Positions 1 through 64,000 of a DNA stretch of 64,000 bases are shown here, one piece after another; the stretch's first letter is position 1; the number at the start of each line of letters is the position of its first letter. The translations under genes and the position numbers were made by a program. The notes under the pieces are model-generated. The model did not search any database, was not told the origin of the DNA, and saw nothing but the letters and a program-made list of their open reading frames with translations. The DNA is from a virus: positions 33,368 through 97,367 of IMG/VR virus record IMGVR_UViG_3300013132_000034; one strand, 5' to 3'.

Positions 1-460
1 AGGGCCATGTATCTGAAAGAGTGTAAAAGTTTGTTAATGCGACATGAGTAGTAGTAGAAAACCCTGTTATCAGAGTATTAATATTATCAAATTTTCCTGC
101 TGCAACTAAATTTGCACCGCAAAGAGTTAATGCACAAACTTTATCTATAGATCTAAATTCATTTGAATTAAAAACTTGATTTCTTGTACCTATATTTTTA
201 AGAGAGAAAAATCTTTGAAAATTTGAATCAAAATATGCTATGTTTATATATTGAAAAGAAGATATAGGAACGTAAAAGGGATATATATAAGGTTCGTTTG
301 TATAATTAGCTATAAAACTGCCACCAAAATACAAATTAGAACCAGAATATGCAATAGCATAAATTAGCGTGGTATTAGTATCAGCACCGCTTAAAGCAAT
401 ATCAATATTTGTCCATTGATCTAAGGCAGCGTCATAATTAATAGGGTTGTAGAATGCCAT
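1..460 (-). CDS. partial fibre-like structural protein (N-terminal 153 residues)
   Basis: The gene starts at the ATG whose complement is at 458-460 and stays open to the window edge, so only the N-terminus is seen. The segments LYFGGSFIAN (about residues 42-51) and LVAAGKFDNI look like repeated beta-blades of the kind found in repeat-rich tail-fibre or propeller proteins. I do not recognise a named family. It lies downstream of the lectin-like gene on the same strand, in the adhesin end of the tail region. A late-promoter box AATAAATA lies 9 nt before the start. A distal tail or fibre component is an inference from context. Confidence 0.6.
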   Translation of the reverse strand, partial: MAFYNPINYDAALDQWTNIDIALSGADTNTTLIYAIAYSGSNLYFGGSFIANYTNEPYIYPFYVPISSFQYINIAYFDSNFQRFFSLKNIGTRNQVFNSNEFRSIDKVCALTLCGANLVAAGKFDNINTLITGFSTTTHVALTNFYTLSDTWP

Positions 461-469
461 ATTTTTTAA

Positions 470-477
470 TATTTATT
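470..477 (-). promoter_or_regulatory. late promoter box AATAAATA
   Basis: Minus-strand AATAAATA, 9 nt before the start of the partial fibre-like gene. It overlaps the stop codon of the upstream lectin-like gene. Confidence 0.55.
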
Positions 478-1918
478 AATTTATATTTCTTCCTATACCA
501 CCAATAATACCGTCTGCAAGCGGTTGACCGTATATCGGTTGAGTTGGTGAAGGTGTAATAGTTGGAGTTGGTGTTGGTTGAACTGTAGATGGAGGTGTTG
601 GTGAAATTTGCGGTGTAGGTTGTGGTGTACTTGTTGGATTTGGTGTATTTGTTGGTGAAGGTGTTACTGTTTGTGATGGTGTATTTGCTGGTGTATCGGT
701 AGGTGTTATTGTTGGTGTTTCGGTAGGTGATATGGTTTGAGTTGGTGTAAAGGATGGTGTCACTGCAGGTGTTGCAGTTTGTGTAGGTGTGCGAGTAGGT
801 GTAGATTGAGGTGTTGATGTCTGTGTTACAGATTTTGTTGGTGTAACCGTTCTTGTAATTGAGCAAGTTGGAGTAAATGTAGGTGTTGGTGTTGTTGTAG
901 GAGTTTTTGTAGGGGTGGGCGAGGCAATTGTACCTGCAACATTAAAATTCTTGATACCAAAGTCGGTATTGTTCAGGGATGAAAAGTTTAATCCTAATTT
1001 TAAGCTATCTAAAGCAATACCTGTGCCTAGAGTTGGGCTGTTATAATTTAAAATAGTTACATAATCATTATAATCACCTGGTTTAATTTTTACTTCTATT
1101 GTTTTACCTAAATCTGTTAATCTTATCTTTATTCTGTTACCTGAATTTGCAGTAAGCGATGATGCTAGATTATTGGTGAGTAAAATAGGCAAAGAATAGA
1201 ATGAGCTGCTTAAATTATCAGATTGTATTAAATGTTTATAGCTATTTAAATAGGAATCTTTAATAGAAACAGAATTTGGCACTACAGTTGAAGTTATATT
1301 GTTAAGCGTTTGTCCAAATCTACCAGTAAAATCAAATCCCACCCCAAGCAATCCACCAGCCTTGCCAGCATAAACAGACCCTACATTTTTTCGTTCTAAG
1401 TTAGGGTACCCCCAACCTGCAGGTTTATTTGGGCCATCTTTCCAATCTACAGCCCATACGGGAAAATCACTATTGCTAGTACTATAATAGTACAACAAAC
1501 TGTTATTAAGCCAAATTCTCCACCCTGTAGGGTATATACCATAAGTAGTATCGTAAAATCCTATTCTTAGACCCCCATCATTTCTATAAATTGGTCTATC
1601 TGTATAATTTGAATAAGCTGAAATATAGATAGGTGTGAATGTATTATTGGCTTCACTTAGTAAGAGATGTGAATTATTAAATATATCACCTGTTAATGGT
1701 AGGTACCCTAGCCCCCAACCAGGCGAACCACCGCTTAGAGAAGAATTACCTTCATAAAAAAATAAACAAAATCCTTCGGAGCCTGTTTCATTTAAATTTT
1801 TATCTAACAAATTACTATATACATTAGTAACATAATCAAATGAAATGACAATATCACCTTCAGGCGACAATTCATAATTAGGAAAAAAAGTATATGACCG
1901 GGTTTCGTTAAAATTCAT
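476..1918 (-). CDS. L-type-lectin-like tail adhesin with Thr/Pro-repeat stalk
   Basis: The 480-residue protein has two parts. Residues about 1-330 look like a legume (L-type) lectin / concanavalin-like sandwich: GFCLFFYEG, GGSPGWGLGYLPL and GGLLGVGFDFTGRFG are the typical strand signatures of this fold. Residues about 331-461 are an almost pure TPT/TPS repeat, followed by a short non-repetitive tail QPLADGIIGGIGRNIN. The lectin part probably binds glycans on the host surface and the repeat acts as an extended linker; both roles are inferred. The start follows the stop of the 90-residue gene directly (TAAAATG), so the two are co-transcribed. The same repeat vocabulary recurs in genes at 1.9, 2.2 and 60.4 kb. 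Confidence 0.7.
   Translation of the reverse strand: MNFNETRSYTFFPNYELSPEGDIVISFDYVTNVYSNLLDKNLNETGSEGFCLFFYEGNSSLSGGSPGWGLGYLPLTGDIFNNSHLLLSEANNTFTPIYISAYSNYTDRPIYRNDGGLRIGFYDTTYGIYPTGWRIWLNNSLLYYYSTSNSDFPVWAVDWKDGPNKPAGWGYPNLERKNVGSVYAGKAGGLLGVGFDFTGRFGQTLNNITSTVVPNSVSIKDSYLNSYKHLIQSDNLSSSFYSLPILLTNNLASSLTANSGNRIKIRLTDLGKTIEVKIKPGDYNDYVTILNYNSPTLGTGIALDSLKLGLNFSSLNNTDFGIKNFNVAGTIASPTPTKTPTTTPTPTFTPTCSITRTVTPTKSVTQTSTPQSTPTRTPTQTATPAVTPSFTPTQTISPTETPTITPTDTPANTPSQTVTPSPTNTPNPTSTPQPTPQISPTPPSTVQPTPTPTITPSPTQPIYGQPLADGIIGGIGRNIN
540..925 (-). repeat. Thr/Pro-coding repeat tract
   Basis: Degenerate tandem codons for TPT, TPS and TPTQT units, about 130 residues, at the C-terminal side of the lectin-like adhesin. 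Confidence 0.85.
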
Positions 1919-1919
1919 T

Positions 1920-2192
1920 TTATGGCAAGGTTAGAGTTGGTGTCGGTGTAACAGTACATGTAATGGTTGGTGTTGGTGATTTTGTTGGGTCAGGTGATGT
2001 AGAGGGTGTTGGAGTCGGTTGTGGTAATGGGTAGCTTGATAAGAGAAAACAACTATCACATGAATTTGAGCCAACAATTTCCGCTTTTCTTACATTTATT
2101 AACCCACTATTACCAGTAGAAATATAACAATCACCATAATAATTTACAGTGCTTGATAAAGAATCTGCATATATATAAAGTGAATTTGCCAT
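1920..2192 (-). CDS. small protein with C-terminal Thr/Pro tail
   Basis: This 90-residue protein has about 55 residues of predicted beta-rich sequence with four cysteines (GDCYIS and NSCDSCF), then a TPTPS-type tail ending TPTLTLP. I recognise no family. The Cys-x-x-Cys could bind metal or form disulfides. A late box AATAAATA sits 5 nt upstream of the ATG, and the lectin-like gene follows without a gap. It is probably a small tail or adhesin accessory protein, judged by position and the shared repeat tail. Confidence 0.6.
   Translation of the reverse strand: MANSLYIYADSLSSTVNYYGDCYISTGNSGLINVRKAEIVGSNSCDSCFLLSSYPLPQPTPTPSTSPDPTKSPTPTITCTVTPTPTLTLP
1927..2030 (-). repeat. short Thr/Pro-coding repeat
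   Basis: The TPTPS/TPTIT type repeat forms the C-terminal third of the 90-residue protein. Confidence 0.7.
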
Positions 2193-2197
2193 CTAGT

Positions 2198-2205
2198 TAT
2201 TTATT
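2198..2205 (-). promoter_or_regulatory. late promoter box AATAAATA
   Basis: Minus strand, 5 nt before the ATG of the 90-residue gene; no Shine-Dalgarno sequence between them. Confidence 0.65.
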
Positions 2206-2224
2206 GTAGCTGTAAAGATTGAAA

Positions 2225-5200
2225 CTATACAACTCTTTGTACATATGGATATGGCGGGTTACCCTTAATAGTAATATTAGTTCCTACAGGACCACCTGAA
2301 CTTGAAACTGGAGATTTAGCAGTTATTGTGTTGTAATAACCATATGGAGCGCATGCGAATTCGTTAATTGGTTGTGTTGATGCATATACAAAACCAATAT
2401 CACTTGTCCAGTTATTTGTACTTGATAATATTAAGCCCTTGACATAAGAAGAATCACTATTAAAGTCAGAAACAAATACTAGAGTAAAGTTTGGATTAGC
2501 AGTATTTGCATAAAATACAGTAAATGCAGATGGACTTATAAGTCTAGTATATGCAGCTGTTAATGTATAATTACCATTTGCAGCAGTTAAACCAGCACCA
2601 CTTACATTTATTACTAATGCATCTGGACATAAATTATTCCATGGTAGCGGGGTTGGTGTTGGCACAGGGTTAGTTACTGTTGGTGTAGGTGTCAATGTAG
2701 GTTGCGGTGAAGGTGTGGGGGTTACAACAGGGCTAAATATTAAACCAGCATCACAATTAACGAATTCACCAACTATCAAGCTAGGTGATGCAGATGTACC
2801 AAACCATAAAATTGATTCATCTTTGTTTTGATATGATGAGAATTGACCTGTAATAGTATTTCCATAAAAAGCTGTAAGCGGCAAAGTAACCGAAAAATTT
2901 AAATCTTTTATAAAAAATTCGGGTTTGTAAGCAATATGTTTTATAAAATCTACATTAGCATTATTAATATAAAATTCATGGTATATATTAACAAATACAT
3001 TATTACTATTTTTCGCGAAATAGTTGAGAACGAATGTATTCGTGTCTTCGTTATAACTTAAAACAGGCTTGTCAATACGTTCTATGTTTGTATCATCATC
3101 TAAATGAACATAAAAACCTGATAAATTTTCGTAACTAACATTAAAAGTAGGATAAATTTTTAAAAATTGAGGATTTGTAATGTTTATTTCATAAATTTCA
3201 GGATACAATACTTTTTTATTTGAAGCACTAAGTTCTGGTATAAGAACCATTTTTGCAATATAAGCTATATTTTGTTTTTCGTTAAAAAATAATGTACTAA
3301 ACTTTTCAAGTTTTTTATTATTGTTATATATTTTAACAAAATTCTTTGAGCTATCGAAGGGTTCAATTATATTCTCTATATAATTATAAGAAAGTTTATC
3401 GAAAATAAAATAATCTTTTGTTTCAATAAATAAAACGTTATAAATTAATTCAAAATTAACAACTCCTTGTTTTATATTATCAACAACAAAACTTGGATAT
3501 TTTTCATAAACGGTTGAAAGAGCAATATCAAGCGTATTTACATTTGTAGTATTTGCATTCTTAACATACAAATTGCCAATTTCTTCATATCTGCTTTCAT
3601 AAATTGATTTGTTTTTATCAAGATTTGTTGATAAAGCTTGTACTGACGTTTGATATTCTGTAGGTACCGCTAAATTAACAAATTCTGCATTGTCATCTCT
3701 ATAATTTAATGTACCGGGTCTTACAGTAGTAGCAGAATTAGATATGGCGCAAGGTGTTTCACCAGCTAAATTAAATCTAAACCCTTCTAAATCTACCAAT
3801 ACATTAGCAGATAGAGGGAATGTATACGAAAATGTAGCTCTATCGACGTTATTAGGTCGAGTATAATCGTCGTTTAAGCTTCCTTCTAACAATTCACTGT
3901 AGTAAACAGGTACTGAAGAGTTAAAATCTGACCTATCTGAAGAAACATCTAATCGTAAATTACTTAAAGGGTCTACAAAAGTAACACAGTCTAATAAGAC
4001 GCAATAAGTTACTTTAAAAATATCACAGTATGTGTCGATGCAAGAGCCATCTTGTTGAACCTCGCAAAAATGACCTTTTCCATAAGCTATAACAAGTAAT
4101 GGTGTTGGTAGTGGTGTAAACCTAACAGGAGCATTGTAGGGGAAATTAATAACATAATTAGCATAAGGGTCTACTCCTGGTAATAATCTATTAATTCCTC
4201 TTGCTGATAAACTTGTATAGTAACCGCTGCCTGGGGGTATTTGTGAAACAGTTCTAGATGTTACACCAGATATATCTTTGTCAGGATTGGGTATAGTTAA
4301 ATCAATATTAAACCCGCTATCAAAATCATAAAATTTATAACCGTCTAACAGTAAACAATTTTTTATTCTTAAATTGGTAAAATTATTTATATTTAAACCT
4401 TTTCTTCCTGTGCCATACAAACCACCGCGCCCGCCAGTGAAATTAAAAAAATCTAATTCTTGTTCTGAAATAAATTGTCCTCTATTTTTACCACCACGGC
4501 CAATCCCTACAGGATTTATTTCTTTATAAAGACCAAAATTATTTCCGTATATATCATTTTTGTATTTTGTGAGAGTCTTGTTTAAAACTAATAAATTAGA
4601 TTGTCTTTGTTCTAAAGGATACAAATTATCTTGTACGGGATAAACGTCGGAATTAGCCCATACTGATTTTGATGAACCTTCAAAAAATTCTGTACTGTCT
4701 ATATCACGTGACATGCCTATAGGTTGATAACCTATAGTTTCACTTCTGCTATGGTAAGCATAAAAGTTTTTATATAATGGATTACTTACTATATTACCAA
4801 AAAGATATTGAGCAGTTCTATTAAAATGCATCCATGAAACATCTTCTTCATAAATTAATGGTGATTCAAAATCTGTTTCAGATAAGTTAGTAATATTACC
4901 ATATTGAGAAGGGTCAGGAAATACGTAAACTTTATTTGTTTTTAATTTATTATTATCTATATCTACTGTATGTTTAAAATTATTAAAATTTAATACGCCT
5001 AATTTGTCAGGTAGAAAGAATCCCCCTATTTGTCTTATATTTTTTAAATTACTTTCATTTTCAACTGCAGCTGCAGAAGGAAATCTTTTATTTAAAAAAT
5101 TTGTAGATTTATCTTCGGCTTCAAAAAGTAACCCCGAAGCTATATCTGAAAGAGTATTTCCTACACTTAAATAATAATAGTCAGTGCCAATAAATTTTTG

Positions 5201-6097
5201 TATTAAATCTTTTTCTAAATTTAAATTTAAATTATTTTTTTCTAAATTATTTATTTGATTTATAAAATCCCTATCTTTTAAATATTGTAAATCATCAGAA
5301 TTTACTTGAAAATTAATTGAATAAGAGGTATTTAAATCGTTGAGAAAAAATGTATAAGCAGTTATAGCATCAATTATGATTTTATCAAAATCAGTAAATA
5401 ATTTTGTATTAAATTCATTAGTATTTGATGTATAAAAATCTGATGAAAATGTTTTGTTGTATGTAGTTGCGGGTAAGTCAGGGTTAAGATCAAAATATTG
5501 TGATTCATCGTACAGTTCATTTATTTCTAAACCTATATTATTTTTAACAGAAGAAAGATCGAATAAATTAGTTTGATTGGATACAAGCTCTATAGCTTTT
5601 AATGCTTTAAAAATTTCATTTTTTATTAAAGTTTTTACACCAGCTTGCGAACCCTTCAATGAATTTTCATATTTTTTAAACGGTACATTCTGTCTTAATA
5701 ATGAGTAATAGTTACATATTTCTTTAATTTTTTTAGTGAAAAATGGTATAACAGAATATAAATCTAAATCATTATTAAAATCTGCATTAGTAACGAATCT
5801 TCTTTCTTCTAAAGTAGAGAAATTAAGTAAAACTTCTCTTAAAAAACCTACAAATGTAGATCTAACGAAATCAGTGCTTTCGATTTTATCTATTTTTTTA
5901 TATTTGTACCATTGTAAGAGATAGTATTTGTATTGTGAAACTAAGAACTCGCTATCTGATTCGGATGAATTTGTTTTTATTAAAAAATTTAAAAATGTGA
6001 AAGGTTCATTATAATCGCCTGCATTAACTGTTTTGCCGGATATTATAGAATCAGGTACAGATATTAAAATTGTATTTTTTTCTAAAACATCGGACAT
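2225..6097 (-). CDS. giant tail/baseplate structural protein with Thr/Pro linker and C-terminal Cys-flanked domain
   Basis: The 1290-residue protein is the second large product after gp6, where T4 keeps gp7-gp10, so a baseplate-wedge or fibre-connector role is likely by position only. Most of it is Asn/Phe/Tyr-rich with no motif I can name. About residues 1122-1152 form a PTPTP linker. After it comes a domain starting LCPDALVINVSGAG, with NGNYTL, and a late cysteine in NEFACAPYG. That domain resembles two copies in the giant adhesin at 60.4 kb. The start is supported by ATTAAATA 5 nt upstream. It is probably a virion protein; the exact T4 equivalent is unknown. Confidence 0.7.
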   Translation of the reverse strand: MSDVLEKNTILISVPDSIISGKTVNAGDYNEPFTFLNFLIKTNSSESDSEFLVSQYKYYLLQWYKYKKIDKIESTDFVRSTFVGFLREVLLNFSTLEERRFVTNADFNNDLDLYSVIPFFTKKIKEICNYYSLLRQNVPFKKYENSLKGSQAGVKTLIKNEIFKALKAIELVSNQTNLFDLSSVKNNIGLEINELYDESQYFDLNPDLPATTYNKTFSSDFYTSNTNEFNTKLFTDFDKIIIDAITAYTFFLNDLNTSYSINFQVNSDDLQYLKDRDFINQINNLEKNNLNLNLEKDLIQKFIGTDYYYLSVGNTLSDIASGLLFEAEDKSTNFLNKRFPSAAAVENESNLKNIRQIGGFFLPDKLGVLNFNNFKHTVDIDNNKLKTNKVYVFPDPSQYGNITNLSETDFESPLIYEEDVSWMHFNRTAQYLFGNIVSNPLYKNFYAYHSRSETIGYQPIGMSRDIDSTEFFEGSSKSVWANSDVYPVQDNLYPLEQRQSNLLVLNKTLTKYKNDIYGNNFGLYKEINPVGIGRGGKNRGQFISEQELDFFNFTGGRGGLYGTGRKGLNINNFTNLRIKNCLLLDGYKFYDFDSGFNIDLTIPNPDKDISGVTSRTVSQIPPGSGYYTSLSARGINRLLPGVDPYANYVINFPYNAPVRFTPLPTPLLVIAYGKGHFCEVQQDGSCIDTYCDIFKVTYCVLLDCVTFVDPLSNLRLDVSSDRSDFNSSVPVYYSELLEGSLNDDYTRPNNVDRATFSYTFPLSANVLVDLEGFRFNLAGETPCAISNSATTVRPGTLNYRDDNAEFVNLAVPTEYQTSVQALSTNLDKNKSIYESRYEEIGNLYVKNANTTNVNTLDIALSTVYEKYPSFVVDNIKQGVVNFELIYNVLFIETKDYFIFDKLSYNYIENIIEPFDSSKNFVKIYNNNKKLEKFSTLFFNEKQNIAYIAKMVLIPELSASNKKVLYPEIYEINITNPQFLKIYPTFNVSYENLSGFYVHLDDDTNIERIDKPVLSYNEDTNTFVLNYFAKNSNNVFVNIYHEFYINNANVDFIKHIAYKPEFFIKDLNFSVTLPLTAFYGNTITGQFSSYQNKDESILWFGTSASPSLIVGEFVNCDAGLIFSPVVTPTPSPQPTLTPTPTVTNPVPTPTPLPWNNLCPDALVINVSGAGLTAANGNYTLTAAYTRLISPSAFTVFYANTANPNFTLVFVSDFNSDSSYVKGLILSSTNNWTSDIGFVYASTQPINEFACAPYGYYNTITAKSPVSSSGGPVGTNITIKGNPPYPYVQRVV
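2641..2730 (-). repeat. Thr/Pro-coding linker
   Basis: It encodes a PTPSPQPTLTPTPTV-type linker joining the body of the 1290-residue protein to its C-terminal Cys-flanked domain. Confidence 0.75.
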
Positions 6098-6102
6098 GTT
6101 AT

Positions 6103-6110
6103 TATTTAAT
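6103..6110 (-). promoter_or_regulatory. late promoter box ATTAAATA
   Basis: Minus strand, 5 nt before the ATG of the 1290-residue gene; it overlaps the end of the upstream gene. Confidence 0.55.
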
Positions 6111-9100
6111 TATAGTATACATTCGTTGCACTGGTGAAAAGCTTTAACCCATTAACAAATGTATACGCTATATTTTGATCTAAAATACCATCTTCACTGT
6201 AAAAGTCGTTATGAGTGCTAAGATTAAATTTTAAATTGCTATTTTTATTGTTAAAATCTAGTATATTGTTGTATATTTCTTGATCTACTTTCTTTAATCT
6301 GTAAAACTCGTAGTAACCCGCTATGTCTATACCCGAGATAGATGAAGGTGCTACAAGGCCCCAACCCCAATCATAATTAAAAGTAATAAATGGTATTATA
6401 TCGCTAGATAGAGCACCGTTTATAATAGTTGTATTAACGGCTTTATAAGTGTTAGAAAACTTTTCTTTGGCAACAATAGTTTCAGTAGCAGAAAAGGTAT
6501 CTGTAGTCAAATTAATTATATCACCTAAATTTTCAAGGTTAGAGAAATTGTTATTTGATTGATTCTTATTTCCAAAAAGTAAATTTCTCTTAATGCTGCC
6601 TAAATCTAGGATACGTCTGAGAGATGGTGGGTAGGGATACTGGTAGTTTTCAAAGTCAACACCAAACATCTCACACTTTGACAACAATGACTCAATATTA
6701 CAGCTATTAACATCCGCAATATTTTGATTAAAATTACCTATCTTTTCATAAATCTTTTTAAGCAAAGCTGTATTTACATTAGAATTTTCATCACCAACTA
6801 TAGTTCCAAGAAAGTCATTAAAAAATACCGGTTTATCTTGTAATGTTTCTGTAAGTGCGTAATTTTTGTACATTTTTTGGCCATCGAAATCTTCTTTATT
6901 TTTAAACATTAAATTAAAACCTGATGCAGGTAAAATATTAAATGTTGAGGATGTCCCTGATATTAGTCGTGTATTATCGGTTGTGTAATAATACTTGTTA
7001 ATCCACCTGTAACCTAAAAAGTCGCCATCTGCTTGATATTTGTCATCATAATAAGCAGATATTGGATATAAATAAAAATTGTTAGGTGCAGAAACAATTT
7101 CTATATTTTTTAATGCAGATAAAGAAAAATTTTCGGATGAATTAGCAGGTAAAAAATAAATTTTTCTATCAAAATTATTTATTGTTAATATTTCATTTAA
7201 AGAATTACAAGAAATACCTTCTAAACTTTGTATGTAATCGGTAACATTACCATATGCACCATCAATAAAATAGTCATTTCTTTGTAGAGAATCATATTCA
7301 ATTTTTGTTAATTTAGAAATTCCATGTGATACCCAGCAATGTTGACTCCCATCTACTGTAATATCGGAAGGTAAATAAAAATTATCAAAAGTAGAGAGAA
7401 TATTAAGCTTGTTATCGAATAAAACAACCAGATCATTTCTATTTTCTATATCTGCAGATGAAGCATCACTATTTAAACTATAAGCTGTAGCCCATATATT
7501 ATTATTTCTATCAACAATAATTTTTTGAAAATAATAATTACTAAGTTTAGTTGATGAAAGAAAATTTAATTCATTATCATACTTCATAATTTTTGAACAC
7601 AATGGGTGTGAAAGCACAACAAACACATCATTATTTTTATCTATATCAACAAAAGATGGGAGTATAATATTTTCGCCTGCAAATCCATTATACTGAATAT
7701 AATTAGCAGAAGTAATAAAGTTATTTGTTCCTAAGCTTTTTATTTTAACAATTTTATCAGTAAAATTGTCTATCTTTATAACTGAACCACTGTCAAATAA
7801 AGTTACAAAAACATTATTATTACTGTCTATTGCAATACAAGAAGGTGCTGCGCTTCCTCCTGCGGAGTCTAGCAATGTAGCAGTAGTGCCATCATTTAAT
7901 GTTACCCCTGATAATGCTATATTTGCAAGTATATTGCCTTTATAATCATATTTTAAAATTTTATCACTATCACTATCGCCTACCCAAAAACAATAATCAT
8001 CAAGAGTAGAGTTAGAAGAAGGTATTTGTGATATAGTAAATATACTTCTACAATCTAAAGAGTTTAAGAAGTCATAATTAGTAATGGTAAGTTTTGGTGT
8101 AAATTTTGGTGAAGTAGAAAAATAAGAAGTTGAAAAATACCTTGCAATATTATTTGAATACGGTTGTGAATAAAAAATAAAAGCTGTATCTTGCTCGAAA
8201 TTAGGTATATCATCTATGTAAGCTATTGCAGATAATCTTGCAGAAAGAACAGATGTTTCGGTAATAAAATATCCTCTATAAAACCCGCCCGAATTTGAAA
8301 TATCTTTTTCAAAATTTGTTTTATAGAAAACAGTATTAGGAATTTCTTTATTGCTACCATCTACTAATACTATTTTTAAATTATATGACGTGGTTGGAGA
8401 AGTATTGGTAGCTGAAAGATAGGGATAGCTTTTAGTTGTAAAATTGTCTTTATCTTTTAATTTTACAACAAATGGTATTTTAGTTGATGCAAAACTTGTA
8501 TTGCTCATTTGAAAACCATTAAAAATTTCGGTTCCTTCACCATCTAACCCGTTTGAAGTAATAGTAAGCTTAGCAGCAGGGTTATAGCGTGTTTTAATAA
8601 TTGGTAGGACGGCAGGTATTGTATTTAAATAGGAAATACTAAGTGGTTTTAAATTTTCATATGAATTTTGATTTATTGACATGAAATCGTAAAATTTAGA
8701 TGTATCAAGCGATGCAAAAATAAATATAGGGTCATTGTCAGAAACGTTGTTCTTATTACTATCATCAGAATAATAAAAATTAGCGGTACCAGATGTTCCA
8801 ACTAAAAATGCATTACTATCTTCTTTGTTGCAATAAATAATTTTTTTATTTTCTATTTTTGCATATATTTCATTATTTGTAGAAATTATTTTATCAACAA
8901 TAACGTCTTGTAATATACCGTTTATTTCTTTCTTTTCAACAAATTTAAAAAATTTCTTAAGGTGTGCCCATTTATCTTTGTAATAATTACTTACATCATA
9001 ATAATATGTACCGGATCCGCTAGCGTATAAATTGAATGTATAACCGGTTGCAGATAACATATTGTAATTTTGCCAACTGTTCGTTCTTGTAAGTGTTATT

Positions 9101-9549
9101 TTATCCGACAATCTACCCGCGGGTATATCAATTATAAAATGTTGTTGATCAGTAAATTCATATTTATCAGGTATAAAATTTACAGCTTGTACATTAACAA
9201 CAAAACTATTTAAATAACTTTCCCCGTCTTGATTTATTAAATATAATTTTACTTCATAGTTTCCCGGAAATTTATACCAGTGTGTTCCGGTAGGAGCAAT
9301 TTTATAAGTTCCATCGCCAAAATCCCATCTTATTTTTACATTTGAATAATCATTTGTATCTGTAATATACTGTGTGTTAGAATAAGAGGTAAGCGGGGAA
9401 ATAAATGTATTTGTTGATACAATTCGTACAAGAGTAAAATCAGGTACAAATGTTAACGGTGTTTGCTCTAATGTAAATGTTGATAAAGCAGGTTTTCCAG
9501 TATAGTCATATACATTAACGTAAAGATCATTTGTATTGATGAAGGGCAT
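6106..9549 (-). CDS. giant baseplate-region protein with PKD domain and NHL-like propeller
   Basis: The 1147-residue protein lies immediately downstream of gp6, the position of gp7 in T4. Residues about 63-123 are a PKD-type Ig-like domain (IRWDFGDGTYK, then HWYKFPGNYEVKLYL). Residues about 520-760 show repeated blades such as CIAIDSNNNVFVTL, FVDIDKNNDVFVVL and KIIVDRNNNIWATA, typical of an NHL or SMP-30-like beta-propeller. A C-terminal region with a conserved-looking EKIGNFNQNIADVNSC segment follows. PKD domains and propellers usually mediate carbohydrate or protein contacts, so a peripheral host-contacting baseplate role is plausible. Only 2 nt separate it from gp6, so it is read in the same operon. 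Confidence 0.75.
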   Translation of the reverse strand: MPFINTNDLYVNVYDYTGKPALSTFTLEQTPLTFVPDFTLVRIVSTNTFISPLTSYSNTQYITDTNDYSNVKIRWDFGDGTYKIAPTGTHWYKFPGNYEVKLYLINQDGESYLNSFVVNVQAVNFIPDKYEFTDQQHFIIDIPAGRLSDKITLTRTNSWQNYNMLSATGYTFNLYASGSGTYYYDVSNYYKDKWAHLKKFFKFVEKKEINGILQDVIVDKIISTNNEIYAKIENKKIIYCNKEDSNAFLVGTSGTANFYYSDDSNKNNVSDNDPIFIFASLDTSKFYDFMSINQNSYENLKPLSISYLNTIPAVLPIIKTRYNPAAKLTITSNGLDGEGTEIFNGFQMSNTSFASTKIPFVVKLKDKDNFTTKSYPYLSATNTSPTTSYNLKIVLVDGSNKEIPNTVFYKTNFEKDISNSGGFYRGYFITETSVLSARLSAIAYIDDIPNFEQDTAFIFYSQPYSNNIARYFSTSYFSTSPKFTPKLTITNYDFLNSLDCRSIFTISQIPSSNSTLDDYCFWVGDSDSDKILKYDYKGNILANIALSGVTLNDGTTATLLDSAGGSAAPSCIAIDSNNNVFVTLFDSGSVIKIDNFTDKIVKIKSLGTNNFITSANYIQYNGFAGENIILPSFVDIDKNNDVFVVLSHPLCSKIMKYDNELNFLSSTKLSNYYFQKIIVDRNNNIWATAYSLNSDASSADIENRNDLVVLFDNKLNILSTFDNFYLPSDITVDGSQHCWVSHGISKLTKIEYDSLQRNDYFIDGAYGNVTDYIQSLEGISCNSLNEILTINNFDRKIYFLPANSSENFSLSALKNIEIVSAPNNFYLYPISAYYDDKYQADGDFLGYRWINKYYYTTDNTRLISGTSSTFNILPASGFNLMFKNKEDFDGQKMYKNYALTETLQDKPVFFNDFLGTIVGDENSNVNTALLKKIYEKIGNFNQNIADVNSCNIESLLSKCEMFGVDFENYQYPYPPSLRRILDLGSIKRNLLFGNKNQSNNNFSNLENLGDIINLTTDTFSATETIVAKEKFSNTYKAVNTTIINGALSSDIIPFITFNYDWGWGLVAPSSISGIDIAGYYEFYRLKKVDQEIYNNILDFNNKNSNLKFNLSTHNDFYSEDGILDQNIAYTFVNGLKLFTSATNVYYN

Positions 9550-9551
9550 TT

Positions 9552-10745
9552 TTAGTATTCAATTTTAGTGTTTACAGTAGAAGTTGTAAGTACCTCAATT
9601 TTATTAAGAATGTCTAGCGGGTTATTAAGGAAGGGGTATTTAAAATATGGAAATAAATAATTTTGCGATACAATCTGTATATCGTTTTCGGGGTAAACTG
9701 GATTCCAAACTAAAAAATTCAATCCCGGTACTTTAAACGTACCCATATCATCAGTTCTCTCAACATAAAAATCTTCTACACCATCAATAGCAAATATTTT
9801 TGTAGTAATATCGTTTATATCAAATAATTTACCTAAATTATTACTAGTTGATTCGAAGGCAGTTTTAATAATATTGTATACAGTATTTTTAATAGTTTGG
9901 GTGTCTACCTGAGAAAGTACATTTTTTGTAATGATTAGCTTGGATTGTGTCGTAACATTAGGTGATAAGTTTTCCCCCGCTCTCATTATACCGAAGTCAA
10001 CTGATACATATACAGGGTCAAATATTAAAACCTCAGAAGTAAGAGTTTTAAAATTTTGTAACGTATTTAAAATTAATTCTTTTTGTGCAGTGTTTAGATA
10101 ATTAGTTCTCTGTGTTAAAGAAGTAATTTTATCTAATCTAGGCACCCCATAGATGTATATGTTGTTAAAATCACAAGTATCAGCAAATTTTGTTTGGTTG
10201 AATAAAACTCTAGAATCATTATTTGGTCTTTTTAACCCCAAATCATAGTAATATCTAAAATGACCATTCAAATAATCCCAATTATTAACTGCTTTTGTAG
10301 CGCTTATGATATTTGCAAAATTTTTATTAACAAAAGATTCATAATCTTGAGCAGTAACTAATCTAAATTGAGAATTATATATTCTAGGAGCGTTTGTTTT
10401 AATTTCTTCAGCAGATTCTTTATCTTGAAACTTGGTTGATGGTTCGTTATTTGAGAATGTAAGGTATCGAGTTTGATCATTATTTAACAAATTTAAATTT
10501 GTTGAAACAGTATCTTTTATTATAGTATTATATCTTAAAGAATCATATAAAAATAATTTATTACCATCTAATGTTCCTATATCGACTTCACCCCTATCAC
10601 CGTCAGTTTGTAAGAAATAAATAGCAACTTCATCGCCCTCTTCTAATTTTTTTCCAGTAATGCCATTACCAAATTTAATTTCGTAGCGCTCATTTTCATT
10701 TAATCTTTTTTCAAAAACTCTGCTATTTGAATCATTTAAAAATAA
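9552..10745 (-). pseudogene. 6: baseplate wedge gp6-like, C-terminal part downstream of an in-frame TGA
   Basis: This segment continues in exactly the same frame from the TGA at 10746-10748 and is open for about 397 codons. Its first residues LFLNDSNSRVFEKRLNENER and then YEIKFGNGITGKKLEEGDEV are the hallmark of the gp6/gpJ-type wedge family, and the rest matches the family in layout (FRLVTAQDYESFV, VDFGIM). I see no ATG, GTG or TTG with a plausible context just after the stop; the first TTG is at 10490, inside the conserved domain. Together with the upstream part the product would be about 616 residues, close to T4 gp6 (660). It may be a nonsense mutation, sequencing error or readthrough site. 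Confidence 0.75.
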
Positions 10746-11402
10746 TCATGCAGTTTCTGAATACTTAAAATATTTACTTGATGATTTTTCTTTTACATAA
10801 ACATCAATATTAAAATGATCAATTTTTTGATTTTCTTGATTTGCAATAAATGTTATGGTTAATTGTTCGTATTCTTCACCGCTTGCTGTATAAGTAGGGT
10901 ATTCAACGTAAGCTCCTTGATATAATAAATTAGTTTGAGAAAATAAACTTAAAATTTCATCTAAATTTGCCTCTTTAATAAAAGTAGCATCATTATTAAA
11001 GCTATAAGTAATTCCGTTTAAAGTAAAATAAGAATATCTTTTAATTGTATATGTATCTACTGGTAGACTTTTTGATGCTATTGAATTAAAACTTAATAAT
11101 GCAGATTGATATCCTATAGGCTTGTAATTTAATTCTTTTACTATTTTGTTTATATTTTCGTACAACGTTGCTTGACTGAATAAAGTTTCTGCTGCTGTTC
11201 TATTTAAATAAAACAAAAGAACATGATAAGCATAAGCTATAATATCAATAACAGAAGAAATATTACTACCTTCATAATTTTGATCCGTAAATGTATTATT
11301 AGCATTTAATCTATCAATAATAAGTTGCTTGAGTGATAAAGCATCAAAAGCAGCATAGCCGTCTCTATTAATTAAGAAATTTGAATCTTGTTCTACACTC
11401 AT
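10746..11402 (-). CDS. 6: baseplate wedge gp6-like, N-terminal part ending at TGA
   Basis: The 218 residues form the N-terminal part of the gp6-like wedge subunit. The sequence runs from YAAFDALSLKQLIIDRLN through YEGSNISSVIDIIAYAYHVLLFYLNR and ELNYKPIGYQSA, which is the conserved N-terminal helical and linker region of the family. It ends abruptly at TGA in the middle of the domain (SSKYFKYSETA-stop), and the reading frame resumes with conserved family sequence. gp6 forms the ring of the baseplate with gp53, gp25 and gp7, and gp25 is encoded directly upstream. TGA is an ordinary stop in this genome (many ATGA overlaps), so general TGA reassignment is unlikely. Confidence 0.8.
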   Translation of the reverse strand: MSVEQDSNFLINRDGYAAFDALSLKQLIIDRLNANNTFTDQNYEGSNISSVIDIIAYAYHVLLFYLNRTAAETLFSQATLYENINKIVKELNYKPIGYQSALLSFNSIASKSLPVDTYTIKRYSYFTLNGITYSFNNDATFIKEANLDEILSLFSQTNLLYQGAYVEYPTYTASGEEYEQLTITFIANQENQKIDHFNIDVYVKEKSSSKYFKYSETA

Positions 11403-11404
11403 AA

Positions 11405-11875
11405 TTATTTAAAATTAAACCCATCATTATTTAATATGCCTGTAAGGTTTACTGATTCTAATCCTAGCTGTGGAACCGAGAGAGTTAGATTTATTAAATA
11501 GCTATTATCTTCTTCTTTTGCTACAATATTAACCTTAACAATCTTTACTCTTGATTCAAATGTGTTTATATTGTCAACAATAGTATCGCCTATAGTTTTT
11601 GCAGTAGATTCTGAAACTTGCTCAAATACAAAATTAGTTAAACCTATACCAAAATATGGATTTAGTAATTTTTCACCTCTATTAGTTAAAAATATGTTTC
11701 TTATACTATTTTTAATAGCATTAAGATCATAATCTACTTTTAAATCAATTAGTTCGCTCTTCTTTAAAAATTCTGAATTTTGTGTATATTTGTAATCAAA
11801 ATCTAGTCTTAAATCAGCATATTTAATATCGTTTTTCTGAACAACGTTGGCGAGACTATCGATTTTTATACTCAT
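11405..11875 (-). CDS. 25: baseplate wedge protein gp25-like (GPW/gp25 family)
   Basis: The 156-residue protein has the gp25 family core: IKNSIRNIFLTNRGEKLLNPYFGIGLTNFVFE, where the NRGE...P.FG.GL pattern is diagnostic. T4 gp25 (132 residues) nucleates sheath contraction in the baseplate wedge. The N-terminal 40 residues are a little longer than in T4. The gene is directly upstream of gp6 with a 2-nt gap, matching T4 order 25-6. A late box ACTAAATA lies 6 nt before the ATG. Confidence 0.9.
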   Translation of the reverse strand: MSIKIDSLANVVQKNDIKYADLRLDFDYKYTQNSEFLKKSELIDLKVDYDLNAIKNSIRNIFLTNRGEKLLNPYFGIGLTNFVFEQVSESTAKTIGDTIVDNINTFESRVKIVKVNIVAKEEDNSYLINLTLSVPQLGLESVNLTGILNNDGFNFK

Positions 11876-11881
11876 ATAATA

Positions 11882-11889
11882 TATTTAGT
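11882..11889 (-). promoter_or_regulatory. late promoter box ACTAAATA
   Basis: Minus strand, 6 nt before the gp25 ATG; divergent from the plus-strand box at 11923. Confidence 0.5.
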
Positions 11890-11922
11890 ATAAATTAGTA
11901 TATACAAAATTAATTTTCAAAA

Positions 11923-11930
11923 CATAAATA
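11923..11930 (+). promoter_or_regulatory. late promoter box CATAAATA
   Basis: Plus strand, 6 nt before the ATG at 11937; no Shine-Dalgarno sequence. Confidence 0.65.
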
Positions 11931-11936
11931 TATATA

Positions 11937-12530
11937 ATGAAAAGAAGATTTAACTCTCTCTATGAGACATACAAGCAAAAATTTACTAGCGGTGGGTTTC
12001 TATATGGTTCAACTGTAAAATTAAAAGACACATTCTTTAAATCAGATTTCTATAAAGGTCAAACACAAGAATATCAAGATTTGCTAAAATCTTGGACTCA
12101 ATCTGATTTGCTACTACGGGTAACTGGTGTAAAGCCTGTGAGACCTACTACACAAGGCGCTGGTAATGCAGAAATAACAGGTAGTGAATTTGATGTAGAT
12201 ATAACACAAGAAATAGCCCCGGGTAGATATGTAGATTATGTAACTGTTCCGGGTGTATATTTACAGCCTTATGGCAATGGCATTAATTTACCTAAAATTC
12301 CCGATTCATTAAAGAGAAACGATAAAGTTCAAATTAAACCTGAAGTTGAAAAACCTGAAGATGAACAACAAGTACAACATACAGTAACTTCTGATGATGG
12401 TAAAGGTAAGCTTATTAAGGGTGATAGAAAATTGGTTAACAAAAACATCAAGATACCTGCTTCGCCAGATGTTAGTGCAAAATCACCATCAGTTGCAAGC
12501 TATACGCACAAGTATTTACCTAAGCGCTAA
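11937..12530 (+). CDS. late protein of unknown function, possible head-packaged protein
   Basis: This 197-residue protein is not a family I recognise. It begins MKRRFNSLYETYKQ, with LYE(10)-T resembling a weak gp21-type cleavage site, as in the other late plus-strand genes. The middle (residues about 50-130) is a compact, glycine/valine-rich segment, and the C-terminal 60 residues are charged and low in complexity. It is driven by its own late promoter and is isolated on the plus strand between minus-strand operons. Its last 11 nt overlap the end of gp44 on the other strand. A virion or internal-protein role is an inference. Confidence 0.6.
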   Translation: MKRRFNSLYETYKQKFTSGGFLYGSTVKLKDTFFKSDFYKGQTQEYQDLLKSWTQSDLLLRVTGVKPVRPTTQGAGNAEITGSEFDVDITQEIAPGRYVDYVTVPGVYLQPYGNGINLPKIPDSLKRNDKVQIKPEVEKPEDEQQVQHTVTSDDGKGKLIKGDRKLVNKNIKIPASPDVSAKSPSVASYTHKYLPKR

Positions 12531-13455
12531 GTAGTTCTTCTAATCCTATACAGCAGCTATAAAAATTTATTTCCTGATCTACTACGAAACTGCTTCTATA
12601 TAAATGCTCTGAAACAACGAGTAGCGCTTTTTTGCTTTTTTCAAAGTTATAATTTAAATTATCATTTATATAATTAAAAAGATCTCTCAACAAGCTAACA
12701 TAATCACCTTGAAACTTATCTTCATTTTCAATCCAATATTTTCTACCTATATTAGATCTTTTAGTTTTTATAAATTCAATAATTTTTAATACCAATTCAT
12801 TATTAATAGCAATATTAGGTATTTTTAACTCGCCGCCCAAACAGTGTTTTTGTATCTCATTAATAATTTTTCTAAAATCAGGGTACAATTTTTTAATTAA
12901 TAAGACTACATCTCTCTTTTGCTCATCATTTAGTTTAATGTTTTCATTCTTTAGTATATAAAGAATTCTTTTAGCCATACCTTCAAGAGGTGGGGTTATA
13001 TTAAAATCTTGACAACGACTTATTAGCGCGTTTATAATCTTATGCTTATAGTTACAAGTCAAGACAAACCGAGTATTAAAAGAATATTCTTCCATGGTAT
13101 TCCGAAGCGCTTTTTGCGCCTCTAGGCTAATACCATCTACTTCATCGAGTATGATTACTTTTAATTTACCATCTAAACTCTTAGTTTTAGAAAAACCTAC
13201 TACTTTATTCCTTATTGTATCTATGCCATTTTCATCACTTGCATTAATATACAAATATTGACAACATAAAATATCGTTTACTATAATTTTAGCTAAAGAA
13301 GTTTTACCTATACCTTGAATACCTGCTAATAATATATTTGGAATCTCAAGTTTATCTTTAAAAGACGAAGCAAGCTTTCTAGCTTCATCAGTTAAAACAA
13401 TATCATCAAGTGTTTTAGGTCTGTATTTTTCTATCCAAAGATTATTAAAGTTCAT
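12520..13455 (-). CDS. 44: DNA polymerase clamp loader large subunit gp44-like
   Basis: The 311-residue AAA+ protein opens with IEKYRPKTLDDIV, the typical clamp-loader N-terminus. Walker A is GIQGIGKT (45-52), Walker B ILDEVD (102-107), and the arginine-finger SRC motif is at 146-148. T4 gp44 (319 residues) pairs with gp62 to load sliding clamp gp45 (here at 36.9-37.6 kb). I found no gp62 in the window. The start overlaps the dUTPase stop as ATGA, so the two genes are translationally coupled. It is separated from the main replication block by about 20 kb. Confidence 0.92.
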   Translation of the reverse strand: MNFNNLWIEKYRPKTLDDIVLTDEARKLASSFKDKLEIPNILLAGIQGIGKTSLAKIIVNDILCCQYLYINASDENGIDTIRNKVVGFSKTKSLDGKLKVIILDEVDGISLEAQKALRNTMEEYSFNTRFVLTCNYKHKIINALISRCQDFNITPPLEGMAKRILYILKNENIKLNDEQKRDVVLLIKKLYPDFRKIINEIQKHCLGGELKIPNIAINNELVLKIIEFIKTKRSNIGRKYWIENEDKFQGDYVSLLRDLFNYINDNLNYNFEKSKKALLVVSEHLYRSSFVVDQEINFYSCCIGLEELLSA

Positions 13456-13886
13456 TTACCAGATGATCCAAAGCCTTTTTCACCTCTATTAGATTCAACA
13501 ATTTGTTCTGTAAATGTTGGTGTATAATTTGGTGCTAACTTATATAAAACAAACTGAGCAATTCTATCTCCCTTTGTTACCTTATAATCTATACCAGTGA
13601 AATTGTATAGCTTAATACCTGCATCTCCTCTATAACCGTTATCTATAATACCTGGGTGCGCAAATATACCAAATTTAAATCCTAATCCACTTCTTGATTC
13701 AACCTTTATCCAATAGCTTGTTGGTATAGATGCAAATTTTAAGCCAACATCAACTACAGCTGATTGCAGAGCTGGGATTATCTTATCTTCAACACAATAT
13801 ACATCGTAACCGGAATCATCAGCATTGTTTTTAGAGGGTAACTTTGCGTCCGGGTGAGTTTTTATAAAAGATAATAGATCGGTCAT
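13452..13886 (-). CDS. dut: dUTP diphosphatase
   Basis: The 144-residue protein has all five trimeric dUTPase motifs: DSGYDVY (24-30), SRSGL (64-68), GIIDNGYRGDAGI (79-91), GDRIAQ (106-111) and RGEKGFGSSG (134-143). It hydrolyses dUTP to dUMP and pyrophosphate, preventing uracil incorporation and supplying dTMP synthesis. It is the first gene of a two-gene unit with gp44 (ATGA overlap). No late box is found upstream, which fits early or middle expression. Confidence 0.95.
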   Translation of the reverse strand: MTDLLSFIKTHPDAKLPSKNNADDSGYDVYCVEDKIIPALQSAVVDVGLKFASIPTSYWIKVESRSGLGFKFGIFAHPGIIDNGYRGDAGIKLYNFTGIDYKVTKGDRIAQFVLYKLAPNYTPTFTEQIVESNRGEKGFGSSGK

Positions 13887-13920
13887 ACTAATATTGTAAC
13901 TTTTACTTTTAATAATTCAA

Positions 13921-13928
13921 CATAAATA
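13921..13928 (+). promoter_or_regulatory. late promoter box CATAAATA
   Basis: Plus strand, 6 nt before the ATG at 13935. Confidence 0.65.
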
Positions 13929-13934
13929 TATTAT

Positions 13935-14417
13935 ATGTCAGAAGATAACGGAGATATTGACGATATTATAGATGCTTTGAAAGAGAAAAATAGCGAGATA
14001 AAGAAAGAGGTGAGAAAATCAGCTAATAAAGATAATTTAGAAGAATATGTTATTGAGAGTGCTAGTACTGTAATCAATGAAGGTCTAGATTTAATTAAAA
14101 ACTTGGGTGTGTTTTTAAATGCGGCACCTGATGCAAAAGATCTGTCTGCATATTCAGAGCTATTGCAAGCTACGTCAACAGCAATAGAATCGTTAAATAA
14201 AATTATAATTCAAAACAAGAAAGGCGAAACATTAAAAGAGCTCAAAAAGATGGATTATGAACAAAGAAGAGATCTATTGGGTGATGCAAAGGAAGCATTA
14301 ATTAGCACGCGAGAAGAAATTTTTAAAAAAATGATTAAAAATGTTGAGATTATTGATATATCAGCCCAGACCACCGACAATATTTTGAGTGGTTCCGCAG
14401 ACAACAGTGTTAAGTAA
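13935..14417 (+). CDS. putative terminase small subunit (gp16-like)
   Basis: The 160-residue, mostly helical protein matches T4 gp16 in length (164 residues). The core EGLDLIKNLGVFLNAAPDAKDLSAYSELLQATSTAIESLNKIIIQN has the family pattern of two long helices around a short turn (tail-to-tail DNA-packaging regulator). This assignment rests on pattern and length, not on a catalytic motif, and the gene is not next to gp17 (27.3 kb). Its own late box precedes the ATG by 6 nt. The last 57 nt overlap the convergent gene on the minus strand. It could instead be another helical head or scaffold protein. Confidence 0.5.
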   Translation: MSEDNGDIDDIIDALKEKNSEIKKEVRKSANKDNLEEYVIESASTVINEGLDLIKNLGVFLNAAPDAKDLSAYSELLQATSTAIESLNKIIIQNKKGETLKELKKMDYEQRRDLLGDAKEALISTREEIFKKMIKNVEIIDISAQTTDNILSGSADNSVK

Positions 14418-15950
14418 ATCTTTAGTAGTATTTTCTAAAGTTGCAAGAAGAGTATCTTGAAGCTGATTTAACGCGTCAGTTCTTGAATCTGCTGCTGCAC
14501 CGGGGTTATCAAATAATGAACCCAAGGAGAACGGTGGTAATGGTAAATTCATACCAAATATACTGCTTACAGAAGAAAGATCAATGCCGTTTATTGCATT
14601 TAATAATCCCTGTATAGCATCTCCGTCGGTCTCTTCAAAAGTTATATTAAAAGGATTTATTTTTTTCAATTCTTCAAATAAATCAAAATCAGAAGATGAA
14701 GCGGAAGAAAAGTTTGTTAGTGGATCTTCATTACCATTAAAGGCAGCTAAAGCACCGCCCATGCCAATACAATCAGTAATGCTTGAAGACCATGATGGAG
14801 CTTGATATGCGGGATATGCTATCGTACCATCGTAATGACTGAAACTCTTGGGTAGATTTGTATCTGATTTTTCAGCGTTTTCAGAAGCCTGCTCGTTGGA
14901 TGTTGTTTTGGGTTCTTCTTGTATCCCCGCATAATTGGTAACGTTTTTATCTGTATTATTCTCAGACAATTCGGCCTTACTAATACTCGAGAATAATTCT
15001 CTTGGATTTAATTCTTCTAATCTGCTAAATAAATTGTTTTTATATAATTTATCTAGTTCCTCAGTTGTTTTTTGTTTTAAATTTATTGTTTCGACAGCTT
15101 GTGTAGAAAGAACACTATCGTTAAAATATCGACTTTTTAAATATTTTATTTTATTGCTAAGCAAATCTACTTCTTTATCTACTTTTTCAACTTGCAATCT
15201 GAATGAATATTGCGTTACATAACTTAAATTTTGTGAATAATCTCTGTAATTTAAAGCTTCATTATCATTTATATTACAATATCTTAACAAAACTTTTATT
15301 TCATTCTTAAATAAATCTAAAAGTTTATCTACTGTTTTCTTTTTAATTTCAGAAACAGTTCTTGTGTAGTAACCCTCGTCAGTAACTAAATTAGTTCCGT
15401 GAGCAGTTTTAGATAAAGAAGAAGAATCAATGGGCTGTACTAACATTATATTGCTCCTATACATATTGTTTGTTCTAAAGCTAAAGCGTTGAAGAATTTG
15501 CTTTGTCCAGGGTGAAATTTTATTAATAGAATTATAGGAAAGGTAAAGTGGTGGCGGGGTTCTATTCATAGACCAGTCTGATATTGGGCTAATACTATCA
15601 TCAATAAGATAAGAAGCGTTAGTAAATTTACCAATACTATCGCTTTCTAATAATAAAGAAGATAGTTTAATTTCAGATTTTATATAATCTGGACTTGATT
15701 TAAATATTTCGTACCAATAAGACACGAAATCACTATCAAATTTGTCAAAATAATTTTGTAATTTATTAAAAAATTCTATTCTAGCTTCTACACTATCATT
15801 TTTAAAAAATGTAGATCTATAATTAAGAGATGTTTCTATTTGTTCAATAAATTTAGATAAAATAGTTAAATAGTTCGAATATTTTTCAAGTATGTATTTA
15901 GATGACGCTAAATTTATATCACAAATTTGTGGTATAATAGTTTTAATCAT
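14361..15950 (-). CDS. unknown baseplate/tail structural protein
   Basis: The 529-residue protein lies at the end of the tail operon after the gp27-like gene. Residues about 1-320 are helical and charged. Residues about 330-370 are a Ser/Asn/Glu-rich linker. The C-terminal 100 residues are rich in Leu, Gly, Pro and Ala (GMNLPLPPFSLGSLFDNPG) and end VVCGTTQNIVGGLG. I recognise no family and no lysozyme motif, so it is not an evident gp5. Its start overlaps the stop of the upstream gene by 4 nt. Its last 57 nt overlap the convergent gene at 13935-14417. Confidence 0.65.
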   Translation of the reverse strand: MIKTIIPQICDINLASSKYILEKYSNYLTILSKFIEQIETSLNYRSTFFKNDSVEARIEFFNKLQNYFDKFDSDFVSYWYEIFKSSPDYIKSEIKLSSLLLESDSIGKFTNASYLIDDSISPISDWSMNRTPPPLYLSYNSINKISPWTKQILQRFSFRTNNMYRSNIMLVQPIDSSSLSKTAHGTNLVTDEGYYTRTVSEIKKKTVDKLLDLFKNEIKVLLRYCNINDNEALNYRDYSQNLSYVTQYSFRLQVEKVDKEVDLLSNKIKYLKSRYFNDSVLSTQAVETINLKQKTTEELDKLYKNNLFSRLEELNPRELFSSISKAELSENNTDKNVTNYAGIQEEPKTTSNEQASENAEKSDTNLPKSFSHYDGTIAYPAYQAPSWSSSITDCIGMGGALAAFNGNEDPLTNFSSASSSDFDLFEELKKINPFNITFEETDGDAIQGLLNAINGIDLSSVSSIFGMNLPLPPFSLGSLFDNPGAAADSRTDALNQLQDTLLATLENTTKDLLNTVVCGTTQNIVGGLG

Positions 15951-17542
15951 AAAACAACCTCATTATTATTAGGATTTGAAAATGAATATGTTTTGATAGC
16001 TGTAATTTCATTTTCATATGAACCGCTTCTAAATATATGGTTTATTTCAACTAAAAAGTATGTTCCTAGAAATTTATCATCAAATTTATTACTAGGTTGA
16101 GATGAATCCCTATCAATAGATACAAATCTACCTGCTTGTCTCACCGTAAGACCGGGCGCAATAAAATTAATAGTATTATTTAAAAATAGTGCTTTTTTCA
16201 TTACTTCATTTCTTCCTGAAGATAACCTTTGATCTCTATCGTTAGAAACACTAAATGTACAATCATAATTTCTATTATTAATTCTATATTCATTCTTTGT
16301 CAATGTAGAAAACCCCGCATTACTGCTACCTTTAAAATTTTTAACATAATTTTGATAAAAAACATCAAGAATTCTTTCAAATTGATTTTCTTGAACATCA
16401 ATATTAAAAGTTTTGTTGTAAAAGTCATAGCTAAAAACTTGTTTTGTCGTTATGTAATGCTGTACATCAAATCCTGCAGAAGGAAAAAATTTATATTTTT
16501 GTATTTGTGAATAATCTGGTAAAAATGCGCTGTTTTTAGTGCTAATAGGTGTACGCGTAATATTATTAAAATTACTTACATTTGAATCACTATAACTGCC
16601 TACTAAAAATTTTTCAATATGTAATGGCCCTCCTTCATCTGCTCTTAAATTTCCTTGCCGAGTATAAGCGTTTTCAAAATAAGATTTTAGTGATTTGTAC
16701 GAAAACTCATTTGTATATCTCTCTTTTCTTAAAATACAAAAATCATAATTATTAGATGGGCTACTTACATGAACTGAATCTATGTATTTATAATCATCAT
16801 ATGCGCATGAATTTACTGGAGACGAATAAAAAATATTTGTTGATCCTTCATCAAATTCAGCAAATTTTAATTTAAACCCTTCATTACTTGGAAATGTTTC
16901 TAATAAAATATTTTTTATAGCTGTGCCAGTTTTTATAGATCTTTCGGAATTGTCTAAATTTATAACATCAGGTTTAGTTATATAATTAGAAGTAGTAAAA
17001 TCTATGTTTTTTTCTAACATTATTTGATATGAATAATCCCAAAAATGTAATTTTTTAAATTTTTCATCGTTTGTATTGCCTGTAATATCTTCTATATCAT
17101 ATATAGCAAAAACATATTTTAATCTCCAAATTTTGTTTATTTTTTCACCATAATTATAATTTAATTCATTGTCTATTTTTGGGCATATATCTACTATTAA
17201 ATAATCTCTCGCATCTCCTCTAAAAGAAAATGGTAAAATATTTTTAGAAGAATTTTGATTAAATTCTTTTTTAGGCAAATAATAATCTTGAGAAGCATCC
17301 GATGTTTCTGTAGTTATTTTTTCAATTGCGTCCAAGTCGTTTTTAAATATTAATGTTCCTTTATGAAAAGCGTTTAATAAATTATCATTTATAATAAGCT
17401 CAACAACAGATTGTGTTTTTAATCTTACAAACTCTTCATTTGCATTGTATAGTATTAAATCATAATAATATTCAGTATTATCTGCAAATCTATATATATT
17501 ATCAGTATCAGGTGAGGGCAGTGTAGTATTAAATGTACTCAT
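15947..17542 (-). CDS. putative baseplate hub protein (gp27-like)
   Basis: The 531-residue protein lies between gp53 and another baseplate candidate. The C-terminal region NFIAPGLTVRQAGRFVSIDRD followed by LGTYFLVEINHIFRSGSYENEITAIKTY looks like the barrel of gp27/VgrG/gpD-type hub proteins, where a late beta-domain ends with a conserved Y.N.I.A.K-type strand. T4 gp27 is 391 residues, so this version is longer. The trimeric hub would attach the tail spike and tube. The call is based on the C-terminal pattern and gene order; no active site is expected. Confidence 0.5.
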   Translation of the reverse strand: MSTFNTTLPSPDTDNIYRFADNTEYYYDLILYNANEEFVRLKTQSVVELIINDNLLNAFHKGTLIFKNDLDAIEKITTETSDASQDYYLPKKEFNQNSSKNILPFSFRGDARDYLIVDICPKIDNELNYNYGEKINKIWRLKYVFAIYDIEDITGNTNDEKFKKLHFWDYSYQIMLEKNIDFTTSNYITKPDVINLDNSERSIKTGTAIKNILLETFPSNEGFKLKFAEFDEGSTNIFYSSPVNSCAYDDYKYIDSVHVSSPSNNYDFCILRKERYTNEFSYKSLKSYFENAYTRQGNLRADEGGPLHIEKFLVGSYSDSNVSNFNNITRTPISTKNSAFLPDYSQIQKYKFFPSAGFDVQHYITTKQVFSYDFYNKTFNIDVQENQFERILDVFYQNYVKNFKGSSNAGFSTLTKNEYRINNRNYDCTFSVSNDRDQRLSSGRNEVMKKALFLNNTINFIAPGLTVRQAGRFVSIDRDSSQPSNKFDDKFLGTYFLVEINHIFRSGSYENEITAIKTYSFSNPNNNEVVL

Positions 17543-17549
17543 ATTAAAA

Positions 17550-17921
17550 TTAAAGTTTTAATTTTATTTCATCAAGTATAAATTTTATAAATTCAGTACG
17601 AATTATTTTAAGGTTTGTACCTATTTCAGCTAAGCTGATAGGATCATTAATCTTATTAACAAGGCATATTAGCCACCATAAATCCATTGTTTGATATTCA
17701 TTAAAACTTATCATAGACCAGGGCATTTTTTGTGAAACTAGTATATTATAATAAATTGATGGGTTTATATCGTCAGGAAGTTGAATAGTGTTTAAAATAT
17801 TATAATAAAATTGTTTATTATTAGTAGTATAAATTTTGAATATATTCTCATATCTAGTAGGGCTAATTTTTGGTAGCTCCTCTATATTATTCTGATACTC
17901 GCCTTTTTGATTGGTATCCAT
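17550..17921 (-). CDS. 53: baseplate wedge protein gp53-like
   Basis: The 123-residue protein has the gp53 signature: a segment PDDINPSIYYNILVSQKMPWSMISFNEYQTMDLWWLICLVNKINDP, where the dLWWlIclvN...dP pattern resembles the LysM-like motif of the family. T4 gp53 (196 residues) joins wedge and hub. This copy is short, lacking a C-terminal extension. It has its own box AATAAATA 6 nt before the ATG, overlapping the end of the upstream gene. Confidence 0.75.
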   Translation of the reverse strand: MDTNQKGEYQNNIEELPKISPTRYENIFKIYTTNNKQFYYNILNTIQLPDDINPSIYYNILVSQKMPWSMISFNEYQTMDLWWLICLVNKINDPISLAEIGTNLKIIRTEFIKFILDEIKLKL

Positions 17922-17922
17922 T

Positions 17923-19230
17923 TTATGTATTTATTCTGTTAGAATAATTGGGTAGCGATGCAGGCAACCCATTAATATTGTTTTCTAATGATAAATTAGT
18001 ACCGCCTGATGCTAAAATAGAATTTCTTTGAATATCTGTAATATTGCCAAGATTTGCAAATCCACCATTTGTAGTACTTGTTGAGACAAGTGATCTCTTT
18101 TCATAAAGCATTGAATATAAGAAATTTCTAGTTTCAGCAACTAAGCTTGACATAGTAATAGAAATTTTGTACGCATCTGGAACTATAGTTTCGAAACTTT
18201 CTAAATTAGATAAGGTCTGCCCATTCTCTCCTAATTGTGGTATTGGTAGTTTCATAGTTCTTCTTGCTCCTAAAAATTCTACAGATAATTTTTTAATGTA
18301 TGCGTAAGGTGTATATTTAACCCCAGGTATCATTACTTCATAAATAACACAAGGCTCGATAATATCTCTTGAGATTCTTGTTGGTCTATTTTGATATATA
18401 AGTAAAAATACTAATTGCCAATTTCTTACTACATCTATAAAAGTAGCGTTAGCAGTATTAAGCAGTGGGAACTCAAAACTAAAATCATCACCACCATCGG
18501 CAAATTGAAACATTTTTGTTCTTTCAATGTAAGTACCGGGTTCTTTGATATTAATTAAATCAATACCTGCTTTAATAAAAGCTCCTAAACCTGATGCTAA
18601 TTCAGCAAATGCACTATTATCTAAATCACCAAATGTATTTGTTAAATCATTATTTAAATTTTCAAAATAAGGTATATTATATTTCCAACCGGTATTTTCC
18701 GTTAAATAGAGACCATCATAAGGTGATAAAACTCCATTATACTGTCCTCCAAGCCCCACTTTGTTTACAATTTTTGAAACGCCTTCTTTTAAATAATTAA
18801 CTGAATTTGTAATATTAGAACCTAGACCACCTAGTACACTTGCTCCTGTACCAGTAAGTCTTGAGCTTTGCTCAGAAAAAAACTTACCCACTTCTGAAGA
18901 CACATCACCAACTTTACTTACGCCAGTAGCAACACTATAAAATGCCTGGTTTACTATAGCATTTACATTAATTTTTTTTTCTATTAATTCAATTCTAGGA
19001 ACCTCTGCTCTATATAACTGATTTGTTTGGCTTTTATAATTTTGTATAGTCCAATAAAAAGAATTTACTACATCAACATTATATGGAGAGCGAAATGAAT
19101 TTCTTAAAAAATTAGGGCTTAATGAATTTGTTGTTTTGTTATTGGCTGGTATTAATAAAGGTGGGGCGCTTTTGTAGACTTTAGTTCTATTAAGGTCTTG
19201 TGAAAAAGTCCATAAATATGATGCGGCCAT
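17923..19230 (-). CDS. baseplate tail-tube cap/initiator candidate (gp48/gp54-like)
   Basis: I start the gene at the ATG of MAASYLWTF (complement at 19228-19230), because TATAAATA lies 6 nt upstream; a TTG two codons further up would fall next to that box. The 435-residue protein contains a tube-like segment: GDDFSFEFPLLNT, NWQLVFLLIYQN and CVIYEVMIPGVKYTPYAYIKKLSVEFLGARR. This pattern is typical of the T4 gp48/gp54 proteins that start tail-tube polymerisation on the hub. A Gly/Ser/Val-rich central stretch (about residues 95-170) could be membrane-active or flexible. Position between gp53 and the tape-measure candidate agrees. Confidence 0.6.
   Translation of the reverse strand: MAASYLWTFSQDLNRTKVYKSAPPLLIPANNKTTNSLSPNFLRNSFRSPYNVDVVNSFYWTIQNYKSQTNQLYRAEVPRIELIEKKINVNAIVNQAFYSVATGVSKVGDVSSEVGKFFSEQSSRLTGTGASVLGGLGSNITNSVNYLKEGVSKIVNKVGLGGQYNGVLSPYDGLYLTENTGWKYNIPYFENLNNDLTNTFGDLDNSAFAELASGLGAFIKAGIDLINIKEPGTYIERTKMFQFADGGDDFSFEFPLLNTANATFIDVVRNWQLVFLLIYQNRPTRISRDIIEPCVIYEVMIPGVKYTPYAYIKKLSVEFLGARRTMKLPIPQLGENGQTLSNLESFETIVPDAYKISITMSSLVAETRNFLYSMLYEKRSLVSTSTTNGGFANLGNITDIQRNSILASGGTNLSLENNINGLPASLPNYSNRINT
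17928..17935 (-). promoter_or_regulatory. late promoter box AATAAATA
   Basis: Minus strand, 6 nt before the gp53-like ATG, inside the end of the upstream gene. Confidence 0.55.
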
Positions 19231-19236
19231 ATACAA

Positions 19237-19244
19237 TATTTATA
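19237..19244 (-). promoter_or_regulatory. late promoter box TATAAATA
   Basis: Minus strand, exact T4 consensus, 6 nt before the ATG at 19230. It decides the start of the tube-cap candidate. Confidence 0.7.
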
Positions 19245-19250
19245 ACAAAG

Positions 19251-21128
19251 TTAATTTGCTAGTACGCTTTGACGCCAAGATGTTACGCCACCAGGGGAAG
19301 TCATGTTTACTACGCTTTGATTGTTAACATTTGTTGCAACGTTGTTATTTGGTTGAATTTTTTCGAGATAATTCTTAGTTTCAGTCATAATCTCTAACTG
19401 CTTTTGTAATATTTCTATCATCCTATCATTACTATCAGAAATAGAAGAAAGATGATCAGTACTTTCTGATTCCTGGTCATCTCCAACAGTTTCAGCATAT
19501 TGCTCTTCATTAGTTTCAAAATCAGGCTCTTTTTCAACAATATATTCAGGTGTTTCTTCTTCTTTCTCTACATTTACTTCTTCAGGCTTATTTTCTTCAC
19601 CGCCAAATAAACCTGAGAAAATTCCTTTCTTATTTTCTGCTGACTCTTCTTGTTTTTTCTCCGGAACGGGTTTATCTTCTCTTTCCTTCATATCACCTGA
19701 AACCCAACCAACTATTTTCTTAACCCAATCAGGTGCTTTATCAAGCATTTCTTTAGCCCACCCTATAATATCTACATTAAAATGATCTTTAATAAATTTA
19801 AGCATAGTTCTCAAAGGCCACATAACGATATCTTGCGCTTTCTTTATAATTCCAAATAATTTGCCAGTAAAATCACCTTTAAAGAAATTTTCTACTTTCT
19901 TTTTAATATCTTCACCAAAAATTTTACCCGCTATCCATGTAGCTATTTTTCCAATACCTTGAAATATTAAATCGGGTACAGCAAGCAATATTCTCATAAC
20001 ACCTTCAACAATATTACCTTCAGAAAATGCATCGGTGATTTTATCAGTTAATTTCTTTATATTTTCAAAATTTAATATTCCTAAAGTAAAGAAACTTACT
20101 ATACCACCAAGTAACCCATCTAATACAGACTTAAATGATAGTCCTTGTTGCTTAACACTGCCAATAGTATTTGTAATAATATCGATAATTGCAATAACGG
20201 GGCCTAAAGCTCTGCCTATAATTTTACCAATTTTAAAAAGTGGCGTTTTTTTGAGCGCATTAAAAATTGTTTTTCCTAATCCGCCTACCATTTTTGCTAT
20301 ACGCATAAAAAAGCTAGCACCTTTTTGAACACTTGAGCCAATTCCGCTTAATGCCTTGCTTATTAATTTGATTGCGCTGCCTGCTTTACCTTCTCCTCTA
20401 AAGAAAGCGCCTATTTTTTTGAATAATTTACCTAGAAAGGATTCTTCACTAAAAAATGTTCTAATTTTTTTAAAGAGAGATGATTCTTTGATAGAAGCTA
20501 TTAAACCTCTCCATATACCTTCTAATTTTTTAAATAGCTTAGAATCTCTAAACATCTTAGCAATCCTGCTAGCTGCACTAACTATTTTACTTCTTAAAAC
20601 CATAAACGCATCTCTTAACCATTTAAAAACGTTAAGGCTACTAATTAATCTTCTTATTCTGTTAAACCAACTGCCAATAAATTCTATCAAACCAACTACA
20701 ATACCTGTTAATAGTGCAAGTAGTCCCCATAAAAAGTTTGTTTTCTTTTTCTCTTTCACTTCTTCTTCTTTTTTAGGTATTAAACCTGCAATTACATCTC
20801 TCAACATTTTAAATACTGCAGGGTTTACTTCTTCAATGCGCACTTTACTAACTGGTCCACCTATTTTCTTTGCGCCTGACTCAATGAGCTCAGCTGATTC
20901 TTCTTTTGAAACTTTGCTCTCGTTCGTACCACCCGCTAGTTTAGTTAAATAATCTTTAAATTCTTTTTTGATTAAATCTGCAAATGTTTTGAACTTTGCA
21001 TTTTTTGTTCTTCTAAATTCATCAACATAAAACGAATCATCTTGCATTTTAGCAATTTTTTCATTCATTTTTTCCAAAGCCATAGTTAAATTAGCTATAG
21101 CTTCAGCTACGTCAATATTATCCGCCAT
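19251..21128 (-). CDS. putative tape measure / tail hub protein (gp29-like position)
   Basis: The 625-residue protein is rich in Lys, Phe, Ile and Leu. It begins with a coiled-coil-like segment (residues about 1-60). A strongly hydrophobic helix FLWGLLALLTGIVVGLIEF lies at about 127-145, followed by many amphipathic LFKK-type helices and further hydrophobic stretches near 300-350. A Glu-rich linker follows and then a C-terminal coiled coil ending MTSPGGVTSWRQSVLAN. Mixed coiled coils and membrane-like segments are typical of tape measures, which enter the host envelope at injection. T4 gp29 is 590 residues. The gene sits between the gp26/51-like genes and the tube-cap candidate. The role is inferred from composition and order. 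Confidence 0.55.
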   Translation of the reverse strand: MADNIDVAEAIANLTMALEKMNEKIAKMQDDSFYVDEFRRTKNAKFKTFADLIKKEFKDYLTKLAGGTNESKVSKEESAELIESGAKKIGGPVSKVRIEEVNPAVFKMLRDVIAGLIPKKEEEVKEKKKTNFLWGLLALLTGIVVGLIEFIGSWFNRIRRLISSLNVFKWLRDAFMVLRSKIVSAASRIAKMFRDSKLFKKLEGIWRGLIASIKESSLFKKIRTFFSEESFLGKLFKKIGAFFRGEGKAGSAIKLISKALSGIGSSVQKGASFFMRIAKMVGGLGKTIFNALKKTPLFKIGKIIGRALGPVIAIIDIITNTIGSVKQQGLSFKSVLDGLLGGIVSFFTLGILNFENIKKLTDKITDAFSEGNIVEGVMRILLAVPDLIFQGIGKIATWIAGKIFGEDIKKKVENFFKGDFTGKLFGIIKKAQDIVMWPLRTMLKFIKDHFNVDIIGWAKEMLDKAPDWVKKIVGWVSGDMKEREDKPVPEKKQEESAENKKGIFSGLFGGEENKPEEVNVEKEEETPEYIVEKEPDFETNEEQYAETVGDDQESESTDHLSSISDSNDRMIEILQKQLEIMTETKNYLEKIQPNNNVATNVNNQSVVNMTSPGGVTSWRQSVLAN

Positions 21129-21142
21129 AAGTATACAAATAC

Positions 21143-21919
21143 TTATTCGTTACTAAAGAATGCGGCGTCTAAATTTATAATATATTCTTTGTTATTTTGA
21201 TTAAATGATAGATATTTCTTTTCGAATGATCTGATCTCTTCAATGTAGTCTAAAATTTGCTTATTAACATCAGCCGTAACATTTTCTAATAATTTAACTT
21301 GCTGAGATACACTTAAATCGTTGAACTCAACCTTACTAACATCAGAAATTTCAATAAAATCTATAAATTTAGCTATTTCATAAACAAATAATTCACCAAT
21401 AATATCTTTTAATGCATTGTCTTTTTCAATTAGGTGTGAAAGGTTTTTAGTAATTTCTTTATTAACTTTATTATCTACTGGTAGAGTAGGTATTTTTAAG
21501 CCAACTTTAAGAGTTTCGACGGTTATAATTTTTTCACTAACAACATCAAGAGGCAAAGCCGTGTTAACTACGGTATCTATATCAAACACACCGGCCTCGT
21601 CATTTAAATCTTCGGTTCTAATTGCATTTGATATCTTTGTACCAAAAATATCTTTTCTCAAAGCAATAGCAATTGACGGGCGATCAGATACTAATAATTT
21701 TTGTGTTTGGTCTTCCCTGTTTTCAAGAATAATAGTATTTAAAACTGTATTAAACGAAACACCCGGTATTGCCTTATCAAGAGATGCTTTAATAATTTCT
21801 TTTTGCTGCTTGATATTGAGTGGCTTAAATTTAGCAATTGAATTTATAGAAGGTACAAAAATGTCAAGTGTTTTCTTGTTAAGTTCTTGTAATTTTTGCA
21901 GTAGAAGTTCTGAACTCAT
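21143..21919 (-). CDS. gp26/gp51-like baseplate hub assembly protein (copy 1)
   Basis: The 258-residue protein shows the T4 gp26/gp51 hub-assembly pattern. An early IFVPSINSIAKFKPLNIKQQKEIIKASL segment (conserved as PS...v.fkpl...E.k.ll) is followed by a sequence ending in DRPSIAIALRKDIFG. In T4 such proteins act as hub assembly chaperones; adjacency to the tape-measure candidate fits. A box GTTAAATA lies 6 nt before the ATG. Together with the next gene it forms a pair of similarly built proteins. The assignment is by pattern only. Confidence 0.5.
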   Translation of the reverse strand: MSSELLLQKLQELNKKTLDIFVPSINSIAKFKPLNIKQQKEIIKASLDKAIPGVSFNTVLNTIILENREDQTQKLLVSDRPSIAIALRKDIFGTKISNAIRTEDLNDEAGVFDIDTVVNTALPLDVVSEKIITVETLKVGLKIPTLPVDNKVNKEITKNLSHLIEKDNALKDIIGELFVYEIAKFIDFIEISDVSKVEFNDLSVSQQVKLLENVTADVNKQILDYIEEIRSFEKKYLSFNQNNKEYIINLDAAFFSNE

Positions 21920-21925
21920 TTATTA

Positions 21926-21933
21926 TATTTAAC
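21926..21933 (-). promoter_or_regulatory. late promoter box GTTAAATA
   Basis: Minus strand, 6 nt before the ATG at 21919. Confidence 0.45.
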
Positions 21934-22825
21934 TCAAACTCTCGGTTTTCAATGGCATGCCAGCTGGTTTAGTAGATTTTTCTAATTCATCATTTTGCTG
22001 CTGTATTTCTTTAGAATAAAGTGAATACAGCATAAGAGATTCGGAAGGAATAAGACTCAAAAATTCAGGAATAGAAATCTTTACCTTACTTGTCAATACA
22101 TACATTAGTTCAAATATATTCTTTAAATCTTCAGAATAAACTAAATCCAGAAAATATAAAATTGAATTGTTAAAAGGGTTTAATTCTAATGAGTTGAGCT
22201 CTTTTACATGGGTATTTTGTGAAAGCAATGTAATTTCCTTGCAGCTAGCTTTAACTTCTTCAAAAAAATTAAGAAATTTTTGAGTATTAGTGCCTGAAAT
22301 GTTTTCAAACAATTTTTCTTTAAGATTATTATCTAAATTTTCGAAATCATATTCATTATCTTGTAAATAAATTGTTTTGATACAATGATTAAAAATGTCA
22401 TCTAAATTTTTTATATACAGAACTGTGGGTATGCAGAGTTTTAAAGAAAAATTTTTCTCTATTTCAACTATTTTATGTGTTAAGAACTTTTTTTCTGTTA
22501 AAAGCTTTATTTCATTAAACAGATTAAAAGCTATTAATCTGTTTTCATTATCAGATTTAATTTTAAACTTTATTTCAGAGTTTATATTGATAGCTTTAAA
22601 TTGTAAAAGTATAATTAATTTGTCAAATATATCTAATTTGTAAAATATTTCTTTTTTGTACAAAGTCTCACGTATTACAAAATCAAAATATTCTGATAAA
22701 CCACTATAGTCTTTGTTAGTAGAATATTTTAGTATGTTAATAAGATATGAATTTTTAAATTCACTAAAATATTCTTTACTGTCTAAACTAGGTATGTATA
22801 TTTTAAGTTTAAATTCATTAATCAT
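21929..22825 (-). CDS. gp26/gp51-like baseplate hub assembly protein (copy 2)
   Basis: The 298-residue helical protein begins MINEFKLKIYIPSLDSKEYF and has LDIFDKLIILLQFKAINI at about 60-80, the same layout as its neighbour (short strand, PS motif, helical body, D-K/R-x-x-I-x-L-x-x-R/K). The C-terminal EFLSLIPSESLMLYSLYSKEIQQQN resembles chaperone-type endings in this family. Its start overlaps the upstream stop as ATGA, so expression is coupled to the tube-like protein at 22.8-23.7 kb. It is probably a hub or tape-measure assembly chaperone; exact orthology is unclear. Confidence 0.45.
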   Translation of the reverse strand: MINEFKLKIYIPSLDSKEYFSEFKNSYLINILKYSTNKDYSGLSEYFDFVIRETLYKKEIFYKLDIFDKLIILLQFKAININSEIKFKIKSDNENRLIAFNLFNEIKLLTEKKFLTHKIVEIEKNFSLKLCIPTVLYIKNLDDIFNHCIKTIYLQDNEYDFENLDNNLKEKLFENISGTNTQKFLNFFEEVKASCKEITLLSQNTHVKELNSLELNPFNNSILYFLDLVYSEDLKNIFELMYVLTSKVKISIPEFLSLIPSESLMLYSLYSKEIQQQNDELEKSTKPAGMPLKTESLS

Positions 22826-23748
22826 ATTAATCCAAATGGATTAATTGTACCAAACCCGCCTTCAAAACCGCTTTGTAAAGGCGAAATAATAGGTAATTGT
22901 CCATTCTCTATACGATTAATTATGTTAACCAACGGAAAATACAAATTAGCATTAACTGTATAGTGAGAAAATACCCAACTAGTTTGAAAAACATCTAAAG
23001 CCTCACCGCTAGGATCATAAACCATTTCTTCAGAATCAAGAGTTACTGGGACACAGTTATAAAACTGCCACACTTTTCTAGGAACCATAGATATGTTTTG
23101 ATAAGTTTGCGCATATTGCATTATAGTAATATCAGTTTTAACATTATAATAATCTCTTTTACCTCCAATGTCGCCGGGTCTAGCGGTAAATCCCATATGA
23201 GAAGCTAGTATAATCCAAGGCCTGATTACAACATCTAAAAACGACGTATTTGTTTCTCTAAAACCTATTCTTAAAAATGAACCGTACGGTTGTCTATCAG
23301 TAGAAGCAGGTGCGCCTAGAAAGCCTCTATTATTTTTTATACGAACAAATTCAGTATCTAAAGTTTCAGGTGGTATTGTAACAGATGAAGCAAACAAGCA
23401 ACCAATAATTCTTTGTAGAGGGTAACTTTTTAAAATGGATAGTGGAGTACCTAAATCATAGCCTCTCTTATCACCTCCTATAAGTTCTAATCCTTGCATA
23501 ATTCTTGTGTTTAATGCTGCTGGATACCTATCTATTAAAACGACCCATTGCGTTCTTAATGGAATTGATGTTGACCATGATTCCATTTGCGCAAGAAAAT
23601 AATCACGAACACTTACTAATGGAACAGCGGGTAAATTAAATCCAAATAGATTTGTAATCTGAGGTGCGAATAACGGGTTTTTACCTGAAACTAGACTTGC
23701 TGCGTTCTGAACAATACCAGCTGCAGCGTCAACAAAAGGATTATTCAC
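22822..23748 (-). CDS. tail-tube-related baseplate protein
   Basis: The 308-residue protein starts at GTG; this choice is supported by box ACTAAATA exactly 5 nt upstream. It carries the tube-fold style seen in gp19/gp54 relatives: TQWVVLIDRYP, then IIGCLFASSVTIPPETLDTEFVRIKNNRGFL, FLDVVIRPWIILASHMGF, ITIMQYAQTYQNISMVPRKVWQFYNCVPVTLDSEEM and FQTSWVFSHYTV. It lies directly downstream of the main tube gene. A tube initiator, terminator or hub ring is likely, but I cannot name the T4 equivalent securely. Confidence 0.6.
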   Translation of the reverse strand: MNNPFVDAAAGIVQNAASLVSGKNPLFAPQITNLFGFNLPAVPLVSVRDYFLAQMESWSTSIPLRTQWVVLIDRYPAALNTRIMQGLELIGGDKRGYDLGTPLSILKSYPLQRIIGCLFASSVTIPPETLDTEFVRIKNNRGFLGAPASTDRQPYGSFLRIGFRETNTSFLDVVIRPWIILASHMGFTARPGDIGGKRDYYNVKTDITIMQYAQTYQNISMVPRKVWQFYNCVPVTLDSEEMVYDPSGEALDVFQTSWVFSHYTVNANLYFPLVNIINRIENGQLPIISPLQSGFEGGFGTINPFGLI

Positions 23749-23753
23749 TAAAA

Positions 23754-23761
23754 TATTTAGT
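23754..23761 (-). promoter_or_regulatory. late promoter box ACTAAATA
   Basis: Minus strand, 5 nt before a GTG start, which it supports. Confidence 0.5.
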
Positions 23762-23776
23762 GAAAAATATTAGTTA

Positions 23777-24322
23777 TTATGGTAATCTCTTCCAGTAATG
23801 GTAAGCAAGAGTGGCGGTAAATTTAAGTGTCTCACCTGTGCCATCAGCAATATTATATGATAATGGACCAACGTTACGTACTGATACGCCAACTAATTGA
23901 TATTGAGCTACTTTGGCTAGCTTTGCATCAAGCTGAACTAGATCAATTGTTGAGCTTTGTTTTGGTGTAAAATAATTGCCAGTGCTATTTGCGTCATCAA
24001 ATGTACTGCGTGACCAATCCTCAAATTTTTGGCGTAGCTTAGACTGAGCATCAGCATAAAATTCAACTGCATAAGCTTCACTATTAGGATAAAGAACACT
24101 ACCCGGGACGTTGAAATTTAATCCCATGTATGGTACAACTTTATTTTGTATTGCTCTTTCAGGTAATGTGGCAGTACGAATATAAACTAAATCATCATTA
24201 TCAAATGTTACACCCGAGTCAGCTGCGTTAATAGATAAAACTCTAAATTGAAAATCGCGCGCGAAATCTCTTTGTTGCGCTACTCTGTAGAAGTCTGATA
24301 TTAATTGATTTACGTCTGCCAT
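23777..24322 (-). CDS. 19: tail tube protein gp19-like
   Basis: The 181-residue protein follows the sheath gene and matches gp19 (163 residues) in size and pattern: ARDFQFRVLSI, DDLVYIRTATLPERAIQNKVVPYMGLNFNVPGSVLYPNSEAYAVEFYAD and the C-terminal LKFTATLAYHYWKRLP. It polymerises as hexameric rings to form the inner tube. The box AATAAATA lies 5 nt before the ATG, giving this abundant protein its own late promoter. Confidence 0.85.
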   Translation of the reverse strand: MADVNQLISDFYRVAQQRDFARDFQFRVLSINAADSGVTFDNDDLVYIRTATLPERAIQNKVVPYMGLNFNVPGSVLYPNSEAYAVEFYADAQSKLRQKFEDWSRSTFDDANSTGNYFTPKQSSTIDLVQLDAKLAKVAQYQLVGVSVRNVGPLSYNIADGTGETLKFTATLAYHYWKRLP

Positions 24323-24327
24323 AAAAT

Positions 24328-24335
24328 TATTTATT
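24328..24335 (-). promoter_or_regulatory. late promoter box AATAAATA
   Basis: Minus strand, 5 nt before the gp19-like ATG. Confidence 0.65.
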
Positions 24336-24337
24336 CG

Positions 24338-26644
24338 TTATGCTATAATTTCGTTAAAATCTTGGCTAGTTTTTGTAGCATAGAAGTTAACCAAGATGTA
24401 TTCAGCTGTTCTTGTTGGCTTGATATATATATCAACAACAAGTTGATTGTCATCGATTATAGCTGGTGTATTATTTTTTTCATCGCAGATGATCAAATAA
24501 TCATATACCCCTTGTGTATTTTTAGCATTTTCGAAAAATGGTGATATTGTATTAATAACCTGTGTGCGTGTAAACAGTGTGTTGGGCTCAAATATAAAGC
24601 TCTTTACAGTGTTGCGTACGAGTGTTTCAAGATTAATGAACAATCTGCGTACATTGATACGATCAAACGCGCTTGGTTGCTTTTGTAATGTTTTTTGTCC
24701 ATATACAACAAACCCTTCGGCGGGAAAGAATGCAACAGGGTTTGCGCCAATCTTATATAATTGATCGCGTTGTTTCTGTTTTGGGTATACTGCAAGATCA
24801 ATAGCACCAGCAACAGTGCCGCGTGTAAAGCCTGCCGGTGCAAACCATGGTTGATAATTTGTATCTGTACGTGCCATTAAAGCTGCAGCAAATCCTGAAA
24901 ATGGTGCCCAAACGGGTACGCTTAATACAGGGTCAGATACAAGAACACAATTTGCATACGTGCATGCATAGCTTGTATTAATTGGATCAAAGCAATTACG
25001 CAATGGCCAGTAAATATTAGATGTAAAGTTTGTATCAGATCTTTCTATTGTTTTAATATTTGCACCCTGGACAAAAATAGGTAGTAGAGGATCTGAAATA
25101 AACAAATGGTCTTTACGTTGTTCAGCCGCAAATACTCTGAATTCTTCAAATACTGATGCCCATGCATCTCTTAAATTCTTTGTTTCACCTGTAATACCTG
25201 TTGAAGATGATAAACCGTTATATGCAGAGATATATTTGGTGTCGTCGAATATGCCATTATTTGCAGATGACGAAGCATATATTGTTCCTAAACCGCCTTC
25301 TACTGTTAATGTTAAAGGATATACATCATAATTTTCTACTTTTTGTAGAAGTTTGTTAACCTTGCCGGGTACATTACCAATAACCTTAGAGTAAGGATTG
25401 TCTAAGGTATACGATCCGAGAGGATATAATGCACCACCAACACCGATTTCTGATGTAAAATAATTAACCCCAGCAACGTTAATACCGGTGAAATTAGAAT
25501 CGAGTTGTGCAGCATATTTTAATCCTTCACCGAGAACTCGAACTTGAACCTTAGGATTACCAGCTTCAGTTGCGTTGTTTGTGCTTGTATCTCTCTTTGA
25601 AACAGCGGGATTAACTAGTATATTAATTGTTGGTGAATTATCTTCTACTGCGCCAAGGAAGAAACTTTGTGCACCACCACCACTTTCAGGTAAGTTTTGG
25701 CGATAGTAATTGATTGAACCTGTATATTTTTCAACAAGTGATTTTGTCAATTGTAATACTGTTGGTGAAAATACCGATTGATACAATTTAAATACACCTA
25801 CATTTAAACAATCTCTGTAAGCTGTTGTGCCAATATTATATGTTGTAAATTCCATGTCTTGCGACAATGAATTATCTGCACCATCGAATGCAGCGCTTAG
25901 AGGAAAATCTAATCTTGTTTCAAGCAATTCTGTGTAAGTATTAGTCGCTGCAGTGCCACCGGTCCTGGTACCTTCTACACTAACTGTAAAAGCTTTTGGA
26001 AGACCACGGTAATCAACTTGTGGGTTAACTGTAGTGTTGTCAATCAAACCTACATAATAACCTTCAAAGGTAGAATTTATATTATACTTCTGTTTATTTA
26101 AAACAATAATACCGGCATTACCAAATGCTGAAAGAGAAGTAATTTGACCATTACTATCCGTTACATTTGACTTCCATGTAAACCCGCTGCCGTTTAGAAT
26201 ATCTTGATATTGTGTGTCGGTTAATTCAACTAAATTAGGTTTACCTAGAAGGAACATATCACCATCACCGCTAATAATATCTAGATTTGTTTGAATATCA
26301 TTGTTTGATGCTTTCTTGCCACGTACTGGATATACAAGAGCGGTATATTTTGAACCGAAACCTTCACCTAAACCGGAACCATAGCCAAGACGAGCTGCAT
26401 ACATTGTTGCAGGGCTTTGAAATACTGCTTTAGCGGTATGATAAAAATATCTCTCCGCTGCATTTGTAGGTGTTCCGAATATTTGAGTAAATTCAGATAA
26501 TGTCGAAACAACGATTGGTTCATATGTCGGACCTTGTGCTGCAAAACCAGCAACTAATACGTTTGTTACATCGTTTGTTGCTGCTCTTAGAGAAAGATCT
26601 ACTTCACTTATTTGTACACCGGGGCTTTGGATTGTTCTTGCCAT
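24338..26644 (-). CDS. 18: tail sheath protein gp18-like
   Basis: The 768-residue protein starts ARTIQSPGVQISEVDLSLR, the classic sheath N-terminus. It continues with VLVAGFAAQGPTYEPIVVSTLSEFTQIFGTPTNAAERYFYH. The C-terminal region (WFAPAGFTRGTVAGAIDLAVYPKQKQRDQLYKIGANPVAFFPAEGFVVYGQKTL, NVRRLFINLE) is the conserved sheath core domain. It is longer than T4 gp18 (659), with the extra length in the central variable domains. Contraction of this protein drives the tube into the host. It has an exact TATAAATA box 8 nt upstream and is followed by the tube gene. Confidence 0.95.
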   Translation of the reverse strand: MARTIQSPGVQISEVDLSLRAATNDVTNVLVAGFAAQGPTYEPIVVSTLSEFTQIFGTPTNAAERYFYHTAKAVFQSPATMYAARLGYGSGLGEGFGSKYTALVYPVRGKKASNNDIQTNLDIISGDGDMFLLGKPNLVELTDTQYQDILNGSGFTWKSNVTDSNGQITSLSAFGNAGIIVLNKQKYNINSTFEGYYVGLIDNTTVNPQVDYRGLPKAFTVSVEGTRTGGTAATNTYTELLETRLDFPLSAAFDGADNSLSQDMEFTTYNIGTTAYRDCLNVGVFKLYQSVFSPTVLQLTKSLVEKYTGSINYYRQNLPESGGGAQSFFLGAVEDNSPTINILVNPAVSKRDTSTNNATEAGNPKVQVRVLGEGLKYAAQLDSNFTGINVAGVNYFTSEIGVGGALYPLGSYTLDNPYSKVIGNVPGKVNKLLQKVENYDVYPLTLTVEGGLGTIYASSSANNGIFDDTKYISAYNGLSSSTGITGETKNLRDAWASVFEEFRVFAAEQRKDHLFISDPLLPIFVQGANIKTIERSDTNFTSNIYWPLRNCFDPINTSYACTYANCVLVSDPVLSVPVWAPFSGFAAALMARTDTNYQPWFAPAGFTRGTVAGAIDLAVYPKQKQRDQLYKIGANPVAFFPAEGFVVYGQKTLQKQPSAFDRINVRRLFINLETLVRNTVKSFIFEPNTLFTRTQVINTISPFFENAKNTQGVYDYLIICDEKNNTPAIIDDNQLVVDIYIKPTRTAEYILVNFYATKTSQDFNEIIA

Positions 26645-26652
26645 ACTAAAAA

Positions 26653-26660
26653 TATTTATA
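26653..26660 (-). promoter_or_regulatory. late promoter box TATAAATA
   Basis: Minus strand, exact consensus, 8 nt before the sheath ATG. Confidence 0.65.
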
Positions 26661-26687
26661 TTTTTTCGTCACTAATTTCTTTGCTTT

Positions 26688-27296
26688 TTACAAATTAGTT
26701 GTAGTAATTGGCTGAGTAGCATCAGGAGATAGAATCTTTACTAATAACTGATCAAAAGAAAATTCAAATGTTGTATCTATTTGAGATGCGTCCCTATAAC
26801 TATAGTTAATCTCTCCTAATAAAGTAGGAAATGCACGGGTAAAGTCAAATTGTATAACTTTATTGTCATATTCATCTAAACCATACAATGTAAAGTTTGC
26901 TTTATAAACATTAGAAGTTGTACTGTTTATTAAATCTCTATGATCTAATTGATTATATTTTTGATTATTAATTAAATCTAACCAACTATATATAACCCAA
27001 TAATTGTTAAAATAATTATCTATTGTAAAACTAACGGTAACGTTTGGATAAGGTGGTCTGCTTTCAGATGAAACATGCAAGGTTTGCCCGGCATATCTTG
27101 AAACTACTTCATTTATTGAAACGCTCGGTATATTAATACCGAAGACGCTAAATGAAATTGAATCAAATAAAATATTACCGGGTTGTCTTGTTATTTTTTT
27201 GTTTATACTTTTTAAAGCTTCCGGTAGCGTCATGACAAATAAAAATTTGTCTTTACGTTGTTTATTAAAAGGTGACTGCGCGTATTCTGTGCTCAT
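26688..27296 (-). CDS. tail-tube-like / tail completion protein
   Basis: The 202-residue protein lies between terminase and sheath. Its beta-rich layout (KFLFVMTLPEAL, FGINIPSVSINEVVSRYAGQTLHVSSESRPPYPNVTVSFTIDNYFNNYWVIYSWLDLINN, then ANFTLYGLD and DFTRAFPTLLGEINYSYRD) resembles tube-fold proteins of the gp19 group more than a neck protein. It overlaps the terminase stop by 4 nt (ATGA), so the two are coupled. A tail terminator or a second tube paralogue are the main options. Confidence 0.55.
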   Translation of the reverse strand: MSTEYAQSPFNKQRKDKFLFVMTLPEALKSINKKITRQPGNILFDSISFSVFGINIPSVSINEVVSRYAGQTLHVSSESRPPYPNVTVSFTIDNYFNNYWVIYSWLDLINNQKYNQLDHRDLINSTTSNVYKANFTLYGLDEYDNKVIQFDFTRAFPTLLGEINYSYRDASQIDTTFEFSFDQLLVKILSPDATQPITTTNL

Positions 27297-28999
27297 TTAT
27301 AGTAATCCGTTAAAAATTTCCACCCTTGCCCTTTTAAATCATCAACATCTGCATTTTCGCTAGATTGACTACTAATAATTGCTGGCAGTATATTTTCACC
27401 AAATCCTCCTCTTTCATTATTTAAATAAGAAGATGGTTTTATAAAACTTCTTAATCCCCAATCTAGAACTTTTATTAGCAATGGTTTTCTATTTGTATCA
27501 TATTCGATAATATCAAAAAATTTCTCACAAACATCATTTTCGAGCCCCATTAAAGCCCATACAAGTGACATTACTCTATCATCATAAAAATTGCCCTCTC
27601 TTGCAGCCCAGGTACCATTTGGGTATCTAACAAAGTTTTTTAATTCCATAACAGTATCTTTATCATACAGTTTAACTGCATTTAATTCATTAACCCAATA
27701 GCGCATATTTGTAACACCTCTATATTTTGTATTAGTGTGAGCGATAACGCCAGGTCTTTTTATATATTCAGTGCCTCTTATTTTAGGAGAATAATTTACA
27801 ATATTTTCATAATGGTGGGTCATTTTTAATTGATCAACTACTTGTGCACCGCAATTATTTCTTTCTATTAAAACTGGAGGTGTACCATATTGTCTTAAAA
27901 TTTCTAAAAGTTTTGAAATAAAATTAAATGGTGTAATAGAATTGTCTGCGTAAATTGCTGATTGTTTTATTTCTTTTAGATCAGTTACATCTAATACCTG
28001 AACTACACTATAATTGCTGTTTACTCCTTCTGCGACGTCAACACCAACAACATATACTTTCTTTTCATCCGGCTCTTCCCAAACTCGGTATTTTCCATTA
28101 TCAAAAATAAATTCAGGATCTCTTATATTTTGTTTTAATTTTTCAAACAGTTGATCGGATAAAGAACTTTCCCCCGTTTGTAAAAATACATTACCAAATT
28201 CTTGATCAAAAAATTCTTTACTACCTAACGATCTGACAGTTTTTTCTTTCCAGTCCTCATCTCTTCCTGGCACTTCCCACCAATCAACCCGCTCGGCGTG
28301 CCACCCGTTGGAATTTTCTATAGCACCTGAATATAATTCATGAAATAAATTTCCAGTACCATTAGGAGTACTTGCGACAAATATTTTTGATTTTTTAGAT
28401 GATGAAATAATTGGGTAAACGGATTTCCAAAAATCTTGTACCATACCATTATCGATAAAGGCTAACTCATCAAGAATTAAAACATTACAGCTATCACCTC
28501 TACCTGCATCAGATGATGTTGTTGAAATTCCTATACTACTACCATTAGCTAGTACCATAGAAGTTTTACCATATTCAACTGCGCCAGGTTTTAAATAGTT
28601 AGGAAGTTGCTCGTATGCTAATCTTACACGTTTAAAAATGTTTATTGCGGTTTGTTCTTTATTAGCGACAATTAAAATTCTTTGATCATCAAAAAAACAA
28701 CTTATCCATAATGCATAAATTGTCATTAATGTTGTTTTACCTGATTGTCTAGAAGATAAAAATACAACAAATCTATTGTCTCTTAATGCTCTAAGTATTC
28801 TTTTTTGATAATTGTGTAGTTTTATCTTTTCTCTGCCTCTATCCAAATTAACAATATAAAAATAATTTTCTGCAAAATGTAATATGTTTTTGCTACACTT
28901 TTTTAATTCCGACAACATTTCACCTGTCCACTCAAATGTTGTTTCAGGTGTGGGTAAATTCTTGTTACCTAAATAAAATCGCGAATCTTTGTGAGGCAT
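27293..28999 (-). CDS. 17: terminase large subunit gp17-like
   Basis: The 568-residue protein carries a complete packaging motor. The ATPase domain has Walker A-like SSRQSGKTT (82-90), Walker B LILDELAFID (174-183) and the coupling motif ASTPNGTGN (209-217). The RNase H-like nuclease has D321 in VVGVDVAEGVN, E379 in LIERNNCGAQ and D473/D474 in FYDDRVMS. It cuts and pumps concatemeric DNA into proheads. Only 15 nt separate its ATG from the divergent start at 29015. No minus-strand late box is visible in that gap, so its promoter is unclear. Confidence 0.95.
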   Translation of the reverse strand: MPHKDSRFYLGNKNLPTPETTFEWTGEMLSELKKCSKNILHFAENYFYIVNLDRGREKIKLHNYQKRILRALRDNRFVVFLSSRQSGKTTLMTIYALWISCFFDDQRILIVANKEQTAINIFKRVRLAYEQLPNYLKPGAVEYGKTSMVLANGSSIGISTTSSDAGRGDSCNVLILDELAFIDNGMVQDFWKSVYPIISSSKKSKIFVASTPNGTGNLFHELYSGAIENSNGWHAERVDWWEVPGRDEDWKEKTVRSLGSKEFFDQEFGNVFLQTGESSLSDQLFEKLKQNIRDPEFIFDNGKYRVWEEPDEKKVYVVGVDVAEGVNSNYSVVQVLDVTDLKEIKQSAIYADNSITPFNFISKLLEILRQYGTPPVLIERNNCGAQVVDQLKMTHHYENIVNYSPKIRGTEYIKRPGVIAHTNTKYRGVTNMRYWVNELNAVKLYDKDTVMELKNFVRYPNGTWAAREGNFYDDRVMSLVWALMGLENDVCEKFFDIIEYDTNRKPLLIKVLDWGLRSFIKPSSYLNNERGGFGENILPAIISSQSSENADVDDLKGQGWKFLTDYYK

Positions 29000-29001
29000 T
29001 A

Positions 29002-29009
29002 TATAAATA
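29002..29009 (+). promoter_or_regulatory. late promoter box TATAAATA
   Basis: Plus strand, exact consensus, 5 nt before the ATG at 29015. It argues against an upstream GTG at 28991. Confidence 0.7.
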
Positions 29010-29014
29010 CTTAT

Positions 29015-29689
29015 ATGAATAAAGTAAGGGACTTAGTAGATTTGTCTAAGGTATATGAAGCAGTAAAGACATCTAAAGTGTCTGACCCTAAGGCAAAATT
29101 TGGTACAAAACCTGGCAAGCCAATGCAAGCTATACCTACAGTAAAAGCAAAAGAACCTCTTACCTCTGACCATAAACCTAAACAACCCTTTTTTCATAAA
29201 GATTCTGGCCCGGAGAATGCAGATAATTTTAATAAAAACATAGTAGATCCAAAGACAAACAAAGGTAAAGAGAATGTTTATGAGCCAGAAAAATTTTCAG
29301 ATAATATCGAAAAAAAAGTAAAAGAGAGTATAAATAATTTTATGAATAACAAATCTATTTTTGACAAACTTTACGAAGAGGTAATGGGAGGCACAGAAGA
29401 TGCCGAAGCCCTCGACGCACAAGAGCTCGGCATTGGCCCTGAACAAGAGGGTGAAAAGTCCGAAGCTGAAATGAGCTCAAAAGAGCTTATAGCGAAAGCT
29501 TTAGAATTACTTCAGCTAGCTCATGATAAATGCCCTGAAGAGGGTGGCGATGAGCATGAAGGTTCAGATGAATTTGGTCCTGAAGCCGGTAAGGAAGAAG
29601 GCCAGGAAGATGAAGAAGATGGTGAAGAGCAAGAAGAAGGTAAGAAAGAGGAGAAGAAGGAAGATAAGAAAGAAGAAGTAGCTGGCTAA
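29015..29689 (+). CDS. acidic late protein with capsid-targeting-like N-terminus (head core candidate)
   Basis: I start at the ATG 5 nt after TATAAATA. The 224-residue product begins MNKVRDLVDLSKVYEA, with VYE(15)-A matching the T4 gp21-type site. A second LYEE site lies near residue 117. Residues 30-100 are Lys/Pro-rich. The C-terminal half is extremely acidic, then alternates Glu and Lys (about residues 165-222), like prohead core or scaffold proteins. It stops at TAA (29687-29689) after EEVAG, but the frame continues open for 98 more codons. A head core or internal protein is the best guess; no family is recognised. Confidence 0.6.
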   Translation: MNKVRDLVDLSKVYEAVKTSKVSDPKAKFGTKPGKPMQAIPTVKAKEPLTSDHKPKQPFFHKDSGPENADNFNKNIVDPKTNKGKENVYEPEKFSDNIEKKVKESINNFMNNKSIFDKLYEEVMGGTEDAEALDAQELGIGPEQEGEKSEAEMSSKELIAKALELLQLAHDKCPEEGGDEHEGSDEFGPEAGKEEGQEDEEDGEEQEEGKKEEKKEDKKEEVAG

Positions 29690-29986
29690 GCAGTTGATGC
29701 AGAAGAAGTCGGCACACCAATAGTTGATGGTGAAAAGCTATCAAAGGGGTTAAACAAAGTATCTTCCGGCTCAAATGTAGTAGCAGGCGATGTTTCAACA
29801 GCTGGTAAGAAAGCTGGCAAAGGTGGTGATGGCAAAACAACCGATAAAGTTGGTAATGACGGTGACAAGGGCCACGCACTAGTCGGTAGCGGTGTAAGCG
29901 GTGGTGCACCAACACCTGTTAAAGGCAAGTCAAATGTCGTTAACAGCAGAATTAAGGGTAACAACCAACCCTTCTACAGCGTCTAA
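29690..29986 (+). pseudogene. in-frame continuation of the acidic late gene beyond TAA
   Basis: In the same frame as the preceding gene, 98 codons stay open between the TAA at 29687-29689 and TAA at 29984-29986. They show strong RNY codon periodicity (GCA GTT GAT GCA GAA GAA), unlike random sequence. The translation is Gly/Lys/Asp-rich and ends VVNSRIKGNNQPFYSV. No in-frame ATG, GTG or TTG start follows the stop; the only nearby ATG (29697) is out of frame and hits a stop after eight codons. It is therefore probably the C-terminus of the upstream gene, cut off by a nonsense change, error or readthrough site. A strong terminator follows. Confidence 0.5.
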
Positions 29987-30004
29987 AATAGATTAATAAA
30001 ATTA

Positions 30005-30032
30005 AAGCCCCTCGCAAGAGGGGCTTTTTTTT
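30005..30032 (+). terminator. rho-independent terminator
   Basis: A perfect 9-bp stem AAGCCCCTC / GAGGGGCTT with a GCAA tetraloop (30014-30017) runs into eight T residues. It ends the transcription unit that starts at 29002 and insulates the next late gene at 30047. Confidence 0.95.
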
Positions 30033-30033
30033 G

Positions 30034-30041
30034 ATTAAATA
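30034..30041 (+). promoter_or_regulatory. late promoter box ATTAAATA
   Basis: Plus strand, directly after the terminator and 5 nt before the ATG at 30047. Confidence 0.55.
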
Positions 30042-30046
30042 TCTTT

Positions 30047-31156
30047 ATGGTTACCGATTACCTAAAAGATGAGTTGAATCCTACTTTTTTTGATAGTGAT
30101 AACAAACTCAAGGAACCTATAAGAGAAAAACTTCTTTTAATTGCAAATAAAGCTTTTGAAGATTTAGAAGTAGAGACAGATATAGTTGATATAACATTTA
30201 CGGGTTCTTTGGCCAATTTTACCTACAATGAAGATTCAGATGTAGATTTACATATTGTATTAAAATTTAATGATATTAATAAAGACAATGAGCTAGTTAA
30301 AAAAGCATTAGACTGTAATAAGTTTGTATGGAATTTAAGACACGAAATTACTTTTGCTGGGCATGAAGTAGAAATATATTTTCAAGATGTAAATGAAAAG
30401 CATAATTCGTCTGGTGTTTATTCTATAGAAAAAAATAAATGGTTGATTGAACCAAAAAAATTATCTAATCAAATTGATAAAGACTTAGTAGATAAAAAAT
30501 ATAATCATTATAGCTCACATATAGAATCTTTAGAAAAAATTATAAAAAAAGATGTTACTAAAGACTATGCAGAAAAAATTCTTAGCAATGCGCAGAAATA
30601 TTTTAAAAAATTAAAAGCTGATAGAAAGGAAAGCTTAGAGACTGAAGGCGAATTATCTGTTAATAATTTAGTATTTAAAGAACTTAGAAGAAGAGGGTTT
30701 ATAGATAGATTGAATGATTTGATACATCAAGCATATGACAAATCTTTAACTGAGTCATATTTTAGCAAAATTGCTACTAATGTAGGTTATAAGAAAAAGA
30801 ATAATACTTTCAAACCAATGAAGCAAAAAAAGAAAGAAACAAAATTATTTTTTAAAATTAATCCAGGCACAAGAAAAAGACATCAACACCCTGTTGGTCG
30901 TACTGGTTATGATAGAAAACATCCTCAATTTGTTCCTGATATGCATAAGGCTGATTTAAGATCATTTCAAAAGTTAGAAAGTTTGAGAAATGGAAAAACT
31001 GGTAGATATGTTTTATCGCCTAGTGAGTTCAGTAAGCTTAAAAAACTTTATAATATTAGCATGGTTAAGCCTGGTGAAATAAAGAAACTAGGCAATACAG
31101 GAATTAATTTATATTATGATCCTAACTTTAATAAATTTGTAATGGAGAGACTATGA
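30047..31156 (+). CDS. DNA polymerase beta-type nucleotidyltransferase domain protein
   Basis: The 369-residue protein has an N-terminal MNT/pol-beta nucleotidyltransferase core: FTGSLANFTYNEDSDVDLHIVL, with GS at 53-54 and D65/D67 as the metal-binding pair, and a likely third acidic residue in HEVEIYFQD. Residues about 150-240 are helical. Residues about 245-305 are very basic (KKKNNTFKPMKQKKKETK, RKRHQHPVGRTGY), suggesting nucleic-acid binding. The C-terminal 60 residues form a separate small domain. The substrate is unknown; the family adds nucleotides to RNA, protein or small molecules. It overlaps neck gene 14 as ATGA, so it is a late protein. Confidence 0.75.
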   Translation: MVTDYLKDELNPTFFDSDNKLKEPIREKLLLIANKAFEDLEVETDIVDITFTGSLANFTYNEDSDVDLHIVLKFNDINKDNELVKKALDCNKFVWNLRHEITFAGHEVEIYFQDVNEKHNSSGVYSIEKNKWLIEPKKLSNQIDKDLVDKKYNHYSSHIESLEKIIKKDVTKDYAEKILSNAQKYFKKLKADRKESLETEGELSVNNLVFKELRRRGFIDRLNDLIHQAYDKSLTESYFSKIATNVGYKKKNNTFKPMKQKKKETKLFFKINPGTRKRHQHPVGRTGYDRKHPQFVPDMHKADLRSFQKLESLRNGKTGRYVLSPSEFSKLKKLYNISMVKPGEIKKLGNTGINLYYDPNFNKFVMERL

Positions 31157-31911
31157 GTGTAGACAAATATACTGGTAATACAGACATTAGATTTTACCCT
31201 CTTCAATCAAACCAGGTTGAAAATAGTTGTTTTAGGTTCCTAGATAAAGATAAAAATGAGTGTGAAAGAGCTCTTGTATCAAATGCTTTGAGAGAACAAA
31301 TTAATTTGTATGGCACTAAAGTCACCTATTATATTAACACATACAACCCGGCATTGACTGCTGATAATTTTTACGGAGAACAACCTTTATCAGAATATGG
31401 TATACCTATTAGCTTTATAGCCTTTATTGATTTAAATGAAAATTCATTACTGTTAAGTAAGTTTGGATTTCAATCAGAAGATGAAATAACGATGTATATA
31501 CATATTAGTTCATTTTATGAAGCATATAATACACCTGTATTGTCTGCTTTGTTTAATGGTTACGCAATAGAACCAAAGTCTGACGACGTTTTTAAATTAA
31601 CAGAATATGGTAGTGATAGACCGGGTGAAAGAGACGGGAAAATGTTTCAAATAACGGAGAGACTAGATCAAGATATTAATAAGATAAATCCTCTGCTAGG
31701 ACATTATGTATGGCTGCTTAAAGCTAAGAGATTTGAATATAGCTTTGAACCCGGTCTTACAGCAGAAAAAGGTAATACTCAAGTATTTGATAATCCAAAG
31801 GATAATAGCATTACTGGTGCTGATAAAAATTATACATTTGATATTAATATTGCATCAAAGCAAGTATTTGATGGAAAAAATAATACTAGTGTGTATGGTG
31901 AATATGATTAA
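31153..31911 (+). CDS. 14: neck protein gp14-like
   Basis: The 252-residue protein matches T4 gp14 (256 residues). LVSNALREQINLYGTKVTYYI corresponds to the region where gp14 has a similar helix and strand, and FYGEQPLSEY and LLSKFGFQSEDEITMYIHIS correspond to the gp14 segments FGEDL and FGMQVQDEVTLSI. The middle has a GTP-type loop and HYVWLLKAKRFEYS. With gp13 it forms the collar that closes filled heads for tail joining. No gp13 is seen here. It is coupled to the upstream nucleotidyltransferase by a 4-nt overlap. Confidence 0.85.
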   Translation: MSVDKYTGNTDIRFYPLQSNQVENSCFRFLDKDKNECERALVSNALREQINLYGTKVTYYINTYNPALTADNFYGEQPLSEYGIPISFIAFIDLNENSLLLSKFGFQSEDEITMYIHISSFYEAYNTPVLSALFNGYAIEPKSDDVFKLTEYGSDRPGERDGKMFQITERLDQDINKINPLLGHYVWLLKAKRFEYSFEPGLTAEKGNTQVFDNPKDNSITGADKNYTFDINIASKQVFDGKNNTSVYGEYD

Positions 31912-32213
31912 ATTTCCTCTAACTCTTCTTCAATCTCTAATTCTTTGTAGCTCTTGATACCGCCCTTAAAAATACCTTTGTCTATCTCTAATTCATGCAA
32001 CATAGAAGTGTAACGAGCATCTAAATATTTTTGAAAATCTATAGGCTTAACCCAAGCTGTGCTTTTATCAATATTAACGCCCATTTCATCTGCTTTTCTT
32101 CCTACAATATAAATTGCCTCCATTAATGAAAGCCACCTAGCCGCACATTCAAGTGAAAGTACTTCTGTTTTATTGTCTTTGAGCTGTAGCGTTATTGTTC
32201 TGTTTGTATTCAT
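31908..32213 (-). CDS. hypothetical protein, 101 residues
   Basis: It is a small acidic protein starting MNTNRTITLQLKDNKTEVLSLECAARWLSLMEAIYIVGRKADEMG and ending in a Glu-rich tail EELEIEEELEEI-like. I recognise no family. It is the last gene of a short minus-strand set (32938 to 31908) and overlaps the preceding gene by 44 nt. It has no late box and is convergent to gp14 with a 4-nt overlap. Confidence 0.6.
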   Translation of the reverse strand: MNTNRTITLQLKDNKTEVLSLECAARWLSLMEAIYIVGRKADEMGVNIDKSTAWVKPIDFQKYLDARYTSMLHELEIDKGIFKGGIKSYKELEIEEELEEI

Positions 32214-32538
32214 TACATACTTTTATAATGGAACCTAATATCATAGTCAAGAACTTTTCTGTATTAATGTTGTCCTTATAAATTGTTTTCAAAATAGTCT
32301 GTGCTTGAAATAAATCTTGCTTAATTTTTGTGTCAACCACAACATGTTCTTTCAATATATTAAAAAAAATATTAATGTAATCGCTTATAGTAACACAATT
32401 ATAGGAGAGCGCTGCACCAGCTGTAAGATCTGCTTTATCAAAATATTTTTCAATAAATGGTTTTACTTCACTATAATCTACAGGTTTCAGTTTATCTGCA
32501 TCGGTAAAACTTGCAGGCTTTAATGTTATATCAACCAT
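32170..32538 (-). CDS. hypothetical protein, 122 residues
   Basis: It is a mostly helical protein with no recognised motif. It begins MVDITLKPASFTDADKLKPVDYSEVKPFIEKYFDKADL, contains ALSYNCVTISDYINIFFNILKE and ends in a Gln/Asn-rich tail. It lies in a chain of overlapping genes: its start overlaps the stop of the membrane protein by 8 nt and its end overlaps the 101-residue gene by 44 nt. The overlap suggests coordinated expression; function is unknown. Confidence 0.6.
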   Translation of the reverse strand: MVDITLKPASFTDADKLKPVDYSEVKPFIEKYFDKADLTAGAALSYNCVTISDYINIFFNILKEHVVVDTKIKQDLFQAQTILKTIYKDNINTEKFLTMILGSIIKVCNEYKQNNNATAQRQ

Positions 32539-32938
32539 TTTTGGTATCTAGAACGAGTGGTGTTAAAGGTATGGGTTCAGTTACCGCAGCTGTTTCTGCA
32601 GTTATAATTATTGAATTATTCTTACCGCATGTGCCGCACTTATAAGAATTTTCTTGATTTAATACAACAGGCACAAACTCCTTAACTTTTTTATAGCAAG
32701 GACATTCAACTTCTATTCCTTGTTTAGAATATTCAGAAAGTGTTAAGGCTTGTATTTGTTTAAATTTTATTTCGCTTAAAAAATCAATAACTGACCCCAC
32801 AATATAAAAAATAACAAATTGCGCAATTGTAGTTACAAGAAATACCGTCCAAAAACTATGCGTAAATGGCATTAATATTAATGCTAAAAGAGTACTTACA
32901 ATACATGTAGTAAAAGTGCTTTTAAGTAAACTAAACAC
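32531..32938 (-). CDS. small membrane protein with zinc-ribbon-like domain
   Basis: The 135-residue protein starts at GTG. Two hydrophobic helices lie at about residues 8-26 and 29-53, so it is probably in the inner membrane of the host. The soluble part has ECPCYKK (C79, C81) and YKCGTCGKN (C101, C104), a likely zinc ribbon. It ends in a Pro/Thr-rich tail. I do not recognise the family. A role in host membrane takeover is only a guess. Confidence 0.6.
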   Translation of the reverse strand: MFSLLKSTFTTCIVSTLLALILMPFTHSFWTVFLVTTIAQFVIFYIVGSVIDFLSEIKFKQIQALTLSEYSKQGIEVECPCYKKVKEFVPVVLNQENSYKCGTCGKNNSIIITAETAAVTEPIPLTPLVLDTKNG

Positions 32939-32962
32939 AATCTATATTATAATATAAAAATA

Positions 32963-33334
32963 TTAACTTTCAACTAATTTCTTAACAACATAGGCTAATT
33001 TTTTTGTAATGCCATAAATCTTTTGAGTTAATAATCTAGCAAACTTTAAATAAGTCTTTTTTCTCTTAACAGTAGGATTTGCTGCAGCTTCACCTAATTT
33101 AGAATATAAATTATCACAGCATATAAAAATATGTTCTATTAGGTCGTAAACATTTGTTAATTCAGAAGGCACTGCTCTTTTAACGTTAACATTGTTAGGA
33201 TTTTGATGTTGATTACCAAATATACCGTTAATAGTGACAGGATTAGATTTCAACTCCCTATTAGCTAATCCTGCAACATACCTATCACCTGTCATCATCT
33301 GTGTATCTTCACACATTTTTTTGAATGAAATCAT
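32963..33334 (-). CDS. late hypothetical protein with capsid-targeting-like start
   Basis: I start at the ATG of MISFKKMCED because the box ATTAAATA lies exactly 5 nt upstream; a longer reading would run through the promoter. The product is 123 residues. MISFKKMCE(9)-D resembles the T4 Alt pro-segment (which ends in Asp-Glu before Asp). The C-terminal half is Lys-rich and helical (TVKRKKTYLKFARLLTQKIYGITKKLAYVVKKLVES). It is divergent from the late gene at 33358, with overlapping promoters. The family is unknown. Confidence 0.6.
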   Translation of the reverse strand: MISFKKMCEDTQMMTGDRYVAGLANRELKSNPVTINGIFGNQHQNPNNVNVKRAVPSELTNVYDLIEHIFICCDNLYSKLGEAAANPTVKRKKTYLKFARLLTQKIYGITKKLAYVVKKLVES

Positions 33335-33339
33335 ATAAA

Positions 33340-33347
33340 TATTTAAT
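33340..33347 (-). promoter_or_regulatory. late promoter box ATTAAATA
   Basis: Minus strand, 5 nt before the ATG at 33334; overlaps the plus-strand box at 33345. Confidence 0.5.
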
Positions 33348-33352
33348 AAATA
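33345..33352 (+). promoter_or_regulatory. late promoter box AATAAATA
   Basis: Plus strand, 5 nt before the ATG at 33358. A second overlapping AATAAATA lies at 33349-33356 and a TATAAATA at 33334-33341, so the true box is uncertain. Confidence 0.55.
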
Positions 33353-33357
33353 AATAT

Positions 33358-33774
33358 ATGAAAAATTATCAATCACGCTTTTTTAAGATAATTGAAGCTG
33401 ATGAAAACGCTGTAACAGCGGATCAATCCGCAGATCAAGTAGCCGCAAATCAACAACTAACTACAACTGATGTTAAGGATTTAGGTGCTGTAAAAGGTGC
33501 AGATCAAGTTGCAGTAGCAAAGCAAGAGTCAACAGCTCAGCAGTTAACTGAGCTGCAGAGTTGGATAGGAAGGCTTGATGAGTTTATCACATATTTGAAC
33601 GGTGTAGATGAAAATTCTATTCAAACTAAGCTACACAAAGCAGGGTGCGATTCATTATTTGAAAAGATAGCAAGAAGTGAAACAAAGAAAATTGCTAGAG
33701 TAGCGGTAGATTTAAGTTCTTTAGCTGAATCACTCAAGGGCTATCTCATTGCTGGTTCTAACGATAACGGATAA
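33358..33774 (+). CDS. late protein with strong capsid-targeting-like N-terminus
   Basis: The 138-residue protein begins MKNYQSRFFKIIEADENAV. IIE(13)-A is a textbook match to the T4 internal-protein site, and the segment resembles T4 IPIII (MKTYQEFIAEA). An Ala/Gln/Asp-rich stretch follows (about residues 14-70). The C-terminal half is helical (LQSWIGRLDEFITYLNG, KIARVAVDLSSLAESLKGYL). No enzyme motif is seen. Its end overlaps the convergent primase by 17 nt. An internal head protein is inferred. Confidence 0.65.
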   Translation: MKNYQSRFFKIIEADENAVTADQSADQVAANQQLTTTDVKDLGAVKGADQVAVAKQESTAQQLTELQSWIGRLDEFITYLNGVDENSIQTKLHKAGCDSLFEKIARSETKKIARVAVDLSSLAESLKGYLIAGSNDNG

Positions 33775-34801
33775 TTTTACTAAGTTGTACTAATCCTTTA
33801 AGACCCGTTACTGTATTGTTGAGTATTACTTCCGGTTTAATACAATTACGATTTAGTTTAACACAAATTTCATTAAAGTCTTTATATTTTTTACCGAGCT
33901 TTTCTGGCCATACGAACACACTTTCATTTTGTTCTAGCAAGATTCTAGATTTTCTAGCGCTTGCTGAGTCCTGCCATTGTGAATCCAATACATATATTTT
34001 TTTGTGTAGTTTATATTGATCAATTTGAGTTTTTTGTAATGTATTAAATGTTTGTCTGCTTTTCTCTTGAATGCCTGTAATACCAACACCATTTTCTATA
34101 AAACACGAATCGATGGGGCCTTCGAAAATAAAAATATACTCTAATTCATCTTTTATATTATCAATATTAAACAAAGATTTTTCACCGGATATTTTAGATA
34201 GATATTTTGGCTTTGTTTTATTATCAGAATCTAATAAAGTTCTGGTTTGGTAAAAAACTATATTATTATTATAATAGAAGGGTATAACTAATCTATTTTT
34301 ATGAACTTTATCAGTTAAAGATAAGAAAAAAGTGGGGGGCGGATTTATACAAGTATTAAGCTTTCTAGCTTTTATATATTCTAAAGCTAGCTTAACAATT
34401 TTATTATCTTTATAGAATTCGAGTTGAGAGGAGTCACTCAAATTAATTGAATTGTCAGGCAATGTACTCGATTGTATAGTGGGTTTAGTTTCTTCTTTTT
34501 CGTTTTTAACTTCCTTTACATTATCAATACTAAAATGTTTTATCTCATTAATAATTTCAATATCATTACTGCCGCTAACATGTTTTATCCATTTGTAAGG
34601 GGCGCTGTACCAGCCACAATTGTGACAACATATAACTTGTTTCTTGGGAAGATAGAATAACCTTCTTTTTTTCCCCCAACTATTACCTTCTCTACAAATA
34701 GGGCATCCACCCTCATATACATTAGCTAATCTCTTATATTTTGCATACCCTGCATATTGAAAAAATTTAGCTACTACATATTCGTCTGGGACTACAATCA
34801 C
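33758..34801 (-). CDS. 61: DNA primase gp61-like
   Basis: The 347-residue protein has an N-terminal zinc-binding site: GGCPICREG (C33, C36) and CCHNCGW (C59, C62), typical of phage primases. A TOPRIM-like core begins with YIFIFEGPIDSCFIENGVGITG (about residues 215-236) followed by KIYVLDSQWQDSASARK, which carries the acidic pair. It makes RNA primers for lagging strands with helicase gp41 (40.9 kb). T4 gp61 is 342 residues. The start has no late box, which fits early or middle expression. Confidence 0.85.
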   Translation of the reverse strand: MIVVPDEYVVAKFFQYAGYAKYKRLANVYEGGCPICREGNSWGKKRRLFYLPKKQVICCHNCGWYSAPYKWIKHVSGSNDIEIINEIKHFSIDNVKEVKNEKEETKPTIQSSTLPDNSINLSDSSQLEFYKDNKIVKLALEYIKARKLNTCINPPPTFFLSLTDKVHKNRLVIPFYYNNNIVFYQTRTLLDSDNKTKPKYLSKISGEKSLFNIDNIKDELEYIFIFEGPIDSCFIENGVGITGIQEKSRQTFNTLQKTQIDQYKLHKKIYVLDSQWQDSASARKSRILLEQNESVFVWPEKLGKKYKDFNEICVKLNRNCIKPEVILNNTVTGLKGLVQLSKIIRYR

Positions 34802-34835
34802 AATACAATTTTAACTACAAAAACTAGAATACAAG

Positions 34836-35024
34836 TTATTGTTTTTTAGGTCTCATTTCAACAATACCTTTTTGTATAAACAAACCATTAGCAGGATCAT
34901 ACCAATGCGCTTCAACGTATATATTATCACCTACAACTCTTTCAATAATTTTAGGGATTGATACCTGACCGCTAGGCGAGACTATTTTAATAGGTTGTAC
35001 ATAATCACCATTAGGCAAATTCAT
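34836..35024 (-). CDS. small late hypothetical protein, 62 residues
   Basis: The short beta-rich protein MNLPNGDYVQPIKIVSPSG... ends IVEMRPKKQ and contains HWYDPANGLFIQKG. No family is recognised. It alone among its neighbours has a late-type box (AGTAAATA) 5 nt before the ATG, so it may be a small virion protein placed in a replication region. Confidence 0.5.
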   Translation of the reverse strand: MNLPNGDYVQPIKIVSPSGQVSIPKIIERVVGDNIYVEAHWYDPANGLFIQKGIVEMRPKKQ

Positions 35025-35029
35025 ACTAG

Positions 35030-35037
35030 TATTTACT
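35030..35037 (-). promoter_or_regulatory. late promoter-like box AGTAAATA
   Basis: Minus strand, 5 nt before the ATG at 35024; the first two bases deviate from NATAAATA. Confidence 0.4.
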
Positions 35038-35314
35038 CTGCATGTATGTTTTTTAAATACTGAGCTTTAACTACTTCAAATATGTCGTTAGGCAATACTT
35101 CAATATAATCAATGATATTAGTTCTATAACTAGCGAGAAACTCAGTCTTTTTTATAGAATGAGGCAACATATCAGGTAGAATTAAAAAATAAGCTTCTTC
35201 AGAATCAGAATAATCAACTAATACAGCAAATTTACCGATGTAAATGCCTTTTGTATAGGCAAAAATGGAACCGGGATTAAAAGTCCTTTTAAATTTTTTA
35301 AATAGCTTTATCAT
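35033..35314 (-). CDS. hypothetical protein, 93 residues
   Basis: The start is set at the ATG of MIKLFKKFKRTF; two in-frame codons upstream (GTG, TTG) are possible but lie further inside the preceding gene. The protein has a basic N-terminus and then a beta-rich SH3-like layout (GSIFAYTKGIYIGKFAVLVDYSDSEEAYFLILPD). It overlaps the end of the epimerase gene, so it is co-translated with it. Function is unknown. Confidence 0.55.
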   Translation of the reverse strand: MIKLFKKFKRTFNPGSIFAYTKGIYIGKFAVLVDYSDSEEAYFLILPDMLPHSIKKTEFLASYRTNIIDYIEVLPNDIFEVVKAQYLKNIHAE

Positions 35315-36176
35315 CACCAAATCCCAACAAGTATTTCATATTTTTTATACAAATATCTAATGCAACGTTTGTATCTGTAAAATTAAAGCCTAATTGCTTA
35401 ACTTTAGCGTTTGAAAGAACACAATTAGATCTATTAGCTTTTACGTTTAAATCCTTAACATCAATAATATTCCATGAAGGGTTGTTGATTTCGTTGGCTC
35501 TAAAAATTTCTATTATATCTCTTGCCTCCATAGCATTGTCGTTCACAACATTATATATACCGGGTTTAAAGTTGTAACCTCTTACCAAATAATATATAAA
35601 TTTGTTTAAATCATCTATATACGTAAGACTATTACGCATGCTTATTAAATTATTATAGGAATAAATTTTTGTAAGATAGTTTTTATCTTCTAATGTATGT
35701 GTAAAAGGCATTCTTATTCTTAAGATTGCTAAGTTTTCGTTATTAAATTTATTAGCTAATTCAAAAATGTGTTTAGTTTTTGAATAAAATGAGGATTCAG
35801 AATTAAAAATACCAAAATTAGGCTCATCCTCTTCCGTAAACTCTTTATCATAACCTGTATATATACAACCGGAAGATACATATATATGTCTTATGCTTAA
35901 TTCATGACATACTGATTGTACTAATAGAGGCACCTCTACGTTATACTTAAAACAATCTTGCTTATTTTGTTCGCACCCATCTACATTAGGTCTACCGGTG
36001 TAACCGGAACAATTTATAACAAAATCGGGATTTTCTTGTAGAAGATATTTTTTAAAAACTTCTTTATTTGAATAATCTAATATCTCCTTAGTTATATGCT
36101 TTAAATTAAAAAAACTTCCTTGCAAAAATCTTTGCAAATGATTACCTATAAACCCGCCTCCAAGAATTAAAATCAT
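35298..36176 (-). CDS. NAD(P)-dependent sugar epimerase/reductase (RmlD-like SDR)
   Basis: The 292-residue extended short-chain dehydrogenase has the Rossmann nucleotide-binding motif GGGFIG (6-11), then NCSGYTGRPNVDGCEQN, SSGCIYTG (101-108) and the catalytic Y131SKTK135. These resemble dTDP-4-dehydrorhamnose reductases and NDP-sugar epimerases. It probably modifies a nucleotide sugar for virion, DNA or host-surface glycosylation; two glycosyltransferases lie at 42.3 and 48.5 kb. The exact substrate cannot be told. It begins at the stop of the 99-residue gene. Confidence 0.8.
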   Translation of the reverse strand: MILILGGGFIGNHLQRFLQGSFFNLKHITKEILDYSNKEVFKKYLLQENPDFVINCSGYTGRPNVDGCEQNKQDCFKYNVEVPLLVQSVCHELSIRHIYVSSGCIYTGYDKEFTEEDEPNFGIFNSESSFYSKTKHIFELANKFNNENLAILRIRMPFTHTLEDKNYLTKIYSYNNLISMRNSLTYIDDLNKFIYYLVRGYNFKPGIYNVVNDNAMEARDIIEIFRANEINNPSWNIIDVKDLNVKANRSNCVLSNAKVKQLGFNFTDTNVALDICIKNMKYLLGFGDDKAI

Positions 36177-36475
36177 TAAAATGGAAAGTCTTTATCTGGA
36201 TCTTCAGACTGATTAAACAAAAACTTATTAAGTAACGCAGATAATGAATCAGCCTCTTGTTGATTGTGCGCCGAAATAACATGTACAGGCTCACCTGTAG
36301 GTGAATAGCCCAGTAAAATATAACTGTTTAAAAACTCTTCTATAGTAGCTTTTAATGCTTCAATGTCTCTTGTTTTTGAAGTAATCTCGGATGCTTGTGA
36401 TGAGAGGTAATTATTAAGAGCTGCTTTTAAAATTTTATCTAATTCTTGAGACTTTTTTTCTTTCTTATTTTTCAT
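36176..36475 (-). CDS. hypothetical protein, 99 residues
   Basis: It starts MKNKKEKKSQELDKILKAAL and is helical with a coiled-coil-like stretch to about residue 50, followed by YILLGYSPTGEPVHVISAHNQQEADSLSALLNKFL. No family is recognised. It abuts the epimerase gene and is probably in the same transcript as the clamp gene 36872-37612 upstream. Confidence 0.6.
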   Translation of the reverse strand: MKNKKEKKSQELDKILKAALNNYLSSQASEITSKTRDIEALKATIEEFLNSYILLGYSPTGEPVHVISAHNQQEADSLSALLNKFLFNQSEDPDKDFPF

Positions 36476-36505
36476 ATTATCACCCCATTGTCATTATTAT
36501 CTTTT

Positions 36506-36871
36506 TTAGGCTTCTTCATTAATAATATTTAATTGTTTCTTTACGTAGATGCTATTATCGCTTACATTATTTGCGACACCTCTTGCTATTAATTGCTGTA
36601 TAACAACCTCAAGCGAGTCTGTTTTAAGATTAAAATTTTTAGGAAATTTAACGCCGCCATCGTTAAATTCAAACAATACATCATTTAAAAAATCTTTATT
36701 CGTATAACATGTTATAAAGACAGACGAACCGCTTGGATCAACTAAAATTGTCCATCTACGCGGATCATGCTTACCGTACCTAAAAAACATTTTTAATACT
36801 ATAAAACCATTATCACGGAGTCTTTTTATAAAATATCCTGCTGTTTTAATCTTGTTGTTAGATATTTTCAT
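36506..36871 (-). CDS. hypothetical protein next to the sliding clamp, 121 residues
   Basis: The protein begins MKISNNKIKTAGYFIKRLRDNGFIVLKMFFRYGKHDPRRWTILVDPSGSSVFITCY, an alpha-beta layout with basic patches. It ends in INEEA. It follows gp45 with no gap. T4 keeps the RegA translational repressor and gp62 near gp45, and RegA is a 122-residue protein, so a RegA-like role is possible by size and position. I cannot confirm it by motif. Confidence 0.55.
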   Translation of the reverse strand: MKISNNKIKTAGYFIKRLRDNGFIVLKMFFRYGKHDPRRWTILVDPSGSSVFITCYTNKDFLNDVLFEFNDGGVKFPKNFNLKTDSLEVVIQQLIARGVANNVSDNSIYVKKQLNIINEEA

Positions 36872-37612
36872 TTAATTGACTAATGCCGATACTACATACT
36901 TACCGCTATATCCGGATTCTTCAAGGTCAAAAAGAAATACCCCAAGATTGCTATTAAATTTAACGTTTAATAAGTTAGATTTTGATGAGCTTATTAATCT
37001 TACAATTTCAAAATTTACAGCAACTGGTTGATTTATTTTGTCCCCAGCAAATTCATCCGAAATTTTTATGGCTATACTATCCACATTATGTCTATTGTTA
37101 TCAGTAAAATCACAAAATACGTTATTATTCTCAGTGTATAGATAGAGCTTACTAATATCTAATGCAATAGTACTTGCTTTTAAAATATTCTGTAAATCTA
37201 ATTTTTTAATATTGAAATTTGTAGAAAATTCTAAAGAAAATATTTTTTTTACATTAATTTTTGGTACTATGATAATACCATCTTCAAGCAAATGATATTT
37301 AAATTTAAAATAGTTACTTTTAAAAGATATATTATTGTTTTCTAAAGCTAGTTCTTGTGAATCTTCCTCAATACAAGAAAATATTTTAATTAATTTCTTT
37401 ACATCAGGTACATTAATAGTTACTAAATTATCATTTATAAAGTTATTCTTTTGACTTGTTGAGGTATAATATACAACGGTATTGTCATTATTACTACAAA
37501 CACAAAACGCGTTGTTTTTTTCAAAGCTTAGTACGCAACTATCGACTAATTTAGAAATACTAGTTAGATAACCGTTAGTAAAACTTTTTAGAGCTTCAAT
37601 TTTGAGAGCCAT
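36872..37612 (-). CDS. 45: sliding clamp gp45-like
   Basis: The 246-residue protein has the repetitive beta-alpha-beta layout of a PCNA-type clamp. T4 gp45 is 228 residues. Segments such as VTINVPDVKKLIKIFSCIEED, IKKLDLQNILKASTIALDISKLYLY and AVNFEIVRLISSSKSNLLNVKFNSNLGVFLFD mirror its two domains, and the C-terminal SGYSGKYVVSALVN is typical. It tethers gp43 to DNA and, in T4, also activates late transcription with gp33 and gp55, both relevant to the late promoters found here. Confidence 0.85.
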   Translation of the reverse strand: MALKIEALKSFTNGYLTSISKLVDSCVLSFEKNNAFCVCSNNDNTVVYYTSTSQKNNFINDNLVTINVPDVKKLIKIFSCIEEDSQELALENNNISFKSNYFKFKYHLLEDGIIIVPKINVKKIFSLEFSTNFNIKKLDLQNILKASTIALDISKLYLYTENNNVFCDFTDNNRHNVDSIAIKISDEFAGDKINQPVAVNFEIVRLISSSKSNLLNVKFNSNLGVFLFDLEESGYSGKYVVSALVN

Positions 37613-37621
37613 TTATTGATA

Positions 37622-38038
37622 TTATATGTCTTTTTTTTTATTATCAAGAGCTTCTCTTAATTTAAATACTTCTGATTCTAATGAAATTACTTTGCGATAA
37701 ACATCGTCTATTTTTTGAAAAATTTCATTTAAATCATATTTTTTATCGAATGGTAAAAGCAATTGATCATCATTTACATTAGGAGCTGCTACAGTAACAG
37801 TTTGTAATACTGGTTGATGGCTAGGCTGTACCGCTTGTTGCTGTTGCGCATGTGATATTGGATTTATACCTTTAGATAAATCATGTTCTAGAGCAACTTT
37901 TTTAATGTCAAGGGATTCAGGTCTAATACGACCATCAATAATTTTTGAATCAATCTCATTAAGAGAACCTTTTACAGCGCCAAGAAAACTAACTAATGCT
38001 AAATTTTCTTGATATTCTTCCTGTGGTGTTTTAGTCAT
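37622..38038 (-). CDS. hypothetical protein downstream of SSB, 138 residues
   Basis: It begins MTKTPQEEYQENLALVSFLGAVKGSLNEIDSKIIDG, followed by a Gln/Pro/Val-rich linker (about residues 62-88) and a C-terminal coiled coil (LNEIFQKIDDVYRKVISLESEVFKLREALDNKKK). It overlaps the gp32 stop by 8 nt and precedes gp45, so it belongs to the replication operon. It is probably a small adaptor, but no family is recognised. Confidence 0.6.
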   Translation of the reverse strand: MTKTPQEEYQENLALVSFLGAVKGSLNEIDSKIIDGRIRPESLDIKKVALEHDLSKGINPISHAQQQQAVQPSHQPVLQTVTVAAPNVNDDQLLLPFDKKYDLNEIFQKIDDVYRKVISLESEVFKLREALDNKKKDI

Positions 38039-38873
38039 CTATACCATCTAAAAGTCTCTTAACTTCATCGTCATCAACTGCAGTTGTATCGGTGGTTGGT
38101 GATGCGGCAAGAGCGGGCTCTCTAGTAGAACTTTTCTTAGTATCAACAGACTCATCATTATTAGCTTCTATACATAGAAAATGTTCATCGAGAAGCTTCT
38201 TAAGATCATCATACGATTTTACTGGATTGATCTTCGCAAGATCATGTACACCATTAAGGACTTCTTTAATATTCTTATCATTTAAACTATCGATTGCCTT
38301 AGGCATAGAAAACTTAGAAGACACATATGTCTTGTATCCACCTTGTGTTTCACAAACTATCTTTAAATTAACACCATCAGATTTGAGCGAGAAAACACGA
38401 GGACCAAGGTCGTCAGCATCATCACCATCGATAGCGCGCATAACAATCTTGTGAAGTTGTTTACCGAACTGCAATATTTTAACTTTACCATTGTTATCAG
38501 GGTTAGTTGGGTCTTCAACTACATAAACATTAACTAACCATCTCTCTGCCCAAACTAATGAACTAGCTTTCTTCTTTTCATCTTCTGTACCGGAACGAAG
38601 AAGTTTGTATTTGAGTTCAGAGATTGGATCGCGTTCACCAAATGTTGATGGAGAAATAGCAGAAATAAATTTACCGGTAGCATAACTATTCCAGGAATGC
38701 TGAAAGTAATGAAAAAAGGTTTTTGACGGATCTGTAATATTAGGTAGAAGTCTAACAACATAAGTTTTATCAGATTCCATTCGCAGAATGTCGCGGTAAG
38801 ATGAATTGGTAGAATCCTGTCTAACAAGAGCGGTTTTTATACTTTCAAACATTGACTTGGTGATATCGTTCAT
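38031..38873 (-). CDS. 32: single-stranded DNA-binding protein gp32-like
   Basis: The 280-residue protein has the gp32 layout. The N-terminal KSMFESIKTAL segment may mediate cooperativity. The OB core contains YVVRLLPNITDPSKTFFHYFQHSW, WAERWLVNVYVVEDPTNPDNNGKVKILQFGKQLHKIV and DGVNLKIVCETQGGYKTYVSSKF. The tail is acidic (DDDEVKRLLDGIDD). It lacks the three cysteines that with a histidine bind zinc in T4 gp32. It protects ssDNA and recruits gp59, gp43 and UvsXY. It overlaps the next gene by 8 nt. Confidence 0.9.
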   Translation of the reverse strand: MNDITKSMFESIKTALVRQDSTNSSYRDILRMESDKTYVVRLLPNITDPSKTFFHYFQHSWNSYATGKFISAISPSTFGERDPISELKYKLLRSGTEDEKKKASSLVWAERWLVNVYVVEDPTNPDNNGKVKILQFGKQLHKIVMRAIDGDDADDLGPRVFSLKSDGVNLKIVCETQGGYKTYVSSKFSMPKAIDSLNDKNIKEVLNGVHDLAKINPVKSYDDLKKLLDEHFLCIEANNDESVDTKKSSTREPALAASPTTDTTAVDDDEVKRLLDGIDD

Positions 38874-38903
38874 AAGAATATAATAGTATGTTTTATATAA
38901 ATA

Positions 38904-39536
38904 TCAAGCAATTTTCTTTAAACCTTCTCTTACTAATATTTTAAGTTTTTTAGACCTAATAAAATTATTATAAATATTGTCAGTATTTTCTAAAATGTTG
39001 CCTAAAATAAATTTATATGTTTCAAAATGTTTGTTAAGTTTAGCGACTGCATTGGTATATCCCATAACAGTATAAAGATTTATTTTATGTTCTTGTAAAT
39101 GTGTGATAAATGAAGGTAATGTTTCATCATTTTTAGTATAATCTAAATAATTTAAAACGCTTATATTATTTTCTTTGCAAAATTGTTTAATGAATTTAAT
39201 TGAATCTAATGTGTATTTTAGACAATCTTCACTATCCGGGTTACATGACTCGTTTTGATTTTTGTAAAGATTATATGCTTTTATAGCTTTAGGGCTTATA
39301 AAATACTTTAGGTCGAAAAATTTTTCGTCTTTATAAATTTTATATGGCGCATTAAAAAAATCATCTATATTAATTTTTTTAAATTTATTAAAAAATAAGC
39401 TTAGTTTTTTTACATAAAAAACAGTACTATCATCTAAGTCAGAAAAGTCTTTTCTTAAATTATAAGGTTTATTATTATTTTTTTTGTAACAGCTTAGATG
39501 TTTATTGTAAATAAATTTTTCGAAATCATTAAGCAT
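38904..39536 (-). CDS. helicase-loader candidate (gp59-like by position)
   Basis: The 210-residue helical protein lies directly upstream of gp32, where T4 places gp59 (217 residues). FYVKKLSLFFNKFKKINIDDFFNAPYKIY followed by KAIKAYNLY roughly parallels the gp59 segment with KLSEKYKL...FISN...ALVFYREY. A basic end (SKKLKILVREGLKKIA) fits DNA binding. gp59 loads gp41 on gp32-coated forks. The match is weak, so this is a synteny-supported hypothesis. It is translated in a chain with the bS21-like gene (8-nt overlap). Confidence 0.45.
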   Translation of the reverse strand: MLNDFEKFIYNKHLSCYKKNNNKPYNLRKDFSDLDDSTVFYVKKLSLFFNKFKKINIDDFFNAPYKIYKDEKFFDLKYFISPKAIKAYNLYKNQNESCNPDSEDCLKYTLDSIKFIKQFCKENNISVLNYLDYTKNDETLPSFITHLQEHKINLYTVMGYTNAVAKLNKHFETYKFILGNILENTDNIYNNFIRSKKLKILVREGLKKIA

Positions 39537-39738
39537 TATAAAACTTCCACTTAAACCTAGATCTCTCTTTTTTAAGCTTCTTTAAGACTGAAGGTTTAGA
39601 CACTCTTCTCCTATATCTTAAATCCTCGAGAACTTCTGATTGCTTAACTTGTTTTATGAATGCGTTAAGTTTTTTATCAAAATATTCCTTATTGGTTGCT
39701 TTTTTTGTATCTAATTTTACTTCTGCGTTTATTCTCAT
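39529..39738 (-). CDS. ribosomal protein bS21-like
   Basis: The 69-residue basic protein has the bS21 pattern: FDKKLNAFIKQVKQSEVLEDLRYRRRVSKPSVLKKLKKERSRFKWKF. This mirrors the conserved L..FK...e.sgil.elr.R..y.KPS..rk.k of bS21. bS21 sits near the anti-Shine-Dalgarno of 16S rRNA and helps initiation. Phage-encoded bS21 genes are known from aquatic phages. It overlaps both neighbours by a few nt, in the operon leading to gp32. It probably enters host ribosomes to favour phage mRNAs; that is inference. Confidence 0.75.
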   Translation of the reverse strand: MRINAEVKLDTKKATNKEYFDKKLNAFIKQVKQSEVLEDLRYRRRVSKPSVLKKLKKERSRFKWKFYNA

Positions 39739-40016
39739 GGTTTTTCTCTATTAAGGTATTTCATTATGTATTTGCTCTTATATAATGTAGGATCAAATTC
39801 AAAGAATATTTTAAATGCATTGTAATCATTATCCACTTCTAAAACTTGTTTTAATAATTTTTTGACACCTTCATTTTTTAGGCAGAGCAAAAATATGTTT
39901 GCGAGGTTTAATTTCTTACCATTAGTTAAATAGATAAATGTACAAAAAGAAAGAAAATTATGCATAGTTTCAGATTCAACTAACTTATACGACGGATTAA
40001 GTTCGCGTATGTTCAT
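39735..40016 (-). CDS. hypothetical protein, 93 residues
   Basis: It is a helical protein (ESETMHNFLSFCTFIYLTNGKKLNLANIFLLCLKNEGVKKLLKQVLE) with no recognised motif. In T4 the order upstream of gp32 is 33-59-32, so this gene could by position be a late co-activator like gp33 (112 residues). I see no clamp-binding tail typical of gp33, so I leave it unnamed. It overlaps its neighbours by 20 and 4 nt. Confidence 0.55.
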   Translation of the reverse strand: MNIRELNPSYKLVESETMHNFLSFCTFIYLTNGKKLNLANIFLLCLKNEGVKKLLKQVLEVDNDYNAFKIFFEFDPTLYKSKYIMKYLNREKP

Positions 40017-40893
40017 TTAAAGGAAAAAATTTCTTGGTAGCTTCCAGTATGTTTTCGTTAATTGAGCTGTATGCTGCATACTCGGTGCCATAGCCTGAAA
40101 AACATTTATTTACTAAATCACCTAAATCAACATTTAAATTTTTATTCTTCCTAAAATGAGCTGTTTTCTTTTCTAAATCTAGTACTAAGGCAATATCATA
40201 TCCTTTTTTAAGTATTTTATGTGCTGCTTCGTTTTTAAATTTATTACAAAAAGTAGATACAGTGTTGTAGTTTTTACCGTCAAAAAGCAAGTTGCCTTTA
40301 AAAAGTCTTAATCCTTTGAGAGTAATAGCTAGTTCTTTTAAAATTATATTAATTTTGCTATTCTCTGATTCTGTAAAGATTATAACACCAGAATTAAATT
40401 TTTTTATAAATGCCTCTACTTTATTAAAATCGGGCAATGTTTTGAAATAGTAGAACAATTTTAAAGGTGTCAAATCTTCATTAAATTCGAACGTCAAATA
40501 GCTCTTGACATTATTGAGGAATATAAGTTGATTATTTGTTATCACATTATTAGAATGTGCTTTAAACAATTTTATAAATTGTTCTAATGTAGTAATACTA
40601 TCTGCAGATAGTATATGTGCATTTTTAAGTTTTGGTAAATCTATCAATTTTTTATTAATAATGTAAATATTTTTTTTATCTAAATCATTACTAAAATTTT
40701 TAAAATTATAAAATCCAACAACATATACAAATTTAAATTGTTCAAAATCTAATTTTTTTAAATCATTATACAGATTATTTTCGGTTGAAACAACAACAGT
40801 AATATTTTCTTTCTGTGTAAACCATTTAAACGACAGTATACACGTTGCAGCTTCAATGTTTGAGGGCACTACAAAACAGTATTTATCCGTCAT
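39997..40893 (-). CDS. unknown, possible degenerate DHH/RecJ-like phosphoesterase
   Basis: The 298-residue protein begins MTDKYCFVVPSNIEAATCILSFKWF, a Rossmann-like start. The C-terminal segment GYDIALVLDLEKKTAHFRKNKNLNVDLGDLVNKCFSGYGTEYAAYSSI resembles the DHHA1 substrate-binding domain (SvRs...vd...a....GGGH..AAG). The DHH motif itself is not visible, and the glycine-histidine motif is changed to GYGTEYAA. It may be an inactive relative or a different family. It is the first gene of the operon running through bS21-like to gp32. Confidence 0.5.
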   Translation of the reverse strand: MTDKYCFVVPSNIEAATCILSFKWFTQKENITVVVSTENNLYNDLKKLDFEQFKFVYVVGFYNFKNFSNDLDKKNIYIINKKLIDLPKLKNAHILSADSITTLEQFIKLFKAHSNNVITNNQLIFLNNVKSYLTFEFNEDLTPLKLFYYFKTLPDFNKVEAFIKKFNSGVIIFTESENSKINIILKELAITLKGLRLFKGNLLFDGKNYNTVSTFCNKFKNEAAHKILKKGYDIALVLDLEKKTAHFRKNKNLNVDLGDLVNKCFSGYGTEYAAYSSINENILEATKKFFPLNEHTRT

Positions 40894-40924
40894 TATTTAA
40901 TTATTTAGGAAATATCAATTATAA

Positions 40925-42259
40925 TCAATTATTATCTGCAAGAACTTTTAGGGTTGACGTCAAAGAATTACTTTCGTCCGTATCATTTATAGTGTCATCC
41001 TGGGTTATAGATAATGTGGGGTAATCTATTCTCAATAAAACGTTTCCGAAATTAGGGCCAAATCTGTTCTTCATCATACCTAGATGAATTACGCCTAATT
41101 CTCTTTCTTCATCTGTTTGAAAAATACTCATAACTACATCGGCGGTAGCTGCAAGACCTATACTTTCACTAATAGTAGCAATAGAGGGGTCATTCTCACT
41201 ATAGCCAGATCTGTTTAATTGAGTAGCTGAAATAATAGGGCAATTAAAAATATACGACATTGCTCTTATTTTTTCTGTTACATATTTTACTCTCTCATAT
41301 GAATTAGTGCCTGTAGAAGAATGAAGAAGGTTGAGATAGTCAATTACAATAGCGTCTATTTTAATACCTTTAGAAAGAAATTTTTTTATAAATGCATTTA
41401 ATTGTAATGGAGTAACTGTTGAGGGTGGAAATTCTTTTACATATATTTTTGCGTTAGGATTTTTTCTATTAAATTCGTCTATACCGATTTTTAATTGTTC
41501 TTGTTCACCTTTTAATCTAAAAAGAGGAATTTTAGTTAAGTTAGATGATAAGCGTTTTGCATAAATCAATTCTGGCATTTCAAGTGAAATAATGAGAACT
41601 GTTTTATTTTGCTTAGCTATATTAACAGCAATATTTGCTAAGAAAATAGATTTTCCGATATTAGTTTCACCTGCAAATACATATAATGACCTACCATTTT
41701 CTTGTAACCCCCCACCAATTCTATGGTCTATCCAAGGGTAACCAGTGGTAATATAATTTTCAACCTTATTAAGATCATCAACAATAGCTTGAGAGTTAGA
41801 TAAAATTTCAATACCGAGATCTACCGACAAATTTATGCTACAAGATGATTCAAATTTTTGTAATATTTCTGATGTATTTATTTCACCCTTTGTACACTTA
41901 TCAGCTACTTCTAGCATAGTGGTATATACGGCTTTTTCCTTTAAAAACCGCTCAGTATTTTTATAAAGTTCATCTTCATTAAAATTTTTGTCAATATCTT
42001 TAAATTTTGATATCGCTTCTTTAAAATTGTCTTTAAGCTTATCTGTGTTTAAATATGCTTTAACTTCAGTTAGAGTGGGTACTGTACCAGTTTTGATGTA
42101 AAATTCGCGAATTATAGAAAAAATACTTTTGATATTTTTATCTTTAAAATAGGTCGGTTTTAAGTGATCAGCAATAGAACCTAAATACTTTTCATCAGTA
42201 AGTGATTTGTATAGTACAATATGCTCGAAGTAATCTAGATCTAGTTCTCTATCTTGCAT
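40925..42259 (-). CDS. 41: replicative DNA helicase gp41-like (DnaB family)
   Basis: The 444-residue protein has the DnaB-type layout: a helical N-terminal domain and a RecA-like motor. Walker A is GETNIGKS (197-204), with SLEMPELIYAKRL (225-237), Walker B IDAIVIDYLNLL (301-312) and ATQLNRSGY as motif H3/H4. It unwinds the fork 5'-3' as a hexamer and works with primase gp61. T4 gp41 is 475 residues. No late box precedes it. Confidence 0.92.
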   Translation of the reverse strand: MQDRELDLDYFEHIVLYKSLTDEKYLGSIADHLKPTYFKDKNIKSIFSIIREFYIKTGTVPTLTEVKAYLNTDKLKDNFKEAISKFKDIDKNFNEDELYKNTERFLKEKAVYTTMLEVADKCTKGEINTSEILQKFESSCSINLSVDLGIEILSNSQAIVDDLNKVENYITTGYPWIDHRIGGGLQENGRSLYVFAGETNIGKSIFLANIAVNIAKQNKTVLIISLEMPELIYAKRLSSNLTKIPLFRLKGEQEQLKIGIDEFNRKNPNAKIYVKEFPPSTVTPLQLNAFIKKFLSKGIKIDAIVIDYLNLLHSSTGTNSYERVKYVTEKIRAMSYIFNCPIISATQLNRSGYSENDPSIATISESIGLAATADVVMSIFQTDEERELGVIHLGMMKNRFGPNFGNVLLRIDYPTLSITQDDTINDTDESNSLTSTLKVLADNN

Positions 42260-42294
42260 AGGTTAAGCTAATAATATAACAAATTATTTGATAA

Positions 42295-42969
42295 TCAAGA
42301 AGAATATTCAGAAAGAAATTTTTCTTCGCTTTGCAAATAATTATCATCAAACGCTCTCAAACCTGGTGAACAATGAATTACATTAATCGGCCATACACAA
42401 AGTTTTAATTTTTTCTTATTTGCGTCTATACTCGAAGCAATATCATAATGATGAAAATTATAATTCTCATTAAATTTCCAGTTTACTGATTTTACTTTTT
42501 TGACGTTAACTGCAATAAAAAGACCGTCAAGCAAAGCAACTCTTGCAGGTGTGGGGCCAAAGCTAGTTACATATCTTGAAGTATTTGTTTTATCAGTATA
42601 ATGAGCTACCGCTCCTCTAAGATTTCCGCTTTGAAAGCCGCCTGCCATTAAATGCCAAAGGCTTGGTTTAGATATTAGCGGGTTAATACAACCTGCAAGG
42701 CCAATAATATCATACCCCTGTTCAAAGGCTGCATTTAGTTTTTTTTCAAGCTTTAAATCATCTATAAAAACATCGTCGTGGGCAAATACTATTGTATCAT
42801 ATTCATCAGAATCTTTACTATATAAAAAATTATTATAACTTTTACTTAAACCTTCTTTATTCTCTCTCTTAAAAAAAACATCTAAATGATCAAATTCTAA
42901 GCAACTTTTATATAGCTCAGTTACTGTCTCATCCGCGCATGGCGTGCAACTAAAAACACAAATACTCAT
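42295..42969 (-). CDS. family-2-like glycosyltransferase (StrF-like GT-A domain)
   Basis: The 224-residue protein has the short GT-A layout of StrF-like transferases: LSKSYNNFLYSKDSDEYDTIVFAHDDVFIDD, with HDD at 64-66 acting as the DxD-type metal site. It continues with LLDGLFIAVN and NFHHYDIASSIDA. It transfers a sugar to an unknown acceptor. It overlaps the amidotransferase stop as ATGA and forms an operon uvsX-queC-amidotransferase-glycosyltransferase. It may decorate modified DNA bases, virion proteins or host surface glycans; the sequence does not decide. Confidence 0.75.
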   Translation of the reverse strand: MSICVFSCTPCADETVTELYKSCLEFDHLDVFFKRENKEGLSKSYNNFLYSKDSDEYDTIVFAHDDVFIDDLKLEKKLNAAFEQGYDIIGLAGCINPLISKPSLWHLMAGGFQSGNLRGAVAHYTDKTNTSRYVTSFGPTPARVALLDGLFIAVNVKKVKSVNWKFNENYNFHHYDIASSIDANKKKLKLCVWPINVIHCSPGLRAFDDNYLQSEEKFLSEYSS

Positions 42970-43616
42970 ACTATAAAAAATGGACTATTACCATTAAATT
43001 TTGATACTTTCGTTAATCCCTCTTGAGTTACTAAGAAGATAGTATTATTTTCTAATTCTTCCAATCCAATATCAGGGTAAGATGAAAATTCGCATTGTAA
43101 AAAGTTGCCGTAAAGAGTACTGCCACACCTCACGAGGTAAATATTTTTGCTTTGTGTGTTAAATATCCACAAGCTATAAGTGCCTTCTAAAATTTCGCAA
43201 ACGTTTCTTACTGTTGTTAATTCGTCTTTGTCTTCAAGAAAAGTAAGTAAACTTGGTATAATACTGCTATCTACTGAATTAACATGGTCGGGTAAATATT
43301 TTTGTTTTATTGTTTCGAAATTCGATAATACACCGTTATGCGCAACTATCCAATTACCATCAATAAATGGATGAGATGTATCTCTATTAAAGCTTCTTTC
43401 TGACGAAGTAGGGGCTTGTGTATGTCCAAGAAGATAGAAATAGTTATCTTTAAAAAAATTATCAATATCAACTACCCCGGGTTGCGCTTCACATAGCTGT
43501 ACATCTCGGTTTTGTGTTAAGAATAAGCACCCAAAAGCAAAATCCCCGCGCTCTCTATTTAAATTATAAAGAGTTTCAAACCTCTCTTTATCAGTAGAGC
43601 CGAAAATACCACACAT
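42966..43616 (-). CDS. class II glutamine amidotransferase (Gat partner of QueC)
   Basis: The 216-residue protein is a stand-alone Ntn-type glutaminase: nucleophile C2 in MCGIFGSTD, LGHTQAPT (63-70), AHNGVLSN (92-99) and a VDSSII segment near 115-120. It releases ammonia from glutamine for a partner enzyme. It lacks any synthase or isomerase domain. Only 4 nt separate it from QueC, and in crenarchaea and some phages a fused Gat-QueC makes the archaeosine-type base. A split Gat-QueC is therefore the most attractive reading. The usual GHTR arginine is Gln here, which is unusual. Confidence 0.8.
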   Translation of the reverse strand: MCGIFGSTDKERFETLYNLNRERGDFAFGCLFLTQNRDVQLCEAQPGVVDIDNFFKDNYFYLLGHTQAPTSSERSFNRDTSHPFIDGNWIVAHNGVLSNFETIKQKYLPDHVNSVDSSIIPSLLTFLEDKDELTTVRNVCEILEGTYSLWIFNTQSKNIYLVRCGSTLYGNFLQCEFSSYPDIGLEELENNTIFLVTQEGLTKVSKFNGNSPFFIV

Positions 43617-43620
43617 AATA

Positions 43621-44358
43621 TTATAATGGTATACAGTTATAGGAATTCCAGCTTATTTCTTTTTTATAAGGTACTGGGTCAATATAACCAGCTTTAACAA
43701 ACCCTTGCAATCTCAAGCTACACGCGGTACATTCACCGCACGCTTCATCACCACCTTCATAACACGTCCACGTATTTGCAAAATCTATTTTATGGACAAC
43801 ACCTAAGCAAACAATTTCGGTTTTAGAACTATTTAAAAGCGGTGCTTCAACTTTTATTCGACACCGTCTATTTAAATTAGAAAGTCGATTAATTTCCTCT
43901 ATAAATTCTTTACTACCATCCCAATAACCTGCAATACTATCAGCTTGTGCAGCACCATGCCAAACTGCTGCAGCATTTAATGCTTCTGCACGAGCCAAAC
44001 ACATACTAATAATCATTAAGTTTCGAAATGGAACATAATTAACTGTTTGCGGATCTCCCATAGCATCTTTTGCCTTTGCCACAGAAATATTATTGTTTGT
44101 AAGTGAAGAAGTACTTGCAATATTTTTAAAAAATGAAATGTCAATAATATCGTGCGTTACATTATCTTCGCCAATTTTTCTTTTTATGCTTTCAATTTGA
44201 AGTGAAGCGTAATTTATTTCCTTTAAATGTTTTTGACTATAATTAAAGGTAATTGCATGGATTTTTTTATAATATTCAACTGCTTTGTGTAGGAGAACAG
44301 TACTATCCATTCCGCCGCTAACAGGAATAACAACTGCAGCTTCTTTATTTTGTGTCAT
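43621..44358 (-). CDS. queC: 7-cyano-7-deazaguanine synthase QueC-like
   Basis: The 245-residue PP-loop ATPase has SGGMDS (14-19), NYVPFRNLMIISMCLARAEAL, and an intact zinc site C199-x7-C207-x2-C210-x2-C213 (CYEGGDEACGECTAC). QueC converts carboxy-deazaguanine to preQ0 with ATP and ammonia. When paired with a Gat domain it can instead form the formamidine of archaeosine. FolE, QueD, QueE and the DNA transglycosylase DpdA are not in this window. Its start lies inside the uvsX end (14-nt overlap). Confidence 0.92.
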   Translation of the reverse strand: MTQNKEAAVVIPVSGGMDSTVLLHKAVEYYKKIHAITFNYSQKHLKEINYASLQIESIKRKIGEDNVTHDIIDISFFKNIASTSSLTNNNISVAKAKDAMGDPQTVNYVPFRNLMIISMCLARAEALNAAAVWHGAAQADSIAGYWDGSKEFIEEINRLSNLNRRCRIKVEAPLLNSSKTEIVCLGVVHKIDFANTWTCYEGGDEACGECTACSLRLQGFVKAGYIDPVPYKKEISWNSYNCIPL

Positions 44359-45499
44359 CAGCTAATTGTGCGCCCTTAGTCTTCTTTTTCAAGACAGGTT
44401 CTGCATCAACATCAGGTAATTCGTCTGGTACAGCATCATTATTACCATACTGCCATTCTGAATTTATCTTTTGTTCAATTGCTGGTAGAATTTTAGTATT
44501 CCAAAGCTCTTCATCATCTTTCCAAGACTTATAGTAACCAAGCTTTGTACCATCAGCTAATGCATAGGTAGCACCGTTTTGCACAACAATACCAAAACCA
44601 ACTGCAAGATCAAGTAACCCGTAAAATTTATTCAAACCGGATTCAAAACTTAAATACATTTCGCCTTGTAAATACTGGCGGATAAATCTATTTTTTACGG
44701 TTAAAGCTCTTAGAATTACGCCCGGGTAATTTCGCTGGCCAACAGCAAGTTTACTATCAACAGTCTTGCCACCATCATCTTTTTCAGGCTTTCTTGCTAA
44801 CTGAACTGTAACGTCTGAGAGATACCACACGCTCTTACCACCGGGTTGATTCTTAATCATACTTTCAAACATAGCGCTTGGATCATCGTATGTGTGGTTA
44901 GTTATAACAAACGTTGTTTTAGTTAATCTTGACATATTTGTACATGTCTTTAGTAAGCTTTTTATAGCGCGTGCACGCGTGCCCATATCCATAGATGTGC
45001 TTTCTTTACCCATCCTATCAATTGATAATTGGTTTTCAAGATTAGCAAGCGAATCTATTGCAATAATAAATTTGCCCTCTTGTCCAGACTCTTTTACTTT
45101 AGTTAAGAAATTATATATAGTATTTCTTGTCTCTTCAATAGTAAAGCACGGGACATACTTTACTTTTGAGGTGTCTAAGCCTAACTTCGAAGCAGATTCA
45201 CTATCAATTGCACCTTCTGTATCAAAAATTACGGGTACTAATCCTTCTTTTTGCGCATTTGCTAATATCTTAGTAATAATATATGTTTTACCGGTCATGC
45301 TTTCACCAGCAAATAAGGTTACTCTATTTTTAGGGATACCTTTATTAATACTGCCTGATATAACAGCGTTTAAAACATATGAACCCGTATTAATCCAGCC
45401 ATCCACTTTTGATAGTGAACCCTCTGACAAATATGTCGCGTGAGGGTTGACACTATCAATAGTGTCTAGAACGTTTTTAATATCTTTCGAAAGAGACAT
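44345..45499 (-). CDS. uvsX: recombinase UvsX-like
   Basis: The 384-residue RecA-family protein has Walker A GESMTGKT (65-72), Walker B FIIAIDSL (144-151) and NQPGGKSVWYLSDVTVQL in the loop-2 region. The C-terminal tail is acidic. It forms filaments on ssDNA for recombination-dependent replication with UvsY, gp32 and UvsW, all encoded here. Its start overlaps the stop of the 134-residue gene by one base (TAATG). Confidence 0.93.
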   Translation of the reverse strand: MSLSKDIKNVLDTIDSVNPHATYLSEGSLSKVDGWINTGSYVLNAVISGSINKGIPKNRVTLFAGESMTGKTYIITKILANAQKEGLVPVIFDTEGAIDSESASKLGLDTSKVKYVPCFTIEETRNTIYNFLTKVKESGQEGKFIIAIDSLANLENQLSIDRMGKESTSMDMGTRARAIKSLLKTCTNMSRLTKTTFVITNHTYDDPSAMFESMIKNQPGGKSVWYLSDVTVQLARKPEKDDGGKTVDSKLAVGQRNYPGVILRALTVKNRFIRQYLQGEMYLSFESGLNKFYGLLDLAVGFGIVVQNGATYALADGTKLGYYKSWKDDEELWNTKILPAIEQKINSEWQYGNNDAVPDELPDVDAEPVLKKKTKGAQLADDTK

Positions 45500-45903
45500 T
45501 ATTCTTCGTCATCAAACAACTTAATAACTTCAGCCTTGCTCTTACCGGAGCTATTTGCAACAGGCGAGTTACTAGCAATCGGAGTAGGATTGCCGCTAAA
45601 AATCTTCTCATATTGCTCAAGTAGACGGGGATCAAGCTGAATGCTGTCACCAAATACTAAGTTGTTTCTATTAAATGCCCAAACTGTTCCTTCTTTTTGA
45701 TTCTTCGGATCAACAAACTCTCTGAAGAAATAAGGAATGGTCTGTACTTGTAGTTGACCAGTCTGGGCCTGCTGTCCAATATGAACGATAGCAGGGTTTT
45801 TTACCTTTACAACCTCTTTTGTATCGGAGACAATTTCTCCGAGAATAACTCTTCCGATATGATCAACAAATGTTGAAACTGTTCTAGTAGTATTTTTGCT
45901 CAT
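45499..45903 (-). CDS. hypothetical protein upstream of uvsX, 134 residues
   Basis: The protein begins MSKNTTRTVSTFVDHIGRVILGEIVSDTKEVVKVKNPAIVHIG, a beta-rich, Sm-fold-like pattern. It continues with VQTIPYFFREFVDPKNQKEGTVWAFNRNNLVFGD and ends in an acidic tail (VIKLFDDEE). I know the general layout from marine T4-like genomes as an uncharacterised protein next to uvsX. The acidic C-terminus resembles single-strand-binding partners. Function is unknown. Confidence 0.65.
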   Translation of the reverse strand: MSKNTTRTVSTFVDHIGRVILGEIVSDTKEVVKVKNPAIVHIGQQAQTGQLQVQTIPYFFREFVDPKNQKEGTVWAFNRNNLVFGDSIQLDPRLLEQYEKIFSGNPTPIASNSPVANSSGKSKAEVIKLFDDEE

Positions 45904-45933
45904 GTAATAATTTTATTATATACGAACAATAAA

Positions 45934-48510
45934 TCAAGCTAAAAGTTCAAATAAATCGCATTGAACTTGTTTTCCAGGCTCAGTAGCCTTCCATTTTACA
46001 GCATCATACAATCTTTCAATACCGCTAAATATAATTTTATTAAACATTGTCTCATAATCAGGTTCAAAGATGCTAGAAAATTCTTTAGGATAATAATATT
46101 TAAAAGCTACTGACGAGAGACCATAAGGATTAGGTTTGCGCACATAAAAAAACCTAATCTTGTCACCAGAATTAATATGTTCGTATTTTTTCTCTATATT
46201 AAGCTTCTTTAGCAAAAAATTATAATAATAAGCAGCTTTAACATGATTAGGCATACCTTTTACTACTCTAAAATTATCACATTGTGCTGCGTATTTTTCA
46301 TAATTTTTAATACCTGACACAAACGAAATATCCTCAAGAGGTAATTCTTTAAATTTTTCGTATACTTCATTTAAAATTTTATTTGTCTCGACTTGATTTT
46401 TAGTAAGTAGCATTGTCTGTATAATTTTTTTAACATATGGTTTAATAGGCGTGGGCATTGTTGTACGTACTACCTCTACCCCAGTGTACTTAAACTTGTT
46501 GCATGGTATGCCTTCTTCGTCAAGTAAATGTAAGATATATCTTTTTTTCTGTAGAAATAAACCGACATCGGAAATAGCTTCTCGTTTGAAAACAAATCTA
46601 CAATCAACTGAATTTAAGGTATTGAGACCCCAAGTTTTGATGTGTATGTTTAAGAAATTTTCTAATTCTTCTACTATATCATGATATTCTTTAGTAATGT
46701 TTCCTTTTTTATCTATAACATCAATATTAAGTTTTTTAACTAATTCGTTCAATGTTACATACACACTGTCAGTGTCATTGTAAATAACAGGTTCAAAATT
46801 AAGTTCGGAGACAGATAATTTTTTTGAAATAAATTCTCGTGCTAAATCATTACACTGCTTAATAACTGCTTGACCAGTTAGCGTAATCGATGAGGCGAGA
46901 TCGTCATCACCTATGGGTGCGTGTTTGTTTCCGAAATAACCGTAAATTGTATTAATAAAAATTTTAATTGTATGTTGTTTTATATTAAGTCTATTAGTTT
47001 CAATTTGAATATCTTTATATTCTTGGGAGCCTTTTGTTAGTGTTGAAAGGGTTTTCTTTAATTTCTTCAAGTCATGTTTAATTTCTACGCGCTGAGAATA
47101 ATATCTGTCAACAATTTCAGGAATTATGCCTTTTTTCTTCTGCGAAAATAAAACTTTAGAACGTGATATTGACAGCTGTTCTTTTTTTACTAATTGCGCA
47201 AATTTTTCTTTAGTTAAAGTATATGAAGTCCCGTTTACATCTCTAAAGAGTACATTGCCATTTTCTTTGTCTATATTTTCAATTTTGCCCATTTTTGTTT
47301 CAGGAGAAAGATTCAGAGATATCATCGTATTTGGGTATAGACTATTAGCATCAAATGATACAATATGCTCTTGAAACCCTTGTTGTGGTTCACTAACATA
47401 AGCACCGGGATTTTTTTGTGTCTTGTCTTCGTTTCTAATAAATGTGGGTATTCTTTGTTGCCGGTATCTTGCGCGAATTGCGGTAGCTCCGGTAATTACT
47501 GACAAAGAACCCATTGCAGCTTCAAACGTTGTTAACCCTGTATAGGCCAACATTCTTAATAACTCTAGATAGCGTAATTTATCTTCAAGTTTAACTAAAA
47601 TTTTTACGTCTTGAATATTATAATCTACAAACAATTCCCAATTCTCATCTGCTAGAGAAGATAAATTTGTGTCGCCGTAGTCTACTTTTGATTCACCAAG
47701 TTCTATTTGCGCAATATTATCAAGTTTATAATTCTCTCTCTGTACCATGCAAAATCTTTTATACACATCCAAGTAATCAATAACAGAAATACCTTCAATA
47801 TGCCATCTTACTTGTTCATGACCATATTTTCCCCTTATACTCCTTGGATATAATTTTAGAACTGGTGACAGTTTCAACACCTCTTCCTCACCAAGTATTT
47901 TTTTAATTCGATTAATTATGTAAGGTATATCAAAAAATTCACAGTTCCATCCGGATAATATATCTGGATGATCAAGTTCTATATATTTGATAAATTTTTT
48001 TAATAATTCTTGTTCAGATTCACACTTAATATAGGTTACTCTGGGTTCTTTCTTTGTATATGATTTTAATCCCCATGTATAATAATGGTTATGTAAAGAA
48101 TCGTAAACTGTAATAATATTAATTACATGGTTTGCTTCTTCGGGTTTTGGGAATTCATCCGGGCTATATGTTTCTATATCTAATAAACATAATTTGAGAG
48201 GTTGAACGCTAAATTCTTTATCTTCATTTTTTTCCCAATATGAGTCAATCAAGTACTGCTGAACTGGCGGTGTATTTTCAAACACCCGAGTAACACCTCT
48301 TTTTATATATTCATTTCTATCATACTGTGTTTTAAATGAAATCTTTTTTAAATTAGTATTAAAGATTGACTTAATATCAGAATCGCCATTATTTTCTATA
48401 TAGAGATAAGGCCTGTATGTGGCGTCATAAAAGGTTCTATTACCATTTGTATCCCACGTGTATACGCGTACACTCTCATTTTTGGGAAGATAAACTGCAT
48501 TCCTATACAC
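45934..48510 (-). CDS. 43: DNA polymerase gp43-like (family B)
   Basis: The 858-residue enzyme starts at GTG. The exonuclease has DIET (111-114), GWNCEFFD (187-194) and Y297xxxD301. The polymerase has motif A FDANSLYP (386-393), motif B with K516 and N520-TIYGYFG, and motif C YNDTDSV (577-583). All catalytic residues are intact. It replicates the genome with gp44 and gp45. T4 gp43 is 898 residues. The tail lacks a strong clamp-binding motif that I can see, though QCDLFELLA at the end could serve. Confidence 0.95.
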   Translation of the reverse strand: MYRNAVYLPKNESVRVYTWDTNGNRTFYDATYRPYLYIENNGDSDIKSIFNTNLKKISFKTQYDRNEYIKRGVTRVFENTPPVQQYLIDSYWEKNEDKEFSVQPLKLCLLDIETYSPDEFPKPEEANHVINIITVYDSLHNHYYTWGLKSYTKKEPRVTYIKCESEQELLKKFIKYIELDHPDILSGWNCEFFDIPYIINRIKKILGEEEVLKLSPVLKLYPRSIRGKYGHEQVRWHIEGISVIDYLDVYKRFCMVQRENYKLDNIAQIELGESKVDYGDTNLSSLADENWELFVDYNIQDVKILVKLEDKLRYLELLRMLAYTGLTTFEAAMGSLSVITGATAIRARYRQQRIPTFIRNEDKTQKNPGAYVSEPQQGFQEHIVSFDANSLYPNTMISLNLSPETKMGKIENIDKENGNVLFRDVNGTSYTLTKEKFAQLVKKEQLSISRSKVLFSQKKKGIIPEIVDRYYSQRVEIKHDLKKLKKTLSTLTKGSQEYKDIQIETNRLNIKQHTIKIFINTIYGYFGNKHAPIGDDDLASSITLTGQAVIKQCNDLAREFISKKLSVSELNFEPVIYNDTDSVYVTLNELVKKLNIDVIDKKGNITKEYHDIVEELENFLNIHIKTWGLNTLNSVDCRFVFKREAISDVGLFLQKKRYILHLLDEEGIPCNKFKYTGVEVVRTTMPTPIKPYVKKIIQTMLLTKNQVETNKILNEVYEKFKELPLEDISFVSGIKNYEKYAAQCDNFRVVKGMPNHVKAAYYYNFLLKKLNIEKKYEHINSGDKIRFFYVRKPNPYGLSSVAFKYYYPKEFSSIFEPDYETMFNKIIFSGIERLYDAVKWKATEPGKQVQCDLFELLA

Positions 48511-48538
48511 AATTCTATTATAAATGTATTTTTAAATA

Positions 48539-49777
48539 TTACAAGCCATTCACCTTATTAAGCAAGACTCTATCCTTATCAGCATACGGAAGGTTATAGA
48601 GTTCAAAATATTTGTTAATATTGTCATCATTTTCTAACCATCTTGTTTCAGCATGTGCATATGCCTCGCGACAAATATCCATATATCTTGATTTCTTTTC
48701 AAGAGTTTCATCAATTCGCTGAATCATTTCTGCTCCTGTTTTAAATCTTATTGGTGCATTACTATAAGTAACAAGATCTTGACAAGCAATCGGAATACCA
48801 TAACAACTGGCCTCAATATATTTTAGGTCACTTTTAGCTTTGTTAAAAGTATTATCTTGCAAAGGTGCAACCATCATATTAATGTCCAAATTATAAATTT
48901 TTTCAGGATATTTATAAAGCATTTCCCAAGGATGATATTCAAAAACACCTTGTGCAACAAAAGGTCGCAATGCTAGCGGAAACGCTCCTAAAAATACCCA
49001 CTGATATTTGTCTTTAGTATCGACAATAGCTTGTAATACGTGACGAAAATCATCGTTTTGATTTACCCTATTGTCAACATCAAAATGTGCGCCGGACCCT
49101 GCATATAATATGCGAGGCTTTTTGCGATGTGTATCATAATTTTTGCTTAATTTCTTCTCATTAAAAAAATGGCCCATCCACCACTTTGGTGGGTAGTTAG
49201 GTATTACAGTAACATTTTTATTACCTGTTTTATTCATGTAATATTGCTTCATGAAATCACATGTAACAGTAATTTCATCTGCCATCTGCATCATAGAAAT
49301 CGCATTATCTCTTATCTCATCATTTTTAAATGCAGGTTTAAATTTATTATATTCAGGTATATCTTCATGAAACATAATATCATCAATTTCATATATTAAG
49401 CGAAATCCTATCTGACTACTTAGTTGTTTAAGAAACTCAAAGAATTGTCTCTGATGATTAGTTGCTTGTCTCTGAATTCTAATAGCTTTGGTGTTACCAT
49501 ACCAGCGAGGATCAAAACACATCACTGTTGACATGTGTACAATAGCTTTTTGATGTGCACATAATAAATGACCTGGCCAAATCAATCGCCAAAAACCGCA
49601 CCCGCTATAATCTGCAAGATAGTTGATGGCGCGTGGTAGATTTGCTTCCGGTGGAACAGCAGGAAGATCCTGTGGAGAGGCAGGCATTATGCCAGGGTTG
49701 TTAGCTGGCATTATATTAGGAAATGGTGCAGCTGCAAACGGTGAAGCTGCAAACGGTGAAGCAAAAGGTGAAACCAT
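48539..49777 (-). CDS. GT-B (group 1) glycosyltransferase-like protein with repeat N-terminus
   Basis: The 412-residue protein begins with a low-complexity tail built on SPFA/APF units (residues 1-20), followed by a Pro/Ala-rich segment to about residue 47. The GT-B body includes YEIDDIMFHEDIPEY, EITVTCDFMKQYYMNKTGNKNVTVIPNYPP, RILYAGSGAHFDV and the donor-site segment LKYIEASCYGIPIACQDL. It transfers a sugar to an unknown acceptor. It is divergent from the late plus-strand gene at 49817 and has no late box of its own. Confidence 0.75.
   Translation of the reverse strand: MVSPFASPFAASPFAAAPFPNIMPANNPGIMPASPQDLPAVPPEANLPRAINYLADYSGCGFWRLIWPGHLLCAHQKAIVHMSTVMCFDPRWYGNTKAIRIQRQATNHQRQFFEFLKQLSSQIGFRLIYEIDDIMFHEDIPEYNKFKPAFKNDEIRDNAISMMQMADEITVTCDFMKQYYMNKTGNKNVTVIPNYPPKWWMGHFFNEKKLSKNYDTHRKKPRILYAGSGAHFDVDNRVNQNDDFRHVLQAIVDTKDKYQWVFLGAFPLALRPFVAQGVFEYHPWEMLYKYPEKIYNLDINMMVAPLQDNTFNKAKSDLKYIEASCYGIPIACQDLVTYSNAPIRFKTGAEMIQRIDETLEKKSRYMDICREAYAHAETRWLENDDNINKYFELYNLPYADKDRVLLNKVNGL
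49731..49760. repeat. tandem 15-bp repeat, two copies
   Basis: GCTGCAAACGGTGAA is repeated exactly at 49731-49745 and 49746-49760, with a partial third unit. It encodes the SPFAA units of the glycosyltransferase N-terminus; length changes would stay in frame. Confidence 0.85.
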
Positions 49778-49798
49778 TGAAAATATATTATATTATGC

Positions 49799-49806
49799 CA
49801 TAAATA
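49799..49806 (+). promoter_or_regulatory. late promoter box CATAAATA
   Basis: Plus strand, 10 nt before the ATG at 49817. An AAGG lies in between, one of the few Shine-Dalgarno-like sites in the window. Confidence 0.55.
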
Positions 49807-49816
49807 ATTCAAGGTA

Positions 49817-50716
49817 ATGAATAGTAAGGATAACAGACTTATATTTGAAGCTTACTTTAATAAGAAGAAATTAATAAATGAAGCTCCACCAATTGACATG
49901 TCGGGTGATATTTACTCAGAGCCAGCAGTAGGGGGTACTTTACCTGGTAAAGGTAAAGGGTATGGTCAAGGAGCAATAGAAGGCTATGCTGCAAAAGCAA
50001 AAATTTCTTTAGAAGATGCAGTAAAAAATATGGCAAGATTTATTAGTTCAAAAATGCCTGAGAAAAAAGAAGTTAGTGGTAAGACAGTATTGCATTACCC
50101 TGGCGATCCTAAAACATTTGAAAGAGAAATTACCCCGGAATTTTCTCAAACATTCGGTGTTTCAAAAACAAACGCAGGATTTACTATTCGTATAGTTTTA
50201 GATTATGTTCTTAAAGCAACTAAAACTTCGGGTGGTCTTAAGAAAACTGGAGTACAAAGAAAAGCTGAACGTATAAGTGCAGTTAAAGCTAAAAAAGTAG
50301 CTCCTGTTTCCGTATATGAAGTGGACAAATCAAAACCTGTAGCTGATCCTGTTCTTAAAATTGTAAAGAATGGTTTACCAGAAGAAGATGTACCTGCAAG
50401 AGAAATTTTATCGCTTATAAATCAAATAATTAATGATTATAATGATACACCGGGTCTTGATCCTGCTAAAAAAATTAAAAAAATAAAAAATACTCAAATT
50501 GTAGATGCTTTAATTAAAGTAGGTGTACTAGCGGAAAAAGAAGTTACGCCTCAAGCTGAGCCTGAGGCTGGTGTTGGTACTGGTGAAGCACCTACACAAG
50601 AAGAGAGAGAAGCGTTAGAGGATGCAGCTGATGATCAGGAATTTATTAATACCTATGCAGGTTTTGGCGAAGCCCCGGGCGGCGGGTATGATATAGATTT
50701 TGACAAGATGGATTAA
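49817..50716 (+). CDS. late protein with capsid-targeting-like N-terminus, 299 residues
   Basis: The protein begins MNSKDNRLIFEAYFNKKKLINEAPPI. Two gp21-type sites are possible: IFE(11)-A and INE(22)-A. The central part (residues about 55-150) is a mixed alpha-beta domain (LEDAVKNMARFISSKMPEK, GVSKTNAGFTIRIVLDYVLKATKT). A basic linker and a helical segment follow, and the C-terminal 60 residues are acidic and end FGEAPGGGYDIDFDKMD. No known enzyme motif is seen. It sits alone on the plus strand between two minus-strand operons. An internal head protein is inferred. Confidence 0.6.
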   Translation: MNSKDNRLIFEAYFNKKKLINEAPPIDMSGDIYSEPAVGGTLPGKGKGYGQGAIEGYAAKAKISLEDAVKNMARFISSKMPEKKEVSGKTVLHYPGDPKTFEREITPEFSQTFGVSKTNAGFTIRIVLDYVLKATKTSGGLKKTGVQRKAERISAVKAKKVAPVSVYEVDKSKPVADPVLKIVKNGLPEEDVPAREILSLINQIINDYNDTPGLDPAKKIKKIKNTQIVDALIKVGVLAEKEVTPQAEPEAGVGTGEAPTQEEREALEDAADDQEFINTYAGFGEAPGGGYDIDFDKMD

Positions 50717-52518
50717 TAGTCACTAAATTCTATTCTCTTAGTAATACCGTTCTTTTTTTCTAAAAATATAATATCACCAGTTGCGAATTTAACGCTTTCT
50801 TTTCTATGACTAATAACCATTATACATTCATTGTATTTTTCAATTCTTTCTTTTAATATACCAAGAACAAGCTCTACTCCTTTTTCGTCCAACGATGAAT
50901 CAAATAGCTCATCATAAACACTAAAATTAAATGCAATGTTGCCCTGTAGGCGTCTAATATCCATAAATGCAAATAAACAGGCAAGATCAATATTCTTACG
51001 CTCTGCACCGCTGAAATTAAAATAAGAACAAGGCTTTCCTTTTTCATCTATAATCTCCTCTTCAAAATATTCATTAAAAATACAGATACAATTTGCATCC
51101 ATTTTTTTAAGATAGTATGCAAGCTTACTATTAAAAAGCTGTAATATTTTCTTTACAATATACGACTTAACGCCTTCCTCAGACAAAACAAATTTAACAG
51201 CTTCAAGCATATTAAGATGTGTTTTTGTTTTTTCTAATGTAACTTTAATATCATTTAGCCTTGCTGTAACTTCTGCTATAACAGTATCATACTGATTATC
51301 TGTTTTATTAAGCTCAGCCAAATCAATCTCTAGCTCTTTTTGCCACACATTTATTTGTTCAATTCTATTTTTAATATTATCTATGCCTTTTTCTTCCAAT
51401 TTAAAATTGTTTATTTTTGTTTTAAGAGATTCTACAGCTTTATTAAGCTTTAAATCTAAATCAGATAATTTTTCTTCTTGCTTATTACTTTCATTGATCT
51501 CAAGCTGAAAGCTATTTATTTCTTGTTTTATTTTTAATTTTTCTTCATGAATATGATGCTTATCTTTGTCATCTATAGAACGCAAGCATGTTGGGCAAAT
51601 ATCCTTATCTGTACCAATACGTTTTATACTTTGCTCTTTTAAACTAATCTGTGTACGTAAAGAAGAGGTTTTATCTCTTAATTGCTTAATATCATTATCT
51701 ATTTTTTCTGATTTTATTGTTAATGTACTTATATCGTCATTAATTTTATTAATATCTACCTTAATAAATTTAGAAATTTTTTCTTCTAATTCTTTTAATT
51801 CGTTGAAGTTATTTTTTTGTCGAGTTAAATATTTTTCTTTCTTTAAATCTCTCTCTTTTATATAATTGTCTTTAGCTGCTTGATGTGTAAGTAAACTTTT
51901 TTCTACCTCGGTAAACTTTGCAGATTCAATATCAAAATTTCTCTTAATATCATTATATTCGTCTCGTAAATTCTGCAACATTGTACTAAAAATTTCTAAA
52001 TTAAATATACCTTCAATAAATTTTCTTTTCTCTACTTTCTTTTTTGCCATGAAAGGTGTTGTGTTATTAACAGTCATTATGACACAATTTTGAAATATTT
52101 CTTGTGAACAATTAATCTTTTCTAAGATAAAATTTGAAGTATTAGAAATACTATCTCTAGTTTTATCTTCACCATTAATATAGATATAACATCTAGAAGG
52201 TTCTAGCATTCGTATAATTTGATAATCATCTTTTTTATTATATGATTCGATACTAAATTCTAGTGTTACTTCACAGTTTTCATGATTTGTATTATTAACA
52301 ATATGTTCTTTTTTTAATTCTCTTAATGTTTCGCCAAAAATAGCAAAATATATAGCATCTGCTACTGTTGATTTACCAACACCGTTTCTGCGATCTTCTT
52401 TATCACGATTTAAACCTGTTATAATATGTAACCCGGATTTAAAGTCAATTGTAACAGGCGTACTTCCGACTGATAAAAAGTTTTTAATGGACAGTTTTTT
52501 AAAAATAATCCTTTTCAT
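50713..52518 (-). CDS. 46: recombination endonuclease subunit gp46-like (Rad50/SbcC family)
   Basis: The 601-residue SMC-type ATPase has Walker A RNGVGKST near residues 44-51, two long coiled-coil arms, a zinc hook CPTC at about 304-307, the signature FSGAERKNIDLA near 500 and Walker B FNFSVYDELFDSSLD near 527. T4 gp46 is 560 residues. With gp47 it resects DNA ends for recombination and host DNA degradation. Its start overlaps the gp47 stop as ATGA. Confidence 0.93.
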   Translation of the reverse strand: MKRIIFKKLSIKNFLSVGSTPVTIDFKSGLHIITGLNRDKEDRRNGVGKSTVADAIYFAIFGETLRELKKEHIVNNTNHENCEVTLEFSIESYNKKDDYQIIRMLEPSRCYIYINGEDKTRDSISNTSNFILEKINCSQEIFQNCVIMTVNNTTPFMAKKKVEKRKFIEGIFNLEIFSTMLQNLRDEYNDIKRNFDIESAKFTEVEKSLLTHQAAKDNYIKERDLKKEKYLTRQKNNFNELKELEEKISKFIKVDINKINDDISTLTIKSEKIDNDIKQLRDKTSSLRTQISLKEQSIKRIGTDKDICPTCLRSIDDKDKHHIHEEKLKIKQEINSFQLEINESNKQEEKLSDLDLKLNKAVESLKTKINNFKLEEKGIDNIKNRIEQINVWQKELEIDLAELNKTDNQYDTVIAEVTARLNDIKVTLEKTKTHLNMLEAVKFVLSEEGVKSYIVKKILQLFNSKLAYYLKKMDANCICIFNEYFEEEIIDEKGKPCSYFNFSGAERKNIDLACLFAFMDIRRLQGNIAFNFSVYDELFDSSLDEKGVELVLGILKERIEKYNECIMVISHRKESVKFATGDIIFLEKKNGITKRIEFSDY

Positions 52519-53564
52519 TTTAGTTTTTTATACAGCTCTACTGTATAATCTATTATCTCTTTTTTATTATTAATGTCAAGTATATTAACAAATTCTTCTA
52601 TTGCTTTAGGTATATCAACTCCGGAAAAATCACAATTATTTTCGTTACTAATACTGAATTTATTAAAGTTTGCTGCGTAGTCTACATTAATAGAGACCGG
52701 TTTAAGTATTGAAAGTTTCTTTAATAAGAAGTCAATTTCATCAGCTGTTATATTTTTATCAACAACAAATTTAACTATATTGTTGTTAAAGCTATCCTTA
52801 ACTTTATCAGTAATACCATTTTCTTTAACAAGCTCAGAAAGATATATTTTCTTATGCTTAGGATAGCAATTATTTTCAATAAATTCATATTTTAATGAAT
52901 CTAAGTCTAATATATGCACACCTTTCAAACTATCTACATCACCGAAATCCATTTGGAAAGGCGAACCAAGATATAATATAGTACCATCAGAATAAGTCCT
53001 TTCGTCTTTGAGATGGAAATGACCTGATATAATTAGTTTAGATTTTTCTAAAAGAGATGAAGCTTTAATACCGTGATCACAAATTTTATGACTATTCATT
53101 TTAAATGATTCGATTTCAAAGTGACCAAACATTATATCGCACTCTGGTATATGATTAATTTCAGTGCCCCAAGGTACAAATACTAAATTTTTATTGAAAT
53201 TACGTGATGCGAGTACTTGTGAAATAACTTTTATGTTGGGCCAGCCACTAAAGGGAGTTAATGAATTGATATCGGACCGATCTTTATAATATGCGTCATG
53301 GTTACCGACTAACATTACTATATTAAAATCTTTAAGTTTTTCTAAAAGTTTTGACGCTAAATGTATAGTATTAACGGAAATTTCGTCTCTATAATGAAAC
53401 AAGTCACCGCAAATTACAATATCTGTTATTTCTCTTTCTTTTAGTTCTTTACTAATCCAAGAAAAAAACTTTTCTGCAACATCGTACCAAAATATATTGT
53501 TTTGATGTACTCCTATATGAACATCAGAAAAACAACATATTTTCTTATTATTAATCTTAACCAT
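52515..53564 (-). CDS. 47: recombination endonuclease subunit gp47-like (Mre11/SbcD family)
   Basis: The 349-residue phosphoesterase has the metal-binding motifs DVHIG (14-18), GDLFH (53-57), GNHD (87-90), GHFE (147-150) and GHFH (181-184). T4 gp47 is 339 residues. It supplies nuclease activity to the gp46 ATPase. It overlaps gp55 by 8 nt at its start and gp46 by 4 nt at its end. Confidence 0.93.
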   Translation of the reverse strand: MVKINNKKICCFSDVHIGVHQNNIFWYDVAEKFFSWISKELKEREITDIVICGDLFHYRDEISVNTIHLASKLLEKLKDFNIVMLVGNHDAYYKDRSDINSLTPFSGWPNIKVISQVLASRNFNKNLVFVPWGTEINHIPECDIMFGHFEIESFKMNSHKICDHGIKASSLLEKSKLIISGHFHLKDERTYSDGTILYLGSPFQMDFGDVDSLKGVHILDLDSLKYEFIENNCYPKHKKIYLSELVKENGITDKVKDSFNNNIVKFVVDKNITADEIDFLLKKLSILKPVSINVDYAANFNKFSISNENNCDFSGVDIPKAIEEFVNILDINNKKEIIDYTVELYKKLK

Positions 53565-54060
53565 TTAAGTTTGTAAAAATATCATTACTACCATCATCAG
53601 TTTCGTCAGTGGGTTTAATGTATATTTTTGCACCATCCGGACAAGAATGTAAGAGGTCTGAGTAAACTTTTTCCTTATAATCGTTAATAGCATCATGGTG
53701 TTTTTTTTCCTTTTTAATTCTATTTATAAATGCGTGAAATGCAATAGTTGTAAAGTATGAGAATGGGCTAAACCCGCTATTAATTTTAAATTTTTTATTT
53801 TTTAATGCGGAAAACATTTTTACAATAGCATCACCAACCATATCATCTTTATAGGTATAATTAATAAAATTAGGCGCATAACTTAAACCATGTGCTATTT
53901 TTGTTATTGACTCTCCTAATTTTTGTGAAATTGTACCTGCTTTATAGTAGATAACAATCTCATCCTCAAACTCTTTCGGATTGACGTAGAAAGGCTTTTC
54001 TTTTTTAACTTTCTTTTTCGGTGAAATCTCTGGCTGTGTAGTTGATTTTTTCTTTTTCAT
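53557..54060 (-). CDS. 55: late-transcription sigma factor gp55-like
   Basis: The 167-residue protein has a Lys-rich start, then a sigma region 2-like core: YKDDMVGDAIVKMFSALKNKKFKINSGFSPFSYFTTIAFHAFINRIKKEKKH. The SPFSYFTTIAFHAF part is very typical of gp55 and other sigma-70-type region 2.3-2.4 segments that melt the -10 box. T4 gp55 is 185 residues and recognises TATAAATA. The many NNTAAATA boxes here are its likely targets. It lies in the uvsY-uvsW-55-47-46 operon, overlapping uvsW by 56 nt. Confidence 0.88.
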   Translation of the reverse strand: MKKKKSTTQPEISPKKKVKKEKPFYVNPKEFEDEIVIYYKAGTISQKLGESITKIAHGLSYAPNFINYTYKDDMVGDAIVKMFSALKNKKFKINSGFSPFSYFTTIAFHAFINRIKKEKKHHDAINDYKEKVYSDLLHSCPDGAKIYIKPTDETDDGSNDIFTNLNG

Positions 54061-55471
54061 AAATTTGTTTTCTTTTGTTTGTATGTTGTGTACCGTAGTA
54101 GAGCTGATCTGATATGTCGAATATTATAAGCTTGTCCTTGTTGATATGCAAGCGTAAACCTCTGCCTATAGACTGCACAGTTTTAATTTTTGCTTTTCCA
54201 CCGCCCGCAAAAATAATATAATGAAGGTTTTTGACATTAATACCTGTAGAAAATATTTTAGAAATAGCTATTACTACAACATTATTGTCTTTTTCTATAA
54301 TAGTTTTTATTTTTTCTCTTTCCTCAATTTCAACTTCACCTCGAATAAAAAATACTTTTTTATCTAAACAATTTTTCGAAAGAACATCATACAAAATTTC
54401 ACCATGTTTAATAAAATCGATTAATATTAATGAGTTGTTGTCGAGTTTGCTAATTAATTTAGAAATTAATGAATTTCTAAATTTATTCTCTATAATAAAG
54501 TCGAGTTCTTTTTTGTAAAAATCGGTTGGGTTAAAATTATTTGTACCTCGCCGCGGTACATTATTATAAAAAAGATTTAACATTTGCACTTTAACATTAC
54601 TAACGTAACTTTCAGCTCTCAATTCAAAACTATTTTTTTCGTAAATAATAGGCCCAATTTTACCTATAATATTCCATTGATCTTCTTTATCCTCAGGCAA
54701 TGTACCGGTAAAGCCAAACTTATTATTTGTTTTAATTAAGGTTATAATTTTATTAACCTCGTTACCTTTTCTAATTTTATGAACTTCATCTACGACAAGC
54801 ATGTCGATGTTTTCCGCCCAGGTTAAATTTGAATTTTTACTTTGTAGAATACCTAAATTAGAAATAATAACGTTAGTAGTTAAATTTAGTTTATCATCTC
54901 CAGTCCATTTAGAATGCGTAAAGGGTACTCTGTACGTATGAAAATCGTTAAAGGTTTGCTCAGCTAATCCCCTATCAGGTACAATAACTAAGCATTTAAA
55001 TTTTTCACCATACATTTTATATACAGAAGAAAGAAGTGATGCCATTACTAAAGTTTTGCCACCTGCAGTTGCTAAAACAACAGTGCCACGCCCTATGTCA
55101 AGACAAGCTTTAACAATATCTTCTTGATAGTCCCTAAGCTCTAGGCTTAAAGGAAATAAATTATTTGAAAAATTTGAATTTGTTTTCCATGTAAATTTAG
55201 AAGGAATAATAAGTTTTTTAATTTCATCAGAAATTTGTAATTGAGTAGGATATTGTTTTTCAAAAATATACTTTTGTATTTCGATGGTAAGGCAGGGATC
55301 AAATCTACCAGTTGGTGTTATTGCATAAGTTCGTGATGGTATATAGCGAGAATATCTTCTTAAAAAAACTGCTGCTTTGTTTTTAACAGAAAAATTTTCT
55401 CTTATTTCATCAAAATAATCACCAGAGAGAATTGCCTTGTTCTTTTTTTTATCAAGCTCAACACTTATCAT
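54005..55471 (-). CDS. uvsW: DNA/RNA helicase UvsW-like
   Basis: The 488-residue superfamily 2 helicase has a Q-motif-like ELRDYQEDIV, Walker A ATAGGKT (134-140), DEVH (228-231), GFTGTLPE (253-260) and motif VI QSIGRGLR near 430. T4 UvsW (503 residues) unwinds R-loops and branched DNA, switching replication from origins to recombination. Its start overlaps the uvsY stop as ATGA and its last 56 nt overlap gp55. Confidence 0.92.
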   Translation of the reverse strand: MISVELDKKKNKAILSGDYFDEIRENFSVKNKAAVFLRRYSRYIPSRTYAITPTGRFDPCLTIEIQKYIFEKQYPTQLQISDEIKKLIIPSKFTWKTNSNFSNNLFPLSLELRDYQEDIVKACLDIGRGTVVLATAGGKTLVMASLLSSVYKMYGEKFKCLVIVPDRGLAEQTFNDFHTYRVPFTHSKWTGDDKLNLTTNVIISNLGILQSKNSNLTWAENIDMLVVDEVHKIRKGNEVNKIITLIKTNNKFGFTGTLPEDKEDQWNIIGKIGPIIYEKNSFELRAESYVSNVKVQMLNLFYNNVPRRGTNNFNPTDFYKKELDFIIENKFRNSLISKLISKLDNNSLILIDFIKHGEILYDVLSKNCLDKKVFFIRGEVEIEEREKIKTIIEKDNNVVVIAISKIFSTGINVKNLHYIIFAGGGKAKIKTVQSIGRGLRLHINKDKLIIFDISDQLYYGTQHTNKRKQIYEKEKINYTARDFTEKES

Positions 55472-55866
55472 GTAGTTTCTAGTTTTTGTATTTCAATAAT
55501 ATTTTTAATATCGTACGTCATAGAAGATATAGTCTTTTCTGTTTTTTCTAATAACGTTATTAAAAGTTCTAATTGTTCTATTTCTTCTTTTAATTTCTTA
55601 ACACTGCTTACTTCATTTGCAGTCTCTGTTAAAGTATTGGGCGCAAGTCTAACCTGACTTTTTTCTTTTATTTGCTCAATAATTGCTTTTCTGTGACTTT
55701 CAAGTTCTTTTTGTTTTTCCGCTAGCAATATTTTGGTGCGTATTAAAAGACCAACATACTTATGTTTGATTGCTGGTAGTTTAAATTGTACTTCTTTTAA
55801 ATTAAGCTCATCAACTGTTACGTCTTTATCTATTTCTTCGAGTATTTTCGGAATATTAAGTTCCAT
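55468..55866 (-). CDS. uvsY: recombination mediator UvsY-like
   Basis: I start at the ATG of MELNIPKILEEIDKD, because a longer reading would enter the divergent late gene and its promoter. The 132-residue, helical, charged protein agrees in length and layout with T4 UvsY (137): an N-terminal ILEEIDKDVTVDELNL segment, then long helices including LLIRTKILLAEKQKELESHRKAIIEQ and a C-terminal IKNIIEIQKLETT. UvsY helps UvsX displace gp32. Its position at the head of uvsW agrees with T4. Confidence 0.8.
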   Translation of the reverse strand: MELNIPKILEEIDKDVTVDELNLKEVQFKLPAIKHKYVGLLIRTKILLAEKQKELESHRKAIIEQIKEKSQVRLAPNTLTETANEVSSVKKLKEEIEQLELLITLLEKTEKTISSMTYDIKNIIEIQKLETT

Positions 55867-55886
55867 ATTTAAATTATATAATAAGT

Positions 55887-55894
55887 TATAAATA
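55887..55894 (+). promoter_or_regulatory. late promoter box TATAAATA
   Basis: Plus strand, exact consensus, 6 nt before a GTG start at 55901. It heads the 55.9-57.2 kb cassette. Confidence 0.65.
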
Positions 55895-55900
55895 TTTAAA

Positions 55901-56155
55901 GTGAATAATTTTAATGAGCTTGTAAAACGAATACTAGAAAGCACAGGCGCATTGCCCGGAGTTACTGGTAATTTAGCGGGAAGCGGCGGGTCGCTTGGCA
56001 GTTTTCAGACATCCGGTTGGGTGTCAAATCCAGCGGGGACCCCAGGTACTGATGAATTTGCAAAAAATGATTTTAGAAAGCCTGTTGCTCTGGGTGCAAA
56101 AAAGGGCAAAAAAATCAAAATTCAAAGAAGACCATTGATACGTGGTGGTTTATAA
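55901..56155 (+). CDS. small late protein with capsid-targeting-like N-terminus, 84 residues
   Basis: It starts at GTG 6 nt after TATAAATA. MNNFNELVKRILESTGALPG contains ILE(13)-S, a gp21-type site. The rest is Gly/Ser-rich and then strongly basic (ALGAKKGKKIKIQRRPLIRGGL), so the mature form could bind packaged DNA. Its stop overlaps the next ATG by one base (TAATG). No family is recognised. Confidence 0.6.
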   Translation: MNNFNELVKRILESTGALPGVTGNLAGSGGSLGSFQTSGWVSNPAGTPGTDEFAKNDFRKPVALGAKKGKKIKIQRRPLIRGGL

Positions 56156-56583
56156 TGGATTTAGGTCATTGGGTTTTAGCAGAAAATGTACAAATAGATG
56201 AAGCTGCTTTTGGATTTATTTATGAAATAACTAATACAGTCACAAGCAAAAAATATATAGGTAAAAAGCAATGTATTTCAAAAATAAAAAGAAACCCGCT
56301 TAAGGGTAAAGTAAATAAAAGAATTTTTAAAAAAGAATCTGACTGGAAGTCTTATACAAGCTCGTCAAATGAATTAAATGAAGATATTAAAAAGTACGGG
56401 AAAGATAAATTTATTTTTAAAATTCTAAAGGTATGTAATAGCAAGTGGGAGTTGGCATATTTTGAAATAAAAGAACAAATAGACAGAAACGTATTACTGA
56501 GAGATGACTATTACAATGGTATCATAAATGTAAGAATAGGTACTCCTCCGAATAATTTTAAAGAATCTATTGAAACAAGATAA
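56155..56583 (+). CDS. GIY-YIG endonuclease domain protein
   Basis: The 142-residue protein has FGFIYEITN (19-27) and KKYIGKK (32-38), the GIY and YIG motifs. These are followed by ESDWKSYTSSSNELNEDIKKYGKDKFIFKILKVC and ELAYFEIKEQIDRNVLLRDDYYNGIINVRIG, the pattern of a stand-alone GIY-YIG nuclease conserved in T4-like phages. It cuts DNA at an unknown target. There is no separate DNA-binding domain. Its first 18 residues (MDLGHWVLAENVQIDEAA) add an IDE(16)-A site before the nuclease core, as in the other cassette proteins. Confidence 0.85.
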   Translation: MDLGHWVLAENVQIDEAAFGFIYEITNTVTSKKYIGKKQCISKIKRNPLKGKVNKRIFKKESDWKSYTSSSNELNEDIKKYGKDKFIFKILKVCNSKWELAYFEIKEQIDRNVLLRDDYYNGIINVRIGTPPNNFKESIETR

Positions 56584-56603
56584 TAATCATCTATACTAAA
56601 TTG

Positions 56604-57170
56604 ATGTCACGGGTTTTACATTTACCTCAATATAATCTTCAAATTATAAGCTTTGATAAAGTTTATAGTGAAAAATTTATAAAAAATTTCTTTAATAATT
56701 GTGAAGAATATAAAATAAAAGAAATCACATTAAAAAATAAAGACGTTAAAAAATTAATGTATCACAATACTATATATGCAATTTGTGAAGAAATTATTCA
56801 AACAAAAGTTAAGGAAAAGTCTATAATTTTCTTTAGTACAAGTACTTTGACAAAGACTGATCTCAACAATTATATAAATGAAGAAGAGCTGTTAATTTTT
56901 TTTGAATTATTGTTGAGAAAACTGTCTAAAATACTACCGGTCAAAGTCTTTATTACTAGTAATACATTTAGTTATTTTACTCATATTTGGAAAAAATATG
57001 ATTCTAAGGGTATTGAGCTTTTAAACAATATTAGAGCTTTTACTGAGAAAATTGATTATAGTAAATTTACATTTAAAAGAATAAGACTTTTTTCAAATAG
57101 ATATGGTTTGACTTTTCTTTCAAGCGTGTATTTTAACACGTTAAAGTCAAAACAACTGCTTCTAAAGTAA
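56604..57170 (+). CDS. hypothetical late-cassette protein, 188 residues
   Basis: I start at the ATG of MSRVLHLPQYNLQIISFDKVY. The protein is Lys/Ile/Phe-rich with an alpha-beta layout (SIIFFSTSTLTKTDLNNYINEEELLIFFELLLRKLSKILPVKVFITSNTFSYF). No family is recognised and there is no capsid-targeting-like start. It follows the nuclease by 20 nt and precedes another late promoter. Confidence 0.6.
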   Translation: MSRVLHLPQYNLQIISFDKVYSEKFIKNFFNNCEEYKIKEITLKNKDVKKLMYHNTIYAICEEIIQTKVKEKSIIFFSTSTLTKTDLNNYINEEELLIFFELLLRKLSKILPVKVFITSNTFSYFTHIWKKYDSKGIELLNNIRAFTEKIDYSKFTFKRIRLFSNRYGLTFLSSVYFNTLKSKQLLLK

Positions 57171-57176
57171 TAAATA
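57169..57176 (+). promoter_or_regulatory. late promoter box AATAAATA
   Basis: Plus strand, 5 nt before the GTG at 57182, overlapping the stop of the preceding gene. Confidence 0.6.
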
Positions 57177-57181
57177 TATAT

Positions 57182-57661
57182 GTGAGCAAGTATTTGTCTA
57201 AATTGTTGTCTGTTTATGAATCTCTAGATTCAAAGCATTTACCATCCGAAAAACAAGAGGAATGCGAAACTTGTGATAAACAAAGGGATGTTTCAGATGA
57301 ATTTGATGTTGCACATACATATACACATCCTTCAACAAACAAAAAAGTTTTTTGTATGATGCGTAAGCATCCTATGGGTTATAATATCATAGATATAGAT
57401 GAGGATGGTAAGCCTGTTGTAGATATATTTGGCCCGTTAAAAGATAATAATGCTGATGAAGAAGCAGAAAGTTTTGCAATGAAAGGTTTTTTAGGCGCAC
57501 CAATTAATCCAACTGAAATTGCATTAGTTAAAACACTAGCAGGTGATACAGCAAAAGGTGGTTTGTTTAGCAATCCGCAAAAAGATATGGAAAAAGCTTA
57601 CGGTACATTAGTAAGTAAGCTAGCTAATAAAATAAAAACGGTAGCAAATACAATAAAATGA
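57182..57661 (+). CDS. late protein with capsid-targeting-like N-terminus, 159 residues
   Basis: The GTG start is fixed by the box 5 nt upstream. MSKYLSKLLSVYESLDSKH has VYE(13)-S. Next comes QEECETCDKQ, a Cys-x-x-Cys motif. The middle is alpha-beta (HTYTHPSTNKKVFCMMRKHPMGYNIIDIDEDG) and the end is a basic helix (LVSKLANKIKTVANTIK). No enzyme motif is recognised. The stop overlaps the next ATG as ATGA. Head packaging is inferred. Confidence 0.6.
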   Translation: MSKYLSKLLSVYESLDSKHLPSEKQEECETCDKQRDVSDEFDVAHTYTHPSTNKKVFCMMRKHPMGYNIIDIDEDGKPVVDIFGPLKDNNADEEAESFAMKGFLGAPINPTEIALVKTLAGDTAKGGLFSNPQKDMEKAYGTLVSKLANKIKTVANTIK

Positions 57662-57990
57662 AATTTATAAACTTAATTGAAAAATATTATACATTACTTG
57701 AACAAGAACCTGCTTCTGCTCTTCCACCACAGCAGCCTCAACAACAACAGGATGCAGCGATGCCCCCAGTAGAACAACCAGCCGCACAGCCTGCGGCACC
57801 ATTATCAACTGAAGGTGAAGCAATGTTAGTGAGATTACTTAAAAAAGCTCTAGTGATAAAGCCAGATACAACTGATACAGATTCAATTTTAGAACTTCCT
57901 GATGTAAATCCCGATAATGCTAAAAATGTTTTGCAGCAAATTATTACTTTAATAAGAAAATACGACCCAGACGTAGATTTAAACAAATGA
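57658..57990 (+). CDS. late protein with capsid-targeting-like N-terminus and Gln/Pro linker, 110 residues
   Basis: MKFINLIEKYYTLLEQEPASA has LLE(15)-Q; a Gln after the Glu is less typical. Residues about 20-50 are Pro/Gln/Ala-rich (PPQQPQQQQDAAMPPVEQPAAQPAAP). The C-terminal 60 residues form a small helical domain (EAMLVRLLKKALVIK and NAKNVLQQIITLIRKYDPDV). It is joined to both neighbours by ATGA overlaps, so the three genes are co-translated. Function is unknown. Confidence 0.6.
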   Translation: MKFINLIEKYYTLLEQEPASALPPQQPQQQQDAAMPPVEQPAAQPAAPLSTEGEAMLVRLLKKALVIKPDTTDTDSILELPDVNPDNAKNVLQQIITLIRKYDPDVDLNK

Positions 57991-58769
57991 AATTTGATTT
58001 TGTTATTGAGAGTATTCTCAAAAAACATATAATTTTTGAAGCTGCTGGCAAAACAATTGTAATATTTCCGGGCGGGTTTCATCCCTTTCACCTAGGTCAT
58101 AAAAGTATTTTTGATAATATACAAAAAACTTTTCCCGGTTCAGATTCATACATAGCAATAACTGATTACACTGAAGAGAGACCTTTTACTGCAGAAGAAA
58201 AAAAACTAATTATTTCATCAACAGGAATAGATCCCTCAAAGATAATTCAAGTAAAATCACCTTTTAGACCTGAAGAGATTTTAAAAAAATATAACCCAGA
58301 TACAGATAATGTAATTTTTGTGATAGGAGAGAAAGAAAAATATGACCCTTCGAGAAAATCATTATTTATAAGAACTAAAAAAGATGGTTCGCCTTCTTAT
58401 TTTCAAGATTACGACCCTGGCAAGCCATTAGATTCATTTGATAAGCATGGCTACATATATTTGTTTCCAACAATAAAATTTGGAAAAGATGTGTTTGGTT
58501 CAAATATTCAAAGTGCATCAGAATTAAGAAAAAAATATAATTCTTTAAATGATAATCAAAAAATAAATTTAATTAAAAAATTGTATGTTAAAAACGTGGA
58601 TAAAATTAAAAAAATATTCGATTTACATCTTGGCAATGAAGAATCAGATGAAAGTCCGGAAATTGCTAAAGAATTAATGAAAGATACAGATAAAGCATTT
58701 AATGATGTTTATTTAAACCCACCGTACAAAGTTGATAGCCAGTTAACTGTTGGTAGAATGAAGTATTAA
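57987..58769 (+). CDS. HxGH nucleotidyltransferase with capsid-targeting-like N-terminus
   Basis: The 260-residue protein has a cytidylyltransferase-like core. TIVIFPGGFHPFHLGHKSI carries HLGH (35-38), ITDYTEERPFTAEEKKLII follows, and SASELRKKYNS near residue 175 replaces the usual ISSTxxR. The family forms nucleotide-activated products such as NAD, FAD, CDP-glycerol or pantetheine intermediates. The first 18 residues (MKFDFVIESILKKHIIFE) precede the strand that normally opens the fold and end in IFE(18)-A. It may therefore be packaged and injected. Its substrate is unknown. Confidence 0.75.
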   Translation: MKFDFVIESILKKHIIFEAAGKTIVIFPGGFHPFHLGHKSIFDNIQKTFPGSDSYIAITDYTEERPFTAEEKKLIISSTGIDPSKIIQVKSPFRPEEILKKYNPDTDNVIFVIGEKEKYDPSRKSLFIRTKKDGSPSYFQDYDPGKPLDSFDKHGYIYLFPTIKFGKDVFGSNIQSASELRKKYNSLNDNQKINLIKKLYVKNVDKIKKIFDLHLGNEESDESPEIAKELMKDTDKAFNDVYLNPPYKVDSQLTVGRMKY

Positions 58770-59314
58770 GATTTTTTTTCTATTAGTTGAACAACTTCAA
58801 ATAATATTTTTTCGAGATTTTCCTTGCTTTCTTTTGACAAAATACTTGAAATTTTTGAAAGTAAATCACTAGAACCTGAATCAAATGCTAGTGCTATTTG
58901 TTGTTCTTCGTTTTGCTCTTGATGTGGCTCTGACACATTTTCATGATCCAAATAATGTTTTATTGAATCTAAATAATCTGCTGCTTTTGTAATTTTAGCC
59001 CTAACCCATGCATCAAGATTGTTTATTTTATCTAATTTATTATATAGACTAACAGCATGGCTTATTGTATTGTAAAGCTCATTTTTAGACATTTGAATTT
59101 CATCTTTATCTATACTACCACTTTGATCAATACTGCAGCCACAATCTTCACATGATTCATCTTTATTTTTCTTGACTAAAGGTGGCTTAATAACTGTTTG
59201 TATAACGGGTGAAAGACCTTGTTGGTTATCTGCTTGGGGTCCCAAATCAACAGTACCTTCGTTTAATACTTTTAAATAAGCATTATTTAAATTAAAAAGA
59301 TCATCTCGGTACAT
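58766..59314 (-). CDS. late protein with capsid-targeting-like N-terminus, 182 residues
   Basis: This minus-strand gene has its own TATAAATA box 5 nt before the ATG. MYRDDLFNLNNAYLKVLNEGTVDLG has LNE(19)-G, a gp21-type site. A Cys-rich motif CEDCGCS follows at about residues 54-60. Then comes a helical domain with NLDAWVRAKITKAADYLDSIKHYLDHE, a layout I associate with uncharacterised proteins of marine myophages. The end is helical and charged. The stop overlaps the convergent nucleotidyltransferase by 4 nt. Confidence 0.6.
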   Translation of the reverse strand: MYRDDLFNLNNAYLKVLNEGTVDLGPQADNQQGLSPVIQTVIKPPLVKKNKDESCEDCGCSIDQSGSIDKDEIQMSKNELYNTISHAVSLYNKLDKINNLDAWVRAKITKAADYLDSIKHYLDHENVSEPHQEQNEEQQIALAFDSGSSDLLSKISSILSKESKENLEKILFEVVQLIEKKS

Positions 59315-59321
59315 ATAAATA
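59314..59321 (+). promoter_or_regulatory. late promoter box TATAAATA (palindromic half)
   Basis: Plus strand, 11 nt before the ATG at 59333. Together with the minus box it forms the perfect palindrome TATAAATATTTATA at 59314-59327. Confidence 0.65.
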
Positions 59322-59327
59322 TTTATA
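59320..59327 (-). promoter_or_regulatory. late promoter box TATAAATA (palindromic half)
   Basis: Minus strand, 5 nt before the ATG at 59314. It overlaps the plus-strand box by two bases. Confidence 0.65.
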
Positions 59328-59332
59328 GAACA

Positions 59333-59629
59333 ATGAAAAGTTTTTCGATGTTTTTTGCCGAATCGCTTAATAATGATATAGCAAATCTTGAGGAAAAAAA
59401 AGGTGCCAGGTGTACAAAGGTAACTGGTCAGCAGTCATCGTCAAGATCGGATAAAAAATATATGAGATGTGCCAGAGTTAATGGTAAGCTTAAGAGGGTG
59501 CACTATGGCGATCCAAAGAGAAGAATAAAGAAATCTAACCCAAAACGTCGTAAGTCATTTAGAGCCAGACATAAATGTTCTTCTGCTAAACCGGGAACAG
59601 CTAAGTATTTTAGTTGTAAAAATTGGTAA
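59333..59629 (+). CDS. small basic late protein with capsid-targeting-like N-terminus, 98 residues
   Basis: MKSFSMFFAESLNN has FAE(10)-S. The mature part would be strongly basic: KLKRVHYGDPKRRIKKSNPKRRKSFRARHKCSSAKPGTAKYFSCKNW, with four Cys that could bind zinc. This KSNPKRRKSFRARH type is familiar from uncharacterised small proteins of aquatic T4-like phages. It probably binds nucleic acid in the head or in the host. Function is not known. Confidence 0.65.
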   Translation: MKSFSMFFAESLNNDIANLEEKKGARCTKVTGQQSSSRSDKKYMRCARVNGKLKRVHYGDPKRRIKKSNPKRRKSFRARHKCSSAKPGTAKYFSCKNW

Positions 59630-59630
59630 T

Positions 59631-59774
59631 ATGAGCAAATTTGATAAACTTGTTAAGGAAATATTAGAAAAAAAGAAAGCGCCCCGGGGGGTTTGCTGGA
59701 AGGGTTATACCATGGTAGGAATGAAGAGTAAAGGCGGCAAGCAAGTACCTAATTGCGTTCCAACAAAAAAGTAG
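59631..59774 (+). CDS. very small basic protein with capsid-targeting-like N-terminus, 47 residues
   Basis: The ATG follows the preceding stop by one base. MSKFDKLVKEILEKKKAPRG has ILE(13)-K, and the rest is GVCWKGYTMVGMKSKGGKQVPNCVPTKK. The two cysteines around a CWKGY...VPNCV motif suggest a small disulfide or metal-bound knot, and the protein is basic. The start resembles that of the 84-residue protein at 55901. It is the smallest member of the cassette. Confidence 0.6.
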   Translation: MSKFDKLVKEILEKKKAPRGVCWKGYTMVGMKSKGGKQVPNCVPTKK

Positions 59775-59803
59775 TTTTATAAACTTTTCACTTAAGTAAT
59801 TAG

Positions 59804-60013
59804 GTGAAATTTTACCGAAAGCAGCAGCTTAGAGATGATGTGGTTTATATTAAGATAAGCTCTGATTTTATATTAGATTTATATGAAAAATCTAAGAAAA
59901 TGAGCGGTATAGACAGAAAAATAATGTTAGATCAGATAAAGTTATTCTCAGAACACATGGATGAATATATCGAAAAACCTGTAAAGCAATCTATTAATAC
60001 TAAAAAATCATAA
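59804..60013 (+). CDS. hypothetical small protein, 69 residues
   Basis: It starts at GTG (MKFYRKQQLRDDVVYIKISSDFILDLYEKSKKMSG). It is charged and helical, with a basic end. The GTG is the best start I see, as no ATG lies nearby. Its stop overlaps the CATAAATA box of the next gene. No late box of its own is visible, so it may be read from the 59.3-kb promoter. Confidence 0.5.
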   Translation: MKFYRKQQLRDDVVYIKISSDFILDLYEKSKKMSGIDRKIMLDQIKLFSEHMDEYIEKPVKQSINTKKS

Positions 60014-60016
60014 ATA
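60009..60016 (+). promoter_or_regulatory. late promoter box CATAAATA
   Basis: Plus strand, 5 nt before the GTG at 60022, which it supports over the TTG one codon upstream. Confidence 0.6.
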
Positions 60017-60021
60017 ATTTG

Positions 60022-60426
60022 GTGAAGTCTTTTCTAAGGTATTACCAAGAGAAAACTATACTTAGTCTTATAGATAATATTGACTTAGAGGGTGTTGGTA
60101 CTGTTAAGTGTATGGCAGATTCAGGTAATAGCGCATATAATGTATTAGATGGAAGAGAAGTAGAATTAAAAGATAATAAAGTTTCATTTTTTACGACAGA
60201 TAGAAACATTAAAATGGTAAAGGATGTATTTGACACTATAACAATTCATATTGGTTCCGGTGTAAATGAAAAACGACCTGTTGTAAAATTTAATATTATT
60301 TTTAATGGAAGAAGATATTATAACGTACCATTTTCGATAGCTGATAGAAGCAAAAATGAAACTGATGTATTGTTAGGAAGAGAATTCTTATCAAAATTAG
60401 ATGCATTAATAGATGTTAATTCCTGA
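60022..60426 (+). CDS. retropepsin-like aspartic protease domain protein
   Basis: The 134-residue protein has MADSGNSAYNVLDG, with D33-S-G35 matching the DTG/DSG catalytic loop. FNIIFNGRRYYNVPFSIADRS and DVLLGREFLSKLDALID follow. This is the layout of the single-domain retropepsin-like / ATP-dependent zinc-protease-like family (C-terminal LLGR.fL). Such proteins act as dimers. The start MKSFLRYYQEKTIL has a weak YQE(10)-K site. It may cleave virion or host proteins; the target is unknown. Confidence 0.6.
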   Translation: MKSFLRYYQEKTILSLIDNIDLEGVGTVKCMADSGNSAYNVLDGREVELKDNKVSFFTTDRNIKMVKDVFDTITIHIGSGVNEKRPVVKFNIIFNGRRYYNVPFSIADRSKNETDVLLGREFLSKLDALIDVNS

Positions 60427-60428
60427 TA

Positions 60429-63400
60429 ATGAATATTATTTTTCCTAATATACCGCCTTACAGCAACTATAATTTTGTTGTTATAGGTGGAGTTACGTAT
60501 TATAATACTACTGCAAAATCTATTTTACAACAAGGTAATTTTAATAATGTAAATGTTGTTTCAATAACACCAACAGCAACCCCATCTAATACACCTACCT
60601 TTACTATTACACCAACAAATACAATTACAAATACAAAAACACCAACCTCTACACCTACTAATACTAATACAAGCACAAAAACTAACACACCAACTAGCAC
60701 GGTGACACATACAAGCACTACAACACCAACAAATACCCCTACACTTACTTACACAACAACTCCAACAATAACTTTAACTGTCAATTTCACACCTTCACCA
60801 ACATCAACATCAACAAATACACCTACACCAACAAATACACCATCCTTTACACCAACGCAAACAAAAACACCACAAAAAACACCGACAAAAACAAGAACAC
60901 CAACATTAACACCAACAAATACAACTACAAATACAAAAACACCAACCACTACACCATCGTTAACTTCAACCATAATGTCAACGTTTATATGTGTTTCAGG
61001 TGCAGGAAATCAAATATTTAACGGATCTTTTGGTCCCCTATATTATGACAGTGGTGTGTGGATTTATGAAAGTGTAATAGCGCCTGGACTATCGGGTGCA
61101 TATGCATTGTCCCCAGCCCTGCCAAATAGTACATGGGCATTTTATATTTTTAAGAATGAACCACCATTTGAAACAGATATTATATATCAAAATGCTACGC
61201 AAGGTGAAATGATACCTTCGACCGGGTGGGTTGCAGTTAATAGCGTTAATGATCCAGCGCCAGAAATATATCAGGGATTATGCACTCCGACTTTAACATT
61301 AACACCTACTGAAACTCCTACAACAACACCTACTGTTACAAACACTGTATCAAATGGAACAACTCCGTCGGTTACACCTACTCAAACACCAACACCTACT
61401 CTTACACCAACAATTCCTGAAACACCTACCCTCACACCAACAAACACAATTACTACTACACAAACACCTACCTTTACTATTACAGAAACACCTACTAATA
61501 CATTAACCAATACAATTACTCAAACACCTACTCAAACACCAACACCTACTCTTACACCAACAAACACAATTACTACTACACAAACACCCACTTTTACTAA
61601 TACCTCAACACCAACTATAACCATGACACATACAGGCTTATCAAACAATTTATGTGTTGAAGGAGCGGGTATTAACTTGTTTAATGGAACTTATAATTTA
61701 ATTCAAGGACCAAGCTATTATGTTTATGAAGGTCCTCTAATCCCTGGAGTTTCGGGAGTGTATGCATTCTGGCCTAAGACAAGCCCGGAGCAGGCATGGA
61801 ATTTCTATATTTACAGAGACTACCCCCCATATTTTACACAACTAATATATACAAACCCAATTAGCGGTAATATAATTCCACAGACAGGTTGGGCCGCGGT
61901 AACTGTAAATGCAATACCACCGATGTCAAGTGTTATAGCTAGTGCTTGTTTTCCAACTCCTACTTTAACACCAACAAACACAATTACTACTACACAAACA
62001 CCTACCTTTACTATTACAGAAACACCTACTAATACATTAACCAATACAATTACTCAAACACCTACCTTTACTATTACACCAACAATTACTAATACAATTA
62101 CTCAAACACCTACCCTCACACCAACAATTCCTGAAACACCTACCCTCACACCAACATTTACACAAACCCCATCAATAACTCCAACCACAACAATCTCACC
62201 CACACAGACTCCTTCCACTACTAAGCCTCAATATTTGTTTTATAATTCTGAAGGTGAAATAAAGAATGTTAATAATAGTTCGTACCCAAGCTATTTAGTA
62301 ATTTCAACAGCAGTATTAAATTTTAGTGCATCAATTGATAATCATATATTAGGGTTTACAAATTATTTTGATGTAAACAATTTTAACAATTGTTATGTCG
62401 AACTTTCTTATAATACCTCAGAATTATCAGCCAATAAAACAACAATATATATTACAGACTCTTGTGAAATTTCATCGTATGAAAATAATTTCTATACATT
62501 TCTGTATTCTAATACTGGGTCATTATTGTTAGGTATTGCGCTTGCAGATGTAGATTTACCGCCAATAGATCAAATACCGCCAACACCCACATTTACACCG
62601 ACAAATGAACCGACACCAACATTTACTCCTACTGCATCTTATACTCCTTCAGTAACTATAACACAAACTTCAACAATTACACAATCAGTAACACTTACTC
62701 GTTCTGTTACACCCACAATAACACCAACCAGCAATACACCTACTCCAACACCTACTCAAACTATTACAAATACATCTACCCCAACAAACACACCTACACA
62801 AACTATTACTCAAACTCCAACACAGACCAATACACCAACACAGACTACAACCCCAACACAAACAATTACTCAAACTCCAACACAGACTCAGTATACGTTT
62901 TTAAGTATAGATTCGAATAGCTTATTAGTTCAAAATATAACTTCTGTTTTTAACTGTAATGGTTATAATGGTAAAGGCATAATTTATTACCCTATTAGCG
63001 ATACAATTCCATTTGCAGGAAAATTTACAGATTCTAATTTTATTAGTTGGGATGTTTATTATAATCCTCCTCTCTCATCATTTAATTTACCTAACTCAAC
63101 AATCACTTCATGTAAGCTAAAATATATTAATTTTGTAGGGTGGGAAATTATTATGACAATATCAAGAGTATGTGATGATAATATAGGTGGTTTTTCTGTA
63201 TTTGCTGAAAACGATCTTCAAACCTCTGCATTCGGTATACCTGCAAACAAATGGAGAGGCCGTGATATTGATAATACGTATTTAGGAGATTTATTGATCA
63301 TACCAAACACACCTTCTATAACACAAACACCTACACAGACCAATACCCCAACCGTAACTCCTTCTGTAACTCCTACTAATACTGTCACACCTTCTATTAC

Positions 63401-64000
63401 TCCTACAGAAACAGTAACACCATCTGTTACTCCAACTATTACACCAACACTTACTATTACACCTACTGAAACAGAAACTCCTACTCCTACCCCAACTGCT
63501 TCTGTAACCCCTACAATTACTGCTTCTATCACCCCTACTGAAACTGTAACTCCTACGATTACTATTACACCTTCAATTACTCCAACAATTTCAGTAACAC
63601 CAACAATTACTCCTACACCTACAGAGACACCAACCAACACACCTACAGAAACTCCAACATCTACACAAACCAGAACACCTACTCCTACCCCTACAACCAC
63701 AAATCCAGTATATACTATTTGGAATGAAAGCATAAACGGACCTCTTTCTAATTCTGCAGGCTCGCCAACTGTTGTAACTTTAAATAACGGTAACGGCTTA
63801 GTTATTGCTTCTGTAGTAGGCGGCGGCCCTGGAAATAATGATTACTTTACGTTCACTGTAGGGAATAATCAAATATTAAATAAAATTCTTCTTAGAAGTT
63901 ACAGTTCTTCTGATAATGTTGCTTGGTTGGGTATTCAATCTGGTTCTGCATGGACTGCAGGAAATAATCCTGGCTTAATGTTAGCTCAACAACATTTTGG
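60429..64000 (+). CDS. giant Thr/Pro-repeat modular adhesin (partial, over 1190 residues)
   Basis: The frame opens at the ATG at 60429 and stays open to the window edge (1190 codons plus two bases). After a 40-residue hydrophobic start, five TPT-rich linkers alternate with globular domains. Domain A1 (about residues 184-287) and A2 (404-508) are homologous: ICVSGAGNQIFNGSF / LCVEGAGINLFNGTY, FYIFKNEPPF / FYIYRDYPPY, and STGWVAV / QTGWAAV, each flanked by cysteines. Domain B (about 600-715) and C (about 821-957) are beta-rich and unlike them. D (from about 1095) contains DYFTFTVGNNQ and resembles pre-peptidase-type sandwich domains. It is probably a long fibre or adhesin. Confidence 0.75.
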   Translation, partial: MNIIFPNIPPYSNYNFVVIGGVTYYNTTAKSILQQGNFNNVNVVSITPTATPSNTPTFTITPTNTITNTKTPTSTPTNTNTSTKTNTPTSTVTHTSTTTPTNTPTLTYTTTPTITLTVNFTPSPTSTSTNTPTPTNTPSFTPTQTKTPQKTPTKTRTPTLTPTNTTTNTKTPTTTPSLTSTIMSTFICVSGAGNQIFNGSFGPLYYDSGVWIYESVIAPGLSGAYALSPALPNSTWAFYIFKNEPPFETDIIYQNATQGEMIPSTGWVAVNSVNDPAPEIYQGLCTPTLTLTPTETPTTTPTVTNTVSNGTTPSVTPTQTPTPTLTPTIPETPTLTPTNTITTTQTPTFTITETPTNTLTNTITQTPTQTPTPTLTPTNTITTTQTPTFTNTSTPTITMTHTGLSNNLCVEGAGINLFNGTYNLIQGPSYYVYEGPLIPGVSGVYAFWPKTSPEQAWNFYIYRDYPPYFTQLIYTNPISGNIIPQTGWAAVTVNAIPPMSSVIASACFPTPTLTPTNTITTTQTPTFTITETPTNTLTNTITQTPTFTITPTITNTITQTPTLTPTIPETPTLTPTFTQTPSITPTTTISPTQTPSTTKPQYLFYNSEGEIKNVNNSSYPSYLVISTAVLNFSASIDNHILGFTNYFDVNNFNNCYVELSYNTSELSANKTTIYITDSCEISSYENNFYTFLYSNTGSLLLGIALADVDLPPIDQIPPTPTFTPTNEPTPTFTPTASYTPSVTITQTSTITQSVTLTRSVTPTITPTSNTPTPTPTQTITNTSTPTNTPTQTITQTPTQTNTPTQTTTPTQTITQTPTQTQYTFLSIDSNSLLVQNITSVFNCNGYNGKGIIYYPISDTIPFAGKFTDSNFISWDVYYNPPLSSFNLPNSTITSCKLKYINFVGWEIIMTISRVCDDNIGGFSVFAENDLQTSAFGIPANKWRGRDIDNTYLGDLLIIPNTPSITQTPTQTNTPTVTPSVTPTNTVTPSITPTETVTPSVTPTITPTLTITPTETETPTPTPTASVTPTITASITPTETVTPTITITPSITPTISVTPTITPTPTETPTNTPTETPTSTQTRTPTPTPTTTNPVYTIWNESINGPLSNSAGSPTVVTLNNGNGLVIASVVGGGPGNNDYFTFTVGNNQILNKILLRSYSSSDNVAWLGIQSGSAWTAGNNPGLMLAQQHF
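60560..60972 (+). repeat. Thr/Pro-coding repeat tract 1
   Basis: It contains units such as TPTNT, TPTST and TKTPT, about 135 residues. Confidence 0.85.
61291..61628 (+). repeat. Thr/Pro-coding repeat tract 2
   Basis: TPTLTPTNTITTTQTPTFT-like blocks, some nearly identical, lie between domains A1 and A2. Confidence 0.85.
61955..62225 (+). repeat. Thr/Pro-coding repeat tract 3
   Basis: It lies between domains A2 and B and shares long near-identical stretches with tract 2, a sign of recent duplication. Confidence 0.85.
62576..62888 (+). repeat. Thr/Pro-coding repeat tract 4
   Basis: TPTQTIT-type units between domains B and C. Confidence 0.85.
63304..63710 (+). repeat. Thr/Pro-coding repeat tract 5
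   Basis: TPTIT, VTPTE and TPTPT units between domains C and D. Confidence 0.85.

What the first reader, a model, noticed from the sequence alone, without database searches (positions are those of the whole stretch)
55901..60426. A set of unrelated late proteins sharing a T4-internal-protein-like N-terminal targeting segment
Seen: about a dozen otherwise unrelated proteins, most with their own late promoter, start with a short amphipathic segment ending hydrophobic-x-Glu before Ala, Ser or Gly. Examples are IIE(13)-A at 33358, VYE(15)-A at 29015, IFE(11)-A at 49817, ILE(13)-S at 55901, VYE(13)-S at 57182, IFE(18)-A at 57987, FAE(10)-S at 59333 and LNE(19)-G at 59314 minus. Weaker cases are at 11937, 33334 minus, 56155, 57658, 59631 and 60022. 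Known: T4 Alt and IPI-III carry such capsid-targeting sequences, which gp21 cleaves at (L/I)xE before a small residue, and the mature proteins are injected with the DNA. Inference: this phage packs and injects a large set of proteins, including a nuclease, a nucleotidyltransferase and possibly a protease, concentrated in one cassette.
Basis: partly seen in the sequence, partly recalled or inferred. Interest (0 to 1): 0.92.

Follow-up and report, generated by a model that had tools for sequence, protein, structure and literature searches.

The report
Phage proteins tagged for head packaging
An uncultivated T4-like virus of bacteria encodes about thirteen otherwise unrelated late proteins that each start with a short removable-looking address tag like the one T4 uses to load proteins into its head, suggesting that it packs a large mixed cargo, including a nucleotidyltransferase and a probable aspartic protease, into each particle.

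Summary
All eight named leaders are at the stated positions, and five of the six weak cases also survive. One fails: at 56155 the N-terminus belongs to the SegE nuclease domain, which phages outside the T4 group also carry. The loose motif alone is not enriched genome-wide. What carries the claim is conservation across relatives, leader swapping and late promoters. The leader Glu is 92% conserved against 53% for other leader positions. The exact T4 internal-protein spacing occurs 6 times against 0.23 expected. Nine of 13 genes have a TATAAATA-type promoter, against 8 of 89 others. Orthologues keep the mature domain but replace the leader. The residue after Glu is family-specific (A, S, G, T, Q, K), not only A/S/G. 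The fragment lacks gp21, but four relatives encode it. Independent support: a cytidylyltransferase of the same PHROG families, found by mass spectrometry in S-SM1 and S-SCSM1 virions, starts MKKFSAFLNE|A and MKSFLQFLKE|A. New here: the 84-aa protein at 55901 is a leader joined to a copy of the mature gp23 N-terminal arm plus a basic tail, and 60022 is a retropepsin-like aspartic peptidase. Packaging is well supported. Cleavage and injection are inferred.

The parts
55901..55939 (+). leader VNNFNELVKRILE|S (GTG start) of the 84-aa gene 55901-56155
   Evidence: Glu13 in 7/7 orthologues; TATAAATA 6 nt upstream
55970..56092 (+). copy of the mature gp23 N-terminal arm (residues 24-64) inside the 55901 protein; the remaining C-terminus is basic (KKGKKIKIQRRP)
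   Evidence: 67% identity over 42 aa to gp23 of G001, E 2e-15; G002 gene and its own gp23 diverge together
57182..57220 (+). leader VSKYLSKLLSVYE|S (GTG start) of gene 57182-57661
   Evidence: Glu in 4/6 orthologues, Asp in one; AATAAATA upstream
57658..57702 (+). leader MKFINLIEKYYTLLE|Q of gene 57658-57990
   Evidence: hydrophobic-x-Glu in 7/8 orthologues, followed by Gln
57987..58040 (+). leader MKFDFVIESILKKHIIFE|A of the nucleotidyltransferase gene 57987-58769
   Evidence: E18 invariant in 6 sequences; PF01467 E 5e-6, phrog_395 and phrog_3041
59258..59314 (-). leader MYRDDLFNLNNAYLKVLNE|G of gene 58766-59314
   Evidence: 6/7 orthologues; CTATAAATATTTAT before ATG
59333..59362 (+). leader MKSFSMFFAE|S of gene 59333-59629 (basic protein, mature net charge +22)
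   Evidence: same pattern as T4 IPII MKTYQEFIAE; domain occurs without leader in Roseobacter and Flavobacterium phages
59631..59669 (+). leader MSKFDKLVKEILE|K of the 47-aa gene 59631-59774
   Evidence: Glu13 in 4/4 orthologues; leader replaced by MKSFKQYFLE in G002
60022..60051 (+). leader VKSFLRYYQE|K (GTG start) of the retropepsin-like gene 60022-60426
   Evidence: E10 and the start are the only invariant residues of the first 19; CATAAATA upstream
60052..60423 (+). retropepsin-like aspartic peptidase domain (motif DSGN)
   Evidence: PF05618 in 9/9 members; PDB 9g58 by profile E 3e-6 and by fold E 3e-6
49817..49849 (+). leader MNSKDNRLIFE|A of gene 49817-50716
   Evidence: 5/5 orthologues; similar LIFE leader on four further unrelated proteins in G001
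33358..33396 (+). leader MKNYQSRFFKIIE|A of gene 33358-33774
   Evidence: Glu identical in 5/5 orthologues; late box directly upstream
33308..33334 (-). weaker leader MISFKKMCE|D of gene 32963-33334
   Evidence: 4/4 orthologues, but the whole N-terminus is conserved
29015..29059 (+). leader MNKVRDLVDLSKVYE|A of gene 29015-29689
   Evidence: 4/6 orthologues; others read LYTE|K or LYNE|K
11937..11966 (+). leader MKRRFNSLYE|T of gene 11937-12530
   Evidence: 3/3 orthologues down to 42% identity; CATAAATA upstream
56155..56583 (+). SegE-like GIY-YIG gene in the cassette, judged NOT to carry a leader
   Evidence: PF19835 E 3e-31; GHWxL start shared with phages outside the T4 group

Best explanation
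The window holds part of a deep-branching T4-like phage genome whose late accessory proteins are cargo of the capsid. Each is made late, mostly from its own TATAAATA promoter. Each begins with an 8-19 residue leader, probably an amphipathic helix, that docks the protein on the scaffold core of the assembling prohead. The gp21-family prohead protease then cuts after hydrophobic-x-Glu, the leader is lost, and the mature protein stays in the head with the DNA. The cargo includes an NMNAT/cytidylyltransferase-like enzyme, a retropepsin-like aspartic peptidase, two small very basic proteins, and a protein that copies the mature gp23 N-terminal arm. Shown here: leaders, their conservation, swapping and late promoters. 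Inferred from relatives: presence in virions and a gp21 protease. Inferred by analogy with T4 only: core docking, the cut itself, and ejection into the host.
For: Conserved leader Glu against variable leader residues. T4 CTS spacing far above expectation in five genomes. T4 IPII is annotated as a precursor with a 10-residue leader and starts MKTYQEFIAE. Leader swapping on conserved domains: 59631 orthologue MKSFKQYFLE, 60022 orthologues MKTFKNFFIE and MRSYKDYFYE; the nucleotidyltransferase at the matching place in G002 starts MTFRKFFLE. The 59333 domain occurs without leader in a Roseobacter phage and Flavobacterium podophages. gp21 and gp23 found in relatives, with inferred gp23 and gp22 sites CLRE|A and VLKE|A. 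Cytidylyltransferase T4-GC190 was detected in S-SM1 virions (PMC3037559) and its homologue in S-SCSM1 virions (PMC9602691). Both start with T4-type leaders, MKKFSAFLNE|A and MKSFLQFLKE|A, as do P-SSM2, S-RIM14, ACG-2014d and ACG-2014f, while an Asteriusvirus homologue has none. The 59333 and 59631 domains are fused in cyanophage protein T4-GC119, beside gp15/gp16. Late promoters: p 5e-6.
Against: No virion proteomics for this phage or its near relatives. No gp21 in the 97-kb fragment. The loose motif alone is not enriched genome-wide. In G001 the 57182 orthologue has Asp at P1, which in T4 IPIII blocks cutting but not targeting (PMC9026906). G002 and L015 shift the 29015 site. The nucleotidyltransferase in the window belongs to a different subfamily from T4-GC190 and was compared only through shared PHROGs.
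Confidence: 0.74

Rival explanations
1. Mixed set: only the leaders closest to T4 (59333, 60022, 59631, 57987, 11937, 55901, 33358, 57658) are capsid-targeting. The LIFE|AY type (49817), the leader of the acidic protein 29015 and 33334 minus are conserved N-terminal helices with another role.
For: 29015 and 57182 keep the Glu in only 4/6 orthologues. 33334 minus is conserved throughout, so its Glu is not singled out. The LIFE|AY leader has no aromatic at residue 4.
Against: Most of the same genes have late promoters, and LIFE leaders sit on five mutually unrelated proteins in G001, as expected of a portable tag.
Confidence: 0.17
2. The leader is an uncut docking helix that fixes accessory proteins to another virion part such as the tail or baseplate.
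For: Cleavage is not shown. An N-terminal helix is predicted in the 60022 and 57987 models, at low confidence.
Against: The conserved element is the Glu at the leader's end, which a docking helix would not need. In 55901 the leader stands where gp23 has its propeptide, before gp23-like mature sequence.
Confidence: 0.06
3. Composition artefact: A+T-rich early codons and promoter-abutting starts give K/N/F/I/L/E-rich N-termini, and the eye picks out hydrophobic-x-Glu.
For: The loose motif is near shuffled expectation over whole genomes.
Against: Orthologue conservation, exact T4 spacing and swapping are not explained by composition. Tail genes with the same late promoters lack such leaders.
Confidence: 0.03

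Closest known systems
T4 internal proteins IPI, IPII, IPIII and Alt with capsid-targeting sequences cut by gp21 (PMC9026906, PMC3012670)
   Same: Short N-terminal leader with hydrophobics at about residues 4 and 7 ending in hydrophobic-x-Glu, on otherwise unrelated proteins; gp21-family protease in relatives.
   Different: About 13 proteins rather than 4; leaders of 8-19 residues in several sequence types; P1' often T, Q or K; cargo includes a retropepsin-like peptidase and a gp23-arm protein.
Cyanophage virion cytidylyltransferase/NMNAT (T4-GC190 of S-SM1; S-SCSM1 ORF91)
   Same: Same superfamily as 57987 (phrog_395, phrog_3041) and a leader ending hydrophobic-x-Glu; found in virions by mass spectrometry.
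   Different: Different subfamily (direct tblastn of 57987 finds only two phage records); the passages and term searches of the cited papers show no mention of a targeting leader.
phiKZ/SPN3US ejection proteins with N-terminal propeptides (PMC10052503, PMC9026906)
   Same: Many head-internal proteins, some cut after Glu by a gp21-related protease.
   Different: Most SPN3US propeptides are 111-254 residues; motif S/A-x-E in phiKZ; a different phage lineage.
RloA-type periplasmic aspartic peptidases (PDB 9g58, 9g59) and PF05618
   Same: Fold and D-S/T-G motif of 60022.
   Different: The bacterial proteins are periplasmic; the phage version carries a capsid-type leader. Other phages fuse the domain to a glutathione-synthetase-like enzyme.

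Membership tests
T4-type capsid-targeting-sequence proteins (internal head proteins) | Short N-terminal leader ending hydrophobic-x-Glu, conserved across relatives | tested here: met
   13 families, leader Glu 92% conserved against 53%; 10/16 plus-strand families by an objective rule
T4-type capsid-targeting-sequence proteins (internal head proteins) | Aromatic/hydrophobic at residues 4 and 7 (targeting) with E10 | tested here: met
   Exact spacing 6 against 0.23 expected in five genomes. In the window 59333 (MKSFSMFFAE) and 60022 (VKSFLRYYQE) fit exactly; most others have a longer or shorter spacing.
T4-type capsid-targeting-sequence proteins (internal head proteins) | Leader is separable from the mature protein | tested here: met
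   Leader swapped or absent on the same domain; homology of 60022 to PDB 9g58 starts at residue 10
T4-type capsid-targeting-sequence proteins (internal head proteins) | gp21-family prohead protease in the same phage | tested here: inconclusive
   Absent from the incomplete 97-kb fragment; present in G001, G002, G003 and G007
T4-type capsid-targeting-sequence proteins (internal head proteins) | Late expression | tested here: met
   ATAAATA box before 9/13 candidates against 8/89 others, p 5e-6; promoter consensus only, no transcript data
T4-type capsid-targeting-sequence proteins (internal head proteins) | Protein present in the virion, leader removed | not testable with these tools
   Published MS only for homologues in S-SM1 and S-SCSM1; neo-N-termini not reported in the passages read
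T4-type capsid-targeting-sequence proteins (internal head proteins) | Ejected into the host | not testable with these tools
   By analogy with T4 only
T4-type capsid-targeting-sequence proteins: gene 56155 | Leader added in front of the domain | tested here: not met
   GHWxL N-terminus is shared with a Felixounavirus and DSS3_VP1 SegE-like proteins
PF05618 / retropepsin-like aspartic peptidase (gene 60022) | Fold and D-S/T-G active-site motif | tested here: met
   9/9 members match PF05618, though the window member alone is below the curated cut-off (23.5 against 27 bits); invariant D33, G35, N36; Foldseek 9g58 E 3e-6

The most novel reading that the evidence does not exclude
The phage carries a retropepsin-like aspartic peptidase inside its head by means of a T4-type leader, and uses it either as a second protease during capsid maturation or as an enzyme delivered to the host at the start of infection. 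It also carries a detached copy of the gp23 N-terminal arm that ties a DNA-binding basic tail to the inner capsid wall.
Probability: 0.3. Interest if true: 0.85.

Novelty: new variant of a known kind. Interest (0 to 1): 0.72.

Why it matters
It would turn an unexplained proteomics result (a nucleotidyltransferase repeatedly found in marine cyanophage virions) into a readable rule: a short leader marks which of the many unknown late proteins of T4-like phages are packed into the head. That makes the internal cargo of uncultivated phages predictable from sequence, points to candidates for proteins delivered at time zero (counter-defence or host take-over), and supplies new leaders for packaging foreign proteins. 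The gp23-arm protein would be an unusual way to attach cargo to a capsid wall.

Tried and rejected
Loose motif count over whole genomes: close to controls, so not evidence by itself. Peptidase S77 and gp23 profiles on this fragment: no match, probably because the contig stops in a repeat-rich gene. SegE-like gene 56155 as packaged nuclease: rejected. Genes 13935, 30047, 31153, 56604 and 59804: late or in the cassette but with no supported leader. Megablast of the region against phage records: nothing. Rfam and tRNA scans: nothing. The AlphaFold model of 57987 was too weak (pLDDT 46) to use.
Full report
What the window is. The 64-kb window is bases 33368-97367 of a 97,367-base virus record, a deep-branching T4-like phage. 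Its terminase large subunit is at best 38% identical to isolates such as Sinorhizobium phage phiM9, and the 50-62 kb stretch has no megablast match among 50,697 phage records. Core genes (portal, tail, terminase, DNA polymerase, recombination) are almost all on the minus strand. The genes in question are mostly on the plus strand, between or opposite core genes, and cluster at 55.9-60.4 kb next to uvsY/uvsW. In the relative G001 the matching cassette lies between uvsY/uvsW and the gp21-gp22-gp23 block. The record ends in a long Thr/Pro-repeat gene before that block, which probably explains why gp21 and gp23 are not seen here while four relatives have gp21 and gp23.

Checking the observation. 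I collected orthologues from IMG/VR contigs and from four relatives read in stretches. Hydrophobic-x-Glu is kept at the leader end in 11937 (3/3), 33358 (4/5 for the motif, Glu 5/5), 49817 (5/5), 55901 (7/7), 57658 (7/8), 57987 (5/5 at residue 18), 58766 minus (6/7), 59631 (4/4), 60022 (8/8), and more weakly in 29015 and 57182 (4/6 each) and 59333 (3/4). In the 60022 family, residue 10 and the start Met are the only invariant positions of the first 19. The residue after Glu is typical of the family, not restricted to Ala/Ser/Gly: Gln in 57658, Lys in 59631 and mostly Lys in 60022, Thr or Ser in 11937.

Chance. The loose motif is common, and a plain count over whole genomes does not exceed shuffled or internal controls. 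With conservation required, 10 of 16 plus-strand families against 8 of 51 minus-strand families pass (Fisher p 6e-4), and 12.3% of internal windows pass (binomial p 3e-6). The exact T4 arrangement, aromatic at 4 and 7, hydrophobic at 8 and Glu at 10, taken from published mutational work on IPIII (PMC9026906), occurs 6 times against 0.23 expected. The candidates also stand out by promoter: 9 of 13 have ATAAATA within 40 nt, against 8 of 89 other genes (p 5e-6). Caveat: the 13 families of the 92% against 53% comparison were chosen for the motif.

The leader behaves as a module. The small basic protein 59631 keeps its domain (CWKGYxMVGMKxKGGKxVPNCVP) while the leader changes from MSKFDKLVKEILE to MKSFKQYFLE in G002. 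The retropepsin-like protein 60022 has MKTFKNFFIE in G002 and MRSYKDYFYE in L011. At the matching place in G002 the nucleotidyltransferase starts MTFRKFFLE. The 59333 domain occurs without leader in Roseobacter phage CRP-235 and Flavobacterium podophages. In G001 a similar LIFE|A/S leader sits on five mutually unrelated proteins. One candidate failed this test: the GHWxL start of the SegE-like gene 56155 is part of the domain in phages outside the T4 group, so I drop the nuclease.

Independent experimental precedent. Sullivan et al. 2010 found a putative cytidylyltransferase (T4-GC190) in purified S-SM1 virions (PMC3037559). Its gene SSM1_190 starts MKKFSAFLNE|AERS, the same spacing as T4 IPII, which is annotated as a precursor with a 10-residue leader. 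S-SCSM1 ORF91, found in virions by mass spectrometry (PMC9602691), starts MKSFLQFLKE|A. P-SSM2, S-RIM14, ACG-2014d and ACG-2014f keep this leader, whereas a jumbo-phage homologue lacks it. The authors discussed whether the enzyme is carried and injected; their text has no mention of a targeting sequence, and the open library holds only one paper with both 'capsid targeting' and 'cyanophage', a T4 review. The window's 57987 matches the same PHROG families as T4-GC190. The two small basic domains of 59333 and 59631 are fused in cyanophage protein T4-GC119, encoded beside gp15/gp16.

The gp23-arm protein. Residues 24-64 of the 84-aa protein at 55901 are 67% identical (E 2e-15) to gp23 of G001, in the stretch just after the inferred gp23 maturation site CLRE|A, followed by a basic tail (KKGKKIKIQRRP). 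In G002, where gp23's arm has diverged, the small protein has diverged with it and shares GDYRLPKIL with its own gp23. So a leader ending hydrophobic-x-Glu stands where gp23 has its propeptide. I infer that the mature protein binds the capsid wall or competes with gp23 arms there, with its tail on DNA; this is untested.

The peptidase. 60022 belongs to PF05618 (9 of 9 members), matches Pseudomonas periplasmic aspartic peptidase RloA by profile from residue 10 and by fold, and has an invariant D-S/T-G-N motif. In phages Mosig and YerA41 the domain is the C-terminus of a glutathione-synthetase-like enzyme. Mosig's version starts with a leader-like FKNYLEE|A, and YerA41's is annotated as a structural protein.

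Best explanation and limits. These proteins are most likely head-internal cargo addressed by T4-type leaders and trimmed by a gp21 relative. Leader, conservation, swapping and late promoters are shown. Virion presence is shown only for homologues elsewhere. Cutting and ejection are inferred. A mixed set, in which the 49817, 29015 and 33334-minus types do something else, is the main rival. As the targeting logic is known from T4 and its generality has been suggested (PMC9026906), the novelty is in the breadth of the set, the enzyme cargo and the gp23-arm protein.

Noticed in passing
window late genes, e.g. 29015, 55901, 59314 minus, 19230 minus, 26644 minus; same in G001-G003: The late promoter box [TC]ATAAATA ends mostly 5-6 nt before the start codon, so late mRNAs are probably leaderless or nearly so.
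   Followed up: partly
window 60429-64000 plus strand; L001:1-1082 minus strand: Long Thr/Pro/Asn-rich repeat protein (TPTNTPT) at the contig end, and a similar tail at the contig start; probably the assembly break.
   Followed up: partly
window 43621-44358 minus; G001:61099-61848: QueC (PF06508 E 1e-53); relatives carry QueE- and QueD-like starts by eye. Suggests 7-deazaguanine DNA modification.
   Followed up: partly
G001:190841, 196099, 196850, 214766, 78487: Five unrelated proteins share an N-terminal [DN]xxLIFE|[AS] leader, a second leader type besides the MKxF type.
   Followed up: partly
L075:1225-2040 (P-SSM2) and L087:23536-25023 (S-SM1): Cyanophage T4-GC119 joins the WKGY...VPNCV domain (59631) and the RRKSFxARxK domain (59333) in one protein.
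   Followed up: partly
L001:8885-16443: Run of glycosyltransferase-like genes and a radical-SAM-like gene by eye, consistent with virion or surface glycosylation.
   Followed up: no
L084:306-845 (Haloarcula virus HCTV-1): An archaeal tailed virus carries a CWDGYEQQGMK...VPNCVP segment like 59631, acidic overall.
   Followed up: no
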